DNA of 64,000 bases from Hyphomicrobiales bacterium (lineage in GTDB: Bacteria > Pseudomonadota > Alphaproteobacteria > Rhizobiales > Xanthobacteraceae): the NCBI GenBank assembly GCA_021323775.1, contig JAJPKK010000326.1:1-64000 (forward strand), in the 5' to 3' direction. The position numbers and the translations under genes are program-made. Within the stretch, counting starts at the first letter, position 1, and every line of letters begins with the position of its first letter. The notes beneath the pieces are model-generated. The model saw nothing but the letters and a program-made list of their open reading frames with translations, did no database searches and had not been told where the DNA came from. Shown one piece after another: positions 1-64,000 of the stretch.

Positions 1-123
1 CCATCACCGTCTACGTCGTCTTCCCCTCCTGGCAACAGCTCATGGCCACCCTCGCCTTCGACAAACCGCTCGCCAGACCCCCATAGGTCAAAATGAGAAT
101 TGCTGACGAATAGCGCCTTGACT

Positions 124-142
124 ATACACCATTATGGTGTAT
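124..142. promoter_or_regulatory. Operator-like perfect inverted repeat ATACACCA-TTA-TGGTGTAT just upstream of mqsR
   Basis: 8-bp perfect arms ending 7 nt before the ATG at 150; a TTGACT hexamer (118-123) lies directly next to it. Confidence 0.6.
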
Positions 143-149
143 CTCTAAC

Positions 150-467
150 ATGGCAGAAAAGCGGAAGCCGACTTACGACTTGGCAGCTTTCAAAGCAGCT
201 TTCGATGATGTGCACAAGCTCCATGCCACTGGCACGGCGGTGCGAGCCGCTGCGGCTCTCGGTTTCGGGCGGGCGGAAATTGTGGCCACGATTCAAACCA
301 TGCAGCGTGCGCACTTCTACAAATCGATGACGGCGTACGGGGACCATCGGATTTGGCAGGACGTGTATCACGTGCCGTCGGAGGTGGGCACGCTTTACGT
401 CAAATTCACAGCAGATGTCGTGACCGAGTTTTTATTGCTGTCGTTCAAGGGAAAGGATGATGAATAG
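150..467 (+). CDS. mqsR: MqsR-family type II toxin (mRNA interferase)
   Basis: 105 aa, MqsR-like sequence (KPTYDL..FK..F, RAHFYKSMT..GDHRIWQDVYHV); overlaps a downstream MqsA-like gene. Confidence 0.85.
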   Translation: MAEKRKPTYDLAAFKAAFDDVHKLHATGTAVRAAAALGFGRAEIVATIQTMQRAHFYKSMTAYGDHRIWQDVYHVPSEVGTLYVKFTADVVTEFLLLSFKGKDDE

Positions 468-873
468 TCCAGTATGTCCGAAAACAGGAGCGCCTATGCG
501 CCGCGGCGCACGCCCTATGGTTCTGGAATACAAGGGTGCGCGCACGGCCTTCGACATGCCGGGTTGGTATTGCGATGAGTGCGACGAGAGCATTCATACC
601 GGCGAGGACATGAAAGTGTCCGATCGGGCCCTCAATCGGCTTAAGGCAACAACAGAAGGCTTGCCGTTGCCTGAGGACATCAAACGCATTCGCACGAAGC
701 TAGGGCTGACCCAGGAGGCTGCGGGCGAGTTGATTGGTGGCGGTCCGCGGGCATTCCAGAAGTATGAAGCGGGCGATCTGTTGCCGAGTCGCGCAATCGG
801 GAGCGCCCTTGCGCTGCTCGACCGCGACCCAGCCGGACTTTCTGTACTTCGCGTGCGTCCTCACGTCGCTTGA
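457..873 (+). CDS. mqsA: MqsA-family antitoxin (Zn-binding N-terminus plus HTH_XRE C-terminus)
   Basis: CPKTGAPM...YCDECDESI cysteine pairs, then IRTKLGLTQEAAGELIGGGPRAFQKYEAGDLLPS HTH. Confidence 0.87.
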   Translation: MMNSPVCPKTGAPMRRGARPMVLEYKGARTAFDMPGWYCDECDESIHTGEDMKVSDRALNRLKATTEGLPLPEDIKRIRTKLGLTQEAAGELIGGGPRAFQKYEAGDLLPSRAIGSALALLDRDPAGLSVLRVRPHVA

Positions 874-1005
874 CCTTGTATTTCCTTGGTAGGCGCTCGA
901 CCGACCGGCTGGAATCGCCTCAACATGAGGCTTTTTTTCAAAGGGAGGAACTTGACGTGACTTTGGCTCCAATGGGGCTGCCCCCGGTCGCAGGCCGTCC
1001 GTCAG

Positions 1006-1455
1006 TTGATGTTGCACATTGCGCGTGACCGGACGCTGCCGTTTGAGCTCATCGTCGAACCTGCCGAGAGCGATCTCGTGACGCCGGAGATCCGCCACTA
1101 CGCGACGACGCGCTCCCGTAACCATTTTGGCTTCAGTGGTAGGCGCGCAGCAGTCTCCATGCTGTACGCCCGCTCAGCATCCTCGGATGAGGTCCATAAA
1201 GCGGCCCGAGCGCTCGGTAGCACGCAGGAGTACTATCTCAACATGCTTGCCCAAGCCATCGAGTGGGGGCATGAAGTCTGGACCTGGATCGACCCCAGGA
1301 CCGGCCGCCGGGTCTATCAACTGATCTACAACCCCGACCATCGCGGACCTACCGGAGTTGCACCGCCCACCAACTGGCGCAAAATGAATACGCTGAAGGC
1401 CCCGCCCGGTGTCACGCCGACACGGGTATCGGCCTCGCAGATCATAGCGCTGTGA
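1006..1455 (+). CDS. Hypothetical protein (uncertain ORF)
   Basis: 149 aa ORF with no recognised domain; may be a remnant. Confidence 0.3.
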   Translation: MMLHIARDRTLPFELIVEPAESDLVTPEIRHYATTRSRNHFGFSGRRAAVSMLYARSASSDEVHKAARALGSTQEYYLNMLAQAIEWGHEVWTWIDPRTGRRVYQLIYNPDHRGPTGVAPPTNWRKMNTLKAPPGVTPTRVSASQIIAL

Positions 1456-1479
1456 CCTCTGCAAGGGGCTGGACGGACC

Positions 1480-2262
1480 ATGCGGATCAAGGCGAACGGC
1501 ATCACCTTCAAGTGCGAGATCGAAGGCCCAGCGGACGCGCCTTGGCTCGTGTTCAGCAATTCGCTCGCCACCAATCTTTCCATGTGGGACCCGCAGGTCG
1601 CCGAACTCAAACGCTCTTTCCGCCTGCTGCGCTATGACCAGCGCGGCCACGGCGGCACCGATGCGCCGGCGGGCCGCTACAGCTTTGCGACGCTGGTGGC
1701 GGATGCGCTCGCCCTGTTTGATGCGCTTCACATCGAGCGCGCCCATTTCTGCGGGCTGTCGATGGGCGGCGCGACCGCGCTCGGGCTCACCGAACTCCAT
1801 CCCGGCCGGGTCGACCGCGTCGTGGTTTGCGACTCGCCGGCGATGTCGACGCCCGCAACCGCCCGGCAATGGGAAGAGCGCATCGCGGTGGCCCAGAAGG
1901 GAGGGCTGGAGCCGCTCGTGGAGTCCACGATGGCGCGCTGGTTCCCGCCCGAAACCCTTGCCGCGAATCCGCCACACCTCGAAAAAGTACGGCAGATGAT
2001 CCGCACCACCCCGGTCAACGGCTTCATCGGCTGCGCGGCAGCACTTGCGGACCATGACTACAATTCGGCGGTCTCGGCCGTGACGCGGCCCGTGCTGTTC
2101 GTCGCAGGCTCCAAGGACGGAGTCACGCCGGCCGCCATGAAGGACATGAGCGTCCGGCTCAAGGGCTCGCGCTATGTGGAGCTGGAGGGCGCCGGGCACA
2201 TTTCCAATCTCGACCGGCCGGCGGAGTTCACCCGCGCGGTGGGGGAGTTTTTGGGGGCATAG
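1480..2262 (+). CDS. Alpha/beta hydrolase, 3-oxoadipate enol-lactonase-like
   Basis: RYDQRGHGGTDAPAG, CGLSMGGATALG nucleophile elbow, GAGHISNLDRP catalytic His. Confidence 0.85.
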   Translation: MRIKANGITFKCEIEGPADAPWLVFSNSLATNLSMWDPQVAELKRSFRLLRYDQRGHGGTDAPAGRYSFATLVADALALFDALHIERAHFCGLSMGGATALGLTELHPGRVDRVVVCDSPAMSTPATARQWEERIAVAQKGGLEPLVESTMARWFPPETLAANPPHLEKVRQMIRTTPVNGFIGCAAALADHDYNSAVSAVTRPVLFVAGSKDGVTPAAMKDMSVRLKGSRYVELEGAGHISNLDRPAEFTRAVGEFLGA

Positions 2263-2320
2263 GCGGGAAATGATCCCCGGCGACGTGACTGCTCTGCACA
2301 CGCTGACGAACCTCCGCGTG

Positions 2321-2635
2321 TCAAGGGCGCACAACAGCGGGCAGACGCTGCCTGCTTCCGTATTCGCACGCCCATCGGTGAAGAACTATCGGCAGAGTTC
2401 CTGCCGTGATTTCCGCCCCTCCCGCCGCATCCTGCAATCCAGAAGCGAATTCGATCATCTCACCGTAGGTTAGACAGCGAATGAGGTCTGCGACCTTGTC
2501 GATCTGTACGGTCCTTCCCGTCGTCTTCCGCAATTCGGACGCCAGTTCGATCATTTCGCCGTAGGTCAGAGAGCGAATGAGTTCTGCAATTTTCTCGATG
2601 TGGTCCGATGGCTTAAGTCTATTTTCATTGTCCAT
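2321..2635 (-). CDS. Small protein with an internal tandem duplication
   Basis: IEKIAELIRSLTYGEMIELASELRKTTG followed by IDKVADLIRCLTYGEMIEFASGLQDAAG. Confidence 0.6.
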   Translation of the reverse strand: MDNENRLKPSDHIEKIAELIRSLTYGEMIELASELRKTTGRTVQIDKVADLIRCLTYGEMIEFASGLQDAAGGAEITAGTLPIVLHRWACEYGSRQRLPAVVRP

Positions 2636-3100
2636 TTTTTGTCAGGTGAATGTTCGCGCCCATCCGATCGCCAAGGGTGGCCAGGCTGCGGGACGACGGC
2701 AACGGAAAAAAGGCCGCACTCGGCGGCGCTGCCGCTTTGGGGGTGTTGTGAGGCGCGCAGTTAATCCTGCTGTGTGACAAAAAGCCTTAGTCGTTCCGGG
2801 GCGCCATGCGCAAATCGGCTGGTGAGCCTGTCGAACCATGCCGATGTGCGCATCTTATAGTGCCGATCTCGGGCAACCACCCGACATCGGATGCCGCGAG
2901 CCCGGAACCTATAACCGCGTCGCTGAGGGTATGGATTCCGGGTTCGCGTGCTGCGGACGCGCCGCGGAATGACGCCACAAGCAAGGTTTGTGACAATAGG
3001 ATTAAGTCGCCGGCAGAACGGCCAACGACGCCATGATGAGGAGGGCGGAAATTTGTCGCTTGTGGACCGTCACGGTCAGCTGGTTGCCGCGGCGCCCATT

Positions 3101-3124
3101 CCCTCTCCCGCTTGCGGGAGAGGG
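3101..3124. repeat. Palindromic element CCCTCTCCCGC-TT-GCGGGAGAGGG
   Basis: 11-bp perfect arms; same C/G-rich family as copies near 10.87, 11.94, 21.6, 21.7, 26.0, 29.9, 54.3 and 63.2 kb. Confidence 0.75.
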
Positions 3125-3185
3125 AGCACTGCGTGGCCGGATCACGAGCGATTGCCCTGCCCCAAAGGGGCAAGGGATTGCGCGC

Positions 3186-4250
3186 CTAGTGCAGCGACAC
3201 CTTCTGCACCCGCAGATTGCCAATCTCGCCGATGTAAAGATCGTTCTCGCTGCGGCAGTCGATGGCGTTGACGAAGTTGAATTCCTTCGCGGCTCGCCCG
3301 GCCCGGCCGAACTTGCCGATCACGGTGCCGTCAAGTTTCAGCTTGTAGATGTCGCCGGCAACGTCGATGTCGTTCGGAGGATTGGAGTTCGACGCATAGA
3401 GCACCTGGTTGGATCCCGGCGTGATGCACAGCGCCTGGGGAGAGCCGATGCCGGTGATCTGCGACTTGAAGGCGCCGTTGCTGTCGAACACCTGGATGCG
3501 CTTATTGCCGGGGTCGGCGGCGTAGACATTGCCTTGGGCATCGATGGCGATCGCGCGGGCGGAGGCGCCGAACTGACCGGGGTCGGCGCCCTTCGAGCCC
3601 CAGGATTTGATGAACACGCCGTTTTTGTCGAACTTCGCGATGCGCTGATTGCCGACGCCGTCGGCCACATAGATGTTTCCGGCGGCGTCGAAAGCGACGT
3701 CAGTCGGGCGATTGAAAAGATCGGCCGGGGCCCCGGCGCCGACTGGCTGGCCGGACACAGGCGCCGGAATGGCGGCGCCGCCGGCGCCTTGCCCACGCGC
3801 CGGGACCGGGACAGCCTCGGCTTTGCGTCCCAACAGCAGCGCAACATGGCCCTCGGGGTCAAACTTCATCACCATATTCGACATCTGATCGACAACCCAG
3901 ATGTTGTCCTGCGGATCGATGCGCACCTGCTGGGCAAACAGGAATCCGTAGATATCCTTTCCGATCTCGCGGACGAACTTGCCGTTGCGATCGAACTGGA
4001 ACAGCCGCGAGCCGCCATGGGCAAAGGGACGTGCAGTGCCGATTGAAATGGTCGGATGGCCGGTTCGCGTATAGACGAAGATGTCGCCCTTGGAGTTGGT
4101 GGCTACGCCGCCGACTTCGCCCAGGTAGATGTCGTCCGGCAAGTTCAGCGGGTTGACGGCGTCAAAGGCGATCTCTGGCGCGGTCTGGGCCGACGCCGGC
4201 AACGCGCCGAGCCAAGTCGTCGCCAGTAAGGCCAACAAGAAGCGCTTCAT
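3186..4250 (-). CDS. Secreted NHL-repeat (six-bladed beta-propeller) protein
   Basis: Signal peptide MKRFLLALLATTWLGALPASAQ; repeated DAAGNIYVADGVGNQRI / DAQGNVYAADPGNKRIQVF units. Confidence 0.8.
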   Translation of the reverse strand: MKRFLLALLATTWLGALPASAQTAPEIAFDAVNPLNLPDDIYLGEVGGVATNSKGDIFVYTRTGHPTISIGTARPFAHGGSRLFQFDRNGKFVREIGKDIYGFLFAQQVRIDPQDNIWVVDQMSNMVMKFDPEGHVALLLGRKAEAVPVPARGQGAGGAAIPAPVSGQPVGAGAPADLFNRPTDVAFDAAGNIYVADGVGNQRIAKFDKNGVFIKSWGSKGADPGQFGASARAIAIDAQGNVYAADPGNKRIQVFDSNGAFKSQITGIGSPQALCITPGSNQVLYASNSNPPNDIDVAGDIYKLKLDGTVIGKFGRAGRAAKEFNFVNAIDCRSENDLYIGEIGNLRVQKVSLH

Positions 4251-4493
4251 GTCGAATCATCTCCTGATCTTCTGGTGTATGGGTGGATTAGGATGGGCAG
4301 AAACTCGCAGGGTCATCGCCCGCTAAGCGCGCGTCGCCCCTTGGAGCGAGCCTCACTGATGTTGTCCAGTGTTACTACACGGCTTGACCCGCCACCTGTC
4401 TTCGCGTGGAGAAAGATAGACCCGCGGGTCAAGCCCGCGGGCGGCGCGCAGAGGGTGGACCACCTTCATCGACACGGGTCTAGGCGGCCGACG

Positions 4494-5543
4494 CTATCGC
4501 GCCTCCGCTTTCTTCATCGCGTCGGGGTGCAGGATGAGCTTTTGCACGCGCCAGGACTCGATTTCGCCGACAATGATCTCGTCCGGATTGCGGCAATCCA
4601 GCATATGGGCGACCTGGAACCCTCCGAACTCCTTGCTGGCATGACCGAACTTGCCGATGATGGTCCCGTCCAGCTCCATCTTGTAGATTTCGCCGGTGAT
4701 CGCCCAGGTGCCGGGCATATTTCCGTTGGGATTTGAATTGGACACAAAGAGGTACTGGTGCGGTCCCTGGGAGACGCAGGCGGTCCAGCCGACTCCGACC
4801 TGGTCGTAGATGGCCTTCGGCTTGAGATTGTTGTCGAGGACCTGATACCGGATGTTGCTGCGGTCAGCGACGTACACGTTGCCCTGCCGGTCGACCTGGA
4901 GCCCGTGCGGCAGATTGAATTCCCCGGGCTCCTTCCCGGCCTTCTCGCTGCCGACCTGGGCGATGAACCTGCCGTCCTTGTCGTATTTCACCACGCGGTT
5001 GTTACAATAGCCGTCGGAGATGAAGATATTGCCCTGCGGGTCCCAGCCGACGTCGGTCGGGCGGCAGAGGATATATTTTTCCGACGGTTTGTTCGGACCG
5101 GCCGGGAAGGCGACCGCCCCTTGGATCGGCGGCGGCCGGCGCCCGATCACCATCAGGACTTTGCCCTCCGGACTGAACTTGGTGACCATGTTGGTCCCCT
5201 CGTCCACGGTCCAGATGTTGTCCTGCGGATCGACGCGCACCGAATGGGCGAACTCGAAGCCGTAGTAGCCCTTGCCGATTTCCCTGAGGAAATTGCCGTT
5301 CTCGTCGAACTCGAACAGGCGCGTATTGGCGCTGCGATGGTAGACGAAGACGTGCCCCTTCGAGTTGGTCGCCACCGCGACCGACTCGCCAAGATACTCG
5401 CCCGGCGGAAGCTTGAGGAAATTCGGCACCGACGTGTAGGGAATTTCCGGTACGTTCTGTGCTTTGGCCTTTTGCTGCGCGAGTGCGGGACCGACCCAAA
5501 GCGCGATGACGATAGCAGAAACCGATGCGACGCAGCGCTGCAT
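4494..5543 (-). CDS. Secreted NHL-repeat protein, paralogue of 3186..4250
   Basis: Signal peptide; DPQGNIFISDGYCNNRVVKYDKDG, DRQGNVYVADRSN; shared C-terminus IVGEIESWRVQKLILH. Confidence 0.8.
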   Translation of the reverse strand: MQRCVASVSAIVIALWVGPALAQQKAKAQNVPEIPYTSVPNFLKLPPGEYLGESVAVATNSKGHVFVYHRSANTRLFEFDENGNFLREIGKGYYGFEFAHSVRVDPQDNIWTVDEGTNMVTKFSPEGKVLMVIGRRPPPIQGAVAFPAGPNKPSEKYILCRPTDVGWDPQGNIFISDGYCNNRVVKYDKDGRFIAQVGSEKAGKEPGEFNLPHGLQVDRQGNVYVADRSNIRYQVLDNNLKPKAIYDQVGVGWTACVSQGPHQYLFVSNSNPNGNMPGTWAITGEIYKMELDGTIIGKFGHASKEFGGFQVAHMLDCRNPDEIIVGEIESWRVQKLILHPDAMKKAEAR

Positions 5544-5639
5544 GAAGTACCTCCCGGGACCGTTGGTGAACTTGGTTTATCGAAGGCGTTCGTGGACGCA
5601 ATCTACGTCAAGAAGCGGGAGGTCTCAACCCACCAAGCC

Positions 5640-5790
5640 TCTTTGGCACTGCGGGGTGCAATAAGCGAAGCGCATTGCGTCCTTCCCGTACGAAAGACGA
5701 GCCACGTCTCGACACAACGCCAGCCAGCGCGTTCGGAGGAGGGACGCCATACGCTTCGCTTATCGCCCCCTGCGGGGCCTCGGGATTGCA
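5640..5790. repeat. Imperfect inverted-repeat element in intergenic region
   Basis: GGTGCAATAAGCGAAGCGCATTGCGTCC on the left; reverse complement of GGGACGCCATACGCTTCGCTTATCGCC on the right. Confidence 0.6.
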
Positions 5791-5827
5791 GGCCGCAAGG
5801 CGGTCCTTCCATCGGGGCTGCAATGCC

Positions 5828-6685
5828 TCACGCCCCGGGTTCGTTCGCGTTGGGATAAAAGAGCTGCTGCCCATCGATCTTGTAGCCTGCAATCGCCTGT
5901 TGCCCTTCGGGCGAAATCAGCCAGTCGATGAATTGCTGGCCGAGGGCCGTCCTGACATTGGGATGCTTCGCCGGGTTGACCAGCATCACACCGTACTGGT
6001 TGAACAGCCGCTTGTCGCCTTCAACCGCTACGGCGAGATCGTCCTTGCGCCGGAACGATATCCAGGTGCCGCGATCGGAGAGCGTGTAGGCCCCCATGGC
6101 GCTCGCGGTGTTGAGAGCGGCGCCCATGCCTTGGCCGATCTCGCGATACCAAGGGCCCTTGTCTCTGGCGAAATCGATGCCGGCTGCCGCCCAAAGGGCA
6201 AGCTCGGCCTGGTGGGTGCCGGAGCGATCGCCGCGCGACACGAACGGCGCTCGCTTGTCGCGGATCGCCTTGAGCGCTGCAACGATGTCTTGCATCCCCC
6301 TGACGCCGGCGGGATCGCGCGCCGGACCGATGAGGATGAAATCGTTGTACATGACCGGGAGCCGCTTCACGCCGAAGCCCTCGGCCACGAACTTCTCCTC
6401 CGCAGCCTTGGCATGCACCAACACCACGTCGGCGTCGCCGCGCCGCGCGGTGTCGAGCGCCTGGCCGGTGCCTTGCGCCACCACCTTCACGTCGATGCCG
6501 GTCCTCGCCTTGAAGAGCGGCAGCAAATGGCCGAAAAGACCGGAATCCTCGGTGGATGTGGTCGACGCGACCACGATGGACTTCTCCTGCGCCAATGCGG
6601 GGCCGATAAACGCCGCAAGCGCGGCAACGACGGCGCCAGCCAGGAAGCGACGGGTTTGCATGGGCGGCGGCCTCTCTTCCCGCAT
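5828..6685 (-). CDS. tupA: Tungstate/molybdate-type ABC transporter substrate-binding protein (TupA-like)
   Basis: IVVASTTSTEDSGLFGHLLPLFKARTGIDVKVVAQGTGQALDTARRGDADVVLVHA; FVSRGDRSGTHQAE. Confidence 0.85.
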   Translation of the reverse strand: MREERPPPMQTRRFLAGAVVAALAAFIGPALAQEKSIVVASTTSTEDSGLFGHLLPLFKARTGIDVKVVAQGTGQALDTARRGDADVVLVHAKAAEEKFVAEGFGVKRLPVMYNDFILIGPARDPAGVRGMQDIVAALKAIRDKRAPFVSRGDRSGTHQAELALWAAAGIDFARDKGPWYREIGQGMGAALNTASAMGAYTLSDRGTWISFRRKDDLAVAVEGDKRLFNQYGVMLVNPAKHPNVRTALGQQFIDWLISPEGQQAIAGYKIDGQQLFYPNANEPGA

Positions 6686-6692
6686 TGAACGA

Positions 6693-7064
6693 CTAATGCG
6701 GCTTGCCGGAGTCCCCCCTGGGGTCAGCTCCTTTCGGCTCGGCCTTGTGAGTCCCGCCGGGGCATTGTTTTTCCTCCGCAGCTTCGTGGAGTTGCCGCAA
6801 TTCGGACTGCACCGTCTGATAATCTGGCTGATAAACGAGCACGTTCACGGCAGATCCGCCGGTGCTGGCGCTGGCGCGATCCATCAGGCCGCGTAACTCC
6901 TGTTCGCGCGCTTGCGTGGCCACCAGCCGTTTGGCGATGTCTTCGCAGCGGAGGAATTGAAATTTTGCCGGCGCCACAAACGGGTCGCTGATGGTGTTGA
7001 GGGATGTTGAGCACCCGCCAAGTGACGCCGCCAACAATGCCGAGATGCCAAGCTTCGTCCGCAT
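6693..7064 (-). CDS. Hypothetical lipoprotein
   Basis: Lipobox-like ASLGGC after a short hydrophobic leader. Confidence 0.6.
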   Translation of the reverse strand: MRTKLGISALLAASLGGCSTSLNTISDPFVAPAKFQFLRCEDIAKRLVATQAREQELRGLMDRASASTGGSAVNVLVYQPDYQTVQSELRQLHEAAEEKQCPGGTHKAEPKGADPRGDSGKPH

Positions 7065-7288
7065 CAGCCGCTCACGTCCTTTGCTGCATTCGTTGTCCGC
7101 TAACGCGGACTGAAATCAAGGCGGTTTAGTGTCCTCAATGGCCCGAACTCCTGCCAGTACATTCCTTAAGCGACCCCTTGCGTGAAACGCAACCTCGCCC
7201 CACTTCGGGGTGCAACGTTCGCGCAATTGCGCTTTCACGAAGCCCGTGTAAGGGTCGCGCCCCCAATTTACCAGGACCGTTACGATTT

Positions 7289-8659
7289 ATGGCGCGCGAC
7301 CAAGACGACATGACGCCCATCGAGACGCGTGACGAACTGGTCGCATGGCTTGCGGCCGGCGAAAAGCCACGCGAGCGGTTCCGCGTCGGCACCGAGCACG
7401 AAAAATTCGCTTTCACGCTAGCTCACAACCGGCCCGTGCCCTATCAGGGTGCGCGCTCCATCCGGGCGCTGCTCGAAGGAATGCAGCTCTTGCTCGGCTG
7501 GGAGCCGATCATGGAAGGGCCGGATATCATCGGCCTGTCTGACGTGACCGGCGGCGGCGCCATCACGCTGGAGCCCGGAGGGCAATTCGAGTTGTCCGGC
7601 GCGCCAGTCGCCACGGTGCATCGCACCTGCTCGGAGCTGATGGCGCACCTCGCGCAGCTGCGCGAAGTCGCGGAACCCCTCGGCATCGGGTTCCTCGGCC
7701 TCGGCATGACGCCGAACTGGAGCCGCGAGGAAGCGCCGATGATGCCCAAAGGACGCTACCGCATCATGACGGCCTACATGCCTAAGGTCGGCAGGCTTGG
7801 CCTCGACATGATGTACCGGACGTGCACGGTGCAGGCCAATCTCGACTTTTCCTCGGAAGCCGACATGGTGAAGAAGCTGCGGGTATCGCTGGCGCTGCAG
7901 CCGGTCGCCACCGCCCTGTTCGCCAATTCGCCGTTCACTGAAGGCAAGCCGAACGGATTCCTGTCGTTCCGCTCCGAAATCTGGCGCGACACCGATCCTG
8001 ACCGCTGCGGGATGCTGCCCTGGGCGTTCGAGCCCGGCATGGGGTATGAGCGCTGGACCGACTATGCGCTTGACGTGCCGATGTACTTCGTGAAACGGGG
8101 CGGCCGTTATATCGATGTCGCCGGCCGCTCGTTCCGCGACCTCCTGGCGGGAAAACTCGCGGAGCTGCCCGGCGAGCGTGCGACGGTTTCGGACTGGGCC
8201 AACCACCTGACGACGATTTTCCCCGAGGTGCGGCTCAAGCGCGTTCTCGAAATGCGCGGCGCCGACGCTGGCCGGTGGGCGCGGCTGCCGTCGCTGACCG
8301 CCTTGTGGGTCGGCCTGCTCTATGATGACGCCTGCCTCGACGCGGCGTGGGATCTCGTCAAGGGCTGGACCGCCGAAGAACGCCAGAAGCTCCGCGACGA
8401 CGTGCCGCGACTGGGTTTCCGCGCTGCCATTCGCGGGCGCGATCTGTTGTCGATTGCGCGCGAGACGCTGGCGCTTTCCCGCGCCGGACTTGCCCGGCGC
8501 AGGAAGTTCGACCCCTACGGCGCCGACGAGACGCGCTATCTCAAGCCGCTCGAAGACCTGGTCGAGCGCGGCGAAACGCCCGCGGAGGGACTGCTGCGGA
8601 AGTTTTACGGCGAGTGGGGCGGGTCGGTTGATCCGGTGTTTAAGGAGTATGCGTATTGA
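7289..8659 (+). CDS. gshA: Glutamate-cysteine ligase (plant/alphaproteobacterial type)
   Basis: FRVGTEHEKFAF, GGGAITLEPGGQFELSGAP, YMPKVGRLGLDMMYRTCTVQANLDF; start 7289 preferred over 7178. Confidence 0.92.
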   Translation: MARDQDDMTPIETRDELVAWLAAGEKPRERFRVGTEHEKFAFTLAHNRPVPYQGARSIRALLEGMQLLLGWEPIMEGPDIIGLSDVTGGGAITLEPGGQFELSGAPVATVHRTCSELMAHLAQLREVAEPLGIGFLGLGMTPNWSREEAPMMPKGRYRIMTAYMPKVGRLGLDMMYRTCTVQANLDFSSEADMVKKLRVSLALQPVATALFANSPFTEGKPNGFLSFRSEIWRDTDPDRCGMLPWAFEPGMGYERWTDYALDVPMYFVKRGGRYIDVAGRSFRDLLAGKLAELPGERATVSDWANHLTTIFPEVRLKRVLEMRGADAGRWARLPSLTALWVGLLYDDACLDAAWDLVKGWTAEERQKLRDDVPRLGFRAAIRGRDLLSIARETLALSRAGLARRRKFDPYGADETRYLKPLEDLVERGETPAEGLLRKFYGEWGGSVDPVFKEYAY

Positions 8660-8684
8660 GCGCCGCACGAGCGCAGAACATGTT

Positions 8685-9092
8685 TTACCCCGCGTCCTGT
8701 GGCGGGCTCTCGGCAAGCAGAGCGGCTACGCAATCAATGAAACGCGCGGCATTCCTGATCGCGTCGCCTGCTTCCGCCATGGTCACAACTGCGCCATGCC
8801 CAATGCCGTAATCAGCGATTTCCTTGTACTCGTACGCTCTCGCCAAAAATATCGAAAACGCCTTGTCGATTTCTGGCGCCGCCCTCGCCAATCTCGCAAA
8901 TTCAGAGCGAACCCCGGAGTGCGTTTTTGCGACTTTGCCCGTTCGCTCGACGATGAGCGCTTCGGCGGCATGGAACGCCGCATAGTAGGCTGCCCGCGCA
9001 GCAATTTTGGCGAGCCCGATGGCGACGACTTTTCTGGCGTCTTCGAGGTCGTCGCGGGCCTTATCGAGGTAATCGGCCGCTTCGGGCGTCAC
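8685..9092 (-). CDS. HEPN domain protein, partner of the adjacent nucleotidyltransferase
   Basis: DYLDKARDDLEDA...AARAAYYAAFHAAEALI...KTHSGV, typical of HEPN (PF05168-like); overlaps MNT by 4 nt. Confidence 0.82.
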   Translation of the reverse strand: MTPEAADYLDKARDDLEDARKVVAIGLAKIAARAAYYAAFHAAEALIVERTGKVAKTHSGVRSEFARLARAAPEIDKAFSIFLARAYEYKEIADYGIGHGAVVTMAEAGDAIRNAARFIDCVAALLAESPPQDAG

Positions 9093-9406
9093 AGATCGAT
9101 GCCCTCGCGCCGCAATTCCCCCATAAAGCCGGTACGTTCCTCATAGGAGCCCGCTTGGAGGGGGACGGCGTTGATGACGGCCCCCGTGTCATAAAGAATG
9201 TCGGTCTCGATTTCAGCGATACGACCGGCCTCTTGCCAGAAGTCGTTGAGATCTCTGATAAATACGGCAACATCGTAATCTGACTCCGGACGCGCGTCAC
9301 CGCGCGCGCGCGAACCGAACAGCATGACGCGTTCGATACGGTTGCCGTACGCTCTGTCGAGCGCAGCGCGAAACCGGCTCAATACAGGATCGATCGTATT
9401 TTCCAT
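9089..9406 (-). CDS. Minimal nucleotidyltransferase (MNT) of a HEPN/MNT pair
   Basis: GSRARGDARPESDYD matches GSX10DXD; ATG at 9406 preferred. Confidence 0.82.
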   Translation of the reverse strand: MENTIDPVLSRFRAALDRAYGNRIERVMLFGSRARGDARPESDYDVAVFIRDLNDFWQEAGRIAEIETDILYDTGAVINAVPLQAGSYEERTGFMGELRREGIDL

Positions 9407-9613
9407 GGCGACGCCAGTACCGTATGACGATGCTAATACCATAAAGCGTAAGCCTTTTGAATTTCTGGCGCTTGATCGCCCTCCGCCCGTTCGTTCGCTC
9501 GGTCGGGAGAGGTCAGGGTCCGGTCGAACCCAATCGCGCTGCGCATCCCGGGGGATTGTTGGCATCGAAGCTCCTGTGTATGAAGCATTCGTCACTCCGC
9601 TCCGGAAACGCTC

Positions 9614-10420
9614 ATGCCAGTCTCAAAAATCAGGGTTCGCGACGGCGCGCAACTCGCCTATGAGGTGAAGGGCCGCGTGCAAGACGCGGCCCCGCTCGTG
9701 CTCATCCATTCGCTGGCCATGGACCACACGTTCTGGAATGCCGTAGCGCGGGCCTTGAGCGATGCGACGGCTGTCGTGACGTACGATTGCCGCGGCCACG
9801 GCCAATCGGACAAGCCCGAGGGCCCCTATCGGGTGGAACAATTTGCCGACGACCTGGCCGATCTTCTGGATCATCTCGGATGGCGCTCGGCGATCGTGGC
9901 CGGCGCCTCCATGGGTGGTTGCGTCGCGCTGGCCTTTGCGGCTGCCTACCCGGCGCGCGCCGCGGCGCTCGGCCTGTTCGACACCACCGCCTGTTACAAT
10001 GCGCCCGACAAGTGGGAAGAGCGCGCCGCCATGGCCGAGGCCAGGGGCCTCGAAGCCATGCTGGAGTTCCAGACCACGCGCTGGTTCACCGATGCTTTCC
10101 GGGCCAGTCGCAAGGATGTGCTCGACGCGGCCATAGCGGTGTTTCTCGCCAACCCGGCGCGGTGCTATGCGCAGACCTGCCGGATGCTCGGCGCCTGCAA
10201 TCTCACTGATGTGCTCCAGCGATTGAAGATGCCGGTCCGCATCGTCGTAGGAGAGGAAGACTATGCGACGCCCATTGCCATGTCGGAGGCGCTGCATCGC
10301 GGCATCGCAGGCTCGACTCTGACCGTGATTCCGAATGCCCGGCACCTCACCCCGCTCGAATGTCCGGAGCGGATTGTAGCCGAACTGCAAAAGCTCGTCG
10401 AAATGGCGCCAGCACAATGA
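9614..10420 (+). CDS. Alpha/beta hydrolase, 3-oxoadipate enol-lactonase-like (second copy)
   Basis: YDCRGHGQSDKPEGPY, AGASMGGCVALAFA, NARHLTPLECP; overlaps coxG by ATGA. Confidence 0.85.
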   Translation: MPVSKIRVRDGAQLAYEVKGRVQDAAPLVLIHSLAMDHTFWNAVARALSDATAVVTYDCRGHGQSDKPEGPYRVEQFADDLADLLDHLGWRSAIVAGASMGGCVALAFAAAYPARAAALGLFDTTACYNAPDKWEERAAMAEARGLEAMLEFQTTRWFTDAFRASRKDVLDAAIAVFLANPARCYAQTCRMLGACNLTDVLQRLKMPVRIVVGEEDYATPIAMSEALHRGIAGSTLTVIPNARHLTPLECPERIVAELQKLVEMAPAQ

Positions 10421-11079
10421 TCGTCACTGGTGAAATCACCCTTCCGGCGCCCCGCGACATTGTGTTCAGCGTGCTCCGGGACGCGCCGTTCTTCGCCTCC
10501 TGCGTGGAGGGCGTGCGCGATCTCAAGGAGATTGACGCCACCCATTACGATGCCGTGCTACAGACCAAGGTCGCGTACGTGAACTTCACCTTCAAGGTGA
10601 GCGTGGAGGTCACACGGCTGTCGCCGCCAGATCGCATCGAAGCGAAAATAGAGGGCACGCCGCTCGGCATTGTCGGCCGCTTCACTGCGGTATCCACCAC
10701 CGACCTCATCGAGGCTGGCAGCGAGACGCTGGTCAAATACGCGATCGACGCCAACCTCACCGGCAAACTCGGCAGCATGGGCCAGCCGGTGGTCAAGGCC
10801 AAGGCCAAGGAGATGGAACGGAAATTCGCCGAGAAGATGCGCGCGGCCTTTGCGGAACAGCCCTTATTTGCTCCCTCCCCCCTTGTGGGGGAGGGTCGGG
10901 GTGGGGGGTCGGGCGTATTGCCTCCGAGAGTGGCCGCTGGCACGACCCCCACCCTCGACCCCTCCCCGGCCGAACCTCGCTATAGCGAGGGTTCGGCCCC
11001 TCAGCAAAGTGACCGAAGTCGGCAACAGCCGACTTCGACTGGGGGAAGGGAGAAGAATGGCTCCGGAGCCGCCTCATGA
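10417..11079 (+). CDS. coxG: CoxG/SRPBCC family protein (CO dehydrogenase subunit G-like)
   Basis: GEITLPAPRDIVFSVLRDAPFFASCVEGVRDLKEID...YAIDANLTGKLGSMGQPVVKAKAKEMERKFAEKM; low-complexity tail. Confidence 0.85.
   Translation: MIVTGEITLPAPRDIVFSVLRDAPFFASCVEGVRDLKEIDATHYDAVLQTKVAYVNFTFKVSVEVTRLSPPDRIEAKIEGTPLGIVGRFTAVSTTDLIEAGSETLVKYAIDANLTGKLGSMGQPVVKAKAKEMERKFAEKMRAAFAEQPLFAPSPLVGEGRGGGSGVLPPRVAAGTTPTLDPSPAEPRYSEGSAPQQSDRSRQQPTSTGGREKNGSGAAS
10871..10912. repeat. Palindromic C/G-rich element within the coxG 3' end
   Basis: CCCTCCCCCCTTGTGGGGGAGGGTCGGGGTGGGGGG, translated as SPLVGEGRGGG. Confidence 0.7.
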
Positions 11080-11999
11080 CGCCGTTCGAGCTTGCCGAAC
11101 CCTTAACCGTCGCGGATGCGCTGCGCTTCCTCGATCCGGACGACAGCACGGTGCGGCCGCTCGGCGGCGGAACCGCGCTGATGCTGATGATGAAGGCCGG
11201 CGTGTTTCGGCCGACCCGGCTGGTCAGCCTGCGCAGGATCGCCTCCCTGTCGCGCATCACGGCGCTGCCGGATGGCGGCCTCGTCATCGGCGCATTGACG
11301 CCGCTTTCTGACGTCGAACACTCGACCGAGGTCGCGCGCCGCGCCGGCGTAATCGTGCGCACCATGCGGCGGCTTTCCAACGTGCGCGTGCGCAACGTGG
11401 CGACCATAGGCGGCTGCCTTGCGCACGGCGACCCGCACATGGACCTGCCGCCGGTCCTCATGGCGCTCGACGCGAGCATTGCTGTGGCTGGTCGCACCGG
11501 CAAGCGCACGCTCAAGGTGGAAAACCTCTTTGCCGGCTATTACGAGACCGTGCTCAAGCGCGACGAGATTATCACGGAGCTGCACATTCCGGCGCAGGGT
11601 GGGCGCCGCGCGGCCTATCTCAAATGCACCACCGGGTCTGCCGATGACTGGCCGGCGCTCGGCGTCGCCGTGTCGTTCGAGGCGGAGGGCAGCGCGATAA
11701 GCGCGCCGCGCGTCGTGGTCAGCGCCGCGACCGAGAAAGCGACCCGCCTCAATGGCGCCGAAGCGGTGCTGTCCGGCGCCACGATCGATGACGCCCTGTT
11801 GGCGCGCGCGGGCGACGCTGCGGCCGACGAGGCCGAGACCATATCTGATGTGCGCGGCTCGGCGCCTTACAAGCGCGAGCTGTTGCGGGTTTATGTGCGC
11901 CGCGCCGTGCGTCAGGCGTTTGAAGCAGAGCGCCCCCTTTCTTCCCCTCCCCCGCTTGCTCGCGAAGGTAGGGAAGGGGCGCAGGGAGGAGCGCACTAA
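11076..11999 (+). CDS. Xanthine dehydrogenase family FAD-binding subunit M
   Basis: RPLGGGTALMLMMKAG, NVRVRNVATIGGCLAHGDPHMDLPPVL; ATGA overlap with coxG. Confidence 0.9.
   Translation: MTPFELAEPLTVADALRFLDPDDSTVRPLGGGTALMLMMKAGVFRPTRLVSLRRIASLSRITALPDGGLVIGALTPLSDVEHSTEVARRAGVIVRTMRRLSNVRVRNVATIGGCLAHGDPHMDLPPVLMALDASIAVAGRTGKRTLKVENLFAGYYETVLKRDEIITELHIPAQGGRRAAYLKCTTGSADDWPALGVAVSFEAEGSAISAPRVVVSAATEKATRLNGAEAVLSGATIDDALLARAGDAAADEAETISDVRGSAPYKRELLRVYVRRAVRQAFEAERPLSSPPPLAREGREGAQGGAH
11941..11985. repeat. Palindrome-like C/G-rich element inside the 3' end of subunit M
   Basis: CTTCCCCTCCCCCGCTTGCTCGCGAAGGTAGGGAAGGGGC, translated as SSPPPLAREGREG. Confidence 0.6.
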
Positions 12000-14339
12000 A
12001 TGCCGAGCGCAACTATGAATCCCACGCCCTCTCCTCCCGCGCTTGCAGCGGAGGGCAGGGTGGCGACGGGACCCCAAGTCGGCCGCAGCCTGCCTCGGCT
12101 CGAAGCACGCGAAAAGGTCACCGGCCGAGCCGAATACACTCACAACCTGCGCCTGCCCGGGATGCTGTACGGCAAGGTGGTCCGCTCGACCATCGCCCAT
12201 GGCCGCATCAGGTCGATCGACGCCAGCGCCGCCAAGGCTGTGCCGGGAGTCTATCAGGTCGTCGCCGGGGAGGACGTGATCAAGGTCATTCCCCACCCTT
12301 ATTACGGGCCGGCCTTCCATGACCAGCCGATCCTCGCCATCGGCAAAGTGCACTATGTGGGCGAGCCGATTGCGGTGGTGCTGGCGGAAGACCCCCATGT
12401 CGCTGAGACCGCGGCCACCCTCGTTGTCGCCGAATACGAAGAGCTGCCGGCCGTGTACGACGAGTTGGAAGCCGCGCAGAACAGGGTTCTGGTGCATGAT
12501 GAGCTCAAGCCCGCCGGCACCTTCGCGGACCTCAAACATCTCAAGGGCGTCAGGGGCACCAATATCGCGCTCGACTATCAATTGCGCAAAGGCGATGTCG
12601 AAAAGGCGTTCGCCGAAGCCGCCCATGTATTCGAGCACGAGTTTCGCACCCAGAAGGTGCTGCATCTCGCCTTCGAGCCGTTCGTCTCGATCGCCGACTA
12701 CAAGGGCGATCGGCTCACGCTCTACACCGCCTCGCAGGGCCCCTCCTTCGTGCGCATAGAGATCGCCCGGCTGCTCGGCTGGCCCGAGAACCGCGTGCGC
12801 GTCAAGGTGCCGTTTCTGGGCGGCGGCTATGGCGGCAAGCTCTATATCAAACTCGAGGCGCTGGTGACGGCGCTGTCGATGATCGCCAAGCGTCCCGTCA
12901 AGGTCTCCCTGCCGATGGAGGAGGTGTTCTACACCATCACCCGCCACCCGATGACGTTCCGCATCAAGAGCGGCGTCGATGAGCATGGCCGCATCACGGC
13001 GCGGCGCTGCGAAGTGTTCTGGAACGGCGGCGCCTATGCGGATATCGGCCCGCGCGTGGCGCAGAAGTCGGGATTCACGGCTTCGGGGCCCTACGACATC
13101 GAAAACGTGTCGATCGATTCCTATGCGCTCTACACCAACCAGCCGCCGGCGGGCGCACTGCGCGGCTTCGGGGTGCCGCAACTGGTCTGGGCCTATGAAT
13201 CTCACACCGACATGATGGCGCGCGCCCTCAGGATCGATCCGCTGGAATTCCGCCGCCGCAATATCACGCGCGAGGGCGGCCGGCACGCCACCGGCACGCC
13301 GCTCGAAGATGCCGCGGTCGAGAAGGTGCTGGAGCATGTTGCGGCGCGGATGAACTGGTCAAAGCCGTTCGACCGCGGCACCGGCGCAGTCCGCCGCGGC
13401 CGCGGACTTGCCATTGCGATCAAGGCCGTGATCTCGCCTACCACGTCGGTCGCGATCGTGAACGTCAACGCTGACGGCAGCACCACGCTTTATTGCGGAA
13501 CCGTCGACATGGGTCAGGGCTCCGACACTGCGATGGCGCAGATCGTGGGCGAAATTCTCAACATTCCGGCCGAATCTGTAAACGTGGTGCCTCGCGACAC
13601 CGATGTGACGCCGTACGACATGGGGACGCTCGGATCGCGGTCGCTCTTCCACATGGGACACGCCGTGAAGCGCGCCGCCGAAGAGGCGCGCGACAAGATC
13701 GCGTCGCTCGCTCGCGAGCTGGGGCTGCCGAAAGGCAGCAACTATTCGGTCGCCGACCTGTTCCAGAAAAAGTACGGCATGCAGGCCGGCAACATTGTCG
13801 GCGCTGGCGTCTACAAACCGGACTACGTTCCGCCGCAGCCGGGCACTGGGCTGACGCCCAATGTTACGCCGTTCTGGATGGTGTCGGGCGTGGGCGCAGA
13901 GGTCGAGGTGGACACCGAGACCGGCCATGTGCGCGTCACGCGGCTGCTCAACGTCTGCGACATCGGCCGTCCGATCAACCCGAAGATCTGTGAGTCGCAG
14001 ATTTCGGGCGCCGCTACGATGCAGCTCGGCTTCACTATGTTCGAGAAGATGCATTTCGACGGCGGGCAGGTCACCAACGCGTCGCTCGCGGACTACAAGA
14101 TCCCCGGCTTCCACGACTTGCCGGCGGCGTTCGAGAACGAGACCGTTGAGGCCTATCAGTCCAATGGACCGTTCGGCGGCAAGGGTGTGGGGGAGGTCGC
14201 AACCTTCTGTGTGTCGCCCGCCATCGGCAATGCGATCGACGATGCCGTCGGGGTGCGGCTCACGGAATTACCACTCAACCCGGAGGCCGTGCTGCGTGCG
14301 CTGCGCGCGAAAGAAAACCGGCCGCTCGAGGATGCGTGA
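12000..14339 (+). CDS. Xanthine dehydrogenase family molybdopterin-binding large subunit
   Basis: VPFLGGGYGGKLYIKLEAL, PPAGALRGFGVPQ, DMGQGSDTAMAQI, GKGVGEVA; no AYXCSFR form I CODH motif. Confidence 0.9.
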   Translation: MPSATMNPTPSPPALAAEGRVATGPQVGRSLPRLEAREKVTGRAEYTHNLRLPGMLYGKVVRSTIAHGRIRSIDASAAKAVPGVYQVVAGEDVIKVIPHPYYGPAFHDQPILAIGKVHYVGEPIAVVLAEDPHVAETAATLVVAEYEELPAVYDELEAAQNRVLVHDELKPAGTFADLKHLKGVRGTNIALDYQLRKGDVEKAFAEAAHVFEHEFRTQKVLHLAFEPFVSIADYKGDRLTLYTASQGPSFVRIEIARLLGWPENRVRVKVPFLGGGYGGKLYIKLEALVTALSMIAKRPVKVSLPMEEVFYTITRHPMTFRIKSGVDEHGRITARRCEVFWNGGAYADIGPRVAQKSGFTASGPYDIENVSIDSYALYTNQPPAGALRGFGVPQLVWAYESHTDMMARALRIDPLEFRRRNITREGGRHATGTPLEDAAVEKVLEHVAARMNWSKPFDRGTGAVRRGRGLAIAIKAVISPTTSVAIVNVNADGSTTLYCGTVDMGQGSDTAMAQIVGEILNIPAESVNVVPRDTDVTPYDMGTLGSRSLFHMGHAVKRAAEEARDKIASLARELGLPKGSNYSVADLFQKKYGMQAGNIVGAGVYKPDYVPPQPGTGLTPNVTPFWMVSGVGAEVEVDTETGHVRVTRLLNVCDIGRPINPKICESQISGAATMQLGFTMFEKMHFDGGQVTNASLADYKIPGFHDLPAAFENETVEAYQSNGPFGGKGVGEVATFCVSPAIGNAIDDAVGVRLTELPLNPEAVLRALRAKENRPLEDA

Positions 14340-14827
14340 TGACCGCCCTTCGCACCATTTCCTTCACGCTCAATGGCAAACAGGTGTCGGCGCAGATCGC
14401 GCCGCATCACAGCCTGCTCGAAGTCGTGCGCAACGATTTCAGCCTCTATGGCGCGCGCGAGAGCTGCGGCCAGGGTTTGTGCGGCTGCTGCACCCTGATC
14501 GTCGACGGCCGCGCTGTCTCAGGGTGCCTCTACCTCGCAGCCTTTGCGGACGGCGCCGCGGTCGAAACGATCGAAAGCCTTGACCGCGATAATGTGCTCG
14601 ATCCTGTCCAGGAGGCGTTCATTGAGGAAGGCGCGTTCCAGTGCGGCTTCTGTACGCCCGGCTTCGTGCTGATGGTCAAGCAGCTGCTCGACGAACATCC
14701 GGACCCCGACGACGACCGCATCCGCGACTACCTGTCGGGCAACCTCTGCCGCTGCGGCGCCTATCCGGAAATCCTCCGGGCGGTGAAGTCGGCGGCCCGC
14801 AAGCGTCGAGCCAGCAAGGCCGCTTGA
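14339..14827 (+). CDS. [2Fe-2S]-binding small subunit of the molybdenum hydroxylase
   Basis: GARESCGQGLCGCCTLIVDG and CGFCTPGF...CRCGAYPEI. Confidence 0.93.
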   Translation: MTALRTISFTLNGKQVSAQIAPHHSLLEVVRNDFSLYGARESCGQGLCGCCTLIVDGRAVSGCLYLAAFADGAAVETIESLDRDNVLDPVQEAFIEEGAFQCGFCTPGFVLMVKQLLDEHPDPDDDRIRDYLSGNLCRCGAYPEILRAVKSAARKRRASKAA

Positions 14828-14882
14828 GCCGCCGCGCATGCCGGTGCATTTATCGGGCTTGCCGGATTCAGGGGGATTTCGC

Positions 14883-15578
14883 ATGTCGTCGCTGCAGGCC
14901 GAGCAGGCAGAAGCCGAGCCCCGCTACGAGTTTTCCAACAGTTGGTTCTCGGGCAACATCCCGCTGTTCGCCCGGTTCCTTGCCGGTTTGAAGGACCGGC
15001 CCTGTCGCCTGCTTGAGATCGGGTCGTACGAAGGCCGCTCGGCAACCTGGCTGATTGACCACATCGCGACCCATCCGTCAGCGGTTATCGATGCGGTTGA
15101 CGCCCGCGAACATCCAAGGCTGCGGCGCAATCTCGCGGCGACCGGCCATCCCGATAAGGTGACATTCCATCTTGGGCAGTCGGCCGTTGTCTTACGCACG
15201 CTGCCGCTCGACAGCTATGACTTCGCCTATATCGACGGATGCCATTGGACCGTGAACGTGCTGGAAGACGCGGTACATGCGTTCCGGCTTCTCAAAGCCG
15301 GAGGCATCATGGCCTTCGACGACTATACGTGGGATGACCCCTCAGAGAACCAGGAAGGCCGGCCAAAGGAGGCCGTGGACGCGTTCCTGTTCATCTACAG
15401 GGATCAGATTGAGCTTCTTCACCGCGGCGATCAGGTTTGGATCAGAAAGAAGCTGCCGGGCGAGATCGTGCATCGAAAGCTGCCTCCGCTAAAGGGGCCC
15501 CAGTGGTTGCGTCATCCGCGAAAGCAATTCGTTGCGTTTGCGCATAGCCTGATGAGACGCTTGCAGCTGGATGTTTGA
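14883..15578 (+). CDS. Class I SAM-dependent methyltransferase
   Basis: LLEIGSYEGRSATWL motif I, YDFAYIDGCH, LKAGGIMAFDDY. Confidence 0.75.
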   Translation: MSSLQAEQAEAEPRYEFSNSWFSGNIPLFARFLAGLKDRPCRLLEIGSYEGRSATWLIDHIATHPSAVIDAVDAREHPRLRRNLAATGHPDKVTFHLGQSAVVLRTLPLDSYDFAYIDGCHWTVNVLEDAVHAFRLLKAGGIMAFDDYTWDDPSENQEGRPKEAVDAFLFIYRDQIELLHRGDQVWIRKKLPGEIVHRKLPPLKGPQWLRHPRKQFVAFAHSLMRRLQLDV

Positions 15579-15598
15579 CGCGCCTCCGGACGGCACGC

Positions 15599-16213
15599 TC
15601 AAGAGTCCGTACCCTGCCCGGCTCGTTCCAGGCCGCGCTTGAGGAGCGTGAGTGCGTCCGGCGGCAGATCGAGCTTGCTCGCATGGGCGCGGCCGTCGGC
15701 CGACATCTTGTTCCAGGTCTGCGCGAGAATTCTGGCAAGCTTCGCTTCGTCGGTCTCGCGCACAAAATCCGTCAGGTAATACGTCAGGAAGACGATGCAG
15801 GCGACATCTTCTAGCATCTGCGCCTCGGGATCGCTGCGCAGGCGCTCCTTGCGCACGAGCGCGCCGACGCGGGCGGCCTCGTGCGGCTGATAGCCCGCAG
15901 TTGTCATGATTTCGCCTAATCGGCGCGCGTGGAATTCCTTGAGATCATTGCGCCATTTGAGATAGCCGGCGCGACCGGGCGGGTAGCCCGTGCGCGGTGA
16001 CGTCCACCGCTCGATGTGCTGCCCCCGCACCGCGATCCGCAACAGCTCCGACGCATTCGGGGCCAGTCTGGCAAGTGCATCGCTCATGCGTTGGCCATAG
16101 AGAAGTTCCGCCGGTACGGCGCGGCCGTCGATCTGTAGGACCTTCGGGTCGCGCGCATTCGCGTCGTCGATCGCCGCGATGACATCGTTGAAGCGCTTTT
16201 CAGTGCTGCTCAC
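15599..16213 (-). CDS. DUF4202 family protein
   Basis: FNDVIAAIDDANARDP...AELLYGQRMSDAL...RGQHIERWTSPRTGYPPGRAGYLKWRNDLKEFHA; GTG start at 16213. Confidence 0.8.
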   Translation of the reverse strand: MSSTEKRFNDVIAAIDDANARDPKVLQIDGRAVPAELLYGQRMSDALARLAPNASELLRIAVRGQHIERWTSPRTGYPPGRAGYLKWRNDLKEFHARRLGEIMTTAGYQPHEAARVGALVRKERLRSDPEAQMLEDVACIVFLTYYLTDFVRETDEAKLARILAQTWNKMSADGRAHASKLDLPPDALTLLKRGLERAGQGTDS

Positions 16214-16344
16214 GAGGTTCCCCACCGGGCAGGCTATTCGAGGTCCAGCACGCCCTCCTGCACTCCGCCTGCACGGTGCGGGTCGCATTAGCGCCACATG
16301 ATCCGGCGCGCCGAATTGCGCCCTACCCTTGGCCCGCGGCCGCG

Positions 16345-16884
16345 CTACCGCACCACGCCGGAAATGCAACATGGCTTGTGGTGCGGGGGCCTTACGCGGT
16401 CCTTCAAATAGCACCGCGCTTCAGGACCCACATAGCCGGGGCGGACATAGGTCCAGGCGCGGCACTGGGTCTCGGCGTCGCAGGCCGCCTTGCAGGTCTC
16501 GCCTGTCGCGCTGGGCGCGACCTCGATATTGCGATAATCGCCGCCAGTACGATCAATTGAAAACTCCCGCGTGCCGTGACGCGGCTCGATAACGCCGGCG
16601 CCGCGAACGCCGGACGCAGCGGCGCTGTCTTCCACCCGAGGCGGCACCTGGCTCTTGAGCCAGCACATCGCGGGACGATCGGCCGTTGGATAGCTGAAGC
16701 TCCAGGCTCGACAATGGCTGTCGCGATCGCATCGGCTCGCACAAACGGCGGGGTCCCCCGACCGCACCGAAAAGCTTGCGAAGTCGCCGCCACGGCGGTC
16801 GAACCCCACCTGCGCGCGGGATGCCGATGGCAGGCACAGGACAACCGCAACCGCCAACCTCAGCGCAATGGAAACCCGAATCAT
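16345..16884 (-). CDS. Secreted protein with two PAN/Apple-like domains
   Basis: Signal peptide; two FDRRGGDFASFSV..CASRCDRDSHCRAWSF / IDRTGGDYRNIEV..CKAACDAETQCRAWTY units. Confidence 0.8.
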   Translation of the reverse strand: MIRVSIALRLAVAVVLCLPSASRAQVGFDRRGGDFASFSVRSGDPAVCASRCDRDSHCRAWSFSYPTADRPAMCWLKSQVPPRVEDSAAASGVRGAGVIEPRHGTREFSIDRTGGDYRNIEVAPSATGETCKAACDAETQCRAWTYVRPGYVGPEARCYLKDRVRPPHHKPCCISGVVR

Positions 16885-17200
16885 CCAACGCCTGTGCCGT
16901 GTCCGGGGCTAGCTCGCACCCCACCGCAAGGTAGGCGGATGTTAGAGAATTACCTTCGATCACGCGAGAGGTCTCTTGGCAAGAGCCTCCGCCGCGATTT
17001 GACGCGCCTTGAGACCGCAAGCGTCCAGCCCGCTCCTTCGAAACAAAGTGGGCGGCACGCCCGCGGACTTAAGGGTTGGCGGCCGGTTGACCGCCTCCGC
17101 GACGGGGTTCGCGCCGCTCAAATCGTTTGCATATCGTAGAGGGCTGACTTTCCCTGGTTCCCGCATCGCCGAGCGGCGCGCGGTCGGCCGAACAACATGC

Positions 17201-19054
17201 ATGGAGTTCGCGATGGATCACTCTCACGGCGGCGGCTTGTTGGTGTTGCCCCTGCTGCTGCTCGCAGTCGCAGTGATCAGCGTGCCGCTGGGGCGGCTGC
17301 TGCGGCTCTCTCCAATCGTCGCCTATCTTGCGGCCGGAGTCGTGGTCGGCCCATTCGGGCTCGCGCTCGTGCGGGAACGCGAGACGATCGTCGCGGTATC
17401 CGAACTGGGCGTCGTGCTGCTTCTGTTTCTGATCGGGTTGGAGCTTGAATTCTCGCGATTGCTGGCGCTGCGCCGCGCCATTTTCGGGCTTGGCGCCGCG
17501 CAGCTTGCGCTGACGGCTGCGGTGCTGGGCGGCCTCGCTTTCGCGCTGGGCCTGACCGGCTGGCGCGGCGCCGTTATCGCCGGTCTTGCCCTCGCCATGT
17601 CGGCAACGGCGATCGCGCTGAAGATTTTGGAGGAGCGCGGCCAGTTGCAGCAGGCCTATGGCCAGCGCGCCTTCGCGATATTGCTGTTCCAGGATATGTC
17701 GGTCGTGCCGATTCTGGCCCTGCTGCCGCTGCTTGCGCCGGGAGCGGATAGTCCTGTCACGGATTTTCCTGGAACCGCGATTGCGGTTGGCCGCATTGGC
17801 GCCGCTATCGCCGCAGTGGTTATCGCGGGACGCTATCTGCTCAATCCTTTTCTGGCCCTGTTGGCCGGGACGGGGGCCCGCGAAGTGATGACGGCAGCCG
17901 CCCTGTTGGTGGTGCTCGGGGCTGCGGCGCTCATGCAGTTTGCCGGCATGTCGATGGCGCTCGGCGCGTTTCTCGCCGGGGTGCTGCTCGCCGGATCGAA
18001 CTATCGCCACGAGCTTGAGGCCGACCTCGAGCCGTTCCGCGGGCTGTTGCTGGCGCTGTTCTTCATGAGCGTCGGCATGTCCATCGACATGCAGGTCGTT
18101 GCAGCGAACGTTGTTCTGATCGCTGCTGCCGCCACCGTTATCACGATCCTCAAGGCCGGCATCGTGGCGCTGCTGTTTCGCGCCACCTGTCCGAATCCAG
18201 GCGATGCCCTGCGCGCCGGCTCGGTGCTTACCGGAGCCGGCGAGTTTGCCTATGTGCTGATCCCGTTCGGCGTTACGCTCGGCGTCATGGGGATGCGCGA
18301 GGCAAGCCTCTTCTCTGCGATCGCGGCCGTCACGATGCTGATGGGGCCGCCCGTGGCGTCCCTCAGCGACAAAGCACTCGCCCGCATTGGACGTGAGGGC
18401 CCGCCCGAGCCGGAAGATCTCGAAGGCGTGAGGGGCGCGGCGCTCGTCATCGGCTTCGGGCGCTTCGGCCAGCTCGTGTCGCAATGCCTGCTCGCCGAGG
18501 CCGTCGACGTCGTCACCATCGACAACGATCCCGAGATGATCGCGAATGCCGGCCGGTTCGGCTTCAAGGTCTATTATGGCGACGGCGCCCGTCTCGACGT
18601 GCTGCGCGCCGCCATCAGGACGGAGGTGCGGCTCGTCGCCGTTTGCGTTGACAGGCGCGAGGCGGCCGACCGTATTGTCGATCTGGTGCGCGCGGAATTC
18701 CCAGGCCTCAAGCTCTATGTCCGTTCTTACGACCGCCGGCACACGCTCGAGCTGCTCGCCAGGGGCGTCGATTTCGAGATGCGGGAGACCTTCGAATCGG
18801 CAGTCGAGTTTGGACGCGCGGTGCTTGAGGGGCTTGGGCTCGCCCACGAGCGCGCGGTCGAAGTCGCGGACTATGTCCGCGAGCGCGACCTTGAACGCCT
18901 CGCCCTTCAGCAGGTCGAAGGCCTCGCGGCCGGCCGCGACCTCGTGTGGAGGCAGCGCGTGCAGCCAGAACCGCTCAGCGAACCGCTGCGCAAATCCGAG
19001 GCTCTCAATCCGGAGGCGGCCGAACTGGTAAGAAAGGAGACGGCGTCATCGTAG
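17201..19054 (+). CDS. CPA2 monovalent cation:proton antiporter with TrkA-N domain (KefB/C-like)
   Basis: Multiple TM segments (LGVVLLLFLIGLELEF, AMSATAIALKIL) followed by GFGRFGQLVSQCLLAEAVDVVTIDND Rossmann motif. Confidence 0.9.
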   Translation: MEFAMDHSHGGGLLVLPLLLLAVAVISVPLGRLLRLSPIVAYLAAGVVVGPFGLALVRERETIVAVSELGVVLLLFLIGLELEFSRLLALRRAIFGLGAAQLALTAAVLGGLAFALGLTGWRGAVIAGLALAMSATAIALKILEERGQLQQAYGQRAFAILLFQDMSVVPILALLPLLAPGADSPVTDFPGTAIAVGRIGAAIAAVVIAGRYLLNPFLALLAGTGAREVMTAAALLVVLGAAALMQFAGMSMALGAFLAGVLLAGSNYRHELEADLEPFRGLLLALFFMSVGMSIDMQVVAANVVLIAAAATVITILKAGIVALLFRATCPNPGDALRAGSVLTGAGEFAYVLIPFGVTLGVMGMREASLFSAIAAVTMLMGPPVASLSDKALARIGREGPPEPEDLEGVRGAALVIGFGRFGQLVSQCLLAEAVDVVTIDNDPEMIANAGRFGFKVYYGDGARLDVLRAAIRTEVRLVAVCVDRREAADRIVDLVRAEFPGLKLYVRSYDRRHTLELLARGVDFEMRETFESAVEFGRAVLEGLGLAHERAVEVADYVRERDLERLALQQVEGLAAGRDLVWRQRVQPEPLSEPLRKSEALNPEAAELVRKETASS

Positions 19055-19137
19055 CGCGGATCAGCCGAAGGCCTAATCCGCCGCGCCGGCGGACTACGCT
19101 TCGCTATTCCGCCCTACGAAAAGGGGCTCGTTGGCTA

Positions 19138-21555
19138 TTACCCCCGCAGCACGCCGCCGACACGCTTGCCGACCTCAGCGACGATCTTTGCCGACACGGC
19201 TTCGATTTCCTGGTCGGTCAGGGTTTTTTCGCGCGGCTGCAACGTCGCCGCGATGGCGATGGATTTCTTGCCTGGATCGATCCCTGCGCCCTCATACACG
19301 TCGAACACCGTGATGCCGGCGATCAGCTTGCGATCGGCGCCCTGCGCCGCCCGCACAAGATCGCCGGCCCTCACGGCGCGATCCACGATGAACGCGAAAT
19401 CGCGCTCGACCGGCTGAAACGCCGAAAGCTCCAGGGCGGGCTTGGCGCGGGTTGGCCGCGCCTTCGGTTCCGGTACGCGATCCAGGATGACTTCGAGCGC
19501 CACCACCGGCCCTTCGGCGCCGAGCGCCTCCAGCGTGCGGGGATGCAACTCGCCGAAATGGCCAAGGACGTTCTGCGGCCCGACCTGAATGGTGCCGCTG
19601 CGCCCCGGATGCAGCCATGACGGGCCGCCTGGAACAACCTGCAGCGCCTGCACCGGGGCGCCAGCCGCGGCGAGCGCCGCAAGCGCATCGGCCTTGACGT
19701 CGAAGACATCCACCGGTTTGCCGCCGGCCGCCCAATGGCGCGCCCAGCCGGATGCCTTGGCGATGCCCCGGCGCACGCCGCTTGCGGCGACGAACTGGTC
19801 CTCGGGCCGGTCACCGCAGAAGATTTGCCCCACCTCGAACAGCGCCACGTTCCCGTATCCGCGATCGGCGTTTTTCTGCGCAGCAGCGATGAGGCCTGGA
19901 ACGAGGCTCGGCCGCATGTCGGACATGTCGGCCGCAATGGGGTTCGCGAGCGCCAGCGCTTCCTCACCGCCGCCGAACAGCTCCGCCTGCTGCTTCGACA
20001 CAAAGGACCAAGTCACGGCCTCCACGAGGCCGCGGGCCGCAAGCGCTCGCCTCGCTCTTCTTATCCGATTCTGCAGCGCGGTGAGGACGGGCTTGCGCCC
20101 GGTATCGCCACGTTCGAACGGCGTCATCGGGATGCGGTCGACGCCGACGATCCTTACGATTTCCTCAACGATGTCCGCCTTGCCGTGCACGTCGGGCCGC
20201 CATGTGGGGACTGCGACCCTGATGACCGGACCGCTGCCTGCCGTAGAGAAGCCGAGGCGGCCGAGCACGCGCTTGATTTCCGCGAAGGAAAGTTCCAGTC
20301 CGGCAAGGCGTTTGATCTCCGCGAGCGGGAAATCAATCACGCGGTCCGGGATATGAACCTCGCCGGCCGAGGCGATGGCTGACGGCGTTCCGCCGCAGAT
20401 GTCGAGAACCATCCGGGTCGCGAGTTCGAGACCCGGCGCCATGAAGGCCGGATCGACTCCGCGCTCGAAGCGATAACGCGCATCGGAATTGACGTTCAGC
20501 TTGCGGCCCGTATGGGCAATGTTGACTTCATCCCACAATGCGGACTCGATCAAGACGTCGGTTGTGGTCTCGGAGCAGCCGCTGGCCTCGCCGCCCATGA
20601 TGCCGGCCAGCGACTCGACGCCGCGTTCGTCGGCAATGACGCATATCGACTCATCGAGCGCGTAGGTCTTGCCATCGAGCGCCAATAGCGATTCACCCGG
20701 GCGGCCGCGGCGCACGACCAGATCGCCCTTCACCCTGGCGGCGTCGAACACGTGCAGCGGCCGGCCGCGATCATAGGTGATGTAGTTCGTGATATCGACC
20801 AGGGCGTTGATCGGCCTCAGACCGATGGCAGACAGCCGACGCTGCAGCCAATCAGGGCTCGGGCCGTTCTTGACGCCGCGGACGAGGCGCAGCGCAAAAC
20901 CGCGGCAAAGCGAAGGCGTGGCGCCGAAATCGAGCGTGACCCCCACCGGGCACGGGAAGGCGCCGCGAACCGGCTTGATCGCCGCGTCCTTGAGCTTGCC
21001 CATATCGGCGGCGGCGAGATCGCGGGCGATGCCGTGGACGCCGGCGCAATCTGGCCGGTTCGGCGTGAGATTGATTTCGATCACCGGATCATCGAGATGC
21101 GCCCATTCCGCATAACGCGCGCCGACAGGCGCCTCGGGCGGGAGATCCAAAATGCCTTCGTGATCGTCGGAGAGCTGCAGCTCGAATGCCGAGCACAGCA
21201 TGCCGCGGCTCTCGACGCCCCGGATCGTGCCAATTCCGAGGGTCATGTTCTTGCCCGGAATGAAGGCGCCGGGCGGCGAGAACACGCCCTTCATGCCGGC
21301 CCGTGCGTTGGGAGCTCCGCATACCACCTGCACCGGATCGCCCGATCCGGTATCGACCATGCAAACGTGCAGGCGATCAGCATTGGGGTGCTGCTCAGCA
21401 GAGATGACCCGTGCGATCGTGAATGGCGCCAGCGCCGCCGCCTTGTTCTCCACGTTCTCGACCTCAAGGCCGATCATCGTCAGCTTATGCACGATGGCGT
21501 CGAGCGGCTCGCCGGTGTCGAGGTGCTCCTTGAGCCAGGAGAGGGTGAATTTCAT
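19138..21555 (-). CDS. pheT: Phenylalanine-tRNA ligase beta subunit
   Basis: [14 protein letters not shown], tRNA-binding (EMAP-like) N-terminus, full-length ~805 aa; downstream of pheS. Confidence 0.97.
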
Positions 21556-21603
21556 GGCGATTCCCTGCGACCAGCCTTGCTCTGCAGACCGGCGGCGCCT
21601 ACT

Positions 21604-21640
21604 CCCCTCCCCTGCGTGCGGCCCGCACGCAGGGGAGGGG
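21604..21640. repeat. Perfect 37-nt palindrome between pheS and pheT
   Basis: CCCCTCCCCTGCGTGCGG-C-CCGCACGCAGGGGAGGGG, 18-bp arms. Confidence 0.9.
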
Positions 21641-21710
21641 ATGCGCCTCGTTTGTTGCTTGCACGCACTTCAATCGCTTCCGCATTCCCGATCCAGTGAT
21701 CTGTCAGCAC

Positions 21711-21746
21711 CGTCGCTCCCCTCCGCTTGCGGGTAAAGGGGAGGAG
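21711..21746. repeat. Second C/G-rich palindrome-like element between pheS and pheT
   Basis: CGCTCCCCTCCGCTTGCGGGTAAAGGGGAGGAGCG. Confidence 0.7.
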
Positions 21747-21755
21747 CGAGGAAAC

Positions 21756-22838
21756 TCACCCGCTCAGCCCCCCTGCCAGCGTTGGAAAATCGAGCGGCCG
21801 GAAGCCGTAGTGGGACAGCCAGCGTATATCGGCCTCGAAGAAGGCGCGCAGATCGTGCATGCCATATTTGAGCATGGCGATGCGATCGATCCCCATGCCC
21901 CAAGCGAATCCCTGATACCGGTCTGGGTCGATCCCGCAATTTTGCAGCACGTTCGGATGCACCATGCCGCAGCCAAGAATTTCGAGCCAGTCGTCGCCCT
22001 GGCCGAAGCGGATCTCGCCTTTGTCGCGGCGGCACTGGATGTCGACCTCAAGGGAAGGCTCGGTAAACGGAAAGTATGACGGCCGGAACCGCATTTTCAC
22101 GTCGTCGACCTCGAAAAACGCCTTGCAGAACTCCGCCAGAATCCACTTCAGGTGACCGAGATGGGAACTCTCGTCGATGACCAGTCCCTCGACCTGATGG
22201 AACATCGGCGTGTGCGTCTGGTCGCTGTCGCGACGATAGGTGCGGCCCGGGCAGATCACGCGGATTGGCGGCTTCCCGGCCAGCATGGCGCGCACCTGCA
22301 CAGGCGATGTGTGGGTGCGCAGAAGCAGCCGCGAGCCGCCGGGCTTCTCTCGGAAAAAGAAAGTATCGTGCATCTCCCGCGCCGGATGGCCCTCCGGGAA
22401 ATTGAGCTTCGTAAAGTTGTAATCGTCGGTCTCGATGTCGGGCCCCTCCGCCACCGCGAACCCCATATCGGCAAAGATCGCGATGATCTCATCCATCACC
22501 TGGCTGATCGGATGGATGCGGCCGATATCTGCCGGAGGCTCCAGGGCCGGCAGGGTGACATCGACGGCTTCGGTCTTGAGCTTCACTTCAAGCGCGGCGT
22601 CCTTGAGGACCTCGCGCCGCGCAGCGACCGCCGCCGTAATCCGCTCCTTAAGGCCGTTGATCAGCGGCCCCATGTGCCGGCGCTCATCAGGCGGCATTTT
22701 GCCAAGCGTCGCCAGCAGGGCCGAGACTGAGCCCCGCTTGCCAAGCGCGGCTACACGCGCGGCTTCAAGCGCCGCCTCGTCGGCGGCGGCATTGATGGTG
22801 CGCATCAGCTCGTCTTCGAGTGCTGGAATGTCCGTCAT
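21756..22838 (-). CDS. pheS: Phenylalanine-tRNA ligase alpha subunit
   Basis: [45 protein letters not shown]; start [12 protein letters not shown] at 22838. Confidence 0.97.
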
Positions 22839-22981
22839 GACCGTCTCGTCAAAGCTTCGCTGCGAGTAGTGAGCGTTTCCAAGGTGCGAATCACACCACG
22901 CCTGCCGTTCCCAAACACGCCGCGGCGGGGAGGGGCGCACCCCCATTAAGCGGAGCGTCAGGTCGGCTTTTGCCGGCCGAT

Positions 22982-23341
22982 TCAAGCTGCCAATGCCGCC
23001 TTCGCCTTGTCGACGATGGCTTGGAACGCAGCCGGCTCTTTGATGGCGAGGTCCGAGAGCACCTTGCGATCGACCATGACGCCGGCCTTGCCGAGGCCGT
23101 CGACAAATCGACTGTAGGTCAAGCCGAATTCGCGCACTGCCGCATTGATCCGCTGGATCCATAGCGCCCGGAAGGTGCGCTTGCGGCGTTTGCGGTCGCG
23201 GAACGCATACTGGTTGGCCCTTTCAACCGCCTGCTTGGCAATCCGTATGGTGTTCTTGCGGCGGCCGAAATAGCCCTTGGCAGCTTTGAGGACCTTCTTG
23301 TGCTTAGCGTGCGCAGTAACGCCCCGTTTGACGCGGGCCAT
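22982..23341 (-). CDS. rplT: 50S ribosomal protein L20
   Basis: [42 protein letters not shown]. Confidence 0.98.
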
Positions 23342-23491
23342 GGCGAATCTCCTTGAAAATCACGGCGTAATTTCTTCGCGCGGATGATGATACCGGCCGC
23401 TCGACCCTTCCGCCCCTTACCCTTCCTAAAGTGCGGGCGAGGGTGCGCGGCGGCATGAAGGTCAAGGAAGGGCCAGACAACGGCGTGACGG

Positions 23492-23692
23492 TCAGCCGTT
23501 CGGCAGCCAGTATTGCTTGATCCGGTCGCCGTCGGTTTTGAACAGCACCTTGGTGCCGCGGTGCTCGCGGATCTGCTTGGTGCTCCGCTTGATCATGCCG
23601 TGGCGCTTGCCGGATTGGGCGAAAAGCACCTTTCCGGAAGCGGTGATCTTGAAGCGTTTTTTCGCGCCGGACTTCGTCTTCAGCTTGGGCAT
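23492..23692 (-). CDS. rpmI: 50S ribosomal protein L35
   Basis: [37 protein letters not shown]; start 23692. Confidence 0.98.
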
Positions 23693-24067
23693 TTGGCTCT
23701 CCTTTCCGAGGTGGATCCCACGGCTCCGCCCTTTTTCCTTGGGAGCGGGGCTGGACGCCCGCGCTCCCACGGGGAGAGCTGGGTGGGACCTAAGCCCGCC
23801 GGTGCTGCTCGATTAGGCTTAAGGCTCGCAAGCGTGAGGCTCGGCGGAGCTTAAGGCTGATTGAGCGGGTTGCTCCTCAGAACATGCGGCCTGAAGAGCG
23901 TGCGACCTGAGCACTCCGCCGCCGCCACGGCAGCCCTTTCAGCCGGGCGGCGGGAGGCCGGGTTATGGCAGACGGCTGGCCAAATGGCAACTGCCGAAAG
24001 CCCTTCTGTCGTAAGCCCTTCAGAATATCCGCACGGTCGTGGCGCGCCGGTTTCAACCACGGGCACA

Positions 24068-24123
24068 GGACCGCGGGCGTCACCCATTTTCTGAACTAAG
24101 AGCACGCAACGCCCGCGGTCCCG
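24068..24123. repeat. Inverted repeat GGACCGCGGGCGT...ACGCCCGCGGTCC between infC and rpmI
   Basis: 13-bp perfect arms separated by about 30 nt; same core as elements near 23.75 and 29.78 kb. Confidence 0.7.
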
Positions 24124-24129
24124 GAGAGC

Positions 24130-24669
24130 CTATTTTGGCGCCAGCACCATAACCATCTGGCGTCCCTCGAAACGGGCATCCATCTCAACCTTGGCGACTT
24201 TCTCGGTATCGCCTTTGAGGCGGTCGAGCAGTCTGACCCCGAGTTCCTGGTGCGCCAATTCGCGACCGCGGAAGCGCAGCGTCACCTTGACCTTGTCGCC
24301 TTCCCCGAAGAAGCGAATCATCGAGCGCATCTTCACGTCGTAATCGTGATCGTCGATCATCGGGCGGAATTTGACCTCCTTGATCTCGACGATCTTTTGC
24401 TTCTTGCGCGCCTCTGCCTGCTTCTTTTGCTCTTGAAATTTGTATTTGCCAAAATCAAGCAGCTTGCAGACCGGCGGCTTGGCGTTCGGCGAAATCTCGA
24501 CGAGGTCAAGACCGGCCTCCTGAGCCAGCGCCAATGCCTCGGAAATCGAAACTGTGCCGCGGTTGGTACCGTCCTTGTCGATCAGATGAACCTCGCGTTC
24601 GCGGATCTCATCATTGATGCGCGGACCGTCTTTTGCGACGGGCGGCGCGGCTCTCATCGGGCGACGAAT
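24130..24669 (-). CDS. infC: Translation initiation factor IF-3 (ATT start proposed)
   Basis: [23 protein letters not shown]...[26 protein letters not shown] at 24669 preceded by AAAGGAGAAAGTAGCC. Confidence 0.93.
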
Positions 24670-25166
24670 GGCTACTTTCTCCTTTAGCTGTTGCACATAA
24701 AAGCGACCCCCCGATAACAACCCCACAGGCGGACATCGCGCGACCCATGGCCACGTCCGCAGGCTTTGCTATACGGAGGTTGTTGAAGATCGGTACAAAA
24801 GCTTAACAAGTCAACGGTGTTACATGAATTTTGAAGAGCCTTGAAGTCTGGCGGTTCTCGCCGCAGGGGACCAGTCAGGCCCTGGCGCGCAAGTTCCCAG
24901 CGCATCTGTGTTGCGCCTTGCCCGCTGGCGAATTGTGCGATGGCGGCCAGATCGCCCAATCCGGTCTTCAGCGCACCGAGCGCTTTGTTGTTACTCGCCT
25001 GCGGCTGTCGTCCAAGGCGACATGATCCGGGGCTGCGGGATGGTATAGGCTGCGAGCCGGCCCTGCCGCAACAATCTTTGCGGCAGGGGTCCTTATGGCG
25101 CCGTCTTTGCGCTTGTGGCGATTGCGCAGTCAGTTTGCGAGTCATCGCACGTCTTTGAGGATTGGG

Positions 25167-26003
25167 ATGCAACAAGACCTCGAGTCCGCCATCGAGTCCG
25201 AGCCGGTGAGACGCGAATACCTGCCTGTCGGGCGCGGCGACAATCTGCGAAAGATCGCGGTGCGACGTCGAAGCGGCGGAACGCCCGGCCTGTTGTGGCT
25301 CGGCGGGTTAAAGTCGGACATGAGGGGAACCAAGGCGGTGGCGCTCGACCGCTGGGCCGCGGCGCGCGGGCGCAGTTGCGTGCGCTTCGATTACTCTGGG
25401 CATGGCGAGTCGGAAGGAGAATTTGCCGAAGGCACGGTGAGCCGGTGGCTGGAGGAAAGCATCGCCGTGTTCGACGCCTGCTGCGACGGGCCGCAAGTTC
25501 TGGTCGGGTCGTCCATGGGCGCATGGCTGGCGCTTCTACTTACGCGCGAACTGCGGCGGCGAGAACCGCCGCATGGTCCGCTGTCGCCTGCCGCAGTGGT
25601 GCTGATCGCACCCGCCGTAGACTTCACCGAACAGTTGATGTGGAAGCGATTTCCCGCTTCGGTCAAGCGAAAACTCGCATCCGAGGGGGTGTGGCAGCGT
25701 CCGTCGCTGTATTCTCCGGAGCCTTATCCCATAACGGCGGCCCTGATCGAAGACGGCCGCCGCCATCTCCTCCTGGGCGGGCTGATCGAAACCGGCTGCC
25801 CGGTGCGCATCCTGCAAGGCGTCGCCGATCCGGATGTGCCATGGCGGCACGCTGTTGACCTGGTTTCGCGCCTCGCACAGGACGACGTGGTGCTGTCGCT
25901 GATCAAGGACGGGGACCACCGTCTGTCACGACCCGAGGATGTCGAGCGGCTCATCGGCGTTGTTTCCGAGTTTTGCAGAGACGGGGGCGCCGAGACATCA
26001 TAG
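25167..26003 (+). CDS. Alpha/beta hydrolase
   Basis: FDYSGHGESEGEF, VGSSMGAWLALLL, DGDHRLSRPEDV. Confidence 0.82.
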   Translation: MQQDLESAIESEPVRREYLPVGRGDNLRKIAVRRRSGGTPGLLWLGGLKSDMRGTKAVALDRWAAARGRSCVRFDYSGHGESEGEFAEGTVSRWLEESIAVFDACCDGPQVLVGSSMGAWLALLLTRELRRREPPHGPLSPAAVVLIAPAVDFTEQLMWKRFPASVKRKLASEGVWQRPSLYSPEPYPITAALIEDGRRHLLLGGLIETGCPVRILQGVADPDVPWRHAVDLVSRLAQDDVVLSLIKDGDHRLSRPEDVERLIGVVSEFCRDGGAETS

Positions 26004-26199
26004 TCAGGTTCGGATGCGGCCGCCCTCCCAGTCTTCTTCCCCCCGCAAGCGGGGAGAGCAGGGAAGCGGCGCCGGCGCAGGTTGACGAATTTTACCGTTG
26101 ATTAGCCATAATTAAACTATGTTTGCGAAGGACGTTTGGTTCTTTGAGGGAAGCCCCTTGGGGGAGCGTCGAGCCCGGTTGGGGAGTGCCGAGTGCATC

Positions 26200-26955
26200 A
26201 TGGTTTTCGCTAGAACGGGCATAGTCGCGTTGGTTCTCCTCGTCATCCTGGCTTTCGCCGCCATGGCGACTTTGGGGGTGAGCTTGAGCGCGGTGTCGCT
26301 GCAACGCGCCGGGCCTTCCCCGGCCGAGATCGTGGCGTCGCGCTTCCCGCCTCCCGACAAGGCGTTGCCCATCCAGCAGGTGACGACGTTCACAACCGCC
26401 AGCGTGATGCCGGTCGAGCATTGGGAGACGTTCGACCAGGGCGCCTTGTCCGGCATCGTAACAGTAGACCCGCCGGGGCTGACCGCGGCGGAGACCCCGA
26501 CCGCAATCGACACCGCTGAGCCGCCGCCGGTCTCGGAACCGAAGGAAGAAGCGGCTGCGGCCGTCGAGGCTGTGAACCCCCCGCCGCCGAAAATGCAGGA
26601 CACAAATGCGCCCGCGCACCGGGTCACAAGCCGCTCGAACAATGTCCTCACCGAGGCGCAGATCGCGAGCATCAAGCGACGACTGAACCTGACAGCCGAA
26701 CAAGAGCGGATGTGGCCCCCAGTTGAGGCCGCGTTGCGCAAGATCGTGTACACCAAAAGCGCCATGAACCCGCATACGCGCGGCCCGCAATCGAACGGTT
26801 CCCCGATCGCCTACATCGATCCAACGAGCGCCGAAGTGCGCCAGCTCAAAGCCGCTGCCCTCCCGCTGATCATGCGCCTCAACGACCAGCAGAAGCGGGA
26901 GGTCAAGATGCTGGCCTATGTGATGGGGCTGGAAGCCGTCGCGTCTCAATTCTGA
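26200..26955 (+). CDS. Hypothetical membrane-anchored protein
   Basis: N-terminal TM helix, conserved-looking C-terminus LTEAQIASIKRRLNLTAEQERMWPPVEAALR. Confidence 0.65.
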   Translation: MVFARTGIVALVLLVILAFAAMATLGVSLSAVSLQRAGPSPAEIVASRFPPPDKALPIQQVTTFTTASVMPVEHWETFDQGALSGIVTVDPPGLTAAETPTAIDTAEPPPVSEPKEEAAAAVEAVNPPPPKMQDTNAPAHRVTSRSNNVLTEAQIASIKRRLNLTAEQERMWPPVEAALRKIVYTKSAMNPHTRGPQSNGSPIAYIDPTSAEVRQLKAAALPLIMRLNDQQKREVKMLAYVMGLEAVASQF

Positions 26956-27854
26956 TCGGACATCTCGATTGCGAGCGCCCGCAGGCCCTCGCGATAAGTT
27001 GGATAGCGAAGCGAGACGCCGAGCACTGACTTTATGCGGTCGTTCCGGACCCGCTTGCTTTCGCCATAGAAGCTGACCGCGAGGGGACTCATCGTCTTCT
27101 TTGCCTCCTCGAAGGCGATTTCGGCCGGCGGCGCGACGCCGAGCAAATGCGCGGCAAATAAGATCGGATCGCCCGGCGCAGTCGGCTCGTCGTCGGCTGC
27201 ATTGAAGACGCCGCCCGCGTGAGGCGTCAAAGCCATGTCCACCGCCTTGTCGATAACCTGTGCGAGATCGGCCACATGGATGCGATTGAACACTTGTCCG
27301 GGCTTGACGATGCGGCGCGCCTGGCCCCCTTTCACGGTCTCCAGCGCATTGATGCCCGGTCCGTAGATCCCCGCGATCCGGATGACAGCGACCGGAACGT
27401 TATGCGCCTCCCCAAACGCCTGCCACGCGGATTCCGCATCGATGCGGCTCGCCGCGCGCGTCCGCGCCGGGGCCAGCGGCGTCGTTTCGTCAATCCAGCG
27501 GCCGTCGTGGTCGCCGTAGACCGCGATGGTCGAGAGATAAACGATTGACTTCAGTCGCGGCGCAGCCGCAATCGCGCCGCGGAAATGCGCCAGCGCCGGG
27601 TCGATGTGCCGATCAGGCGGAATGGAGACCAACACCACGGCGGCGTCCGCGACGGCGGCGGCAAGATCTGACGAAGGAACGGTACCGTCGAACACGATGA
27701 TCTCGGCCACATTGCCGCCAAGCCGACGCGAATGCAGCACCTCGGCATTCTCCGCGCTGCGCGTCGTGCCGACGATACGTTCGAAGCGCTTGCCATAGAG
27801 GGCCACATAGTGCCGCGCTGAATAACCGAAGCCGAGGCAAACGAGGGTCGTCAT
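26946..27854 (-). CDS. NAD(P)-dependent epimerase/dehydratase (extended SDR)
   Basis: [16 protein letters not shown] Rossmann start; [27 protein letters not shown]. Confidence 0.85.
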
Positions 27855-28984
27855 GCGTTGATGTCCTCAGCCGCCCATTCGTCCCGCACCGACGGGTCGG
27901 TTTCAGCCCTCGCGAATTTCGCCGCCGCCGCAGCCAAATCCTGCTTTGCCGCCAGGCGGCCCAGCGCCCAGACGGCGGCGCCGCGGACGATCGCAGACGT
28001 ATCGTTGAGGAGACGCTCTGCGCAGGCGGCCAGCGCCCGATTGCGGCTGTTGCCGATCGCGATCAGCACATTGCGGACGAAACGGTTGCGCCCGGTCCGC
28101 TTGATGGCGGTTCCCGCGAAAAGCTTGCGAAATCCCGCATCGTCAAGTCGTGCAAGATCGGCGAGCGCGGGCGCCGCAAGTTCAGCGCGCGCCGCGAGTT
28201 TTGCATCGCGCCCCTGCCGGGCGAATTTGTTCCACGGGCAAACGGCGAGGCAATCGTCACAGCCATAGATGCGGTTGCCGATCAGCGGCCGCAAATTGCG
28301 CGGAATCGGACCCTTGTGTTCGATCGTGAGGTAGGAGATGCAGCGTCGGGCATCCAGACGGTAAGGCGCCGGAAATGCCGCGGTCGGGCAAATGTCCATG
28401 CAGGCGCTGCAAGTTCCACAGTGATCGCTCTCGGGCGGGTCGGGAGGCAGCTCCAGCGTGGTGAAAAGCGCCCCGAGGAAGAGCCAAGAGCCGAATTCGC
28501 GCGACACCAGGTACGTGTGCTTTCCCTGCCAGCCGAGGCCCGCGGCCGCAGCCAGCGGCTTTTCCATCACGGCTGCGGTATCGACAAAAACCTTGGCCTC
28601 GCCGCCCGCCTGCGCGACGAGCCACCGAGCCAGCGCCTTAAGCCGCTTCCTGATGACGTCGTGATAATCGTCCCCTTGCGCATAAACCGAGATGGCGGCC
28701 CGTTCTGGCTTCGCGAGGATCGCAGTTGGGTCGCGATCCGGGCCGTAATTGACCCCGAGCATCACGATCGCACGTACATCCGGCCACAGCACGCGCGGAT
28801 CGCCGCGTCGTTCGGGCCGTGCCGCCATCCAGTCCATATCGCCCTGCCAACCCTGGGCAAGGAAGTCATTGAGACCTTGCTGCGCCCGAGGCGCGAGCAT
28901 TGGATTTGTCACTGCAATCGCATCGAAGCCAAGCGCCGCGGCTGCTTTGGCGAGAGCCCGCTTGATATCGCCCGGCGCGGTCAG
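27851..28984 (-). CDS. queG: Epoxyqueuosine reductase (start codon uncertain, CTG at 28984 is a candidate)
   Basis: [16 protein letters not shown]...[15 protein letters not shown] ferredoxin-type clusters; HEAT-like C-terminus. Confidence 0.9.
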
Positions 28985-29673
28985 AAGTCGAGATCGGCGT
29001 AAGTCCGGGATGGCGCCATTCCCGGAAAACTCTCGTTCAGCAGCGGCCGGAACGAGGGCCGCGACTTCACCCTCGCGTACCAGTTCTTGGCTGCTTCGTC
29101 TTGATGCCACGGCACGTCGCCCAAATAATCGATCACGGAAAAATGCGCCGCCGCCGCAAGATCCGCATAGCTCAGGCGTTCGCCGGCAAGCCAGTCGCGG
29201 GTGCGCACCAGCCAACTGATATAGTCCAGATGATACTTGATGTTAGATAGCGCGGCACGAATTGCGTCGGGTTCGGGCGCGCCGCCCCCATAGGCCGGCG
29301 TCATGAGCCGCTTGAGAACGCGTTCGGTCACCAGGGGACTACTGACTTCCGTATAGAATTTGTCGCTGAACCAGCTCAACAGGCGCCGGACCTCGACCCT
29401 GCCGGCGAGATCAACCGGCAACAGGCGATGGCTGCCAAGCGCTACTCCCCGCGTTTCATCGAGATATTCCGCAATGATCGCGGCAGTCGGTACGGCCGGA
29501 TGCCCCTCTTCCAGCAGCACCGGGGTTGTCCCGGCCGGGTTGAGAGCGAGAAATTCATGCCGGCGCTCCCACGTGCGCTCCTCGACGAGCATCGGATTGA
29601 GACCGTACTCGCCCATTGCGACGCGGACGAACCGGGAATGCGGACAGAGGGGATGATGAAAAAGTGTGAGCAT
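28981..29673 (-). CDS. Glutathione S-transferase family protein
   Basis: [33 protein letters not shown]. Confidence 0.87.
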
Positions 29674-30072
29674 TGGCTTTGCGCGTCACCTCAACCTGAT
29701 CGGCCGCACACCGCTACATTCAAACGTCAATGTAAAGAAATCCACAATGCGTTGAAAACCACGCGATGCTCGTTCTGGGACCGCGGGCGTCCCGGCCGCA
29801 TCTTTTGCTAGAAGGGCAGGCAGAACGCCCGCGCTCCCAGGAAGGCAGGGGGGAGGGCTGGATCAACCTTCCCGATATCGACCGATCGCGCCAATCGAGC
29901 GTTGATGTGCCGGCCGGCGCCGCCCCTCCCCACATCGCGGGGGAGCGGGAGGGGTGGGCCTCGCTCTCTTGCTCCGCCGGTGAGCTTGGGCCACAAGCAC
30001 GGGCGGCGTGGGGCCGTTTCGCGACCCTTGTGCGTCGGGCGACCTTGGCGATTTACTACGGAGTTCCCGTCC

Positions 30073-30879
30073 ATGTTGGTTGACATCCTTAAGGCAGCCG
30101 GTCTCGGCATTGTCGAAGGCCTCACGGAATACATTCCGGTGTCCTCGACCGGGCATCTGCTGCTGCTGGAGCATTTTTTTGGCTTCGGAGACGAAGATTT
30201 CGGCAACACCTTCGCGGTCCTGATCCAGCTTGGCGCGATCGTCGCGTTGTTGAGCATCTATTTCGCGAAGCTGTGGAACATTGCAATCGGGATGCTTTCC
30301 GATGCCAAGGCGCGACGGTTTGTCGTGGGCGTCCTGATCGCATTCCTGCCGGCCGCGGTCATCGGCGCCGTGTTGCACGGCTTCATCAAAGGGGTTCTGT
30401 TCAATCCGTGGATTGTCTGCTTCAGCCTGATCGCCGGCGGCGCGGTGCTGCTCTATGTGGATGGCCTCGATTTGCGGCCGCGCTTTCGTGACGCGACCGC
30501 ATTCTCCCTTCCGATGTATCTTGGCATCGGCATATGCCAGTGCTTTGCGATGATTCCGGGCGTTTCGCGCTCCGGCGCCACCATCGTGTCCGCCATGATG
30601 CTCGGCGCTGACCGACGCTCTGCCGCGGAATTTTCGTTCTACCTCGCCATGCCCACGATGGCAGGCGCCTTCGCCTATGACCTCTACAAAAGCGGCGCCC
30701 ATATGAGCGCCGACAACATCCTGGTGGTGGCGATCGGGTTCATCATGTCATTCATCGCCGGGTGGTTCGTGGTGAAAAGCTTTCTCGACTACGTATCCGG
30801 GCATGGCTTTGACCTGTTCGCCTGGTGGCGGGTCATCATCGGCACGCTCGGCCTGATCGGGCTTGCGCTGAGGGGTTGA
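30073..30879 (+). CDS. uppP: Undecaprenyl-diphosphatase (UppP/BacA)
   Basis: [45 protein letters not shown] 30073. Confidence 0.96.
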
Positions 30880-31108
30880 GAGATTTCGGAATAGTTTCCA
30901 GCGCCGGGCCGAGCCAAACCCGTGATGGCCCACTACAGCGGCTCCCGGTTGAGTCGAGGGCGGGTGGGCACGCTTCGCTCTGAGCTTGTCGAAGAGTGTC
31001 CACCGAACGACGTTCCCATCTGACCGGAATGCGCTGTAAATCCGACCCTTGTGGTCCCCGGGACCGCGCGTCGGATCTCTGGTTTGCCCGAGGTCGGTCC
31101 TATAGATG

Positions 31109-31134
31109 CGCACATCGGCCACGGCCGATGTGCG
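31109..31134. repeat. Perfect palindrome CGCACATCGGCC-AC-GGCCGATGTGCG
   Basis: 12-bp arms, 2-nt centre, intergenic. Confidence 0.85.
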
Positions 31135-31216
31135 GTGGCCCGCGATAGGGCGGTCACGACGGCCATCCCTGAAGAGCTTCGAACGCGCAGGCCGACCGTG
31201 GCGGGGTCGCCCGGCT

Positions 31217-31699
31217 TTACTGGAGCTGATCGGCGACCTTCTCAATTCCGGCCTTTGCGCACGCCTCTTCCTTCGGCTGTCCGCCGACCGCGCCGCTGAG
31301 GCCGACGCCGCCGATCGTTTCGCCGCCGGCATTGATCGGCATCCCGCCACCGAGCGGGATCACATCCGCGAGCATCCGCTGTCCCGTATTCCGGGTCTCG
31401 GTGTTTTGCGCCCATTGCGCAGAGGGCTGGCGGAACGTGCGCGCCGTATAGGCCTTGCGGCGGGCAAGCTCGATATTATGCGGATTGGCGTTGTCGCCCT
31501 GGAGGAAGACACGCAGTCGGCCGGCGCGGTCGACGACGGCTACCGAGGTTTGCGAGCCGCATTCCGCCAGCGCCGCTTCGGCGATCGTCAAGGCCATGCG
31601 AAGCGACACATCGCGCTGCATCAGGACCTGGGAGCTCGCGGCGGCGGGCGCAAGCATCGCTACTCCGACCGCAGCAGCGGCGACAAAACGAAACGACAT
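31217..31699 (-). CDS. GlcG/HbpS family heme-binding-like protein
   Basis: Signal peptide, ALTIAEAALAECGSQTSVAVVDRAGRLRVFLQGDNA...GGGMPINAGGETIGGVGLSGAVGG. Confidence 0.85.
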   Translation of the reverse strand: MSFRFVAAAAVGVAMLAPAAASSQVLMQRDVSLRMALTIAEAALAECGSQTSVAVVDRAGRLRVFLQGDNANPHNIELARRKAYTARTFRQPSAQWAQNTETRNTGQRMLADVIPLGGGMPINAGGETIGGVGLSGAVGGQPKEEACAKAGIEKVADQLQ

Positions 31700-31941
31700 G
31701 ACTCTCCTCCTTCTGAATTGCGAAATCATTCCGACCTGCGGTTATCGATTTTGGACGTATCCCGGCGAAGCCTATCCATCGCTTGCTCGCGCCACCCGCG
31801 GGCCTGACCGCGGGTCCATCCTCTTCGCATGAAGATGGATTGCCGGGTCAAGCCCGGCAATGACGCTCGACGAATGCCGCCGGGATCCGCGCTAAGATGC
31901 GAGGCGCATCCTGCAAAGCCATAGTTACCCGGAAATCGCCG

Positions 31942-33108
31942 ATGCACCAACCGTTCTCGCCGCACGAAACCTCAATTCGCGATGCGATCGCACGGCTCTG
32001 CGCGCGGTTCGACGACGCCTATTGGCTCGACAGGGACTGCACCGGCAGGTTTCCGGAGGATTTTTTTCAGGCCTTCGCAGCGTCGGGGTGACTGGGCATA
32101 TGCATTCCGGAAGCGTATGGCGGCGCGCAGCTCGGCATCACCGAGGCCGCCATCATGATGCAGATGATCGCGCAGTCGGGCGCCGGGCTCTCCGGCGCCT
32201 CGGCCCTGCACATGAATATTTTCGGGCTCAATCCGGTGGTGAAATTCGGCACCGCCGAGCAGAAGGCCCGCATGCTGCCGCCGCTGGTCGCCGGCCGGGA
32301 CAAGGCATGCTTTGCGGTGACCGAGCCGGATGCCGGGCTCGACACCCTCAACCTGAAGACCCGCGCCGAGCAAGCCGGCAACCGCTATATCGTGTCGGGC
32401 CAGAAAATCTGGATTTCGACCGCACAGGTCGCCACCAAGGTGCTTCTTTTGGCGCGCACCACCCCGGCCCACCAGGTGGCGAAACGGACCGAAGGCCTGA
32501 CGCTGTTCTATACCGACCTCGACCGCCGGTACGTTGACGTGCGGGAAATCGACAAGATGGGGCGCAAGGCGGTTGACTCCAACGAGCTGTTCATCGACGG
32601 GCTGCCGGTGCCGGTTGAGGATCGCATCGGAGAGGAAGGCAACGGCTTCAAACTCATTCTCCACGGCATGAACCCGGAACGCATCCTCATTGCTGCTGAA
32701 GCTGTCGGTCTGGGTCGCGCGGCGCTTGCGAAGGCGGTCGGCTATGCAAGCCAGCGCGAGGTATTCGGCCGGCCGATCGGGCGCAACCAGGCGATCCAGC
32801 ATCCGCTGGCGGCGTGCTGGATGGAGCTTCAGGCCGCGAATCTGATGGCGTTCAGGGCCGCCGCGCTTTACGATGCAGGCGAACCCTGCGGCGCGGAAGC
32901 CAACGCGGCGAAATATCTCGCGGCCGAGGCCGCGTTCAAAACCTGCGAGACGGCCGTCATGAGCCATGGCGGCATGGGCTATGCTAGAGAATTCCACGTG
33001 GAACGCTACCTGCGCGAGTCGCTCATCACGCGGATCGCCCCGGTGACGCCCCACATGATCCTGAATTTCATCGCCGAGAAGGTGCCGGGGTTGCCTCGGT
33101 CCTATTGA
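31942..33108 (+). pseudogene. Acyl-CoA dehydrogenase interrupted by one in-frame TGA (32089-32091)
   Basis: Same frame before and after the stop: FAASG-*-LGICIPEAYGGAQLG, where ACADs typically have GWLGI..PE.YGG; rest of ACAD intact. Confidence 0.85.
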
Positions 33109-33120
33109 GGAACTTGAAAC

Positions 33121-34080
33121 ATGCGAAAGGTTCTTGCCGTTGCGGCCGCGCTGATGGCCTCAGGGGCGGCGCATGCGCAGGATAGCTGGCCACAGCATGC
33201 GGTAACGCTGGTGGTGCCGTTCGGCGCCGGCGGCTCCGCCGATCTGACGGCGCGCATCATCTCCGCGCATTTGCAGGCCCGGCTGGGGGCCTCGTTCGTG
33301 ATCGAAAACAAGGGCGGCGCGGGCGGCAGCATCGGCGCAGGCTTCGTTGCCAAGGCGCCGAATGACGGCTACACGCTGCTGGTCGGCACCGTCAGCTCGA
33401 ATGCCGTCAACGCAGCGCTCTACACCAGGTTGCCCTACGATCTCGAGCGGGATTTTCAGCCGGTGTCGCGGCTGGTGCTGTTTCCCAATCTGCTGTTCGT
33501 CAATCCGAAGATTCCCGCCACATCGGTGGCCGAGTTGATCGCGTATCTCAAGGCCAATCCCGGCAAGGTGAACTACGGTTCGTCCGGCATCGGCACCTCG
33601 TCGCATCTCTCCTCAGTGATGTTCGCGCTTAAGACCGGAACCGAAATGACACACATTCCGTTCCGCAGCACCAGCGACGTTATCAACAACATGATCGGCG
33701 GACACATCGATCTCGGCATCGACAGCATGACGACCACGATCCCCTACGCACAGTCCGGCGCAATACGGGCGCTGGCGGTGACAACGCCGCGGCGCAGCGC
33801 CTCGATGCCCGATCTCCCCACCATTGGTGAAACGCTGCCAGGCTATGAAGCCACGGCGTGGCAAGGCCTGTTCGCGCCGGCCGGCACACCCCGGCCAATC
33901 GTCGATAAGCTCGCAGCGGAAGTGAAACGCATTCTCGAAATGCCCGACATAGCCTCCTCGCTCAAGGCCGTTGGCGCCGAGCCGGCGCCGATGCCGCCCG
34001 ACGCGTTTGCGGCCTTCACCCGCAGCGAACGCGGGAAGTGGAAGGAGGTCGTGAGAATTGCAGGCGTCCGCGTCGACTGA
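33121..34080 (+). CDS. Tripartite tricarboxylate transporter substrate-binding protein (TctC/Bug family)
   Basis: VTLVVPFGAGGSADLTARI, VIENKGGAGGSIGAGFVAKAPNDGYTLLVGT. Confidence 0.92.
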   Translation: MRKVLAVAAALMASGAAHAQDSWPQHAVTLVVPFGAGGSADLTARIISAHLQARLGASFVIENKGGAGGSIGAGFVAKAPNDGYTLLVGTVSSNAVNAALYTRLPYDLERDFQPVSRLVLFPNLLFVNPKIPATSVAELIAYLKANPGKVNYGSSGIGTSSHLSSVMFALKTGTEMTHIPFRSTSDVINNMIGGHIDLGIDSMTTTIPYAQSGAIRALAVTTPRRSASMPDLPTIGETLPGYEATAWQGLFAPAGTPRPIVDKLAAEVKRILEMPDIASSLKAVGAEPAPMPPDAFAAFTRSERGKWKEVVRIAGVRVD

Positions 34081-34104
34081 CGTCATAGGCGGTCCCGAAC
34101 GTCC

Positions 34105-36417
34105 ATGACCGTGGACCGAACTCAACCGGCGAACTCCTTTGTCGGCAGCGCGATCGAACGCATCGAGGATCTGCGCTTTCTCCGCGGCAAAGGCCAATAC
34201 GTAGATGACGTGAACCCGGCCGGACTGCTGCACGCGGTCATCGTCCGCAGCCCGATCGCGCATGGCCGTATTCGCGGAGTAGATTGCGCAGCCGCATTGG
34301 CGCGGCCGGGTGTGCACGCCGTCATCACGGCAACCGACATCGGCGCCGTCCCCACCATTCCGCTGCGGCAGGAGCAGCTTGACGTTTTCAGGCCCTTCGA
34401 GCAGCCGGTGATCGCAGTCGGCAAGGTGCGGTATGTCGGCGAACCTGTCGCAGTCGTGGTCGCCGAGACGGCGGCAGACGCCGAGGACGCCGCGGAGGCG
34501 GTCACGATCGACCTCGAGGAACTGCCGGTCATCGCAAATTGCGAGGCGAGCGCCGGCAGCGGGACGCTGCTGTTCGGGACCGCATCCAATCTCGCCGGCA
34601 CGCTGACCGCCGTGAAGGGAGATGCCGATGCAGCCTTCCGAGCTGCCGCCTACAGACGCCGCGAGCAATTCAAGGTGCAGCGGCACACCGCCGTGCCGAT
34701 GGAGCCGCGCGGTCTCGTAGCGGAATGGCAGGACGGCCGGCTGACCCTGTTCGGCGCCGCCAAGGTGCCGTTTCCCAATCGCCGCATCCTGGCCCAACAA
34801 CTCCGCATTGCCGACGACGCCGTCCGCATGGTCGAAAACGACGTCGGCGGCGGTTTCGGCGTGCGCGGCGAATTCTATCCGGAAGATTTCTTGATACCGT
34901 GTGCGGCGCGACTGGTCGGCCGCCCCGTGAAGTGGATCGAGGACCGCCGCGAGCATCTCATCGCCACCAATCACGCGCGCGACGTTTCCTGCACCCTCGA
35001 AATCGCCTGCAGCCGCGACGGCGCGATCCTGGCGCTGCGCGGCCATGCCAAGGCTGATGTCGGCGCCTATCTGCGCACCAACGGGGCGACCGGTGCGCGC
35101 AACACCGCGCAAATTCTCTCCGGGCCCTACCGCGTGCCCAATATCCGCATGGAAGTGTCGCTCCATCTCACCAACAAGACGCCAGTTGGCACCTATCGCG
35201 GACCGGGCCGCTTCGAGGCTGACTTTTTTCGCGAGCGGCTGTTCGACATGGCGGCGGGCGACCTCGGCATTGATCGCGTCGAGTTTCGGCGCCGCAATCT
35301 CATCGCGGAATGCGAGATGCCGTACGCGCTTGCCAAGGTGGTGGAGCTTGACCTCGACACCGCAACCGACAGCGGCGATTACCGCTCGACATTTGAGCGC
35401 TGCCTCACGGAAATCGGCTGGGCTGCCAAGGCGCCGCTGCAGGGCGAGATGGTCGACGGGCGTTACCACGGAACGGCGATCGGCTGCTACTTCGAAGGCG
35501 GCGCCTCCGGCCCGCGCGAGCACGCACGGCTGGTGCTTGAGAACGACGGCAGGGTTTCGGTCCACGTCGGCTCGTCGGCCAACGGACAGGGGCTCGAAAC
35601 CGCGTTCGCGCAGATTGCGGCCGACGCGCTTGAAATACCGATGGAGCGCATTCGCGGCGTCTTCCACGGCTCAACCGATCTCTTGCCGCAGGGCTTTGGC
35701 ACCTACAGTTCGCGTTCGATCGTGATGGGAGGCTCTGCCATCGCGGCTGCCGCAGCGAAATTGCGCGACATGATCCGCGCCGCCGCAGCACAACGGCTCG
35801 GCTGCAAACCGCGGGATGTCGACATTGTGGAAGATGGGGCGCGGGCACGAGACGACGGCTTGGGATTCGTTCCCCTCTCCGAAATCGCCAAGGCCGGCCT
35901 TGTGGCCGACGGCGCCTTTGCGAGCCCTCATCGCACCTACAGCTACGGCGCCCATGCGGCCCATGTGGCGGTTGACCCCGCCACCGGCCATGTGGAGGTG
36001 CTCGACTATGTGGCGGTCGAGGATGTCGGCCGCATCATCAATCCGGGAATGCTGCACGGCCAGGCCATCGGCGCCATCGTGCAGGGCCTCGGCGGCGCAT
36101 TTCTCGAACACTTGGCCTATGACGAGCATGGACAACTGCTCACCGGCTCGCTCGCCGACTACCTGATGCCGAGCGCCAGCGATTTTTCGGGCGTGCGCGC
36201 AATCGCGCTTGAGGAGAAGCCGGCGCCGCACAATCCGCTTGGCGCGAAGGGAGCGGGCGAAGGCGGCATCATTCCGGTCGGCGGCGTGATCGCCAATGCG
36301 GTCGCGGCTGCCCTGCGCCCCCTCGGGGTCGAGCCGCGCGAACTGCCGCTGTCGCCGCCGCGACTGTGGGAGATGATCGAGAAGGCGCGCCAGCAGCGGC
36401 GCATGGGTAGCTCGTAG
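34105..36417 (+). CDS. Xanthine dehydrogenase/CoxL-like molybdopterin-binding subunit, orphan
   Basis: VENDVGGGFGVRGEFYPEDFL, VGTYRGPGRFEADFF, GAKGAGEGG; no M/S subunit genes adjacent. Confidence 0.9.
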   Translation: MTVDRTQPANSFVGSAIERIEDLRFLRGKGQYVDDVNPAGLLHAVIVRSPIAHGRIRGVDCAAALARPGVHAVITATDIGAVPTIPLRQEQLDVFRPFEQPVIAVGKVRYVGEPVAVVVAETAADAEDAAEAVTIDLEELPVIANCEASAGSGTLLFGTASNLAGTLTAVKGDADAAFRAAAYRRREQFKVQRHTAVPMEPRGLVAEWQDGRLTLFGAAKVPFPNRRILAQQLRIADDAVRMVENDVGGGFGVRGEFYPEDFLIPCAARLVGRPVKWIEDRREHLIATNHARDVSCTLEIACSRDGAILALRGHAKADVGAYLRTNGATGARNTAQILSGPYRVPNIRMEVSLHLTNKTPVGTYRGPGRFEADFFRERLFDMAAGDLGIDRVEFRRRNLIAECEMPYALAKVVELDLDTATDSGDYRSTFERCLTEIGWAAKAPLQGEMVDGRYHGTAIGCYFEGGASGPREHARLVLENDGRVSVHVGSSANGQGLETAFAQIAADALEIPMERIRGVFHGSTDLLPQGFGTYSSRSIVMGGSAIAAAAAKLRDMIRAAAAQRLGCKPRDVDIVEDGARARDDGLGFVPLSEIAKAGLVADGAFASPHRTYSYGAHAAHVAVDPATGHVEVLDYVAVEDVGRIINPGMLHGQAIGAIVQGLGGAFLEHLAYDEHGQLLTGSLADYLMPSASDFSGVRAIALEEKPAPHNPLGAKGAGEGGIIPVGGVIANAVAAALRPLGVEPRELPLSPPRLWEMIEKARQQRRMGSS

Positions 36418-36424
36418 GGTTGGA

Positions 36425-36497
36425 GTACCGTCTGCAGCCTGCATTGAGCGAAGCGAAATGCGGGACCGGGCGCTCCCGGATGTCGCTTTGCTCCGTC
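36425..36497. repeat. Dispersed repeat, inverted relative to a copy at about 59.13 kb
   Basis: GCATTGAGCGAAGCGAAATGCGGGACCGGGCGCTCCCGGATGTCGCTTTGCTCC is nearly the reverse complement of the 59.13 kb sequence. Confidence 0.75.
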
Positions 36498-36500
36498 CGG

Positions 36501-37223
36501 CTACAGGACTGCAGTCATCAACTCACCAAGCCTTCTCTTCTGCGCCCCGTTCGCATCGAAATTTTCCGGCGCCAACCAGCGTTCGAAGGCCGCTTTGCGC
36601 GCTGGCCACTCGGTTTCCAGCATTGCGAACCAGGCGGTATCGCGGCTGCGGCCTTTGATGATCATGTGGTCGCGGAAAATCCCCTCGAAGGAAAAGCCGA
36701 GCCGCAGCGCGGCCCGCCGCGACGCCGCATTGAGGGCATCGCATTTCCACTCGTAGCGGCGATAGCGAAGCCCCTCGAAGACATACCGGGCCAGCAGATA
36801 TTGCGCCTCGGTGGCAAGGGGCGTGCGCTGGAGCGAAGGACCAAGCAGGATGTTGCCGACCTCGATGACCCGCATATCGGGTTCGATGCGCATCAGCGAC
36901 GCAAGCCCGCGGGCGCGTCCAGAAGGGTCCACGATCGCATAATAGAAAGGATCGCGCGCCTCTTCCCGCGAGATCAGCCAATCGGAGAACACCGCCGCGT
37001 CGGCAAACGGGCCGTATCTCATATAGGTCCAGATCTCGCGGTGGCCCGCAACGGCGTCCCACAAGCTTGCACGGTGACGCGCTGCATCGAGGCGCTCAAC
37101 ACGGCCATAACGCCCGGTCAGCGTGACGGCTTGCGGAAGCACGGCCGGCCGCGCATCGACGCGAAAACCGACCGGCTGACCAGTGTCCGGGTGAATGTCC
37201 GGCATTCCTCGAATCACTTCCAT
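36501..37223 (-). CDS. GNAT family N-acetyltransferase (RimJ/RimL type)
   Basis: IGNILLGPSLQRTPLATEAQYLLARYVFEGLRYRRYEWKCDALNAASRRAALRLGFSFEG-like pattern. Confidence 0.87.
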   Translation of the reverse strand: MEVIRGMPDIHPDTGQPVGFRVDARPAVLPQAVTLTGRYGRVERLDAARHRASLWDAVAGHREIWTYMRYGPFADAAVFSDWLISREEARDPFYYAIVDPSGRARGLASLMRIEPDMRVIEVGNILLGPSLQRTPLATEAQYLLARYVFEGLRYRRYEWKCDALNAASRRAALRLGFSFEGIFRDHMIIKGRSRDTAWFAMLETEWPARKAAFERWLAPENFDANGAQKRRLGELMTAVL

Positions 37224-37538
37224 GTCGTCGTGGCCGCGCAATGACAGCCCGCCGCGTTCCGCGGCGGGATCCCGTTGTCGCGGCCATCCATGTCTTGTCT
37301 GCGGCGCCTCGTAAGACAGGAGTGGCCGGGACAACCCCGCCATGACTTAGGGAAAAGCGGCTCGATACGACCAGGACCTGCTCCAGGGCACTGGTGGCGT
37401 CGCCTGTGGCCATGTGGAGACGTCGATACCAGGCCTCTCCCTTCGCCAAGCTCTGTGCGCCCGCCGTCGGGCACGGCCCATCCGTGGCGTTATGGCTTGG
37501 TAGTCGCGCGCTGTACCTTCATGTGGATGGCGCGCCGG

Positions 37539-37808
37539 TTAGGTTCGATCAACCTCGAAGCGTTCGCCGACCGGCATCCGATTCCAGATCGCCTGTCGAC
37601 CGGCGTCCGTGATCGTGACAAGCTCAATCTCGATCGTCTGTGTGCCAATTCTCGCAATGTCGGGCACCACTGTTGCGACTCCATTCAGCACAAGGCGGGC
37701 AATCAACTCATCCGTAAAGCCATAGGCGAGCATCAAGGTCTTGGCGATGCCGCGCGGAACGTCGGCAAGCCGTTGCAACGCACGGCATTCGTCGGGCGTC
37801 ATAGGCAT
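37539..37808 (-). CDS. Hypothetical small protein
   Basis: Short ORF MPMTPDECRALQRLADVPRGIAKTLMLAYGF..; plausible but no known domain. Confidence 0.5.
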   Translation of the reverse strand: MPMTPDECRALQRLADVPRGIAKTLMLAYGFTDELIARLVLNGVATVVPDIARIGTQTIEIELVTITDAGRQAIWNRMPVGERFEVDRT

Positions 37809-38546
37809 TCCCTCCCTTTGCAATTCTATTGAGGGAGATATTGCGCGCACCAACGGCGCTTTTGCAATTCCTGCGGCATTTAAAATCTATGACGGCAACA
37901 ATAGTTCTTGACGATACGCGCCGCTGAAACAACTTGGCGCAATCCAGGCGCCAGCAGTAAAATTAAAGCAGCGGCCAAGAGGCTCCAGCACCCTGCACAC
38001 TCACCCTTCCGATGCCGAGCGCCTTGGCAATGGCCGAGGCGCCGATGAACCTCATGGGCGAAGCCGCCGAGAGGGTTTACCGGGCGCTCGCTGATGCTGG
38101 ATTCGATGTTCTCACTTGGCTGGGAGCGCGATGAGGCGCGGGCGCGGCGCGGGGGCAACTCCGCGCTCCGTCTTGCGAGGCCACGTCGGCGCCCGGCGCC
38201 TCGTTGCTCTGTCGCTAGATAGCAAGAAACTAACTTGCTCGGACCGTGCCACAAACTCAATCACACCAACGGATTAGGACCTTTGGTGCCGGCGCGGCCA
38301 CAGAGTCGCGAAAGTTTCGTGCCCTGTAGGTCCGGCCAAAGCCCGGTGGCGAACTGAGAACAGGGAAAATAACAGGGAATTGGGAATTCCGAAAATCTGA
38401 GGCTATTCCGGTGCTCTTACTTATCTCCTGATAACCATGATAACTGAACCCATTATTATATGCCCCATCTAGGTTCTGTCAACTTTAGGTTGTTTTGGTG
38501 TTGTTTTGGTGTTTTGGTGCTCGAGCTGAACCAATGAAGTGAAGCA

Positions 38547-38942
38547 TTGTCGGCGATGACGCCCGACCCGCTGGTCCCCGCCATCAAGACGCATCAAGCC
38601 TTGCTCGGACGCGCGCCGCATCTGGCGGCGGCGGACGCCGCGTTCTACTCCGCCAACAACGAGGCCGGCGCGAAGGCGAGAGGCGTCAAACGCGTCTGCA
38701 TTCCCAATCGCTCGACCAAAAGCCTTGAGCGCAAGCGCGAGCAGAAAAAGCGCTGGTTCCGCAACGGCCAGAAATGGCGCACCGGCTGCGAGGGCCGCAT
38801 CAGCGTCGCAAAACGGCGACATGGCCTGCGCCGCTGCCGCTACAAGGGCTTCGTCGGAATGCACCGCTGGGTCGGCCTCGGCGTCATCGCCGACAACCTC
38901 ATCAATATCGGGCGCGCCATGAAAAAGCAGGCGGCTCCTTAA
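38547..38942 (+). pseudogene. Transposase C-terminal remnant
   Basis: Only the C-terminal part: FRNGQKWRTGCEGRISVAKRRHGLRRCRYKGFVGMHRWVGLGVIADNLINIGRAM (ISNCY-like); no N-terminus or IS ends seen. Confidence 0.65.
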
Positions 38943-39215
38943 GCCGTCACGACACCATCAAGTTTGTCGCCCCGCTGACCCGACGCGGTTTTGCCTTGTC
39001 TGCGCTATTGACCACAATGCCCGCAAACATCAATTTTGCGCCGAGCTAAGCTGGACGTTGAAGGGGCGATGCCATGTCCTGCTCCAGTATTTCGTTGAAG
39101 CGCCGAAACGGCTATTCGTCCAGCCGAAAAGTAAGGATTGGACTGGAGCTCAGTTCGCAAGTTAGGGTCCATCCAGAATGCTTGGAAAGCGCGACTAAAT
39201 GAGAGCGCAAATGCA

Positions 39216-41264
39216 ATGCTTGAACTCGCAGTGACTTTCAATCGGAGTCTCGACCGGCTGACAGCAAGCGAGCAAGCGCTCGCGAAGCAGACCGTGTTCG
39301 ATTACATGACCGATCCGACACGGCCGGGACTTTCGCTTCATCGCATCGACCGCGCCCGCGACAAGCGGTTCTGGACTATCCGCTCCGGCCTCGATCTTCG
39401 GATCGTCGTTTTGAAGGAAGGAGCGCGGTCGCTCTTCTGTTACATCGGCCACCATGACGACGCTTACAAGTGGGCAGAGGGACGGCGCTTTGAAGTGCAC
39501 CCGGTGACCGGGGCTGCGCAGATTGTCGAATTCGAAGAAGTCGTCCGGAAGGAAATCCGGGTTGTCCAGCAAGAGGCCGTACGGCCAGGGCTTTTGGCAG
39601 GCGAGACGCCTGAGTATCTCCTCAGCGTCGGCGTACCTGAAAGTTTCATCGACCTCGTGCGCAGTGTCGATGAAGATGGCCTGCTCGAACTTCTTCCGCG
39701 CTTGCCCGAGGAAGCCGGGGAGGCGCTGCTCAATCTCGCAGCGGGCCATCGGCCGGTTCCTGCTACGGCGCTTGCGAAAATTCCTGCGGTCGATCCTTTT
39801 GATCATCCGGATGCGCAGCGCCGATTCTGGGTGGTCAGCGATCAGGAGCTAGTCGCTCAGGCCCTAGCGAAGCCGTGGGCCGAATGGCTGGTGTTCCTGC
39901 ATCCCTCCCAGCGGGCTGCCGTCGAGCGGAACTTCAACGGTCCCGCACGCGTGTCGGGCACAGCGGGAACGGGGAAGAGCGTTGTTGCCATGCATCGCGC
40001 GGCCCGCCTCGCGCGTGCGCCTGAAGGCGGGCGAGTGTTTCTTACAACGTTTTCGAAGGCTTTAGCGGGAAGGCTCGCGGAGGGTATGGATACGCTGCTG
40101 GGCCGGGCTTCGGATGCGCGTGCCCGTGTGGAGGTCGAGCATTTGCATGCTTATGCCCACGCTCACGCCTCGCGGCTCGAAAGGCCAGGGATTGCAGATG
40201 GTCCAACCATCGACGCCCTGATCAGAGCGGCGCGCGGGAATCTTGACACCGCTTTCGATCATGACTTTCTTCGCGCGGAATGGGACGCCGTCATCGACTT
40301 CTGGGGCGTTTCCTCATTTGAGGACTACCGCAATATTCCGCGTGGCGGCCGGGGCGCCGCATTGCCGGTGGCAGTGCGCCGTCGCTTGTGGGATGTCTTC
40401 AGCGCGGTGCGGCAAGGCCTTGCGTCACGCAACCTTCTTACGTTCGGCGACATCTGCGACGTGCTGCGGCAGCGTATTGAAAGGGATGGAACGCGGCCGT
40501 TCCGTCATGTCATCGTCGATGAAGCCCAGGATTTCGGGCCCCGTGAGATGAAGCTGGCCGCCTCGCTCGCGCCGCCTGGATCCGTGTTCTTTGCCGGCGA
40601 TGTCGGCCAGCGCATCTTCCGGTGGCCGTTTTCCTGGACGGCGGCCGGCATTGATGTCCGTGGCCGCTCCCTGCGCCTCAAAGTGAACTATCGCACGAGC
40701 GCAGAGATTCGCCGCTTTTCGGACCGCTTGCTGAAGGCCCGCATCACCGATGTGGACAACGAGATCGATGACCGCCAGACCTCATCCCCGCTGCATGGAC
40801 CGGATCCGGAAATCAAATCGGCTCCTGATCTCGCTGGCGAGATCGATCTTCTGGTGAACTGGCTCACGGCGCTGCGGGAGCAGGGGACGGCGCCCGGTGA
40901 AATCGCCATTTTTGCCCGAACCAGGAAGGCCCTTGAGCAGAGGGCGTTGCCCGCGCTGAGGCGCTGTGCGCTTTCAGGCGCTTGGCTTTCGCCGGATCAG
41001 AAGGTGGTAACGGGGCACGTCAACCTCGGCACGCTCCACGCAGCGAAAGGACTGGAGTTTCGCGCCGTAGCCGTGGTCGCGTGCGACGATTCGCAGCTTC
41101 CGCTGCGCGTCGCCATGGGCATGGCGAGAGATCAGGATGCCAAGCAGATCGTGGAGCAGCGTGAATTGAGCCTTCTCTATGTCGGCTGTACGCGGGCCCG
41201 CGAGCGCTTGCTCGTGACCTGGTCGGGGCAGCCCTCCCGGTTTCTGGAGAGCAAGTCGGCCTGA
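39216..41264 (+). CDS. Fusion: RelE/ParE-like N-terminal domain plus UvrD/Rep-like SF1 helicase
   Basis: N-term LAVTFNRSLDRLTASEQ...LHRIDRARDKRFWTIRSGLDLRIVVLKE...CYIGHHDDAYKWAEGR; helicase SGTAGTGKSVVAMHRAARL (Walker A), VIVDEAQDF (Walker B), LLYVGCTRARERL (motif VI). Confidence 0.85.
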   Translation: MLELAVTFNRSLDRLTASEQALAKQTVFDYMTDPTRPGLSLHRIDRARDKRFWTIRSGLDLRIVVLKEGARSLFCYIGHHDDAYKWAEGRRFEVHPVTGAAQIVEFEEVVRKEIRVVQQEAVRPGLLAGETPEYLLSVGVPESFIDLVRSVDEDGLLELLPRLPEEAGEALLNLAAGHRPVPATALAKIPAVDPFDHPDAQRRFWVVSDQELVAQALAKPWAEWLVFLHPSQRAAVERNFNGPARVSGTAGTGKSVVAMHRAARLARAPEGGRVFLTTFSKALAGRLAEGMDTLLGRASDARARVEVEHLHAYAHAHASRLERPGIADGPTIDALIRAARGNLDTAFDHDFLRAEWDAVIDFWGVSSFEDYRNIPRGGRGAALPVAVRRRLWDVFSAVRQGLASRNLLTFGDICDVLRQRIERDGTRPFRHVIVDEAQDFGPREMKLAASLAPPGSVFFAGDVGQRIFRWPFSWTAAGIDVRGRSLRLKVNYRTSAEIRRFSDRLLKARITDVDNEIDDRQTSSPLHGPDPEIKSAPDLAGEIDLLVNWLTALREQGTAPGEIAIFARTRKALEQRALPALRRCALSGAWLSPDQKVVTGHVNLGTLHAAKGLEFRAVAVVACDDSQLPLRVAMGMARDQDAKQIVEQRELSLLYVGCTRARERLLVTWSGQPSRFLESKSA

Positions 41265-41285
41265 ACCGCTGGCCCGCCCCCGCCC

Positions 41286-44261
41286 TTACGTCTTCACTGT
41301 GCCGCTGAAGAGCCTGTCGATATCTCCCTCGCCGGTTGGCGGCGCCAGCATATGGCGGGACAGTTGGCGTTTGCTTTCGATCAGCCGGTCGAGCTGTTCA
41401 TCGAACGAGTGGTCCGGCAAACCCGGGTGTACCGCGAGAGGAATATGGATCGTGACCGGTTTGGTCTGGCCGATCCGGTAGGCGCGGTCGTTGCATTGAT
41501 CCTCAATCGCGGGGTTCCACCACCGGCTCAGATGAATGACATGGTTGGCGGCGACAATGTTGAGGCCGACGCCGGCTGCCTTCGGCGACAGCAGAAGGAC
41601 GCCGAACCCGTCCCCGGATCGCGCAAATGCATCCACGATCGCCAGACGTCTTTCACCGGGTGTACCGCCATTGATCACGGCCGGCTTGCGGTCAAGATCA
41701 AACATCGCTGCAATTCCGTCCGCGACGGCGTCCTGCATCGCCAGATGCTCGATAAAAATGAGCGCCTTTTCTCCACGCTTCTCGATGTCGCGGAGGATCT
41801 CGATCGTCTTCGCAAGCCGGGCCGACCGGCGCGCAAACGCTTCGAACCGCGCGCCATCGACGCCGGCTATTTCGGCCGGGTCACGTGGATGAAGTGAAAT
41901 CCCCCGCATCGCGTGAAGGACGCGGAGCATATGACCGCGCGTTCTCTCGCCGCCGTTGCAAGCCTCCACGATCAATTCGCGATAGACCTGCGCTTGCTCA
42001 TCTGGCATCGGCGTGGGGTATCTTTTTTCTTCCTTCTTTGGCAACGCGTCCAGGACATCGGCCTTCATTCGCCGCTTCATCACCGGCGGCGCCTTATCCG
42101 CCGGATCGTCAAGCATCGCCTTCAGCTTCTTGAGTTCTTCCGGCGCCTCTGGGCGGAAAGTCCTGGAAAACGTTTTGAGATCGCCGAGGTAGCCGGGGGC
42201 GATCCGATCGAATATGCACCAGAGATCTTCCATTCTGTTTTCAATGGGCGTTCCCGTCAGGCCGAGAACGAAATCGGCATTCAACGCCCTGGCGGCTTTC
42301 GTATTCAGCGTATCCGGAGCTTTCACTTTCTGCATTTCGTCGAAGATCACGACGGGGTAATGGATGCGCGCAAACGCCTGTTCGTGGTCGGTCAAGGTTT
42401 CATAGGTTGTCAGGATCCAATCGGCTTGACGCATCCGGGTGACGTCAAGGGTTTCCCCCGGGTCCGCACGGCGGGAGGCGTCAAGCTTGAGCCTGGCCAG
42501 CGCTTTGCCATAGGCGTCCACCCTCTCACCAAGTCCCTCGGATGATAGGCGCTCTGTGCATTCCTTTTCCCAGTTCTTGAGGAGAGCCGTAGGGGCTACC
42601 ACGAGCAGCGGCTTGCTCTCGACAGAGCCGGATCCACGTTTGCGCGCCTCGGCGGCATTGCTTTTGATCCAAGCCAGAAAGACAAGCGCCTGAAGTGTCT
42701 TGCCCAAACCCATGTCGTCCGCGAGCAGCACCCCGGGCCAGCCGGCTTTCCAGGCATCCGTCAGCCAGCAGAAGCCCTCCACCTGATGCCGCTTCAGGAT
42801 CGTAGACCCGAGACAGTGGATCGGCGGCTTTGGAGCGATAAATGTCGGCCGCTGCTTCAAAGTGAAGGTGTAATCGACGCCGTCGAAATTCGTCTTCTTG
42901 ATTAGTAAGACGAGTCGCGCGCCTGGGGTCTTTGGTTCCGTGCCAGCGTCGTCCCCGTTGGGCGGAACAACGGGGTCGGGGCCACACTTAGCCGTCCGTT
43001 CGCGCTCCGTTACAAGAAGCTGAGGGACGGCATCGATCGGGATCGCAACGCCCCTGACGACCACGTGGGTGTCGCCGTTTGCTTCAGCCCGCTCGATATC
43101 GCGTTCGATCTGATCAAGCTCGTCGGGCGTAAACGGCTCCGTCTGGACGGGCTCGCCGCCCGCGATCCACCCTGTCTCCGGCAGCCATTGATTGGGGATT
43201 CGCGTCAGCCACGGCAAACGCGGCCGTTCCCAAAGTCCGAGGCCTTCGACGCGGTCGGAATAATTCTTCGTCTCAATGAACAGCGATGCGGAAGGCGCAT
43301 CGCCGGCTTCGGGATTGAGCGCCTCGGCAAGAGCCGCCTTCGGGTTGCGCAAGAACGCCCGCCGCTCCTCCACAGACGCGCGTCGCTTCGCCTTTACGAC
43401 GTCCAGCGCGCGCTTGAGTGCCGGGTCGATCAGGACGTAGCGGTTTTTTCCGATAACGTAGGCGTCGCGGGTAGGCCCGTCCTTTATGGCTTGCTCCAAA
43501 AAACTGCGATGATCATCGGCGGACAGCAGCGTGTCGGACGCGCCTTCGGATCGGCTTGCGTTCTCGTCATCGACCGGTGCGTCATCTTCGAGCGAGGGTG
43601 CGCGGTCGCGGCTCATCAGGATCGGCGTGAAATCCACGCCATTTGGACTTTCGTGGACGTCGAGCGCAAAGGCGCCGGCCTGGAAAATCGTGAATGTCTC
43701 AAGGTAGCCGTCGCACCGGATGTCATGCCCCGTTGTGTCTCTCAGGGCCGTCTGGACCGGCATCCAGCGGGCGATCCTTTCATCGTGCGGCCCTCCAATC
43801 GTCCGGTTATAGTCCTCGGCTGCTTGCACGATCCGCAACAGCGGTGCTGAGAGGCGCCCGAACTGCGCGCCCCACGACAGCTTTAGACCGACCCGCTCAG
43901 GGCGTACCTCCTCTCCGGTCCTCTCGGTCCAGCGCAGGCGAAGGCGGCCATCCGGCTTTTCGACGCGACTGTCGAGGGCGACGGTCAGGCCGAGCGGAAC
44001 GAGCGGCGGCAGTCCGATGCAGTCGGCCACTTCGGGCGCAAGAGCCGCGGCGGTTTCGGAGGAGAGGTGCACATCGAAATCGCTCGCTGTCGCGATGCCC
44101 CGCTCTACGAGGTCCTCCAACGCGCGAACAGCGGGGCGCAGCTTCGGCGCTCGCGCCCAGGCTCGGCGCTCAAGCGGCGTTTCCCTGCCGAACAAGGATT
44201 TCTCGGAGACGGTGACGCGGACTCCGTCTCCAGCGATCTCACTGCGAAAGCGCGGGGCCAT
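41286..44261 (-). CDS. zorD: Zorya ZorD, SNF2-type helicase
   Basis: 991 aa; LLADDMGLGKTLQALVFLAW, VVIFDEMQKVK, GLTGTPIENRMEDLW, SPKAAGVGLNIVAANHVIHLSRWWNPAIEDQCNDRAYRIGQ; last gene of zorABCD. Confidence 0.9.
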   Translation of the reverse strand: MAPRFRSEIAGDGVRVTVSEKSLFGRETPLERRAWARAPKLRPAVRALEDLVERGIATASDFDVHLSSETAAALAPEVADCIGLPPLVPLGLTVALDSRVEKPDGRLRLRWTERTGEEVRPERVGLKLSWGAQFGRLSAPLLRIVQAAEDYNRTIGGPHDERIARWMPVQTALRDTTGHDIRCDGYLETFTIFQAGAFALDVHESPNGVDFTPILMSRDRAPSLEDDAPVDDENASRSEGASDTLLSADDHRSFLEQAIKDGPTRDAYVIGKNRYVLIDPALKRALDVVKAKRRASVEERRAFLRNPKAALAEALNPEAGDAPSASLFIETKNYSDRVEGLGLWERPRLPWLTRIPNQWLPETGWIAGGEPVQTEPFTPDELDQIERDIERAEANGDTHVVVRGVAIPIDAVPQLLVTERERTAKCGPDPVVPPNGDDAGTEPKTPGARLVLLIKKTNFDGVDYTFTLKQRPTFIAPKPPIHCLGSTILKRHQVEGFCWLTDAWKAGWPGVLLADDMGLGKTLQALVFLAWIKSNAAEARKRGSGSVESKPLLVVAPTALLKNWEKECTERLSSEGLGERVDAYGKALARLKLDASRRADPGETLDVTRMRQADWILTTYETLTDHEQAFARIHYPVVIFDEMQKVKAPDTLNTKAARALNADFVLGLTGTPIENRMEDLWCIFDRIAPGYLGDLKTFSRTFRPEAPEELKKLKAMLDDPADKAPPVMKRRMKADVLDALPKKEEKRYPTPMPDEQAQVYRELIVEACNGGERTRGHMLRVLHAMRGISLHPRDPAEIAGVDGARFEAFARRSARLAKTIEILRDIEKRGEKALIFIEHLAMQDAVADGIAAMFDLDRKPAVINGGTPGERRLAIVDAFARSGDGFGVLLLSPKAAGVGLNIVAANHVIHLSRWWNPAIEDQCNDRAYRIGQTKPVTIHIPLAVHPGLPDHSFDEQLDRLIESKRQLSRHMLAPPTGEGDIDRLFSGTVKT

Positions 44262-44262
44262 G

Positions 44263-45654
44263 TCAGGGAGCCCGGTAGTCCGACGGCTGGACGCGGACGC
44301 CGATCAGTTGGTAGAGCCGCTCGGCGACACGATTCTGCCAAATGTAGGTGTCCGCGCCTACGTGGGTAAACATGTCGTTCTTGTTTAGATTGGGTTCGGT
44401 ACGGTCGTTCTTCGGCAACGGACGCATGATCTCATCAGTCGTGTAGTAAGGGGCGTTGAGTTTCGGGCAATTCCGGTCTGATTTCTTCCAGATGTTACAA
44501 CGTCCATTGTGGCTCCAATCGGCGACGATGCATTCGCCGAAGTCCAGCAACAGGACGGCATGTCCAGGCTCAATTTGTCTTCTGCCGCCGGATCTAAACC
44601 TTCCGAAGGGGACATCCTTTCCGAACGCTCGCCTCGCCTCCACGGCTCCTTCATCGCCGAAGATGACCCAGGCGTTCTGCAGCAGCTCTTTCTCATGGTA
44701 GGCCTGCCAGAAAGCCCGCCGGTATTTCCACATGTGGTCGGGCGCGATTTTGTCCACCACGTCCAAAAACTGCCGCAGGGATTGCTCGATTAACCAGCGC
44801 CGCAAGATATCCACGACGTCGTCCAGTCCGATCCATTCGCCTCCGGATATGCGCGGATCCCCGAACCGGGCGATCAGGAAATTCAATATCTCGTTGCGCT
44901 CTGCCAGAGCGGGAATTCGTTCCCCGAACGGCAGCACGACGGCGCGGGCCAGCTGCCCCTTGCAACGTTTGAAGATCAGACGTTCCTCATCGAGCGACCA
45001 TCGTCTGACGGTGTCGATGCGTTCCACCGCGGTGTGCACCGGCGTGCTGCGCAGGATTTCAAGGCCCTTGTCGTGGACCGCTTCCGCGAAGCCAGCCTCC
45101 AGGAGCATCCCCCTGACCCCCGCCGGCTTCAAAAGGCCTTGGATGTTCGTCTGTTCTTTCAGCGCGAGGCGGGCAATCCGCCCGACCGCCTCGGCGCCGG
45201 TGAAGAGGGCGTATCTGGCCTGCAGTTTATCCCATGGCTCGCCGGCAGCGGACGCAAAGTCGCGCAGCACGCCGCTGATCTGTGCAAGCTTCGGGCGGTC
45301 AATTGCGAAGTCGGTGAGATATGCCGAGGCAAGCTGGCGGTAGGGACGCCTCTTCTTGTTACGGACCATGTCGACGACGCGATTGAGCATTGCGTCCAGG
45401 GCCCTATCGTCTTCAGCGACGGCGGGTTTGGTTGTCCACAGGCACCAGGCGATCCTGTTCCAGTCCCGCAAGCTCGGCTGCGTTCCGCGCCTGATGCACG
45501 CGATGAAGTTTCCGGCGACGCTGTCAAGATCCACATGCGGTCTTTCAATCGGAGCGACGGGAGGCAGGCTGCGGGCGAGCCGCGCCGTCGTCCCCTGTTC
45601 CGGCATCGGCCGGGCGCGCAAACTCAATCGCTCGACTGCGGTCAGAAAGCCCAT
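44263..45654 (-). CDS. zorC: Zorya ZorC (EH_Signature-type protein)
   Basis: 463 aa between zorB and zorD; C-terminal EARRAFGKDVPFGRFRSGG...HAVLLLDFGECIVADWSHNGRCNIW. Confidence 0.87.
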   Translation of the reverse strand: MGFLTAVERLSLRARPMPEQGTTARLARSLPPVAPIERPHVDLDSVAGNFIACIRRGTQPSLRDWNRIAWCLWTTKPAVAEDDRALDAMLNRVVDMVRNKKRRPYRQLASAYLTDFAIDRPKLAQISGVLRDFASAAGEPWDKLQARYALFTGAEAVGRIARLALKEQTNIQGLLKPAGVRGMLLEAGFAEAVHDKGLEILRSTPVHTAVERIDTVRRWSLDEERLIFKRCKGQLARAVVLPFGERIPALAERNEILNFLIARFGDPRISGGEWIGLDDVVDILRRWLIEQSLRQFLDVVDKIAPDHMWKYRRAFWQAYHEKELLQNAWVIFGDEGAVEARRAFGKDVPFGRFRSGGRRQIEPGHAVLLLDFGECIVADWSHNGRCNIWKKSDRNCPKLNAPYYTTDEIMRPLPKNDRTEPNLNKNDMFTHVGADTYIWQNRVAERLYQLIGVRVQPSDYRAP

Positions 45655-45655
45655 C

Positions 45656-46525
45656 TCAGGGAGTTTCCTTTAATTTCTCGATCTCTATTCTCATCTGCTG
45701 GAGGAGTCTCTGCATCTCCTCAAGATCGGCAGTCGGGTCCGTGTCCATGACGAATCGCAGATCAATCCTTCGATTCTTCTGCCGGGCGTCCGGAGTGTTT
45801 CCCGTATCAAGTGGACGCGTAGATGAATAACCGGAGATCGACAGGATCTCCTGATCGCTGCGGTTGTGAAGGCGGCGCAATAAGGGAGCTCTGAACGTAA
45901 GCTCACGATATGTGTTTGCCGCTCGTTGAACTGATAATACCCAGTTCTGGTCATCCGGCCCAATTGTGTCCGTATGCCCTTCGATGAAGACGGTTTCGAT
46001 CGATGCATTTGTTTGGTTCTGACAGCCCGTATCCAGCGAGGAAGCCTTTGTGCAAGACACGTACGCCGGCAGCACGCTCGCCAAAACAGGAGCAATTTTC
46101 TTTACTTTTTCCCTCGCGTCATTGTTGAGGTTCGCATTGCCGAAGTCAAATTTGATTGTGTCTTCAGTTAAACGAAGCACGCCGTTTAACTCATCCACTT
46201 TTACTTTCACTCCGACAGCGTCGAGCTGGTCATGCAGCTCGTAGAGCAGTTTCTGTCGCAGCCGCGTGGCTTGTCGCAGTTCGTCAAGGCGTTCGCTGAT
46301 ACGCTTCTCGATATCCGCCAGCTTTCGTTCAATGACGTTGGCATGCGCAATCTTGGTGTCTTGCGTCGCTTTCGTAGCGTCTGTCTGCTGCCGGAACAGG
46401 AAAGCGAAGCTCATCAACATGATGATGAAGATGAAAAGCATACCCACCATCATGTCGGTCATCGAGACGAAATAGTTCTCGCCCTCGCCGCGATCGTAGG
46501 CATCGGCGCTCTCTGCAATCGCCAT
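45656..46525 (-). CDS. zorB: Zorya ZorB, MotB/OmpA-like stator protein
   Basis: N-terminal TM FVSMTDMMVGMLFIFIIMLMSFAFLF; OmpA-like EGHTDTIG...LSVQRAANTY...NRRIDLRF. Confidence 0.93.
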   Translation of the reverse strand: MAIAESADAYDRGEGENYFVSMTDMMVGMLFIFIIMLMSFAFLFRQQTDATKATQDTKIAHANVIERKLADIEKRISERLDELRQATRLRQKLLYELHDQLDAVGVKVKVDELNGVLRLTEDTIKFDFGNANLNNDAREKVKKIAPVLASVLPAYVSCTKASSLDTGCQNQTNASIETVFIEGHTDTIGPDDQNWVLSVQRAANTYRELTFRAPLLRRLHNRSDQEILSISGYSSTRPLDTGNTPDARQKNRRIDLRFVMDTDPTADLEEMQRLLQQMRIEIEKLKETP

Positions 46526-46541
46526 TGTCGCGTGCTCCTAC

Positions 46542-48623
46542 TCAGCGGGGGCGCGGGGATGCGCCGTTTGGAGACCTTCGTGGCGAACCGCCGTCTGGAG
46601 GAAACTGTCCGAGAACCTGGGTCAGGTTGTCCAAGGTCTCGTCAAGACCACTCATGGTATTGCTGATCTTGCTCAAGAACGTCCCGGTGTGTTCATCGAT
46701 CTTGATGACAAACGCTCGCATCGCCTCCTGATGGTTCGAAACCTCCTTCTGGAAACCGTCAACCGCCCTTTCGAGGGCCTCGTCGACGCGATTGAACCGG
46801 GCTTCGTAATTGGTCCACACGCGCCCGATCTGTTCCAGGTGCGCGTCAAGGCGCTCGGCGATGCCGCTGGCCTTCTGTTGGGTCGTCGATAGCGCGCCTA
46901 CCGAGCTTTCGATCGATTTCGTCATCTTGTCCGCTGAGTGGGCGACCCGTTCAGACGAAGCGACGATCGGCTGGCTCGCGGCGCGGGCGCTGGCAGCGAC
47001 CTGGCTGAAAGCCTCGGCCGTCTCGCGCGACCGTCTGCTGACTCCGTCGATGTGCTGGGTCTGCGCCCGGAAGGCGCTTTCTACGGATTGGAGCGTCGCT
47101 GCAAGCCGGCCAATATCGGCGCTCAGGTTTTGTGTTACTTCGCCAATGGCATTTCGCATGGCCTCCACTGCGTCGTGCGTCGCCTTCTGCGTCGCCGCAA
47201 CCACCTCGTCAGCCGCGCGCTTGCTCGCGTCGGCGGCCGCCTCTCCGGCTTTCCGCGCGATCGTCCCGCTTTTCTCCATTTGCTCGGCCACGGCGAGCTG
47301 CAGCGCAGCCATACTCTCCGCAAAGGTCGCGTTTTGAGATTCAAGCTTCCCGACCAGCCGCTCCATCGCGCTATCGAGAGTTCCGGCCGCGCCGGTTGCA
47401 GAATGACCAAGCGCGGCGCCCGCGTCGGCGATGATGCGGCCCAGGTTCTCCGCAGCGATGGCTAGCTTGTCCGACACGTCCCGCCCGGAGCCGGCGAGGC
47501 TCTCCCTTATGACTTCGAGGCCCGTCTGCAGGCTGGTCAGCGTCTCGATAACTTTCCCAAGCTCCTGTCCGGCTCCTTGATCGAGCTTGCCTATGAACCG
47601 GTTGATCAAGTCTTCGACGCCGGTTTGCGACGTTTGCGTCAGCGCGTTCATCGTCTCTTTGAGGCTGGTGGAGACGGGGCTGATCGCCTCCGCGACTGCG
47701 GTCTGAAAACGAGGAGCAATCGAGTCGCCGAGGCGCGCAAAGAAGGCCTCGCTGTTGATCTCCTTGAGTTGGTCGCGCTGGGCCGCGAGCAAATCCAGGG
47801 ACTCGGCAGCAATCCGCTGTGGCGGCTGGAACTGCAAGCGATCGCCGAGTGCACGGCCGAAACGGTCGAACGCGCCTTCAATCAGAATCTGGTAGACGCG
47901 GAAAAGCAGCGACAGCGCCAGCGAGGCGCCGAGACCGGCGATCGACGTCGCGAACTTGAAGGTGGCGGCGTTGAGGAGCTCGCCCAGGGACTGTTTCATG
48001 GCGTCTGCGGACGCCGCGTTCGTGCCGCCCGCCGCCTTGTGGAGCGCCAGCACCAGCCCGATGAATGTCAGGAGCAGGCCGAGGCCGACGAAAAAGCCGG
48101 GGATCGAGGGCATCATCTTGAGGCCGAACAGCCGTTCGCGGGCATGCGCGAGATTGATGAAACTCTGGGGACGAACGGTGTTCTGTACGACCTTCTGCTC
48201 GTCGTCGCGAAGGAGGGTCCTTGAGAACTCCCGCCACGCAGGTCCGATGAGGGCGTGCCGGCGGAGCTTCTGGGAGACGCCATCAAACGCCGTGGCGAAA
48301 GACCGGGGATCGTCAGCCGGCCCCAAAGCGTGTCTTGCCACCCATAACGCCGCGTGAATCAACAGGACATGGGCGACCAGAAAGGCAACGGCGAGCGCGA
48401 GGCCAAACTGGACGATCGCGGACGCGAGGGCGAATGCGAATCCCTCTTGCGTGACAAGTTCGAGGAGGTTTTGCCGGTTCGCCTTGAAGACGCCTGATAA
48501 CAGTTGCCAGTCGGAAAAGGGCAACACGGGAGCGAGAGCAAAAAGAGCGCCCCAAACCAGGATCCAGAACAGCGGAAGGCGGACTGCGGCGTTCCACGTC
48601 CAATTGGCAGCAAAGAGGCTCAT
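46542..48623 (-). CDS. zorA: Zorya ZorA, MotA/ExbB-like proton-channel protein with long tail
   Basis: MSLFAANWTW start at 48623; TM region with SIPGFFVGLGLLLTFIGLVLALHKA and FATSIAGLGASLALSLLFR; ~350 aa helical tail. Confidence 0.93.
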   Translation of the reverse strand: MSLFAANWTWNAAVRLPLFWILVWGALFALAPVLPFSDWQLLSGVFKANRQNLLELVTQEGFAFALASAIVQFGLALAVAFLVAHVLLIHAALWVARHALGPADDPRSFATAFDGVSQKLRRHALIGPAWREFSRTLLRDDEQKVVQNTVRPQSFINLAHARERLFGLKMMPSIPGFFVGLGLLLTFIGLVLALHKAAGGTNAASADAMKQSLGELLNAATFKFATSIAGLGASLALSLLFRVYQILIEGAFDRFGRALGDRLQFQPPQRIAAESLDLLAAQRDQLKEINSEAFFARLGDSIAPRFQTAVAEAISPVSTSLKETMNALTQTSQTGVEDLINRFIGKLDQGAGQELGKVIETLTSLQTGLEVIRESLAGSGRDVSDKLAIAAENLGRIIADAGAALGHSATGAAGTLDSAMERLVGKLESQNATFAESMAALQLAVAEQMEKSGTIARKAGEAAADASKRAADEVVAATQKATHDAVEAMRNAIGEVTQNLSADIGRLAATLQSVESAFRAQTQHIDGVSRRSRETAEAFSQVAASARAASQPIVASSERVAHSADKMTKSIESSVGALSTTQQKASGIAERLDAHLEQIGRVWTNYEARFNRVDEALERAVDGFQKEVSNHQEAMRAFVIKIDEHTGTFLSKISNTMSGLDETLDNLTQVLGQFPPDGGSPRRSPNGASPRPR

Positions 48624-48899
48624 CTCATCCCCGGCTGGTTTGTTAAGATGCAGATGGAAGGCTCTCCACCTGACGATGCTGGCCCTGATGACGCTGTTAT
48701 CGCGCGATCCTGTTCGAGAGAACTGGTCCGCAACGACATCACCGGCCATGCCTCGCCGAAACGCCAGACACGATTGCATATGCCGGGAGGGGGCACGGCA
48801 AACAGGGCCGCGCGCCACGCTTTCACCTTGGTTCCCGGCGTCGAAGGCGTGCGCGCTTGGAATGCTCGCAAAGTGGTCATCACTTCTATGTTACATCTT

Positions 48900-48918
48900 A
48901 TCATAGCGATGGTATGAT
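48900..48918. promoter_or_regulatory. Possible operator: inverted repeat ATCATA-N7-TATGAT upstream of zorA
   Basis: 6-bp arms in an AT-richer intergenic stretch; weak evidence. Confidence 0.25.
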
Positions 48919-49071
48919 GAACAGGCGTATTAACCTTTTGTTTACCAGCAATAAAATCGTTGACCCGCAACAAAAACCGCATAAGGCCGCGACGAGTGTC
49001 CGGCTGGCAATATCGTCCGCGATCGGGGAGGACTGAGCAGCATTCGCGTCCGGCAGGTCATCCGGAGGCTC

Positions 49072-49575
49072 CTATCCAAATTCGAGAATGACTGGCGATC
49101 CAAGCTGTTCGGCCATGCGGACGCGAACAGCTGCACGCTTGATCTCCGTCGCCTGCTTTTGTGGCGGCTGCCGAAAATCGTGGCGCACGAGCCCCTCGGT
49201 ACGCCATGCGCCGAATCCCTGGTCCAAAAGGATCGTCAGGCAACCTCCGCCCCTCGATGAGCAATGAGCCGCGCCATTGCGCCCGCTTGGAGCCCGGCCA
49301 TGAGGTGAGGGGTGCCGCATTCGGCGCAAACGAGGATTTCAAAGGCCGGGGCGCCGCAGGCGCAATGGTCCCGCTGCGCGAGCCACAGAGCGCCAAATTC
49401 CCAGCCCGCATCCGCAGTCGCCAGCTCTGCATCCCGGTGCGGACAAGCGGGATCGATGCAGGCCCACAATCCGCCTTGCGCACGCAGGAATAGATGGGCG
49501 CGCCAGGGTAGAAGATGCAGGCCTGTCTGCGGACACCGGGCGAGCGCTGCGGCGTCGAGAAGCGTCTGCGCATTT
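49072..49575 (-). pseudogene. Remnant of a Cys-rich superfamily II helicase, frameshifted
   Basis: Minus-strand reading LLINAQTLLDAAALARCPQTGLHLLPWRAHLFLRAQGGLWACIDPACPHRDAELA...HCACGAPAFEILVCAECGTPHL, then a different frame LLDQGFGAWRTEGLVRHDFRQPPQKQATEIKRAAVRVRMAEQLGSPVILEFG. Confidence 0.55.
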
Positions 49576-50339
49576 ATCAGGAGCGCGCACCGCGCAACGC
49601 GGTCTATGACAAGTACGCCAAGCGCTACGTGGCGACCGATATGTTCAAGCCGATTTTTCTCAAGCCTGATCCCGATGGCTATCTCTCGCGGCTGCGGTCC
49701 CTGTCTGAAGGGCTGGCAGAGCGGTCAGAGTCGTGGATTGCGCAGCCGCCGGACGCCGACATTGCGGTGACGCCCCGCCGTGCCGTGGACCCGCCGGTGC
49801 TTAAGGCGGTCCTCACGGCCGTGCGGGAGAAGCGATCGGTCGAAGTGTATTATCAGTCGTTGAGCAAGGAGCGCCCTAAGCCGATCTGGCGGCGGATGAC
49901 GCCGCATGCCTTCGGCTATGACGGCTTCCGCTGGCACGTGCGGGCCTTTTGCCACCTCGATCGGAGCTTCAACGACTTCCTCCTGCCCCGTATCTTGGGG
50001 GCCCGGGATATGGGTGATTCCGGCCCGGGGGCGGAGCATGATGTGCTGTGGCAGGAAACGTTTGACGTGGAGATTGGCCCGCACCCGGAGCTGACGGAAA
50101 GCCAGAAGGCCGTCGTTGCCAAGGATTACGGCATGGTGGGCGGCCGGGCGGTCCTCAGGGTTCGCTACGCGATGCTGTTCTATGTGCTTAAGCGCCTCGG
50201 TCTGCTGGGCAACGCGGTGAAGCAGAATCCACGCACGCAGCACATCGTGGCGTTGAACGCGAAGGAGACAGCACGGGCATTGAAACGCGCGGAAACGGAG
50301 TCGCAACAGCCTTTGCCGTCAGCACGAAGAGTCTCCTGA
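49515..50339 (+). CDS. WYL-domain regulator, BrxR/CapW-like, lacking the N-terminal winged helix
   Basis: RLRIYQERAPRNAVYDKYAKRYVATDMFKPIF linker and WYL region VEVYYQSLSKERPKPIWRRMTPHAFGYDGFRWHVRAFCHLDRSFNDFLLPRI; in-frame TAG upstream. Confidence 0.75.
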   Translation: MQACLRTPGERCGVEKRLRIYQERAPRNAVYDKYAKRYVATDMFKPIFLKPDPDGYLSRLRSLSEGLAERSESWIAQPPDADIAVTPRRAVDPPVLKAVLTAVREKRSVEVYYQSLSKERPKPIWRRMTPHAFGYDGFRWHVRAFCHLDRSFNDFLLPRILGARDMGDSGPGAEHDVLWQETFDVEIGPHPELTESQKAVVAKDYGMVGGRAVLRVRYAMLFYVLKRLGLLGNAVKQNPRTQHIVALNAKETARALKRAETESQQPLPSARRVS

Positions 50340-50575
50340 TGGACGCGGCGCCACATCGCCCATCTCTCATGTCGTTCGGCGCTGGCGGGCTGTTCGTCAA
50401 CGAGAGCGTTGCAGTCGCGAAGCTCCATTATGCGGGAGGGGATTGGAATGTGACGGCGGCAAAGGCGGTTGAGGCCCGGGCATTTCCGGTCCGCAAGGCA
50501 AGCTCGGCGCGCCGCACAATCCGCGAGATCGTCAACCGTTTGAAATGGCTTTCGGATGATGAGCTTGAGCCGTCA
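50339..50575 (+). pseudogene. brxA: BrxA (DUF1819) N-terminal fragment of a BREX locus
   Basis: MSFGAGGLFVNESVAVAKLHYAGGDWNVTAAKAVEARAFPVRKASSARRTIREIVNRLKWLSDDELE then loss of similarity; TGATG overlap with the WYL gene. Confidence 0.65.
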
Positions 50576-50748
50576 GGCGCAGACCGAAGCCCTGTCGCCG
50601 GGCCTCGCCCGGATCATCAACGACAAGCGCGATCAGGCCGCAAGCCGCCAGCGCGATCTCACCCTCAAGGTCAAAGCCCTGCTGTCCGAGGCGCGGTTGT
50701 TCGTCCGCGGCGCTGAAATCGAAATCCGCTCCGAGGACGCACAGGCTT
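50556..50748 (+). pseudogene. Probable BrxC internal fragment
   Basis: RQAQTEALSPGLARIINDKRDQAASRQRDLTLKVKALLSEARLFVRGAEIEIRSEDAQ, then runs into the repeat array. Confidence 0.4.
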
Positions 50749-51510
50749 GCCCTCGGCGAACCGCGGCGAGGTCCGGCCGCGTGGGCAAACGCGGAGCGAC
50801 GCCGTGCCAGAGTTTCAACATCCGGGCCGCGTTTGCCCACCCTACGAAGCTGCCCTGAAACACCGTAGGTGGGGCAACGGCGGCCGATGCGCCGCATTCC
50901 GGCACGACGATGCGCCGCCGTTGCCCACGCGGTCCGAGGTTGCCCTCGGCGAACCGCGGCGAGGTCCGGCCGCGTGGGCAAACGCGGAGCGACGCCGTGC
51001 CAGAATTTCAACATCCGGGCCGCGTTTGCCCACCCTACGAAGCTGCCCTGAAACACCGTAGGGTGGGCAACGGCGGCCGATGCGCCGCATTCCGGCACGG
51101 CGATGCGCCGCCGTTGCCCACGCGGTCCGAGGTTGCCCTCGGCGAACCGCGGCGAGGCCCGACAGCGTGGGCAAACGCGGATCGCCGCCGTGCCGGATTT
51201 TCACCGCCTCGGCCGCATTTGCCCACCCTACGAGACACCGTAGGGTGGGCAACGGCGGCCCCGGCGCTTCATCTTGGCGCGGCGCAGGAGCCGCCGTTGC
51301 CCACGCGGTCCGCCCGTGCGCACGGCGAACCGCGGCGAGGCCCGACAGCGTGGGCAAACGCGGATCGACGCCGTGCTGGATTTTCACCGCCTCGGCCGCG
51401 TTTGCCCACCCTACGAGACACCGTAGGGTGGGCAACGGCGGCCCCGGCGCTTCATCGGGGCGCGGCGCAAGACCCGCCGTTGCCCACGCGGTCCGAGGTT
51501 GCACCGTTTC
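50747..51510. repeat. Tandem array of four ~193/193/183/183 bp units, each containing nested inverted repeats
   Basis: GGCGAACCGCGGCGAGG recurs at 50755, 50948, 51141 and 51324; each unit has CGTGGGCAAACGCGG...CCGCGTTTGCCCACCCTACG and GTAGGGTGGGCAACGGCGG...CCGCCGTTGCCCACGCGG. Confidence 0.92.
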
Positions 51511-51513
51511 CTC

Positions 51514-51653
51514 GTCCCGACCTACCTTCGGCAGCACGCCGCGCGCAGCCGCCGTCAAGGAGGGCCGTCGCGCGCCTATCTCCACACGATCAGCGCTTCC
51601 AGGCCATCCTTGACGGCGGCGAGCACGGTGTCATGCTGAAGGTAGGTCGGGAC
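51514..51653. repeat. Imperfect long inverted repeat, arms ~50 bp
   Basis: GTCCCGACCTACCTTCGGCA...GCCGCCGTCAAGGAGGGC versus reverse complement GTCCCGACCTACCTTCAGCA...GCCGCCGTCAAGGATGGC. Confidence 0.75.
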
Positions 51654-51737
51654 ACCATGTGGGGGGCCTTGCGAGCAAGTTAACGCTCGCAGGGAAATGA
51701 CTTCAGAGAGGCGGCCGGTTGCGTTATCGTAAGAGAA

Positions 51738-52742
51738 GTGTTGCATGAAAGGGCGCCGACCGAATTGAACATGCTGCGGCGACAGTCGAGCGGCGAACTC
51801 GCCCTGCCCGGACCGCATCCGGAAGACCGGCTCTCGATCGGCCTCGTGTTGGGCGGCGGCGCCGCCCGCGGGTTTGCGCATATCGGGGTGCTGCGCACTC
51901 TGATGGCCCACGGCATCCGTCCTGACGTGATTGCCGGCACCTCGATCGGCGCCGTCGTCGCAGGACTCTACGCGGCGGGGGAACTGGACGCATTCGAGGA
52001 TTGGTCTCGCCAACTGACCCGCCGGCGCGTGCTCGGCTATCTCGACTTCCGTCTCGGAGGCTCCGGACTGATCGGCGGCGGGCGCCTCGCGGCGAAGCTT
52101 GAGGAGGTCCTCGGCGATACGAGCTTCGCGGATGTGCCGATGCGCCTCGCTGCGATCGCCACCGAGATCGGCACCGGGCATGAAATCTGGCTGACGCGGG
52201 GCCGCTTATCTGAAGCGATGGCTGCCTCTTACGCATTGCCGGGCATCTTCCCGCCCAAGCTGATCGGCGGCCGCTGGCTCATGGACGGCGCGATGGTCAA
52301 TCCGCTGCCGATCTCGGCGGCGCGTGCGCTGGGCGCGCGGCTCGTCATCGCCATCAACCTCAACGCCGACAATTTCGGCCGCGGCACCATCATTCAGGAT
52401 CATGGCCCTGATGCCGCGGATGATGCGCGGCGCGCCCAGCATGAGCTCGCCCGTCAACGGAGCAGCGTCTTTCGCCCCGACCGGTTGCTTCGCCGCCAGT
52501 TCTTCGGAGCGCCTGACGGGCCGGGCCTGTCGACCGTCATGATCGAGGCGTTCCAGGTCATGCAGGACCGCATCACCCGCTCCCGCCTTGCCGGCGATCC
52601 GCCCGATGTCATGATCAGTCCGCGCCTCGCACGCATAAATCTCTTTGACTTCCATCGCGCTGCCGAAATTATCGCGATTGGCGCGGAAGCCGCTGAAAAG
52701 TCGATCGAGACGATCTCCGAGTCGATCGCCGCGTTGAGCTAG
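51738..52742 (+). CDS. Patatin-like phospholipase family protein (RssA-like)
   Basis: LVLGGGAARGFAHIGVL, GTSIGAVVAGLYAAG, DGAMVNPLP. Confidence 0.9.
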   Translation: MLHERAPTELNMLRRQSSGELALPGPHPEDRLSIGLVLGGGAARGFAHIGVLRTLMAHGIRPDVIAGTSIGAVVAGLYAAGELDAFEDWSRQLTRRRVLGYLDFRLGGSGLIGGGRLAAKLEEVLGDTSFADVPMRLAAIATEIGTGHEIWLTRGRLSEAMAASYALPGIFPPKLIGGRWLMDGAMVNPLPISAARALGARLVIAINLNADNFGRGTIIQDHGPDAADDARRAQHELARQRSSVFRPDRLLRRQFFGAPDGPGLSTVMIEAFQVMQDRITRSRLAGDPPDVMISPRLARINLFDFHRAAEIIAIGAEAAEKSIETISESIAALS

Positions 52743-53170
52743 GCCGTGCGAATATATTCGCGCAGCGCGTTCTGCTCGTGCTCAAGCTCGCCCAATCTCG
52801 CCTTGACCACGTCGCCGATCGACACGATGCCGACGAGCCTTCCGTGTTCGATCACCGGAACGTGCCGGAACCTTCCGCTGGTGATGCGCTCCATGATTTC
52901 GGCGATGGTCTCGTTGCGATCGCAGGTGACGACCCGGCGGGTCATGACCTCGGCCACGGGGGCCCCGAGCGCCGCCGGACCTTTCTCGTCGAGCACGCGC
53001 ACAATGTCGCGCTCGGAGATGATGCCGACGATGCGGTGTTCGGCGCCGGTCACGAGCAACGCGCCGATGCGGTGCTGCGCCAGCCTCCGCACCGCCGCCG
53101 CAAGCGTCGCGGTCGGCTCGATCGTGATGACCTGATTGCCTTTATGTCGGAGTATGTCGTTGACTGTCAT
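52739..53170 (-). CDS. Tandem CBS-domain protein
   Basis: ITIEPTATLAAAVRRLAQHRIGALLV...GIISERDIVRVL...VTCDRNETIAEIMERITSGRFRHVPVIEHGRLVGIVSIGDVVKARL. Confidence 0.92.
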   Translation of the reverse strand: MTVNDILRHKGNQVITIEPTATLAAAVRRLAQHRIGALLVTGAEHRIVGIISERDIVRVLDEKGPAALGAPVAEVMTRRVVTCDRNETIAEIMERITSGRFRHVPVIEHGRLVGIVSIGDVVKARLGELEHEQNALREYIRTA

Positions 53171-53457
53171 GGACAGCCTCCATGCTGCTCTGCGCGCTCC
53201 CGCGCACGTTTTGACGCTGAACGACGAACTCCACGACCCCGAAACATCTTCGGCCCGTCGGCGCGAGCACGCAACAATGAAGATCGCGGCGCGTCATGCG
53301 ATGCAACGACGCGGCGCCGGGGGCGCGTCAAAACGGCCGCGTCGCCGTGTGGCGGATTACGCTGACGCTGATCCGCCCTGCGCGGCTGCGTCGGTGCTGG
53401 ATCGGATAGAGCCGCGGGGCGGGTTAGCAAGAGCCGGGACGGGCAGAGGGCGGCGCG

Positions 53458-54201
53458 CTAGTCCTGCGCGGCTCCGGCCGGCTGCGACGGAACCGGATCG
53501 AAAAGCCGGAACAGCAGCAGGCCGGCGACGAATCCGCCGATATGGGCCTGCCAGGCGATGCTCTGCTCGCCGCCCGGCACCCCGACGGAACCGACGCCGA
53601 ACAGGAGGTTCAGCCCGAACCAGGCCAGCAGGAAAATCAAGATGCGCGGATCGCGCAACGCGGCCGACAGCGGCGCCGCCGGCACCAGATAAGCCGCCGG
53701 ATCCTCGCTGCGGAACATCGCGAGCGGTCCGCCGCGCTGAAATGCAAACCGGATTGCGCCTGCCATGAAGCCGGAAACCGCCGCGGATGCCCCTATCATT
53801 GGCATCAACTCCCCCCAATGGGTGACAAGATGCGCAAGCGCGCCGGCCGCAGCCGTCGCCACAAAAAAGCCGATGACGCGCAAGGTTCCGAACCGTCGCG
53901 CTACAGCGCTGCCGAACGGCAGGAACCAGACGGAATTCATGCCGAGATGCAGGGTGTCGCCGTGAATGAACGCATAGGTCACGAAGGTCCAGATGTCCGC
54001 GCCTGTTCCGCCGGGAAAATTCCCCACCAGCCGCAGCGAGCTGTCGTAACGGGCCGGAACGAACGCGAAGTAGTACAGGAACGTAATGTCCTCCTCGCTG
54101 GACAGCAAAAACTCCTCGCCCGCCAGTACGAGGACGCATATCCCGATGATCGCCAGCACGATGGCCGGGACATTGAAGATCGGCTCAGAGGTTCTGCTCA
54201 C
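53458..54201 (-). CDS. Rhomboid family intramembrane serine protease
   Basis: HLGMNSVWFLPFG, GASAAVSGFMAGAIRF (catalytic Ser), HIGGFVAGLLLF (catalytic His). Confidence 0.92.
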   Translation of the reverse strand: MSRTSEPIFNVPAIVLAIIGICVLVLAGEEFLLSSEEDITFLYYFAFVPARYDSSLRLVGNFPGGTGADIWTFVTYAFIHGDTLHLGMNSVWFLPFGSAVARRFGTLRVIGFFVATAAAGALAHLVTHWGELMPMIGASAAVSGFMAGAIRFAFQRGGPLAMFRSEDPAAYLVPAAPLSAALRDPRILIFLLAWFGLNLLFGVGSVGVPGGEQSIAWQAHIGGFVAGLLLFRLFDPVPSQPAGAAQD

Positions 54202-54287
54202 AAGGGCTCCTCACAGCGGCAGGCAGCAATAGGCTGTCCGACCGTTTGCCGCAAGCCTGCGCCAGCCTGGCCATTCGCATCCCCCTT

Positions 54288-54320
54288 CCTCCCCCCCGCT
54301 TGCGGGGGGGGGGGGAGGGG
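54288..54320. repeat. Palindromic C/G-rich element with a G12 homopolymer
   Basis: CTTCCTCCCCCCCGCTTGCGGGGGGGGGGGGAGGGG. Confidence 0.75.
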
Positions 54321-54485
54321 AGACGGATTCGCGGGTCAAGTCCGCGGATGACGCCAAGGCGGGCAAACCCGTTGAGAAGAAGCTGCAGCCTATGTCGAAA
54401 ATGCGCGCTCCACTCCGATTTTGCGCTATTGATCTCCCGCATCGCGGTTGCGCGTGCGTGGCGCATGCTTTGAGGGGAGAAACAG

Positions 54486-55478
54486 TTGAGCGATCATGTC
54501 ATCATTGAGACCCGTCAGGTGGGCTCGGCTAAAGTCTCAGCCATCGGCTTCGGCTGCATGTCGCTGTCCAACGTGTATGGACCCAGCGACGATGCTGCAG
54601 GAATTGAGCTGATCCATGACGCGATCGACCGCGGGGTGACGCTGTTCGACAGCTCGGACATGTATGGCTTCGGGCACAATGAAACGCTGCTCGGCCAGGC
54701 GATCGCGGGGCGGCGCGCGGAGGTGTTCGTCGCTACCAAATTCGGCAATCTCGGCGGCCGGGGCGGCAAAGTCGCGGACGGGCGGCCTGAGTTCGTGATC
54801 AGCTCCTGCGAGGCGAGCCTCAAGCGCCTCGGCGTCGAGGCGATCGATCTGTATTATCAGCACCGCGTCGACCCCACCGTGCCGATCGAGGAGACGGTCG
54901 GCGCCATGGCGCGCCTGGTGGAGGCCGGCAAGGTCCGCTTTCTCGGCCTCAGCGAGGCGCGCCCCGAAACCATCCGCCGCGCCAACAGCGTCCATCAGAT
55001 CGCCGCCGTGCAAAACGAATACTCGCTCCTCTACCGGGTCGAGGGCGAAGAAACGCTGCGCACCACGCGGGAACTCGCCATTGCCTTCGTGGCCTACGCG
55101 CCGCTGGGCCGAGGTTTGCTGACCGCCAGGGTCGAAGAACCCGCGAGCCTGGCCGAGACGGATACAAGGCGACGCCATCCGCGCTTTGCGGACGGCAACC
55201 TGACGCACAACCTCGATCTCGTTCGCCGCATCGAGACGATCGCGCAACGCAAGAACTGCACGCCCGGCCAGCTCGCGCTGGCGTGGCTCCTCGCTCAGGG
55301 GCCGGATATTATTCCGATTCCGGGAACCAAGCGGAAGGAACGATTGGCGGAGAACCTGGGCGCGCTGCGAGTCGAGTTGAGCGAAGCCGACGTGGCCGAA
55401 ATCTCGGCCGCGATACCGCCCGGAGCGGCGGCGGGAACGCGTTATCCGGAAGGGCAGATGAAGAGCGTGTTTTTGTAG
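54486..55478 (+). CDS. Aldo/keto reductase
   Basis: IGFGCMSLSNVYGPSDD, LFDSSDMYGFGHNETLLGQAI, DLYYQHRVDPTVPIEETV; catalytic Tyr/Asp/His pattern. Confidence 0.95.
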   Translation: MSDHVIIETRQVGSAKVSAIGFGCMSLSNVYGPSDDAAGIELIHDAIDRGVTLFDSSDMYGFGHNETLLGQAIAGRRAEVFVATKFGNLGGRGGKVADGRPEFVISSCEASLKRLGVEAIDLYYQHRVDPTVPIEETVGAMARLVEAGKVRFLGLSEARPETIRRANSVHQIAAVQNEYSLLYRVEGEETLRTTRELAIAFVAYAPLGRGLLTARVEEPASLAETDTRRRHPRFADGNLTHNLDLVRRIETIAQRKNCTPGQLALAWLLAQGPDIIPIPGTKRKERLAENLGALRVELSEADVAEISAAIPPGAAAGTRYPEGQMKSVFL

Positions 55479-55655
55479 ACCCCACGAGCATCGGATGACA
55501 GAGCTGATAGCCGCTGGTGACCCCGCCGCCGCCGCTACATCCCGATCGGCAACGCCCGTCGCCAAAATTGTGTTACTTGTCAGCCGAATCTTCGAGACAA
55601 AGGCAACGCCGCATTTGCATCGATTTGCGTCAGCCCCACTGCGCAGCCGGCTCTC

Positions 55656-56963
55656 TCACACCACCACCTCCCTTTCGACCCGCCCCGCCCCGCCGAACAC
55701 CCGCAGATAGCGCGCGATCTCCTCCGGCGTGCCGGTTGCCTTCCTGGGGTTGTCCGACAGTTTCACCGCCGGCCGGCCGTTGGCGGCCGTGACCTTGCAG
55801 ACCAGCGAGATAGCCCGCAGGCCATCGTCGTGTTGCGGGGCGCAGCAGTCGAAATCATTGGTCAGGTTGGTGCCCCAGCCGAAGCTCATGCGCGTCTTTC
55901 CCTCGAAATGCCGGTAGGTGGAGACAATGGTGTCGGCGTCGAGCGCATCGGAAAACACGAGTAACTTCTCGCGCGGATCGCGGCCCTTCTGTTTCCACCA
56001 CGCGATGATCTCCTCCCCGCCCTCGATCGGCGGCGCCGAGTCCGGGCGGAAGCCGGTCCAGTCGGCTACCCACTCGGGCGCGTCGCGCAGGAATGCGGTG
56101 GTGCCGAAGGTGTCGGGCAGCACGATCAGGAGGTTGCCGCCGTAGTAGCGCTCCCAGTCGCGCAGCACCTGGTAGGGCGCGGCCCTAAGCTCGTCATCGT
56201 TCTTGGCGAGCGCCGCCAGCACCATGGGGAGTTCATGAGCGTTGGTGCCGATCGCCTCAAGGTCTGAGTCCATAGCGAGCAGCACGTTGCTGGTGCCGAT
56301 AAAGGCCTCGCCGAGCCCCTCTTTCAGCGCCTCGACGCACCAGCGCTGCCACAAAAAGCCGTGCCGCCGGCGGGTGCCGAAGTCCGAAATGCGCAAGGCA
56401 GGCAGCTCCCTCAGCCGCTCCACCTTCGACCACAGTTTGGCCTTGGCGCGGGCATAGAGCACGTCGAGGGTGAAGCGGCCGTACTTGCGGAGCGCGGCGC
56501 GCGAGCGCAGTTCGTTGATGATGGCGAGCGCTGGAATCTCCCACATGGTGGTGTGCGTCCAGGGCCCGTCGAAGTGCAGCTCATACTGGCCATCGACGCG
56601 ATGCAGCTCGTATTCGGGCAACTGGAAATCCGCGAGCCAGGCGAGAAATTTCGGATCGAAAATCTGCGCGCGGCCGTAGAAGGTGTTGCCGGCAAGCCAG
56701 ATCATCTCTTTCTTGCTGAAGCGCAGCGCGCGCGCATGGTCGAGCTGGTCGCGCAGTTCCCGCTCGTCTATTTCCTCGGCAACGCGCACCCGCCTGGTGC
56801 GGTTGATCAGCGAAAATGTCACCCGGATATCGCGATAGAGGCCCCAGATCATCTGCAGCATCATGAGCTTGTAGAAATCGGTGTCGAGCAGGCTGCGGAT
56901 GATCGGATCAAGCTTGAAAGTGTGGTCGTAGACCCGTTTGGCGATGTCGGTCGAAATGGTCAC
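55656..56963 (-). CDS. pncB: Nicotinate phosphoribosyltransferase (GTG start)
   Basis: [72 protein letters not shown]. Confidence 0.95.
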
Positions 56964-57279
56964 GATGGTCGTTCTCCGCCATAAGGGCGTACTGCGATGA
57001 GGATGAACGACATCCGCGCCCTGGCTGCGAGGCGACCGGTGCGCAGCGCTTCCTCCGCATCGCAAAAGTTGGCCCGATGGGCCGCAGCGTCAAGCCGCGC
57101 TGGTCGCGTCAGCCCATCACGACTTATTTCCGCACGCGGTCAGGCCGTGACCGCCGCCGCGAAGCTTGCCGGTTCGTCCAGCGCGGGTTGAGCGTCAGCA
57201 AAACCCGGGCGCAACCTTGCCGGGCCGGCAGGCCGGTCCCGGATTTCGCTTCGCGCAATCCGGGCTACATGTCCCGCTG

Positions 57280-59019
57280 TCACAACCCAAACACATACAA
57301 CACCGTCGCATTGCGCTGTTCCTTGACTTCCGGCGAGTTCGCGAGCGTTCGCTTGCCCGTGGCGTAGAGGCCGGACGCAATTGCGACGTACTGCTTGCCG
57401 TTCACCTCGAACGTCATCGGCGGGGCGTTGAAGCCGGCGCCCAGATTGAGCTTCCACAGCTCCTCAAGCGTCGTGTCGTCATAGGCCGCCACTGTGCCGT
57501 CGGTCAGGCCGACGAACACCAGCCCGCCGGCGGTCGCGAGCGTGCCGCTGACGTTGGGGTAGCGCAGGTGGACTTTTCTCCTGATCTCGCCCGCGATCGG
57601 GTCGAATGCAATCAGGTCGCTCTCAAGCCGGTCGGCGGTCGAGCGCGTGCCGCCGTTCCAGCCCCTTTCCCTGGAATGCATGGCGATGTCGATCTTCACG
57701 TCATCGCATCCGGTCAGAGCCGGCACATAGAGAAGCCTTGTCTTCGGGCTGTAGCTCGACGGCCAATAGTTGTTGCCGCCCAGGATGGTCGGGCACACTT
57801 TCTTGACTGGATCGTTCGGCGCGGTGTGAATGGCTATTCCGGAATAGGTCTGGATGTCCTTTGTGGGGTCATAGTCGAGCGGCTTGCCGGTCTTCTGGTC
57901 GATGCCCTTGGTCCAGTTGATATTGTCCAGGTAGGGCTTGGCGCCGATGATCTGGCCGTTGTTGCGGTCCATCGTATAGACGAAGCCGTTGCGGGCCGAA
58001 TGGGTGATGAGCTTGCGCGGCTGGCCGGCCACCTCGGCGTCGATCAGGATGTGGGTTCCGGCCTCATCGAAGTCCCACTGGTCGCCGGGCGTGTACTGGA
58101 AATACCAATTCATGCGGCCGGTGTCCGGATCCCAGGAGATGGCGCTGTTGGTGTAGAGATTGTCGCCCGGCCGGTAGGTCGGGTCGAACATCGGCACCGG
58201 GTTGCCGGTTCCCCAGATCGTCTGATTGGTGTCCGGGTCGTAGGTGCCGGTGACCCAGACGGCCGCCCCGCCGGTCTGCCAGGCATTGTTGGGGCCTTTC
58301 CAGGTCTCGGCTCCCGGCTCGCCCGGCGCCGGCACGGTGTATTTCAGCCAAACGCGCTTGCCCGTCGCGGCATCGAGCGCGGCGATCCAGTCGCGGATGC
58401 CGGCCCCGCTGTTCGCGGCGCCGACGATGATCTTGTCCTTGATGGCGAGAGGCGCCGTCGTAATGACCACGCTCGCGATATCCGGGAAGGTCGTCTCCCA
58501 CACGACCTTGCCGGTCTCCTTGTCGGTGGCGATGACCCGCCCCGGGCTGTTGGCGGCTGTGATGACCACGCTGCCCCACAGGGCGGCGCCGCGGCTCTGG
58601 CGCTGCTGCTCCTGCTTGGGGTCCATGCGCCAGAGGATGCGGCCGGCATCGCCGGACGTGCCGTCGATCTTGTAGAGCACGCCCCAGGAGTCCGTGATGT
58701 AGAGGAAGCCGTCCTCCGCGAGCGGCGTCGCCTCATTGAACTCGTTGCCGGCGCCGCCGCCGAGCGGAACCGCGTAAGCGAGCCGCAGCGCCTTGACGTT
58801 ATCGCGATTGATGCGCGTGAGCGGCGAAAACCGCTGCCCGTCATAGGTGCGGTGGTTCATCAGCCAGTTCTGCGGTTCCGGATTGGCAAGCCGCTGCGGC
58901 GTCACATCCGCCGCCACCGCGGGCGCCGGCAGCGCAATGGCGCCTGAGAGCAGCAAGCTGCGCGATAACTGCCGGCGAAACCACCGCCGAGGATGCAAAT
59001 GTCGACGATCCGACTGCAT
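57280..59019 (-). CDS. PQQ-dependent dehydrogenase, methanol/ethanol family
   Basis: NWLMNHRTYDGQRFSPLTRINRDNVKALRLAY; WDPDTGRMNWYFQYTPGDQWDFDEAGTHILID; NYWPSSYSPKTRLLYVPA. Confidence 0.92.
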   Translation of the reverse strand: MQSDRRHLHPRRWFRRQLSRSLLLSGAIALPAPAVAADVTPQRLANPEPQNWLMNHRTYDGQRFSPLTRINRDNVKALRLAYAVPLGGGAGNEFNEATPLAEDGFLYITDSWGVLYKIDGTSGDAGRILWRMDPKQEQQRQSRGAALWGSVVITAANSPGRVIATDKETGKVVWETTFPDIASVVITTAPLAIKDKIIVGAANSGAGIRDWIAALDAATGKRVWLKYTVPAPGEPGAETWKGPNNAWQTGGAAVWVTGTYDPDTNQTIWGTGNPVPMFDPTYRPGDNLYTNSAISWDPDTGRMNWYFQYTPGDQWDFDEAGTHILIDAEVAGQPRKLITHSARNGFVYTMDRNNGQIIGAKPYLDNINWTKGIDQKTGKPLDYDPTKDIQTYSGIAIHTAPNDPVKKVCPTILGGNNYWPSSYSPKTRLLYVPALTGCDDVKIDIAMHSRERGWNGGTRSTADRLESDLIAFDPIAGEIRRKVHLRYPNVSGTLATAGGLVFVGLTDGTVAAYDDTTLEELWKLNLGAGFNAPPMTFEVNGKQYVAIASGLYATGKRTLANSPEVKEQRNATVLYVFGL

Positions 59020-59119
59020 GGCGACCTCCCTGATGCGCTTTTTGTGATCCTACAACCTGGCATGCTGAAATTAAACGAGCGCGGCGGCGCTCTCTTTTTC
59101 GCTTCCTCTCATCGGCCGG

Positions 59120-59200
59120 AGCCTCGGAGCAGCCCGGATGGAGCAAAGCGACATCCGGGAACGCCCTGTGCCGCATTTCGCTTCGCTCAATGCGGCCGCA
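59120..59200. repeat. Dispersed repeat, inverted copy of the element at 36.43 kb
   Basis: GGAGCAAAGCGACATCCGGGAACGCCCTGTGCCGCATTTCGCTTCGCTCAATGC. Confidence 0.75.
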
Positions 59201-59350
59201 ATCCCATGCCGCCCTGCGGCGGCTGTCTCGCCGCACCACAGAAAGACGGCCCGATGGCGATACAATTTGCGCGGGCAGGGCTTTCAAATCGCCGCCGCTT
59301 CACTATGTCTTTCAGATTGCACCGGCTCCCCCAACATCGAGAGGCCATGA

Positions 59351-62290
59351 ATGACCGCGACCCACGGCTTTGAGCTGATCCGCGAGCAGAAGTTGTCGGA
59401 AATCAACTCGACGGCGCGCTATTACCGCCATGTCGCCACTGGCGCGGAGCTGATTTCGCTCCTCAACGCCGACGAGAACAAGGTGTTCGGCATCAGCTTC
59501 GCCACTCCACCGTCGGATTCGACGGGGGTCGCCCACATCCTGGAGCACTCGGTGCTCTGCGGGTCGCGCAAATACCCGATCAAGGAGCCGTTCGTCGAAC
59601 TGATGAAGAGTTCGCTCAACACCTTTCTCAACGCCATGACGTTTCCGGACAAGACCTGCTATCCGGTGGCAAGCCAGAACGTGCAGGACTTCTACAATCT
59701 CATCGACGTCTATCTGGATGCGGTGTTCCATCCGCGTCTTACGCCCCAGATTTTCCAGCAGGAGGGCTGGCATTACGAGCTTGACGCGCCCGATGCGCCG
59801 CTCCTCTACAAGGGCGTGGTGTTCAACGAGATGAAGGGGAACTATTCGTCCCCCGACAGCATGCTGCGCGAATTCTCGCAACAGTCGCTTTACCCGGACA
59901 TTACCTACGGGCTCGATTCCGGCGGCGATCCGAAGCACATTCCGGACCTCACTTACGAACAGCTCAAAGAGTTCCACGCCAGGCACTATCACCCGTCCAA
60001 CGCGAAGGTGTTCTTCTACGGCGACGACGACCCCGAGGAGCGGCTGCGCCTGCTCGATAAGTATCTTGGCGAATTCAATCGCATCGAGGTCGACGCTCGC
60101 GTGCCCCTCCAGCCGCGCTTTGCCGCGCCGAAACGATTGACCCGCACCTATGCGGCCGGCGCCGCCGAGGAGGAGCCGCAGGCCGAAGCGGAAAAGCCGA
60201 AGGAGTCGATGATCTCCGTAAACTGGATGATCGACGAGATCGCCGATGTCGAAACGGCCCTCGGCGTCGATATTCTGGAGCACATCCTCATCGGAAATCC
60301 GGCCGCGCCGCTCTACAAGGCGCTGATCGATTCCGGTCTTGGCGAAGGCCTGGCGGGCGGCGGCCTCGACGACGGGCTGCGCCAGCCAATGTTCTCGATC
60401 GGCCTCAAGGGCATCGATCCGGCCGACGGCGACAAGGTCGAAAAGCTGATTGCCGATACGATCGGCGGTCTCGCGGATCGTGGCATCGATCCGCTGACCG
60501 TCGAGGCTGCGCTCAATACGGTCGAGTTCCAACTGCGCGAGAACAACACCGGCTCGTTCCCGCGCGGGATCGTGTTCATGCTGCGGGCGCTGCGCACTTG
60601 GCTGCACGGGCGCGATCCGCTGACGCCGCTTGCCTTCGCGGAGCCGCTTTCGGCTATCAAGAACCGTGTCGCGAACGGCGAGCGGTATTTCGAGAACCTG
60701 CTCCGCCGCCATTTCGTCGACAATCCGCACCGCACCGTCATGCTGCTCAAACCGGACCATGAGCAGGCCGAACGCGAGGCGCAAGAGGAACGAGCGCACC
60801 TCGCGCAGGTGCGCGCCCGCATGACGGACGCCGAAATCAGCGCCGTGGTGGAGGAGACGCGCGCGCTGAAAGCGCTGCAGGAGCGGCCTGACCCGCCGGA
60901 GGCGCTCGCCGCCATCCCGACACTCAAGCTTTCGGATCTGCCGCGGGAGAACAAGACCATTCCAATCGAGGCGACGACCCTGCGCGATGCGCGTGTGCTC
61001 TGCCACGACCTCGCGACCAATGGGGTCGTCTATCTCGATTTGGGCTTTGACCTGCACACGCTGCCGGCGGACCTTCTCCCCTACGTGTCACTGTTCAGCC
61101 GCGCGCTGCTCGAAACCGGCGTTGGCGACGACGATTTCGTGCGTGTTTCGCAGAGGATCGGCCGCTCCACCGGCGGCATCCGGCCGATGCGCTGGACGTC
61201 GACCCTGTGGGGCAACCCGGGCGCCACCGCGTGGCTCACCTTGCGCGGCAAGGCGCTCCCGGACCAGACCGGCGAGCTGCTGGCCATCCTGCGAGACATC
61301 CTCGAACGCGCCCGGCTCGACAACCGCGAGCGCTTTGAACAGCTGGTGCTGGAGGAGAAGGCGGCGCTTGAGTCCCGGATTGTGCCGGCGGGATCGAGTT
61401 ACGTCGACCGCCGCCTGCGCGCTGCTTTGCATGAGGCCGATTGGGCGGAGGAGCAGATGGGCGGGGTGAGCTACCTGTTCTTCCTGCGCAAGCTCGCCGA
61501 CGATATGGAGACCGGCTGGGACGGCGTGCTGGCGGCGCTGGAGCGCATCCGCGCGACGCTTGTCAATCGCGCAGCCATGCTGTGCAATGTCACGGCGGAG
61601 GCCGCCGATTGGGCCCGGCTCAAGCCGCAGCTTGCGGATTTCCTCGGCGGCCTGCCTCTCACGGCCGTGACGGCCGCGCCGTGGCGGACCGCGGACGGAC
61701 CGCACGGCGAGGGCCTCGTGATGCCGACGAAGGTTAACTATGTCGGCAAAGGCGCGGATCTTTACCGTGAGGGCGTAAAGCCAAGCGGCGCCCATCTGGT
61801 GGCGCGCGCTTATCTTCGCACGAGTTGGCTGTGGGACAAGGTCCGGGTGCAGGGCGGCGCTTACGGCGGCCAGTGCATGTTCAACCGCTATTCGGGCGAT
61901 TTCACCTTCGTATCCTACCGCGACCCCAACCTGCTCGCCACGCTCGACATCTATGACCGCACGGCTGATTTCCTGCGGGGCGCCGACCTGGGCGCGGCGG
62001 AATTGACCCGCAACATCATCGGCACGATCGGGGAGGTCGATACCTACCGGCTTCCCGACGCCAAGGGCTTTACGTCTATGCAGCGCTATCTGATCGGCGA
62101 TACCGACGAGGCGCGCCAGCGCATGCGCGAGGAGATCCTGTCGACCACGGCCGCCGACATCCGCAAGTTCGGCGACGCCATGGCGCAGGTCGCGGCCAAG
62201 GGCCGGGTGGTGGTGCTCGGCTCCGAGCAGGCGATCGAGGCGGCGAATGCAGAAAGGCCGGGGCTGCTTACGGTGTCGCGGGTGATGTGA
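59351..62290 (+). CDS. Insulinase-family M16C metalloprotease, presequence protease (PreP)-like
   Basis: VAHILEHSVLCGSRKYPIKEPFVELMKSSLNTFLNAMTFPDKTCYPVAS, inverted zinc motif HILEH; 979 aa. Confidence 0.94.
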   Translation: MTATHGFELIREQKLSEINSTARYYRHVATGAELISLLNADENKVFGISFATPPSDSTGVAHILEHSVLCGSRKYPIKEPFVELMKSSLNTFLNAMTFPDKTCYPVASQNVQDFYNLIDVYLDAVFHPRLTPQIFQQEGWHYELDAPDAPLLYKGVVFNEMKGNYSSPDSMLREFSQQSLYPDITYGLDSGGDPKHIPDLTYEQLKEFHARHYHPSNAKVFFYGDDDPEERLRLLDKYLGEFNRIEVDARVPLQPRFAAPKRLTRTYAAGAAEEEPQAEAEKPKESMISVNWMIDEIADVETALGVDILEHILIGNPAAPLYKALIDSGLGEGLAGGGLDDGLRQPMFSIGLKGIDPADGDKVEKLIADTIGGLADRGIDPLTVEAALNTVEFQLRENNTGSFPRGIVFMLRALRTWLHGRDPLTPLAFAEPLSAIKNRVANGERYFENLLRRHFVDNPHRTVMLLKPDHEQAEREAQEERAHLAQVRARMTDAEISAVVEETRALKALQERPDPPEALAAIPTLKLSDLPRENKTIPIEATTLRDARVLCHDLATNGVVYLDLGFDLHTLPADLLPYVSLFSRALLETGVGDDDFVRVSQRIGRSTGGIRPMRWTSTLWGNPGATAWLTLRGKALPDQTGELLAILRDILERARLDNRERFEQLVLEEKAALESRIVPAGSSYVDRRLRAALHEADWAEEQMGGVSYLFFLRKLADDMETGWDGVLAALERIRATLVNRAAMLCNVTAEAADWARLKPQLADFLGGLPLTAVTAAPWRTADGPHGEGLVMPTKVNYVGKGADLYREGVKPSGAHLVARAYLRTSWLWDKVRVQGGAYGGQCMFNRYSGDFTFVSYRDPNLLATLDIYDRTADFLRGADLGAAELTRNIIGTIGEVDTYRLPDAKGFTSMQRYLIGDTDEARQRMREEILSTTAADIRKFGDAMAQVAAKGRVVVLGSEQAIEAANAERPGLLTVSRVM

Positions 62291-62417
62291 GGAGGCGGAT
62301 GGGGCGCAGGTGTCGTCGCTCCCTGCTATGCCGGCTGAGGCGTGTGCGTCCCAGGCTTCATATCTTGCGCCCAAATTAGACCTGTTTAAAACAATAGTCG
62401 CCATACGGGAGGACACG

Positions 62418-63188
62418 ATGATCGCACGAGGAACAATGATGAGCCTGGCCCTGCCGCTTCGCCATATCGGCCTCGGCCTGTTCGTCGCCCTGCTCATGCT
62501 CAGCCAGCCCGGCCAGGCCGGCGCTGCGGAAGCCGCAAAGGCCGGCGAACGCTTCGAGGTGACGAGCATCAAGGCGGTGCGGCCGACACTGGCGGACACG
62601 GTCGCGGCGCTGCAGCGGCGCGACATTGCGGGCGCCAAGACCGCCTTCGAGGCGTACGATTCGGCCTGGAACGGCATCGAGGTCTACATCAACACCCGCA
62701 GCAAGGACATGTACGATGCCCTGGAGCACGTCTTCCAGGCCAGGATCGAGAAGGCGCTCAACGCACCCAATCCCGACGTGCCGGCGCTGCTCGCCGACGC
62801 CCAGGCAATGCTTGTCAAGTATGACGAAGCGATCGACATGGTATCGAAGGCAGCGCCCCTCAATCTGCTCTATGACGATATCGCCCGCCTGCGCATCGTT
62901 CGGGCGCACCTGCGCGAAGTCGTCCCGGCCCTCAGGGCCGGAAATTTCGACAAGGCGCGGAAATCCTTTGCGGCCTTCGACACCGAATGGGACAGCATCG
63001 AGGACATGGTCAAGGCGCACTCCGCTGACGACTATGTGGCGATCGAGAAAGGCATGATCGACATCGAAAAGGCGCTGATGCCTGAGAAGCCGGACGTCGC
63101 GGCGGCGACCGCATTGGTCAACGACGTGATGGCGAAATACAATGCCACCGTGACGGCATTGACGAGAGAGGCCCGGAGCCGTCCTTAG
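62418..63188 (+). CDS. Hypothetical secreted helical protein
   Basis: Signal peptide; two related helical segments (AKTAFEAYDSAWNGIEVYIN / ARKSFAAFDTEWDSIEDMVK). Confidence 0.75.
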   Translation: MIARGTMMSLALPLRHIGLGLFVALLMLSQPGQAGAAEAAKAGERFEVTSIKAVRPTLADTVAALQRRDIAGAKTAFEAYDSAWNGIEVYINTRSKDMYDALEHVFQARIEKALNAPNPDVPALLADAQAMLVKYDEAIDMVSKAAPLNLLYDDIARLRIVRAHLREVVPALRAGNFDKARKSFAAFDTEWDSIEDMVKAHSADDYVAIEKGMIDIEKALMPEKPDVAAATALVNDVMAKYNATVTALTREARSRP

Positions 63189-63222
63189 GTTCGGTGAAGG
63201 AATAACGGCGCCACCTGTCTTG

Positions 63223-63249
63223 CTCTCCCCCGCAAGCGGGGAAGGGGAA
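63223..63249. repeat. Palindromic C/G-rich element
   Basis: TCTCCCCCGCAAGCGGGGAAGGGGA. Confidence 0.7.
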
Positions 63250-63316
63250 GTTCGCTCCGCCTCTGCGCAATAATTGAAGCAGTTATTCGCGGAAGAGCCT
63301 TAGAGGATGACCCCCG

Positions 63317-63787
63317 ATGGACGCGCAACCACCGCAGGCTCCCGGCGATTCCGCGCGAGCCGACCGCCTTGAACTCCTGCGTCGCTGGATTCTCTTCATT
63401 CTCGCGCTCGGCCTGCTCGGCACCGTGACGGAGCTGGTGTTGCTGGAGCATTATGAGGAGCCGCTGCAGTTCGTGCCCCTGGTTCTGATCATGGCGGCGT
63501 TCGGCGTATTGTGGTGGGAGTTCAGGCGGAGCGATCTGGCGAGCCGCCGCGCCATGCAGATCGTGATGGCGCTGTTCGTGGTGGCGGGTTTCGTTGGCTT
63601 CGCGGCGCACTTTCTGGGGTCGGCCGAGTACCAGCTGGAGCTCAATCCGGACATGAGCAATAGGGATCTGATCGAAAAAATCCTGCGCGCCAAGGCGCCG
63701 CCCCTGCTCGCGCCAGGCATGATGCTGCAATTGGGCTTGCTTGGCCTTGCCTATGTGTTCTCGGATCCTGGGACTTCGAAGGAGTGA
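63317..63787 (+). CDS. Hypothetical membrane protein
   Basis: Four predicted hydrophobic segments (WILFILALGLLGTVTELVLL, FVPLVLIMAAFGVLWW, IVMALFVVAGFVGFAAHFLG, MMLQLGLLGLAYVF). Confidence 0.7.
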   Translation: MDAQPPQAPGDSARADRLELLRRWILFILALGLLGTVTELVLLEHYEEPLQFVPLVLIMAAFGVLWWEFRRSDLASRRAMQIVMALFVVAGFVGFAAHFLGSAEYQLELNPDMSNRDLIEKILRAKAPPLLAPGMMLQLGLLGLAYVFSDPGTSKE

Positions 63788-63793
63788 GATGAA

Positions 63794-64000
63794 ATGACCA
63801 TGAACCGGGCCGGCGGGTTTTTCGGAATGCCCGCAATTGCGCTGGCGCTCCTGGTGACGCATGCATCGCCCGCTGCCGCACAAGCCGCAACAGGACTGAT
63901 CAACCCCAACACCGCAACCGAAAGCGAGCTGCAAGCGCTTCCTGCCATGACGCCCGCCATCGTGAAGGGCATCATCGAGCGGCGCCCGTTCAAGAGCGTG
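63794..64000 (+). CDS. Helix-hairpin-helix domain protein (ComEA-like), truncated by window end
   Basis: Signal peptide then GLINPNTATESELQALPAMTPAIVKGIIERRPFKSV. Confidence 0.75.
   Translation, partial: MTMNRAGGFFGMPAIALALLVTHASPAAAQAATGLINPNTATESELQALPAMTPAIVKGIIERRPFKSV

Follow-up and report, generated by a model that had tools for sequence, protein, structure and literature searches.

Does a toxin-like domain carried on a DNA helicase serve bacterial immunity and, if so, what holds it in check? The question is raised by a single open reading frame of 682 amino acids (39216-41264, forward strand) within the window, the whole 64,000-nucleotide stretch of Hyphomicrobiales DNA that was analysed. 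ORF analysis of the window confirms that the frame, singled out in an initial annotation of this DNA, is real, and Pfam matches, alignments, and motifs point to an armD-like gene encoding a RelE-fold N-terminal domain fused to a UvrD-like SF1 helicase. Translation likely begins at the ATG at 39216. This start is preferred over an upstream TTG at 39138, use of which would yield a protein 26 amino acids longer, because relatives of the protein begin at the same alignment position as the ATG, nearly all of them with ATG themselves.

The gene lies, as the initial annotation held, between a transposase remnant (38547-38942, forward strand; PF13751 DDE_Tnp_1_6, E 4e-8) and a Zorya operon, whose convergent zorD ends at 41286 on the reverse strand and leaves a gap of 21 nt between the two stops (41265-41285), the approximate distance originally given. 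The absence of an adjoining antitoxin gene was likewise correctly observed: the neighbours are the transposase remnant and zorD, the ORF list of the window holds no small antitoxin-like frame beside the gene, and no small antitoxin gene recurs next to its homologues among approximately 60 loci, where the recurrent neighbours are instead a restriction endonuclease (RES) and a methyltransferase (MTase). With respect to type II toxin-antitoxin systems, therefore, the RelE/HigB toxin fold is present and the adjoining antitoxin gene is absent. As no antitoxin gene adjoins this one and none recurs among the homologues, we infer that control must be exerted in cis or through large partner proteins. 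Searches near the gene for conserved RNA or tRNA features found none, and a promoter scan returned nothing above chance.

A predicted RelE fold joined to a complete helicase

The proposal that the N-terminal domain is of the RelE/ParE type is supported by structure prediction. When residues ~1-106 of the window protein (39216-39533; all coordinates within the gene are on the forward strand) were compared with Pfam as a single sequence, no match was obtained, and yet the HigB-like toxin family PF05015 is matched by 36 of 37 family members (best E 4e-6). In an AlphaFold2 model (pLDDT 88.7, pTM 0.81) the domain does adopt a RelE fold, the point on which it had been decided beforehand that the proposal could fail, and the top Foldseek matches of this model in the PDB are exclusively RelE-superfamily toxins, among them RelE, YafQ, YoeB, and HigB (E 7e-5 to 1e-3, target TM 0.61-0.75), with the CARF-RelE CRISPR effector Cami1 (8phb, 8phj) lower in the list. 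A PDB search with the single window sequence recovered helicases only, and a profile of the N-terminal domain matched M. jannaschii RelE3 with an E value of 0.84, which is not significant alone.

The N-terminal domain is more conserved than the protein as a whole, with a mean column identity of 70% in an alignment of 37 rows versus 58% in a separate full-length alignment of 45 rows. R62, H80, D81, A83, Y84, and W86 show no variation among the aligned members, whether linked to restriction-modification (RM) genes, to ARMADA, or to Zorya. By hand alignment to E. coli RelE, Arg62 (39399-39401) presumably corresponds to RelE Arg61, and Y84, which lies within the motif HHDDAYKW (residues 79-86; 39450-39473), a candidate active-site or RNA-binding segment, to RelE Y87. 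In the same alignment RelE K52, K54, and R81 are replaced in the family by W53, approximately I55, and H80. The protein thus resembles RelE/HigB type II toxins in fold and in the positions of Arg62 and Tyr84, and differs from them in its fusion to a helicase, its lack of an antitoxin, and its invariant His80 in place of Arg81. HigB, YoeB, and YafQ, for example, show that toxins of the RelE family use varied catalytic residues. Because the R62- and Y84-type positions are kept while the K52, K54, and R81 positions are replaced, it is plausible that the domain cleaves RNA by means of an altered active site.

The C-terminal two thirds of the protein are placed in the UvrD/GajB group by Pfam (UvrD-helicase, E 9e-14; UvrD_C, E 3e-17), NCBIfam, and PADLOC. 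All SF1A motifs are present, and with them the full SF1 helicase described in the initial annotation: Walker A GTAGTGKS (residues 248-255; 39957-39980) and the motif II/Walker B sequence DEAQ (residues 435-438; 40518-40529), both of which are invariant in the family, followed by GDVGQR, NYRTS, TLHAAKGLEF, and, by motif reading, motif VI YVGCTRAR (residues 655-662; 41178-41201). PADLOC and NCBIfam hold no system-specific model for the gene, the best PADLOC match being NERD+UvrD C3a187, which covers the helicase part alone (98 bits). Among the structural matches of that part is HelD, a UvrD-family protein that binds RNA polymerase. Several homologues are labelled "3'-5' exonuclease" at NCBI; no exonuclease domain appears in the Pfam results. 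In a model of the full-length protein the helicase fold is clear and residues ~185-251 and 463-527 are of low confidence, such that how the RelE domain sits against the helicase is not readable from it.

Kinship with ArmD and the operons of the relatives

The initial annotation placed this architecture outside any named system, a view that does not survive comparison with ARMADA type II, whose ArmD protein consists of a RelE-like domain followed by a GajB-like UvrD helicase (PMC12458937). Domain order, helicase motifs, and length (704 amino acids in ArmD, 682 in the window protein) all agree, and the window protein is 34% identical to a homologue encoded on an E. coli plasmid (L062) over residues 14-677 (E 2e-97). 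Since the Walker A lysine of this plasmid copy is residue 266 and its motif II aspartate residue 454, in keeping with the numbering of the published mutants, it can be assigned to the published ArmD family (PMC12458937), and the window protein is almost certainly ArmD-like. Within the open-licence literature searched, the ARMADA preprint (PMC12458937) is the only report of a RelE and UvrD, or GajB-like and RelE, fusion. GajB of Gabija is likewise a UvrD-family defence helicase, and the PADLOC models for GajB recognise the helicase portion of the window protein (best 66 bits); GajB, however, lacks a RelE domain and works with GajA, and no GajA-like gene adjoins the window gene.

Published analyses demonstrate that loss of any one ARMADA II gene, or the Walker A substitution ArmD K266A, abolishes defence against HK022, that the motif II/Walker B substitution D454N leaves partial activity, and that protected cells remain intact and survive infection without metabolic shutdown; the ArmD mutations reported all affect helicase motifs and not the RelE domain (PMC12458937). 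The partners of ArmD in this system include a YprA helicase and a PglX-like methylase. Despite the likeness of the proteins, the loci differ. Firstly, armD closes a defence operon of methylase and helicase genes, whereas the armA-armB-armC-armD order is absent from the window, with no ArmA, ArmB, or ArmC beside the gene. Secondly, ARMADA accompanies type II Zorya in E. coli, whereas the Zorya of the window is type I. Additionally, the window copy falls in the other half of the tree from the ARMADA clade (split support 100). Elsewhere in the same genome ArmC had no match, in a search run without a positive control, and ArmB had one weak match of 160 amino acids on another contig.

Homologues were gathered from 60 loci found in a search of genome contigs and, once genomes and plasmids had been added, numbered 96 distinct proteins of at least 600 amino acids. 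Their context, which had also been named beforehand as a possible refutation of a role in defence, consists overwhelmingly of defence operons or islands. Eleven reside in ARMADA-like loci, in which an N6-methylase and a giant DEAD/DEAH helicase precede the armD-like gene; such loci are found on plasmids of, for example, E. coli, Microvirga, Aulosira, and Haematobacter, and a Thermus plasmid copy is a long-branched case. Far more often, in approximately 75 of the 96, the gene lies near a type III-like methyltransferase (PADLOC PDLC03632), and at more than 50 of these ~75 loci a RES of the BPTD_3080 family is also present (NCBIfam NF046055; score 1224 bits, cut-off 800); several of the remaining homologues are truncated by contig ends or have short flanks. 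The usual operon order is RES, an optional gene, MTase, an optional gene, and the armD-like gene, the optional positions being filled by GmrSD_N/DUF262, an AAA_15/OLD-like ATPase, a weak GIY-YIG match, NYN, or HNH. Neither a paper on BPTD_3080 nor an account of this operon was recovered from the open-licence literature searched, which is not proof of novelty.

The slot between the MTase and the armD-like gene is variable, as if it were an exchangeable effector position, and holds OLD-like ATPases, GIY-YIG-like genes, HNH-like genes, or genes of unknown kind (L006/L016/L049, L019/L042/L060, L026/L036/L039, L018/L027/L048, L009).

The RES-MTase-ArmD-like operons represent the nearest large group of homologues (41-46% identity to the window protein) and often adjoin type I Zorya, placed tail-to-tail as the window gene is. 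Unlike these operons, in which RES (NF046055) and MTase_III (PDLC03632) precede the armD-like gene, the window copy has neither gene upstream, and no intact RES or MTase was found in its genome, where MTase matches are weak only. On another contig of this genome (G000:C81:12810-13067, reverse strand; L125 ~9811-10068) lies an 86-amino-acid stretch of a BPTD_3080-family restriction gene (MKMATGSGKTTVMAMLIAW...), broken by other sequence, which suggests that a RES operon was formerly present there.

In two trees, of 96 and of 61 proteins, the ARMADA members form one clade (support 100) and the RM-linked members another, large one (97-99), and the window protein pairs with its nearest homologue, L035 (SH-aLRT 96). 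L035 derives from a Pseudomonadales MAG, sits on a long branch, and is encoded directly upstream of zorABCD on the same strand, such that both members of the pair adjoin type I Zorya without RES or MTase. The window copy thus branches outside the RES-MTase clade, although the AU test does not reject its inclusion there (p 0.39). A third, Zorya-linked lineage built on these two sequences is offered as a suggestion, given the long branch of L035 and the AU result. That the gene is a recent orphan of a RES-MTase operon was also considered and is disfavoured by the tree, with the same AU value of 0.39 for an RM-linked placement.

The neighbouring Zorya operon and its linkage to the gene

As judged by PADLOC and NCBIfam, the adjoining type I Zorya operon is contiguous and intact, with all four genes on the reverse strand: zorD, encoding an SNF2 helicase of 991 amino acids (41286-44261; PADLOC ZorD1, 1057 bits), zorC, with an EH signature (44263-45654; ZorC1, 502 bits; PF15611), the MotB/OmpA-like zorB (45656-46525; ZorB1, 288 bits), and the MotA/ExbB/TolQ-like zorA (46542-48818; ZorA1, 689 bits from residue 76; NCBIfam NF033914, 581 bits), the true start of which is probably downstream of the GTG at 48818. 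Divergent from zorA is a gene for a WYL-domain protein (49515-50339, forward strand; PF13280, E 4e-10), which may regulate the island; regulators of the WYL type are known to occur together with defence islands (PMC9122601). Seven ZorD proteins of the order (L172-L178) are close to that of the window (45-61% identity, all others 41% or less), and together with it they form a subgroup of Zorya I.

In order to avoid selection on the armD-like gene itself, Zorya loci were sampled by ZorD alone across 378 genomes of the order, yielding 22 matches including the window, with flanks available from 20 of the 21 other loci. An armD-like gene lies within ~10 kb at six of these 20 loci (G383, G1018, G948, G980, G1103, G916), mostly accompanied by its own RES and MTase and in varied orientation. 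It is missing from the other 14, and is thus not a regular component of type I Zorya. Because the gene is found anywhere in only ~7% of related genomes (7 of 100 other genomes), this linkage is far above that of random placement, and the general clustering of defence genes must explain part of it. Across the class, co-occurrence within genomes is not striking (ZorD is present in nine other genomes and the gene in 18, with one genome having both), and the link to Zorya is therefore local and found mainly in the order. Where tail-to-tail arrangement with zorD was observed, the intervening distance is 21 nt in the window, 17 nt in G916, 84 nt in G980, 168 nt in L106, and 557 nt in L043, from Phyllobacterium; L199 and L211 are arranged similarly, and in L043, L106, L199, and L211 it is a complete RES-MTase-ArmD operon that occupies this position. 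Two further candidates (L151, L152) were removed from the counts when their zorD-like matches of ~40 bits proved to be generic SNF2 helicases.

GajB-like helicases of ~700 amino acids that lack a RelE domain were also encountered, tail-to-tail with zorD at three type I Zorya loci (L196 6191-8278, L198 5956-8163, L197 11278-13362) and directly after an armD-like gene at two others (L038 12109-14223, L213 ~9465).

A proposed cis-held RNase and its alternatives

We assign a probability of roughly one half to the reading in which the window gene encodes an ArmD-like anti-phage protein whose RelE-type RNase would be kept in check in cis by an ATP-dependent DNA translocase of the UvrD family. Under this proposal a partner sensor would mark foreign DNA, the role being filled by YprA and the PglX-like methylase in ARMADA, by the MTase and the BPTD_3080 RES in the commoner operon, and possibly by Zorya in the window. 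The helicase would then load onto the resulting single-stranded or damaged DNA, and its translocation would free or position the RelE domain such that RNA is cut locally, the targets being phage transcripts, or the ribosomes translating them, with no global killing of the cell. A separate antitoxin would be unneeded because the helicase part would both restrain and aim the toxin domain. The window protein may have lost, or may never have had, ARMADA and RM partners, and the adjoining type I Zorya could supply processed DNA in their stead.

Consistent with such a mechanism are the RelE fold, the complete helicase, the alignment to ArmD, the lack of a recurrent antitoxin neighbour, and the invariant R62, H80, D81, Y84, and W86. 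Precedents for control in cis may, by analogy, be seen in Cami1 of type III CRISPR and in Hachiman. The former, a RelE-CARF protein, cuts mRNA in the ribosomal A-site only once activated (PMC11229360), and is thus an immune RelE domain ruled in cis by a fused domain and not by an antitoxin; its sensor, however, is a CARF domain that binds cyclic oligoadenylate, not a helicase, and it shows no sequence kinship with the window protein beyond the RelE fold. In the latter, the HamA nuclease is restrained by the HamB helicase until DNA damage is met (PMC10925250). Local action is favoured over global action because ARMADA cells remain viable and metabolically quiet during infection, while the partial activity of the ArmD Walker B mutant indicates that translocation may not be the whole story (PMC12458937). 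Moreover, with neither ARMADA nor RM partners present, the window gene may be inactive or have another role.

The main rival to a cis-held RNase, less probable and in our view doubtful, is that the RelE-fold domain has ceased to be enzymatic and could serve as a docking or nucleic-acid-binding module, directed at a partner complex, RNA polymerase, or ribosomes, while the helicase does the work of defence. Replacement of the canonical RelE lysines and of Arg81 accords with a non-catalytic domain of this kind; given, however, that RelE-family toxins vary in their catalytic residues, the loss of Lys52, Lys54, and Arg81 does not prove inactivity, and R62, H80, D81, and Y84 are strictly conserved where such toxins keep their active site. 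The presence of the RNA-polymerase binder HelD among the structural matches of the helicase also fits a docking role, as does the mapping of published function loss to the helicase (PMC12458937).

It is unlikely, though the transposase remnant directly 5' of the gene lends the idea some appeal, that the window copy is a decayed leftover of a RES-MTase-ArmD operon once situated beside Zorya, kept by chance once its partners had been lost to a transposon. Whole operons of this type occupy the same position against zorD at four other loci, and the broken BPTD_3080 fragment on another contig would be a natural residue of such an event. The frame nevertheless remains intact over 682 codons and retains all helicase motifs and all family-invariant residues of the N-terminal domain; furthermore, the window copy and L035, neither of which has RES or MTase, group together outside the RM-linked clade, such that any loss need not be recent.

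Less likely still is that the gene represents a dedicated fifth component of a type I Zorya subgroup, in which the RelE-helicase would follow once ZorA-D had opened or processed the phage DNA. ZorA-D are described as sufficient for Zorya function, and the gene is convergent with the Zorya operon and outside it. The tail-to-tail position shared by the window, L043, L106, L199, and L211, the placement of L035 directly upstream of zorABCD without RES or MTase and its grouping with the window copy, the occurrence of the gene near six of 20 Zorya loci, and the three further loci at which a RelE-less GajB-like helicase faces zorD would all be expected of a Zorya component. Against this, 14 of the 20 loci lack the gene, the six linked copies carry their own RES-MTase operon in varied orientation, as plain defence-island clustering would give, and the AU test does not reject a window copy placed among the RM-linked proteins (p 0.39).

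A stand-alone abortive-infection toxin, as the initial annotation had suggested, is very improbable, since despite the RelE-superfamily fold, the lack of an antitoxin, and the Cami1 precedent (PMC11229360), homologues are nearly always found in multigene operons with a methyltransferase, and the ARMADA II relative requires all four genes and leaves infected cells intact and surviving, without host metabolic shutdown (PMC12458937).

The significance of the fusion extends beyond ARMADA, outside of which it is far more widespread than inside (~75 of 96 homologues beside an MTase). ArmD is essential to ARMADA defence, and the wider contexts bear on why a RelE toxin is joined to a DNA helicase at all. 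Three aspects may be new: the predominance of non-ARMADA restriction operons among the relatives, the frequent linkage of the RES-MTase-ArmD-like operon to type I Zorya, and a window copy that stands beside Zorya without ARMADA or restriction partners and is tentatively paired with one Zorya-only relative (L035). It is conceivable, and put forward with considerable reservation, that a portable RelE-UvrD effector serves at least three DNA-sensing immune systems (ARMADA, BPTD_3080/MTase_III, and type I Zorya), with the window copy and L035 as a Zorya-dedicated lineage that would give Zorya an RNA-cutting arm. Service in several unrelated DNA-sensing systems would make the fusion a general, antitoxin-free means by which recognition of foreign DNA is converted into destruction of RNA. 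The ARMADA, RES-MTase, and Zorya contexts provide natural comparisons, and R62, H80, D81, and Y84 are direct targets for mutation.

A final observation concerns three Aliiruegeria species (L055, L056, L057; ~9995-10825), in which a shortened homologue consists of the RelE domain and middle region, ends at approximately residue 240, just before Walker A, and shares 45-49% identity with the window protein. This helicase-less version persists across species, and is an intact 277-amino-acid ORF beside a GNAT-like gene in L055 and L057.

Follow-up and report, generated by a model that had tools for sequence, protein, structure and literature searches.

Does the short run of BREX-like sequence on the plus strand of a Hyphomicrobiales genome belong to a defence system, to the regulation of a neighbouring one, or to an operon of which most has been lost? 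Defence systems are gained and lost quickly, and in the window analyzed here (the first 64,000 nucleotides of contig JAJPKK010000326.1, assembly GCA_021323775.1) an earlier note had described a collapsed type I BREX locus behind a WYL regulator. The stretch from 49560 to 50747 is very probably a type I BREX relic with three breaks, each of which can be placed by comparison with intact loci.

Three BREX pieces, all matching far above chance, lie on the plus strand of this stretch in the order brxR, brxA, brxC. The first is a brxR-like gene without its 5′ end (49560-50339), which shows 74-75% amino acid identity over 247 residues to the closest intact BrxR in tblastn and a Pfam WYL match (E = 3.9e-10) in the ORF at 49515-50339. 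Its similarity to BrxR covers the WYL domain and the C-terminal part and is collinear with BREX-linked relatives, as is expected of a BrxR family member. In a phylogenetic tree it falls in a set of 12 (support 98/88) with nine BREX-linked rows, locus L014 and one other. The earlier note had read the succession of a BrxR-like WYL gene, a TGATG overlap and a BrxA N-terminus as the order of type I BREX, and intact loci such as L010 are indeed built alike, with the same overlap of brxR stop and brxA start as is found at 50337-50341 in the window. The brxA piece (50339-50566, plus strand) comprises codons 1-76 of ~205 and is 61-72% identical in amino acid sequence to the intact BrxA proteins from the closest loci (Pfam BrxA PF08849, E = 2.8e-10, profile positions 5-71 of 184; PADLOC BrxA, E = 8e-19). 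BrxA similarity was said to stop there and another frame to continue with ~60 residues of BrxC, which agrees with the internal brxC fragment at 50571-50747 (plus strand; codons ~659-717 of 1181; 58-63% amino acid identity to intact BrxC; Pfam BREX_BrxC_4th PF25796, E = 1.1e-11; PADLOC BrxC positions 658-716 of 1172). Each fragment has a profile match to the family that had been proposed for it (Pfam for all three, PADLOC for BrxA and BrxC). The frame matching the fourth domain of BrxC opens at 50556 and is not that of brxA, which means that the two are not read as a fusion protein. In total, the window retains ~1.2 kb of a roughly 13.9-kb BREX operon.

Scanning bacterial genomes with the window regulator gave 80 loci, of which eight intact type I BREX loci (L010-L013, L015, L017, L054, and L065) form the mapping set; the relatives searched include no genome of the same genus, and the junctions are compared with more distant loci. 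In all eight, BrxA follows BrxR with the overlap seen in the window, and ~4 kb separates the start of the BrxR match from the brxC stretch further downstream. The locus of NZ_CP023066 (Sinorhizobium sp. CCBAU 05631 plasmid pSS05631d), annotated as complete, reads WYL protein-DUF1819-DUF1788-brxC-pglX-pglZ-brxL, and the window pieces are 74.5% (BrxR), 72.4% (BrxA), and 62.7% (BrxC) identical to it. In many relatives (L010-L017, with L014 and L016 among them, and L023), the BrxR-type regulator is divergent from the same large gene pair of nuclease/helicase type (~884 and 1131 aa), and the genes downstream of the regulator are BREX in most and Zorya in L014; L016 and L023 carry others. Such an arrangement looks like a shared module of regulator and large gene pair with exchangeable cargo behind it.

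Nucleotide alignment with the eight mapping loci places the brxA/brxC deletion junction at 50567-50570. The earlier note had proposed a deletion of the remainder of brxA, brxB as a whole and the start of brxC, and the alignment bears this out, with the first ~660 codons of brxC among the lost sequence. Because the missing interval measures 2,985-2,989 bp against every one of the eight relatives, a single collinear deletion of that size explains the junction. The pieces that are kept thus stand in the order and spacing of intact loci, as seen in both the TGATG overlap and the constant size of the deletion. At the other end of the brxC piece, where the rest was said to be lost at the start of a tandem repeat array, homology and array do meet at 50747: the array (4 x 193 bp by TRF; 50747-51502) has as its first base the position at which brxC homology ends. 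The array is rich in inverted repeats, and its core motif has 58 matches genome-wide vs 0 for a reversed control, with partial copies on several other contigs; it is therefore a dispersed repeat and not part of BREX. An inverted repeat of 31 nt with 84% complementarity (51514-51544 and 51623-51653) stands between the array and the downstream patatin gene and may be what is left of a mobile element.

The third break lies within the regulator itself. According to published work, BrxR forms homodimers, has wHTH, WYL and WCX domains, and binds to DNA upstream of its own transcription start (PMC9122589); it functions as a repressor (PMC9122601). The regulator that had been placed from 49515 is indeed a WYL gene of the BrxR family, but it is not whole. 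Alignments to the closest intact BrxR proteins begin at residue 47-49 (tblastn), and homology in the window begins at 49560, so that ~46-48 N-terminal residues, which hold the wHTH in intact BrxR, are missing; no trace of a wHTH is found upstream of 49560 in the window in any frame. The nominal ORF spans 274 codons from its start at 49515, and any longer protein is barred by a TAG in the same frame at 49509. Its first 15 codons (49515-49559, plus strand) are not brxR and run antisense to a druE fragment. Because GVEKRL resembles GVERRL, an internal in-frame deletion within the HTH was considered; it was rejected, since the plus-strand codons at that point are druE in antisense and the resemblance is taken as chance. 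Because the WYL domain is kept without the wHTH, a protein made from this piece would not be expected to bind the operator, and repression by the regulator fragment is unlikely.

The region 5′ of the window brxR has been replaced by sequence of druE, the helicase gene of Druantia type III, whose minus-strand homology runs to 49574. An internal fragment (49266-49574, minus strand; residues ~395-495; PADLOC DruE3, E = 4e-29) aligns with the DruE-like frame of locus L049 over 103 columns at 56% amino acid identity. A C-terminal fragment (49072-49251, with the match at 49105-49251, minus strand; PADLOC DruE3, E = 6.5e-5) carries a LLDQGFGAWR motif that matches DruE residues 1962-1972. Between the two pieces ~1,500 codons have been lost, and similarity does not extend along the length of DruE: model positions 405-497 and 1994-2044 of 2055 alone remain. 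Judged by its sequence, the window druE is a relic and not a working gene. L049 (10001-20231) has, within about 10 kb, a BrxR-type regulator, a BrxA-like gene and a DruE-like frame of 2017 aa.

The genes that a functional type I BREX system requires (brxA, brxB, brxC, pglX, pglZ, and brxL) are not found as a set. When every ORF of intact loci was searched against the window, no piece of brxB, pglX, pglZ, or brxL came up, and the rest of brxC is absent from it. Two weak matches of an upstream ORF of helicase/nuclease type, near 40.4-40.7 kb, lie in a UvrD-like gene and were set aside. Across the genome, a draft of 353 contigs from whose assembly other BREX parts could be missing, the BrxC family matches the window fragment only, and BrxB, PglZ, and BrxL family searches give no match. 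A genome search with a relative's PglX, which had no positive control, also gave no match. The earlier note had asked whether intact brxA, brxB and brxC elsewhere might contradict a BREX origin; the genome searches found no second brxC and no brxB family match, and the other BrxA match in the genome is a separate relic half. This match (contig C6, L004:12426-12734; profile positions 80-180) was rejected as the missing half of the window brxA because its subfamily differs (PADLOC PDLC02445) and BrxA of the intact relatives has no tblastn match there. It corresponds to the C-terminal half of another BrxA subfamily and has a stop inside the matched stretch, and it is read as a second, independent BREX relic in the genome. 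The remnant in the window cannot act as BREX, and no BREX defence comes from it.

The surroundings form the edge of a defence island, in which BREX and Druantia have decayed beside Zorya with full-length frames. The type I Zorya genes zorA-zorB-zorC-zorD (41286-48623, minus strand; PADLOC ZorD E = 0, ZorC 4.5e-151, ZorB 2.7e-86, and ZorA 2.1e-207) are apparently complete, and are a neighbour that lies outside the BREX relic. Convergent with zorD is the UvrD-like helicase gene (39138-41264, plus strand), which matches a NERD+UvrD defence family (PADLOC C3a187). On the right, the genes for a patatin, a CBS-domain protein and a rhomboid-like protein (51738-54201) are conserved core genes whose order is kept in 7/7 of the relatives' loci examined, and the relic therefore lies at the island's edge, against conserved chromosome. 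By synteny only the right edge of the island is fixed, since none of the window genes to the left of 51738 turned up in the loci of the seven relatives.

The homologous stretches of brxR (247 codons), brxA (76), and brxC (59) contain no stops or frameshifts. On the window branch of brxR, the ratio of change at first and second codon positions to change at third positions is 0.08, vs 0.088 for the whole tree. The corresponding ratios are 0.21 vs 0.135 for brxA and 0.35 vs 0.119 for brxC, from few sites and at values like those of some intact relatives; these two pieces are short, and the test is clear for brxR alone. Because the homologous segments are free of stops and frameshifts and the codon-position bias of brxR is that of a gene under constraint, we infer that the losses happened recently compared with the divergence from known relatives.

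These observations show the remnant of a type I BREX operon, brxR-brxA-brxB-brxC-pglX-pglZ-brxL, that was broken at three points. One collinear deletion of ~2,985 bp, joining brxA codon 76 to brxC codon ~659, explains the sequence. Also lost is everything downstream of brxC codon ~717, the point at which the dispersed-repeat array now stands, and a further break took the 5′ part of brxR, including the wHTH, and joined the rest to decayed druE.

The WYL gene might instead have regulated the neighbouring Zorya and never been part of a BREX operon. BrxR-family regulators have been reported beside Zorya among other systems (PMC9122601), and in L014 (Bradyrhizobium sp. CCBAU 51627) a 70%-identical relative lies directly upstream of a complete zorABCD in the same orientation. 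In the window, however, the WYL gene is divergent from zorA, has lost its wHTH, and is separated from zorA by the druE relic, while it overlaps brxA through TGATG exactly as in intact BREX loci and is followed by the brxC piece. Its tree set is mainly BREX-linked, though the Zorya-linked L014 also belongs to it. Since the tree set, the brxA overlap, the brxC piece, the orientation opposite to zorA and the intervening druE relic all favour a BREX origin, a Zorya regulator is very unlikely here. That the apparent deletions were produced by a chimeric join in assembly is highly improbable: the genome is a draft and a repeat array sits at one junction, but the brxA/brxC junction lies away from that repeat with order and strand kept, loss between the two druE pieces is collinear in the same way, and the contig is continuous for 64 kb.

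A BREX relic could still contain a protein with a use of its own, and the truncated WYL protein might still be produced under selection, perhaps sensing a ligand or acting as a dominant-negative partner of another BrxR-family protein. The frame open for 274 codons and the constrained codon-position pattern on its branch would suit such a role, but such a pattern also follows from a recent truncation. With the wHTH and promoter-proximal region lost and the start codon in antisense druE, selection for the fragment is very unlikely. More specifically, an expressed and selected wHTH-less protein that senses a ligand or poisons BrxR-family dimers, so that the collapsed BREX feeds into the control of Zorya, is extremely improbable. 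A type I BREX relic with three mapped breaks remains the preferred account of the locus.

Relics of this kind are already known, and the value of this one is its clean mapping; among the papers listed by a search of the literature on BREX relics, which was not exhaustive, none describes a locus like that of the window. The endpoints of loss can be read where BREX and Druantia decayed side by side and Zorya kept full-length genes, and our understanding of BREX is unchanged by it. An automatic annotation that labels the 274-aa ORF a WYL regulator would assign to the genome a BrxR that it has already lost.

Compared with type I BREX systems that carry BrxR (NZ_CP023066 and L010/L011), the window has the same brxR-brxA order and overlap, with amino acid identities of 74-75%, 68-72%, and 58-63% for the three pieces. 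Unlike these intact operons, it lacks most core genes as well as the wHTH of BrxR, and where they have nuclease/helicase genes beside them, it has druE and Zorya upstream. Druantia type III druE is represented by two collinear minus-strand fragments, which differ from the intact gene in lacking ~1,500 internal codons and the N-terminus. With the BrxR/CapW family of HTH-WYL-WCX regulators (PMC9122589, PMC9122601, and PMC9122588), the window gene shares the WYL domain and the C-terminal half, but not the N-terminal wHTH.
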